This document shows, piece by piece, positions 1 to 5,400 of a stretch of 5,400 bases of DNA. The notes beneath the pieces are model-generated. The model was given only the letters and a program-made list of their open reading frames with translations. It made no database searches and was not told the DNA's origin. The translations under genes were made by a program, and so were the position numbers. Numbering within the stretch: the first letter of the stretch is position 1; every line of letters starts with the position of its first letter. Source of the DNA: a bacterium (lineage in GTDB: Bacteria; CAIJMQ01; JAADFP01); contig JALUVB010000289.1 in the NCBI GenBank assembly GCA_027021085.1, forward strand, positions 1 to 5,400, given 5' to 3'.

Positions 1-35
1 TAGACCATAGACTGTAGACTATAGACCTTAGACGG
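1..35 (+). repeat. Tandem heptanucleotide repeat, TAGACNN x5
   Basis: TAGAC recurs at positions 1, 8, 15, 22 and 29, an exact 7-bp period with the last two bases of each unit variable (CA, TG, TA, CT, GG). The array probably continues left beyond the window. It ends in TAGACGGGGAGAA, almost the same exit sequence as the copy at 2121. Heptameric short tandem repeats are known in intergenic DNA of some bacteria (the STRR repeats of cyanobacteria). The period is seen directly; no function is inferred. Confidence 0.85.
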
Positions 36-41
36 GGAGAA

Positions 42-83
42 TAGTAAGCAGTAAATAGTGAACAGTAAGCAGTGAACGGTGAC
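42..83 (+). repeat. Second tandem heptad repeat, about YAGTRAR x6
   Basis: Six consecutive 7-bp units start at 42, 49, 56, 63, 70 and 77 (TAGTAAG, CAGTAAA, TAGTGAA, CAGTAAG, CAGTGAA, CGGTGAC). They follow the TAGACNN array after a few bases. The same family reappears in the opposite orientation at 2241-2310. No coding potential is apparent. Confidence 0.8.
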
Positions 84-117
84 TTGTACTCTTCATTTTG
101 CCATTCTTTCAGTTTAT

Positions 118-160
118 GGCTAATGCTCACCTTCAGCGGCGGCTATTTGCCGTCCGCTGA
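118..160 (-). other. Possible degenerate attC remnant with hairpin at the end of the composite ORF
   Basis: The arms TCAGCGGCGG (133-142) and CCGTCCGCTGA (150-160) form a 10-bp stem with one bulged base and a 7-nt loop. The stem covers the stop codon and last residues of the upstream ORF. Outside the stem lies GCTCACCT (125-132), the same octamer found at the matching place in the clear attC (723-730). This placement, at a cassette gene's 3' end with a stop codon inside a palindrome, is typical of attC. However, the conserved AAC/GTT core triplets are not recognisable, so it could instead be a decayed site or an unrelated hairpin. No T-tract follows, so it does not look like an intrinsic terminator. 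Confidence 0.35.
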
Positions 161-424
161 AATGATTACTTCCCAATATGTATTTACACTCGGAATACCA
201 TGAATATTTTCAGAATAAAAATTATTGCCAAGTTGTCTTGTATTAGGCAAATTATCAATTATTTGTGAAATTTGCCCGTGCATTTGTGCGGTTGTTTGAT
301 TTGGACCTGCAAAATGAATATATACATCGGAATGATGTTTTATTAGTTGTGATATTACAAAATGAGCATCAAATACATATCCTACGGGAATCTGTCTTAT
401 TATTTGGCTTACTGCATTATTCAT
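143..424 (-). CDS. Hypothetical protein, 93 aa (probable internal start of the composite ORF)
   Basis: Met88 of the longer frame is preceded by AAAGGAGGAG with 8 nt before the ATG. This is the strongest ribosome-binding site in the window, so a separate 93-aa protein starting here is likely. It begins MNNAVSQIIRQIPVGYVFDA and is rich in polar residues. There is no signal peptide or membrane segment, and the central part (NIHGIPSVNTYWEV) looks like a compact soluble domain. I do not recognise the family and assign no function. Its last codons and stop lie inside a hairpin that may be an attC remnant. It is co-transcribed, at most, with the DUF262 fragment and the nuclease gene upstream. Confidence 0.6.
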   Translation of the reverse strand: MNNAVSQIIRQIPVGYVFDAHFVISQLIKHHSDVYIHFAGPNQTTAQMHGQISQIIDNLPNTRQLGNNFYSENIHGIPSVNTYWEVIISADGK

Positions 425-685
425 AAGATTTTCTCCTCCTTTCTTGATAACATTTGTCACATATGTGTTGAGATAATACCAAGAGAATTTATCAATTAGC
501 TTCTCAATCTCAATATCGCAATCCTTATATCGTACATATTCAATATTTAACTTATAGAAAATATCATCAAGCAATCTTTTGACAGGTGCATCAGTCCATT
601 TATATTGCCTTTGATAAAAGTCAATATGGTAGGTGGTATTTGCAAATACCATGTCGATATTTTGTTTATCTGGCGTTACATCCAT
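143..685 (-). CDS. Composite ORF: truncated DUF262 (GmrSD-like) N-terminus joined in frame to an unrecognised small protein
   Basis: This is a 180-aa open frame. Residues 18-46 carry the DUF262 N-terminal signature (YHIDFYQRQYKW followed by LLDDI), and residues 69-80 (SWYYLNTYVTNVI) match the stretch that in DUF262 proteins leads into the DGQQR motif. That motif is absent: after residue 80 the frame passes into sequence encoding a Shine-Dalgarno element and a new start at Met88. DUF262 proteins, including the GmrS part of GmrSD modification-dependent restriction enzymes, are several hundred residues long. The fragment therefore lacks the core NTP-binding/hydrolysis motif and is very unlikely to be an active restriction subunit. 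The start ATG has GAGAGGA 8 nt upstream and lies about 25 bp after the attC core, as in a cassette gene. Translation could give the whole 180 aa, or mainly the internal 93-aa protein. Confidence 0.7.
   Translation of the reverse strand: MDVTPDKQNIDMVFANTTYHIDFYQRQYKWTDAPVKRLLDDIFYKLNIEYVRYKDCDIEIEKLIDKFSWYYLNTYVTNVIKKGGENLMNNAVSQIIRQIPVGYVFDAHFVISQLIKHHSDVYIHFAGPNQTTAQMHGQISQIIDNLPNTRQLGNNFYSENIHGIPSVNTYWEVIISADGK
425..685 (-). pseudogene. DUF262 protein, N-terminal fragment lacking the DGQQR motif
   Basis: The region encodes about 80 recognisable residues of a DUF262 protein (YQRQYKW at 24-30, LLDDI at 38-42, WYYLNTYVTN at 69-78) and then stops resembling the family just before the expected VDGQQRLTTL. 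The break is a sequence junction, not a frameshift: the frame stays open but runs through the ribosome-binding site of the next gene. This looks like a deletion or recombination that removed the rest of the gene. It is an interpretation of the first part of the 180-aa frame, listed separately so that the loss is visible. Confidence 0.6.
433..442 (-). promoter_or_regulatory. Strong Shine-Dalgarno deciding the internal start at 424
   Basis: The minus strand reads AAAGGAGGAG, then 8 nt (AAAATCTT), then ATG at 424. Both match and spacing are close to ideal, inside what would otherwise be coding sequence for residues 82-85 of the long frame. Confidence 0.8.
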
Positions 686-693
686 GCTTATTG

Positions 694-700
694 TCCTCTC
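694..700 (-). promoter_or_regulatory. Ribosome-binding site for the start at 685
   Basis: The minus strand reads GAGAGGA, then 8 nt, then ATG. It lies between the attC core end (710) and the DUF262 fragment, so this leader belongs to the second cassette. Confidence 0.65.
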
Positions 701-709
701 GGTTTAAAT

Positions 710-843
710 ACATAACGACAAAGCTCACCTGCCCCAAGGGAACTGTGACCTTCGCAAAATTGACTTTCCCTCGCATAAACTCCAGGCTACGCTCACCCGG
801 AAACGCTACCGCCCTTGGGGTCAGGTGAAGCGCCTTGTTCGGC
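710..843 (-). other. attC-type recombination site (59-base element), 134 bp
   Basis: On the minus strand the site opens with R'' GCCGAAC (843-837) and closes with R' GTTATGT (716-710); crossover would fall after G716. The halves between them pair. CCCCAAGGG (732-740) is perfectly complementary to 812-820, CACCTG (726-731) pairs with CAGGTG (822-827), and GCT pairs with AGC further out. Single unpaired bases at 821 and 828 resemble the extrahelical bases of attC. The ~70-nt loop (741-811) corresponds to a variable terminal structure. A length of 134 bp is within the known attC range and similar to the long Vibrio-type repeats. It starts a few bases after the nuclease stop codon, the normal place in a cassette. 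One consensus position in each core box deviates. Confidence 0.8.
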
Positions 844-1924
844 GTAGCCGTTCATTTTAATTCATGATTTTCTATGGTTTTTGCTACCTTTTCAAGCCAG
901 CAAATAAGGGTATGAATTTCTGAACTCTCAAATTTTCGGTTTACCAATACCTTGAGTTCTCTGCCTGCTGGCTGAAATAGCCCTGTTGCCTCTGCCTCTT
1001 GCCATAGTAGATTCATTTCTGATTCAGGCACGTCCAATTTACTCAGTAGTCCGCCTCTGCCGACAAGAGCCGTGTAAACCGATTGCTGGAATACAGCTTT
1101 AGGTGGATAACCGTAGCAAATGGCAACATGCACCCCATTCTTATCTACGTTCATTGAGAATCCTTTTGTTCCCCAGTGGACAGGGAATGAATTCTCGGCT
1201 GCGAAATTGAGGATTTGCCCCAAAACTTCTTTGCCGTTCTCATCCAAAGACTCCATAAATGAATCTTGCGAGACAATAGGCAAAGCTCCTGAAGTTATTT
1301 GTTTTATTTTTGATGGTTCTTTTCCAACTACAATGTCATATGATAAAAGATGCTTGCCTCCATTGCCTTGAAAATATGAAAATTCAAGACATGTCACCCT
1401 CATTCCTTTTCTGCGCAGGAAAGATGCTGTTTGCCTAATTTCTCCAGTGATACGCTGGCCAACAAGCACAATACGTTGATCTTTATTGAATGAAACTGCT
1501 TCATCAGGAGCAAGCTCAAAGTAATTTCGATGATAGCTTGATAGATTTAGACCTTCATCATTTACGTAACGTTGAAGAATTTTTTCAAGACTATCTGTGT
1601 CAAGCTCTTCAACAAATGATGCATATTCCAATGCTTGAGCCAAAGTATCTCGGGGTGTTCTATCCCGTTTCAGTTCAATTACGACTGTATTCCCCTCCCT
1701 ATCAATTCCAAGAAGGTCAATTATGCTGCCGAGATTTGTTGTGACCTGACGACCGATAATGAGAAGTTTACCATCTTCAAGAATATCGTCTGAGTTATTT
1801 TCAAGCCAATTTTCCAATACCGATTCCTCATGATCGACATGGAAATGGGTTTTAGAGAACTCCTCAAATTTGCCATCTTCTTTGATGCTGAATATTCTCA
1901 TTGGTCAGTTATTTTATCGCCGAA
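716..1924 (-). mobile_element. Integron-type gene cassette carrying the NucS-like nuclease gene
   Basis: The predicted cassette runs on the minus strand from TT at 1924 to G716 (1209 bp). It holds a 23-nt leader, one gene and its attC. The junction before the gene reads GTTCGGCG (1925-1918) and the attC begins CGCCGAAC (844-837). These 8 bp are exact inverted complements, as expected when the cassette's own start completes its attC R' box in the circular form. The R' box now next to the attC (GTTATGT) pairs less well, because it belongs to the following cassette. No integrase is seen, so this would be an integrase-less (CALIN-like or single-attC) element. The alternative, short inverted repeats of another mobile element, fits the long internal palindrome less well. 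Confidence 0.7.
852..1901 (-). CDS. NucS/DUF91-like PD-(D/E)XK endonuclease-domain protein
   Basis: The 349-aa protein has an N-terminal half (about 1-115) resembling the catalytic domain of NucS/EndoMS. Visible elements are an upstream acidic helix (HEESVLENWL, 24-33), GSIIDLLGIDREG with candidate metal ligand D62, VVIELKR with E76 and K78, and QALEYAS with Q89 and Y93. This is the D...ExK...QxxxY order of the PD-(D/E)XK fold. It lacks the N-terminal DNA-binding domain of true NucS, so mismatch repair by NucS is not implied. Residues ~205-345 form a second domain I do not recognise (WGTKGFSMNVD, ICYGYPP, AGRELKVL). The start fits the family N-terminus (MRIFSI) although no Shine-Dalgarno is visible, which is common in cassette genes. 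It is the single gene of a cassette, transcribed from the promoter at 1960-1988. A DNA-cleaving defence or repair role is inferred, not shown. Confidence 0.85.
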   Translation of the reverse strand: MRIFSIKEDGKFEEFSKTHFHVDHEESVLENWLENNSDDILEDGKLLIIGRQVTTNLGSIIDLLGIDREGNTVVIELKRDRTPRDTLAQALEYASFVEELDTDSLEKILQRYVNDEGLNLSSYHRNYFELAPDEAVSFNKDQRIVLVGQRITGEIRQTASFLRRKGMRVTCLEFSYFQGNGGKHLLSYDIVVGKEPSKIKQITSGALPIVSQDSFMESLDENGKEVLGQILNFAAENSFPVHWGTKGFSMNVDKNGVHVAICYGYPPKAVFQQSVYTALVGRGGLLSKLDVPESEMNLLWQEAEATGLFQPAGRELKVLVNRKFESSEIHTLICWLEKVAKTIENHELK

Positions 1925-1959
1925 CATTCTCTTTTATATTATTCCAATCTACTGTCTAA

Positions 1960-1988
1960 GTTATAAATTAAAAAAAGAGGCTTGTCAA
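1960..1988 (-). promoter_or_regulatory. Sigma70-type promoter upstream of the cassette (Pc-like)
   Basis: The minus strand has TTGACA (1988-1983), a 17-bp spacer, and TATAAC (1965-1960): a perfect -35 and a -10 with one mismatch. Initiation would be expected near 1952, giving a leader of about 50 nt to the nuclease ATG. The promoter lies outside the cassette boundary at 1925, like the Pc promoter that expresses captured cassettes in integrons. No other promoter is needed for the two accessory genes downstream. Confidence 0.75.
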
Positions 1989-2120
1989 ATTTTTTCTGCA
2001 ATATCTGCCGGACAGAATGTAAATAATGCAGTATAAGTATAGAAATTTTACTATTATTACGCGATGTGCGACTTTTTTTAAAGATACCTTAAACTTAGTA
2101 GCGGGTGGGGAAGGGCATGT

Positions 2121-2148
2121 TAGACCTTAGACTTGAGACTTTAGACGG
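2121..2148 (+). repeat. Tandem heptanucleotide repeat, TAGACNN x4
   Basis: Units start at 2121, 2128, 2135 and 2142 with an exact 7-bp period; the third is GAGAC instead of TAGAC. It ends TAGACGGGGGGAA, nearly the same as the exit of the copy at 1-35, so the two are members of one dispersed family. Confidence 0.8.
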
Positions 2149-2168
2149 GGGGAAGTGGGCAGGCGGGA

Positions 2169-2193
2169 CTGTCTGCGTGCAACGCACAGGCAG
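2169..2193. repeat. Small imperfect hairpin
   Basis: CTGTCTGCGTGC (2169-2180) pairs with GCACAGGCAG (2184-2193) around AAC, with a 2-nt bulge and one G-T pair. No T-run follows on either strand, so it is not a standard terminator. It lies between two repeat arrays and may be part of a composite repeat module. Confidence 0.45.
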
Positions 2194-2201
2194 GCAAGAT
2201 T

Positions 2202-2236
2202 ACCAGGATACCAAGAAACCAGGATTTTACCAGGAT
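2202..2236 (+). repeat. Short interspersed ACCAGGAT repeat
   Basis: ACCAGGAT occurs at 2202, 2218 and 2229, with the variant ACCAAGAA at 2210. The first three units are tandem 8-mers and the last is offset by 3 nt. It is noncoding and of unknown role. Confidence 0.6.
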
Positions 2237-2240
2237 GCCA

Positions 2241-2310
2241 ATTCACTGCTTACTATCCTAATCCCCTCGCTACTATCAACCCGCTACTTACTACTGTTCA
2301 CTGTTTACTA
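2241..2310 (-). repeat. Heptad repeat YAGTRAR, inverted relative to the copy at 42-83
   Basis: Read on the minus strand from 2310 the units are TAGTAAA, CAGTGAA, CAGTAGT, AAGTAGC and so on, ending with TAGTAAG and CAGTGAA. They are mostly in 7-bp register with some diverged units in the middle. The first unit supplies the TAG stop codon of the alcohol dehydrogenase, so the array begins right at the gene's end. Confidence 0.65.
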
Positions 2311-3303
2311 AAACTTGAGGACGGCGGAGGCTTTGAGCTGGCTGGTTTTTAATTTTTGCAGCACCTGGTTTGCTTCCTGCCAGGGGAAGACTTCTACTAC
2401 GGTTTTTAGCGGGGTTTTTCCTGCTATATCCAGTAGCTCCCGAACATCTTCCCGGGTGGAGTTGGCTACGCTTCTTATTATTCTTTCCTGGTAGAGCAGG
2501 GGGTACTCTAAGGAAGGGATAGGTGTCATGTAAATCCCGGCCAGGGTTAATGTCCCGCCTTTTTCTATGTTTCCTAAAGCTATGGGCACTAATTCTCCTG
2601 CCGGAGCAAAGATTATAGCTCCGTCAAGCAGTTCGGGAGGGGAAGAATCGGGTTTACCCACCCAATCCGCCCCCAGTTCCCTGGCTACTTCCTGGTGTTT
2701 TTCTGAACGGGTGAAGACGAAGACACGCAGGTTAAAGTATTTTGCTATCTGGAGCACTATGTGTCCCGAAGCGCCGAAACCAAATATTCCCAGGGTTTCG
2801 CCTCTGAGTAGGGGGGTAAGTTTGAGAGCCCGGTACCCGATGACTCCTCCGCAAAGCAGGGGTGCGACATTTTCTCCCGGATATTTTTCGGGGAGCAGGT
2901 ACACGGAGTCCTGGTCTGCCACTGCGTATTCTGCGTATCCGCCGTTTACGTGGAACCCGGTAAATTGGGCTTTATTGCATAGATTTTCTTTGCCTTTTCG
3001 GCAGAATTTACATCTCCCACAGGAAGAGTAAAACCAGGGAATTCCCACCCGTTCTCCTGTTTTCCATCTGGTTACTTTCTCTCCCGTTTTTTCTATTTTG
3101 CCTACTACCTGATGGCCGGGAATTACCGGGTAAGAAGGAGGGATAATTTCTCCTTCTACCAGATGCAGGTCTGTATGGCATACTCCGCAATATTCTACTT
3201 TTATTAATACTTCCTTTTCTTTTGGCCGGGGAGTGGGGATTTCCTCTTCCTGCAGAGGAGATGTTTCTATGGGAGCGGGTTTATGAAGGAGTAATGCTTT
3301 CAT
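2308..3303 (-). CDS. Zinc-dependent alcohol dehydrogenase (MDR superfamily)
   Basis: The 331-aa enzyme, of usual length for the family, would oxidise alcohols or reduce aldehydes with NAD(P) in the cytoplasm. The GroES-like N-domain carries the catalytic zinc site: C42 (CGVCHTD, 39-45), H64 (PGHQVVG) and C151 (LLCGGVIGYRAL). A structural zinc lobe has four cysteines, C95, C98, C101 and C109. GFHVNGGYAEYAVAD (117-131) is typical of the family. The Rossmann domain shows GFGASG (175-180). The usual GHE is GHQ here, a change I believe occurs in this subgroup. The overall pattern resembles the adh_fam_2 group; the substrate cannot be read from sequence. The ATG overlaps the end of xseA by 23 nt in another frame, which suggests translational coupling, with only a weak purine-rich upstream element. 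The gene ends in a heptad repeat. Confidence 0.93.
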   Translation of the reverse strand: MKALLLHKPAPIETSPLQEEEIPTPRPKEKEVLIKVEYCGVCHTDLHLVEGEIIPPSYPVIPGHQVVGKIEKTGEKVTRWKTGERVGIPWFYSSCGRCKFCRKGKENLCNKAQFTGFHVNGGYAEYAVADQDSVYLLPEKYPGENVAPLLCGGVIGYRALKLTPLLRGETLGIFGFGASGHIVLQIAKYFNLRVFVFTRSEKHQEVARELGADWVGKPDSSPPELLDGAIIFAPAGELVPIALGNIEKGGTLTLAGIYMTPIPSLEYPLLYQERIIRSVANSTREDVRELLDIAGKTPLKTVVEVFPWQEANQVLQKLKTSQLKASAVLKF

Positions 3304-4543
3304 CTTCTTTTTTCAAAACCTGGCAGAAAAGGTTTCCTTTCCAGAGCTTCACCTTAACCTCTGCGCCTTTTTTTACTTCTCTGCTCTCCCGCAGGATTTT
3401 CCCGGATGGTAATAGAAAGGTTATGCTGTAGCCTCTTTCCAGGACTTTGAGGGGAGAGAGTGCTTCCAGTTTCCCGGCCCAGCTGGCAAGTTTTTCCTGG
3501 CTGTTACGGGTTATGGTTTGCATTCTCCTGAATAAATGCAGGTGGAGTTCTGCGAGTTTTTCTTTTTCCCTTTCCAGGGTTTTCCGGGGATGCTGGAGCA
3601 GGAGAGCACGGGTAAGTTTCTGTAGTTTTTCCTGCATGTTTATCAGTTCCAGGAACATGCGGGAATTTAATCTGTTCAGGGAATCTTCCAATCTTTCTAC
3701 AAGTTTCTCCATCTCCACTACTACCATTTCTCCTGCTGCGGAGGGTGTGGGAGCTCTTTTGTCAGCCACAAAGTCACTTATACAGTAATCCTGTTCATGC
3801 CCTACGGCAGAGATGATAGGAATGCGGGAAGTGGCAATAGCCCTGGCAACTGTTTCCTCGTTAAATGCCCAGAGGTCTTCTACGCTTCCGCCTCCTCTTC
3901 CCACGATTATTACTTCTGCTTCCTTCATCTGGTTGAGCACCTGGATTCCGTGGGCTATTTCCTCGGCTGCTTCTTCTCCCTGTACTCTTACCGGGTAGAT
4001 AATGATATGCACGCGGGGGAAGCGGCGGGTGATGACTTTTATCATGTCTTTTACGGCAGCACCTGTGGGAGAGGTAACCAGCCCTATGGTGCGTGGATAG
4101 GGCGGTAGGGGTTTTTTCATGGCTTCTTCAAACAATCCTTCCTTCTCAAGTTTTTCCTTGAGCTGCAGGTAGCGGGTGTAGAGAATGCCTATTCCCTGCT
4201 TTTCTATTTCTTCGCCTATTAGCTGGTAGATTCCCCTTCCGGTATATACTCTTAGTCTTCCCCATACCACTACCTTCATGCCTTCTTCCATGCGGATTTT
4301 TAAGCGGGAGGCGGCTTCCCTGAAAAAGACTGCACGTAATTGGGCAAAGGGGTCTTTGAGGGTAAAGTAAATGTGGCCGGTGCTTGCCGCACGCAGGTTT
4401 GATATTTCTCCTTCCACGCCTATGCGAAGGGGGAAGTTGCCTTCTATGAGACTCTGGATGTTTCGGGTAAGCTCGTAAACGGTGAAAATGCGTTCTTTTT
4501 TTGCAGGGTGGGGAGAGAGGGAGAAGAGGTTTTTTTCTAACAT
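3281..4543 (-). CDS. xseA: Exodeoxyribonuclease VII large subunit
   Basis: The 420-aa protein is the catalytic subunit of exonuclease VII, which degrades single-stranded DNA from both ends into oligonucleotides during repair. An N-terminal OB-fold (about 18-115, with EGEISNLRAASTGHIYFTLKD) is followed by the catalytic domain: GLVTSPTGAAVKD (154-166), VGRGGGSVEDLWAFN (214-228) and SAVGHEQDYCISDFVADKRAPTPSAA (245-270). A long helical, coiled-coil-like region (~275-360), which in the family binds small subunits, precedes the conserved LKVLERGYSIT (365-375). Length is normal and all hallmark motifs are intact. No clear Shine-Dalgarno precedes the ATG; an in-frame stop lies six codons upstream, so it cannot extend far. 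The small subunit gene xseB, often directly downstream, is replaced here by the overlapping alcohol dehydrogenase and must lie elsewhere. Confidence 0.97.
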   Translation of the reverse strand: MLEKNLFSLSPHPAKKERIFTVYELTRNIQSLIEGNFPLRIGVEGEISNLRAASTGHIYFTLKDPFAQLRAVFFREAASRLKIRMEEGMKVVVWGRLRVYTGRGIYQLIGEEIEKQGIGILYTRYLQLKEKLEKEGLFEEAMKKPLPPYPRTIGLVTSPTGAAVKDMIKVITRRFPRVHIIIYPVRVQGEEAAEEIAHGIQVLNQMKEAEVIIVGRGGGSVEDLWAFNEETVARAIATSRIPIISAVGHEQDYCISDFVADKRAPTPSAAGEMVVVEMEKLVERLEDSLNRLNSRMFLELINMQEKLQKLTRALLLQHPRKTLEREKEKLAELHLHLFRRMQTITRNSQEKLASWAGKLEALSPLKVLERGYSITFLLPSGKILRESREVKKGAEVKVKLWKGNLFCQVLKKEDESITPS

Positions 4544-4602
4544 GGGATATTTTACCGCTTAGGCATTTTGAAATGCAAATGGCGCTGATGTAATCCTAAT
4601 TT
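4544..4602. other. Short comF-xseA spacer with a minor hairpin
   Basis: This 59-nt spacer contains GCATT/AATGC (4563-4576), a 5-bp stem with a 4-nt loop. There is no T-tract, so termination is not indicated and comF and xseA could share a transcript. No promoter is clear. Confidence 0.4.
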
Positions 4603-5370
4603 TCACTCTCCCCGTGCCAGGGTGAGAACGTATACTTTTACTGCCCCGTTTTTCTTTAGCTGTTTTGCACATTCATTTATGGTGGCTCCTGTGGTGAAGA
4701 CATCGTCTACCAGGAGCACTTTGCTCCCTTTAAGTTTTTTGTCCGGTTTTACCCGGTAGGCACCTCTGACATTGCTTTTTCTTTGCCTGGCCGGGAGTCC
4801 GGTCTGGGAAGGAATTCTTTTTGGTTTGCGAAGGAATGCTGTGATTACGCTTTTGCCGGTTTTCCTGCCCAGGTGCTTTGCCAGAAGATAGGTTTGGTGA
4901 TAGCCCCTTTTGATGCGGTCGAGAAAGTGTTCGGGGACCGGTATGATGAAATCGCTTTCCTGGAGTAGTCTTTCCTTTATATACACCTGGAAGAGTTTTT
5001 GGCTCAGAAATGCAGAGAGATAAAATTTACCATGGTACTTGTAATGGTGAATTATATCCCGCCATTTTCCTTCGTAAATAGCCGCGGAGCGGAGCAGGTC
5101 AAAGGAGTTTTTCCTTTGCTTACATTCGTTGCACAGCCCGGAGGCAAGGGGCCTGCCGCAGATTTCGCAGATTGTTTCCCGGGTTAAAAAGATTACTTCT
5201 TCCTCGCAGGAGAAACATACGGGATGAGGGTAAGAGAGGGGCAAAGCCGTTTGGCAGATAATGCAGTGATATGGATAGACGAGAGATAAAACCTTACGCC
5301 AGAGCATGGGAAACCCGGAAAGAGGTGTGAGTTGCTCCCGATGTCCATCGGGATGAGTTGTTGGTTTCAC
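4603..5370 (-). CDS. ComF family amidophosphoribosyltransferase-like protein
   Basis: The 255-aa protein belongs to the ComF/GntX family. It has an N-terminal zinc-ribbon region with four CxxC pairs (C36/C39, C52/C55, C68/C71, C80/C83) and a C-terminal type I phosphoribosyltransferase domain. That domain shows IIPVPEH (142-148), RIKRGYHQTYLLAKHL (152-167) and the PRPP-binding loop KVLLVDDVFTTGAT (217-230). In naturally competent bacteria ComF helps import or process single-stranded DNA in the cytosol; family members also occur in non-competent species, so competence is not proven here. The start used is GTG at 5370, preceded by GGGAGGA 3 nt upstream. An alternative ATG at 5307 (Met22) would remove 21 residues that look unconserved and contain a perfect DNA palindrome, but it has no visible ribosome-binding site. 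It is the first gene of the comF-xseA-adh run seen here. Confidence 0.92.
   Translation of the reverse strand: MKPTTHPDGHREQLTPLSGFPMLWRKVLSLVYPYHCIICQTALPLSYPHPVCFSCEEEVIFLTRETICEICGRPLASGLCNECKQRKNSFDLLRSAAIYEGKWRDIIHHYKYHGKFYLSAFLSQKLFQVYIKERLLQESDFIIPVPEHFLDRIKRGYHQTYLLAKHLGRKTGKSVITAFLRKPKRIPSQTGLPARQRKSNVRGAYRVKPDKKLKGSKVLLVDDVFTTGATINECAKQLKKNGAVKVYVLTLARGE
5336..5353. repeat. Perfect 8-bp inverted repeat in the 5' end of comF
   Basis: TCCCGATG (5336-5343) and CATCGGGA (5346-5353) are exact complements separated by 2 nt. It encodes residues 6-12 of the GTG-started product, or lies in the leader if Met22 is the true start. It could be a dispersed short palindrome or an operator/hairpin affecting translation. 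Confidence 0.6.
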
Positions 5371-5373
5371 CTA

Positions 5374-5380
5374 TCCTCCC
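5374..5380 (-). promoter_or_regulatory. Shine-Dalgarno for the GTG start of comF
   Basis: The minus strand reads GGGAGGA, then TAG, then GTG at 5370. The match is good though the spacing is short. It is the main argument for the GTG start over ATG at 5307. It adjoins the TAGACNN heptads directly. Confidence 0.5.
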
Positions 5381-5400
5381 AGTCTAACGTCTAAGGTCTA
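5380..5400 (-). repeat. Tandem heptanucleotide repeat, TAGACNN x3 (inverted copy, runs off the window)
   Basis: On the minus strand TAGAC starts at 5400, 5393 and 5386 (TAGACCT, TAGACGT, TAGACTG), an exact 7-bp period. It is inverted relative to the copies at 1 and 2121 and directly precedes the comF ribosome-binding site, so it lies in the comF leader or promoter region. Confidence 0.8.

Follow-up and report, generated by a model that had tools for sequence, protein, structure and literature searches.

Integron-type cassette arrays with no detected integrase lie behind promoter-bearing leaders in an uncultured bacterial class

A nuclease cassette and its attC site

The window analyzed here (5,400 bp) is the entire contig C289 of G000, a 94% complete MAG (1.93 Mb, 307 contigs). 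Its main genes all lie on the minus strand, in the order ComF-family gene, xseA, dehydrogenase gene, a gap occupied by lineage repeats, nuclease gene, palindrome and a short chimeric reading frame. The host genes, those of an alcohol dehydrogenase, the exonuclease VII large subunit and a ComF family protein, span 2308-5370; the adh-xseA order is also kept in G002, one of six genomes of the same class used for comparison (G001 to G006; the next compared genomes share only the domain). A lineage-specific intergenic repeat (2121-2154, plus strand) marks the border of the array on the host-gene side, and its partner copy (8-41, plus strand) marks the opposite border. Simple diverged repeats of the TAGACTATAGACC and CAGTAAACAGTGAACAG types occupy intergenic gaps throughout the lineage and flank arrays, in the window at 8-80, 2121-2310 and 5381-5400 as well as on other contigs. 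We judged contamination of the array contigs by foreign DNA unlikely, because they bear lineage repeats and host genes shared with other contigs of G000 and of its sister species G001.

The nuclease gene (852-1901, minus strand) encodes a 349-aa protein with a NucS_C domain. It is carried by a 1,209-bp cassette (cassette 1; 716-1924, minus strand) that extends from the TT of a leader GTT to the G of the attC R' box, its 5' boundary being the point where homology to a copy in a Thiotrichaceae MAG ends. The N-terminal half of the protein matches the PADLOC defense candidate PDC-S11 (E 6e-41, residues 18-197 of 349 aligned), a family whose role in defense is a candidate assignment.

The gene is followed by an integron attC site (710-843, 134 nt, minus strand), as the initial annotation had proposed and as sequence, fold, covariance model and R'' rule all indicate. 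The site is an R''-L''-L'-R' hairpin with a GTT core and a conserved fold, composed of R'' GCCGAAC (843-837), L'' AAGGCGCTTCACCTG, a variable loop, L' CAGGTGAGC and R' GTTATGT (716-710). The 134-bp palindrome and its boxes lie where they had been placed, but not directly after the nuclease stop codon (854-852, minus strand), since the attC begins 8 nt past it. The complementarity claimed between R'' plus its flanking base and the 5' end of the cassette is exact: GTTCGGCG at 1925-1918 complements CGCCGAAC at 844-837 on the minus strand. When folded as a single strand, 710-843 outperformed all 200 dinucleotide shuffles (z -3.48). We also searched with a covariance model trained on 15 class 1 integron resistance-cassette attC sites from plasmids and one environmental attC, with hand-set R/L pairing and no site from the window in the training set. 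The window attC scored 20.7 bits over all 73 model positions (E 0.006 in 40 kb), a value above noise that is modest because most of the long loop falls outside the model; in about 36 kb of other contigs the same search returned nothing above 11 bits. When the genome was searched by BLAST with this attC as the sole query, the matches were just short and weak, hence the need for a structural model. The attC had no blastn match among plasmids at E 1, and an Rfam search of the window returned no match.

Two further features had escaped the initial annotation, namely a promoter-bearing leader at 2002-1923 and a second cassette. Cassette 2 (126-715, minus strand; an inferred length of about 590 bp) begins with TTATGT and carries an N-terminal fragment of a DUF262/GmrSD protein followed by a 93-aa ORF, which has its own ribosome-binding site and starts at about 424. 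It ends in a degenerate attC (120-181, minus strand) matched partially by the covariance model at 14.1 bits, with R'' ACATATT, a stem TTTCAGCGGACGGC..GCCGCCGCTGAA and R' ATTAGCC. The 5' end of the cassette, TTATGTATTTA, is complementary at 12/13 nt to 189-177, just before this attC (inverted repeat I18). We rejected the reading of 143-685 as a single 180-aa protein: the N-terminal 80 residues match DUF262 proteins, whereas the last 93 are the separate ORF, which has a stand-alone 99-aa relative in G005, making the frame a chance in-frame fusion. Neither the nuclease nor this second window gene had relatives among the viral contigs searched. Other array cassettes encode a CAP12/Pycsar-type TIR protein (PDC-S35), a second PDC-S11-like protein, and Phd/YefM-ParE and PIN-type toxin-antitoxin genes, and by these sequence matches the cargo likely serves in defense and stability.

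Cassette boundaries and recurrence in other phyla

The nuclease gene is present in eleven MAG contigs from several phyla. In the Thiotrichaceae copy (L023), where the nuclease ORF is 97.4% identical at the nucleotide level, the cassette has an attC on each side and belongs to an array of seven attC (25 to 48 bits) with at least four other cassettes. Homology between the window and L023 starts exactly at the leader GTT, the predicted G|TT crossover, passes the stop codon and ends within the first half of L''. The copies in PVC-group and Deltaproteobacteria MAGs are about 79-82% identical, and the PVC-group cassette (L024) is likewise flanked by attC on both sides; the nuclease cassette thus lies between attC sites in other arrays and other hosts.

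Past the first half of L'' the attC stems of the window and L023 differ. When window 710-843 is compared with L023 3667-3739, the ORF and R'' flank are at least 97% identical, whereas the stems belong to different types. Another L023 cassette (4750-4874) has a stem similar to the one in the window, which suggests an exchange of attC stems between sites. In two Deltaproteobacteria copies (L025 2517-3620 and L029 5001-6100) the nuclease cassette stops precisely at R'' (GCCGAAC or GCCGAA), and one of these is joined to a different ORF, a pattern that deletion of the attC hairpin at its base would leave.

The initial annotation had argued that the R'' of a cassette should fit the cassette's own 5' end better than it fits the R' of the same attC. 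Among 29 cassettes with a known upstream boundary, this prediction was borne out in 24, with two reversed and three ties. At the variable bases, 98/116 matched under this rule, compared with a permutation mean of 48.9 and a maximum of 71 in 20,000 permutations. The fit was 7/7 for cassette 1 of the window and 7/7 for first cassettes behind five leaders; it was poor (4-5 of 7) between leader and first cassette at C163a, G003 C12, G004 C10a and G004 C11. The rule confirms that G|TT crossovers delimit these genes, with an R'' that complements the 5' end of the cassette it belongs to, and that first cassettes join at the leader GTT. It also supports the second cassette in the window.

Leaders, further arrays and the search for an integrase

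The leader of the window (1923-2002, minus strand) combines a promoter with an attI-like end, ...ATATAAAAGAGAATGTT, and cassettes begin after its G (1925). Its promoter, of the sigma-70 type, consists of a -35 hexamer TTGACA (1983-1988, minus strand) and, after a 17-nt spacer, a -10 hexamer TATAAC (1960-1965, minus strand), with 37 nt from the end of the -10 to the end of the GTT. Homologous leaders precede the junctions on C140, C163 (two) and C287 as well as in the window, and another precedes an array in G001. All share one layout: TTGACA or TTGACG, a 17-nt spacer, a TATAAT-like hexamer, about 35 nt and an attI-like G|TT end such as ATATAAAAGAGAATGTT. The window leader is 81% identical to that of C287 over 97 nt and 68% identical to that of G001 over 135 nt, and pairwise comparisons of the copies gave E values from 4e-20 to 2e-4. 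At least 10 of 12 promoter bases are matched in 8/12 leaders and in 1.8% of background windows, and the promoter-to-GTT distance is 33-40 nt in most leaders.

A leader sequence model scored six copies at 58 to 69 bits, these being its training copies, and one more, in G001, at 38 bits; the rest were weak, and a genome-wide search of G000 gave no further strong copy. As the model was built from copies located near arrays, where the leader was first seen, the independent evidence consists of the pairwise similarity and of the fact that G000 has no strong copy elsewhere. G003 and G004, two congeneric species of a sister genus that differs from G000 in genus and family, have a different leader type with the same layout in at least four copies, and a third type lies upstream of the arrays at their C12/C11 locus. 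In the assembled genomes of the class the insertion point, a G|TT core to which first cassettes join, lies beside a promoter, as in attI, and has no intI next to it.

On C287 (L021 3193-3117 and 2612-2684), a leader copy that lacks the GTT precedes a hicBA-like pair and then a 10.5-bit attC remnant, probably a decayed cassette. The 38-bit copy of G001 (L141 2886-2953, on its contig C90) stands before an ordinary-looking reading frame with no detectable attC and could be an empty docking site or a host promoter. The G004 array contains a second copy of the leader together with the end of the cyclase gene that lies upstream (L103 8865-8953 versus 5103-5191), and such duplication may be a route by which docking sites multiply.

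The covariance model also found relatives of the window attC elsewhere in the genome, where the initial annotation had proposed to look for them: seven or more additional sites are spread over contigs C140, C163, C287 and C293 of G000, the last of which starts within an attC. C140 and C287 probably form one array, because both contigs end in the same sequence. Two or more attC without a nearby intI, the arrangement termed CALIN, are clear for C140/C287 and for C163; in the window the second attC is the degenerate one matched partially at 14.1 bits. In G007, an unrelated MAG that is 59% complete, the model gave ten matches over seven contigs (C17, C39, C73, C85, C2, C77 and C53), and no integron integrase scored above the cut-off.

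The absence of an integrase, noted by the initial annotation for the window, extends to the assembled genomes. TIGR02249 (integron integrase) had no match above its cut-off in G000 to G006. PF00589 identified exactly two tyrosine recombinases in each of G000, G003 and G004, and curated cut-offs identify the pairs of G000 and G004 as XerC and XerD. When these are matched to the integron-integrase model, the region of the IntI-specific insert is left out, and a real IntI used as a positive control scored 470 bits. The extra tyrosine recombinases of G001, G005 and G006 were inspected and are not IntI-like. A complete integron, with an intI that carries the IntI-specific extra domain, is therefore not present in these assemblies.

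Cassettes have been replaced at a fixed chromosomal locus. In G005 there is no array, and the genes for a cyclase and a sensor kinase are immediate neighbors. Between the same two genes, G004 carries 5.2 kb of leader and cassettes, and G003 carries a different cassette set, across two overlapping contigs; blastn found no cassette shared between G003 and G004 at this locus. The conserved chromosomal flank restarts with R' of the final attC. Orthologous loci in relatives thus differ in their cassettes, an outcome in favor of the initial annotation, which had made gene exchange between sites a touchstone of its reading. The empty site of G005 has no leader either, which suggests that leader and array arrived together or were lost together. 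For the window locus we found no empty counterpart in G001, which has no close homologue of the flanking dehydrogenase, or in G002, where the neighbor is different.

Origin of the arrays and relation to known integrons

Taken together, these observations are likely best explained by cassette arrays of the CALIN class that have no integrase of their own and occupy several attI-like docking sites with promoters, the IntI that served them having worked in trans or having been lost later. Circular cassettes would have been inserted successively by G|TT-specific, attC-directed recombination, at the attI-like end of a leader whose promoter would read into them, and each of the several chromosomal leaders in the genus would be a separate docking site. 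Recognition of the leader as attI, expression of the cassettes from its promoter and a trans-acting IntI are what we infer from the sequence features. The recombinase would most likely be an integron integrase, supplied by a transient element or since lost; an IntI working in trans can make use of CALINs (PMC9668308, PMC12444791).

An integrase could instead be present in these bacteria and missing from the MAGs, if repetitive integron contigs bin and assemble poorly, which is why archaeal MAG integrons are mostly recovered as CALINs (PMC9668308). It is possible that an intI gene lies on an unassembled or unbinned stretch, because the three array-rich genomes are MAGs (92-96% complete) and one array is itself split over two contigs, and C293 begins inside an attC. 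G004 speaks against this, with about 10 contigs, 92% completeness, two array loci and no IntI, as does the absence of IntI from all seven genomes, and we give this explanation a minority chance that deserves to be taken seriously. We regard as doubtful that the arrays are remnants of a normal chromosomal integron scattered by rearrangement, with intI deleted. CALINs are frequent, and degradation of integrons has been proposed as their source (PMC9024848); part of a cyclase-gene end is duplicated with a leader inside the G004 array, and the overlapping ends of C140 and C287 indicate that arrays can exceed what the contigs show. Against this, no intI remnant rises above the cut-off in any of the seven genomes, and the leader in G003 and G004 starts a few bases to about 25 nt past the cyclase stop, leaving no room for intI. 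The contents also differ between these two congeneric species, and cassette exchange thus continued after the loci were fixed.

The repeated leaders weigh on a third account, which we find improbable: ordinary CALINs arising by off-target insertion at attG-like GTT sites near strong host promoters and kept because they are expressed, so that the leaders would be host promoters and not attI. Integration at attG has been reported (Loot et al., 2024, as cited in PMC11023631 and PMC12444791), and the R2 leader model also weakly matches ordinary host promoters. The leaders, however, share homology that reaches far past the hexamers (up to 135 nt), their strong copies occur almost exclusively at arrays, the empty site of G005 has none, and a random GTT would not yield the constant distance of 33-40 nt from the promoter. 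There is very little to recommend movement of the cassettes by host XerC/XerD in place of IntI: no other tyrosine recombinases were found in G000, G003 and G004, but these are ordinary XerC/XerD by curated cut-off that leave the IntI-specific insert region unmatched, and the sites have standard integron anatomy. Finally, a palindrome directly 3' of a gene could be a terminator or another hairpin, a reading, like that of a chance palindrome, ruled out with near certainty by the shuffle fold test, the paired attC around the same gene in other phyla, the G|TT cassette boundaries and the R'' rule.

Returning to arrays at attI-like docking sites served from outside, a broader form of the proposal is a distributed integron in this uncultured class, in which many promoter-attI docking sites over the chromosome, with no resident integrase, would undergo ongoing cassette exchange by a visiting IntI or, less likely, by host XerC/XerD. 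We advance it tentatively and hold it to be rather unlikely. CALINs are usually seen as degraded remnants; here they lie behind a repeated leader with a promoter and an attI-like end, their contents change between close species at a fixed locus, and the class as a whole seems to be without the integrase. A search of the open-access literature turned up no earlier account of a promoter-attI leader repeated in genomes that lack intI. Should this picture hold, it would make a case that genomes can retain cassette docking sites while depending on an outside integrase, and the candidate defense cassettes (PDC-S11 and the PDC-S35 TIR protein) and toxin-antitoxin cassettes would tie the arrays to defense-gene traffic between phyla.

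A complete chromosomal integron consists of intI, Pc, attI and cassettes. The present arrays resemble it in the order of promoter, primary insertion point and cassettes, and differ in lacking intI and in having more than one copy of the Pc-attI part, several in all. With the CALINs defined by IntegronFinder (PMC9024848) they share attC-bounded chromosomal cassettes without a nearby intI; here, however, no intI was found anywhere in the genomes, several arrays occur per genome, each behind a homologous promoter-bearing leader, and contents at the same locus differ between congeneric species. In Xanthomonas, CALINs likewise occur at several conserved chromosomal loci, but in addition to an ancestral intI at ilvD, and the sections of that source on these off-locus arrays describe no repeated leader (PMC12444791); in the class studied here, intI was found in no genome. 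Insertion at attG, as summarized from Loot et al. (2024 Nat Microbiol) in PMC12444791, also places cassettes at G|TT outside the integron platform, whereas the insertion points reported here share a homologous leader and promoter.
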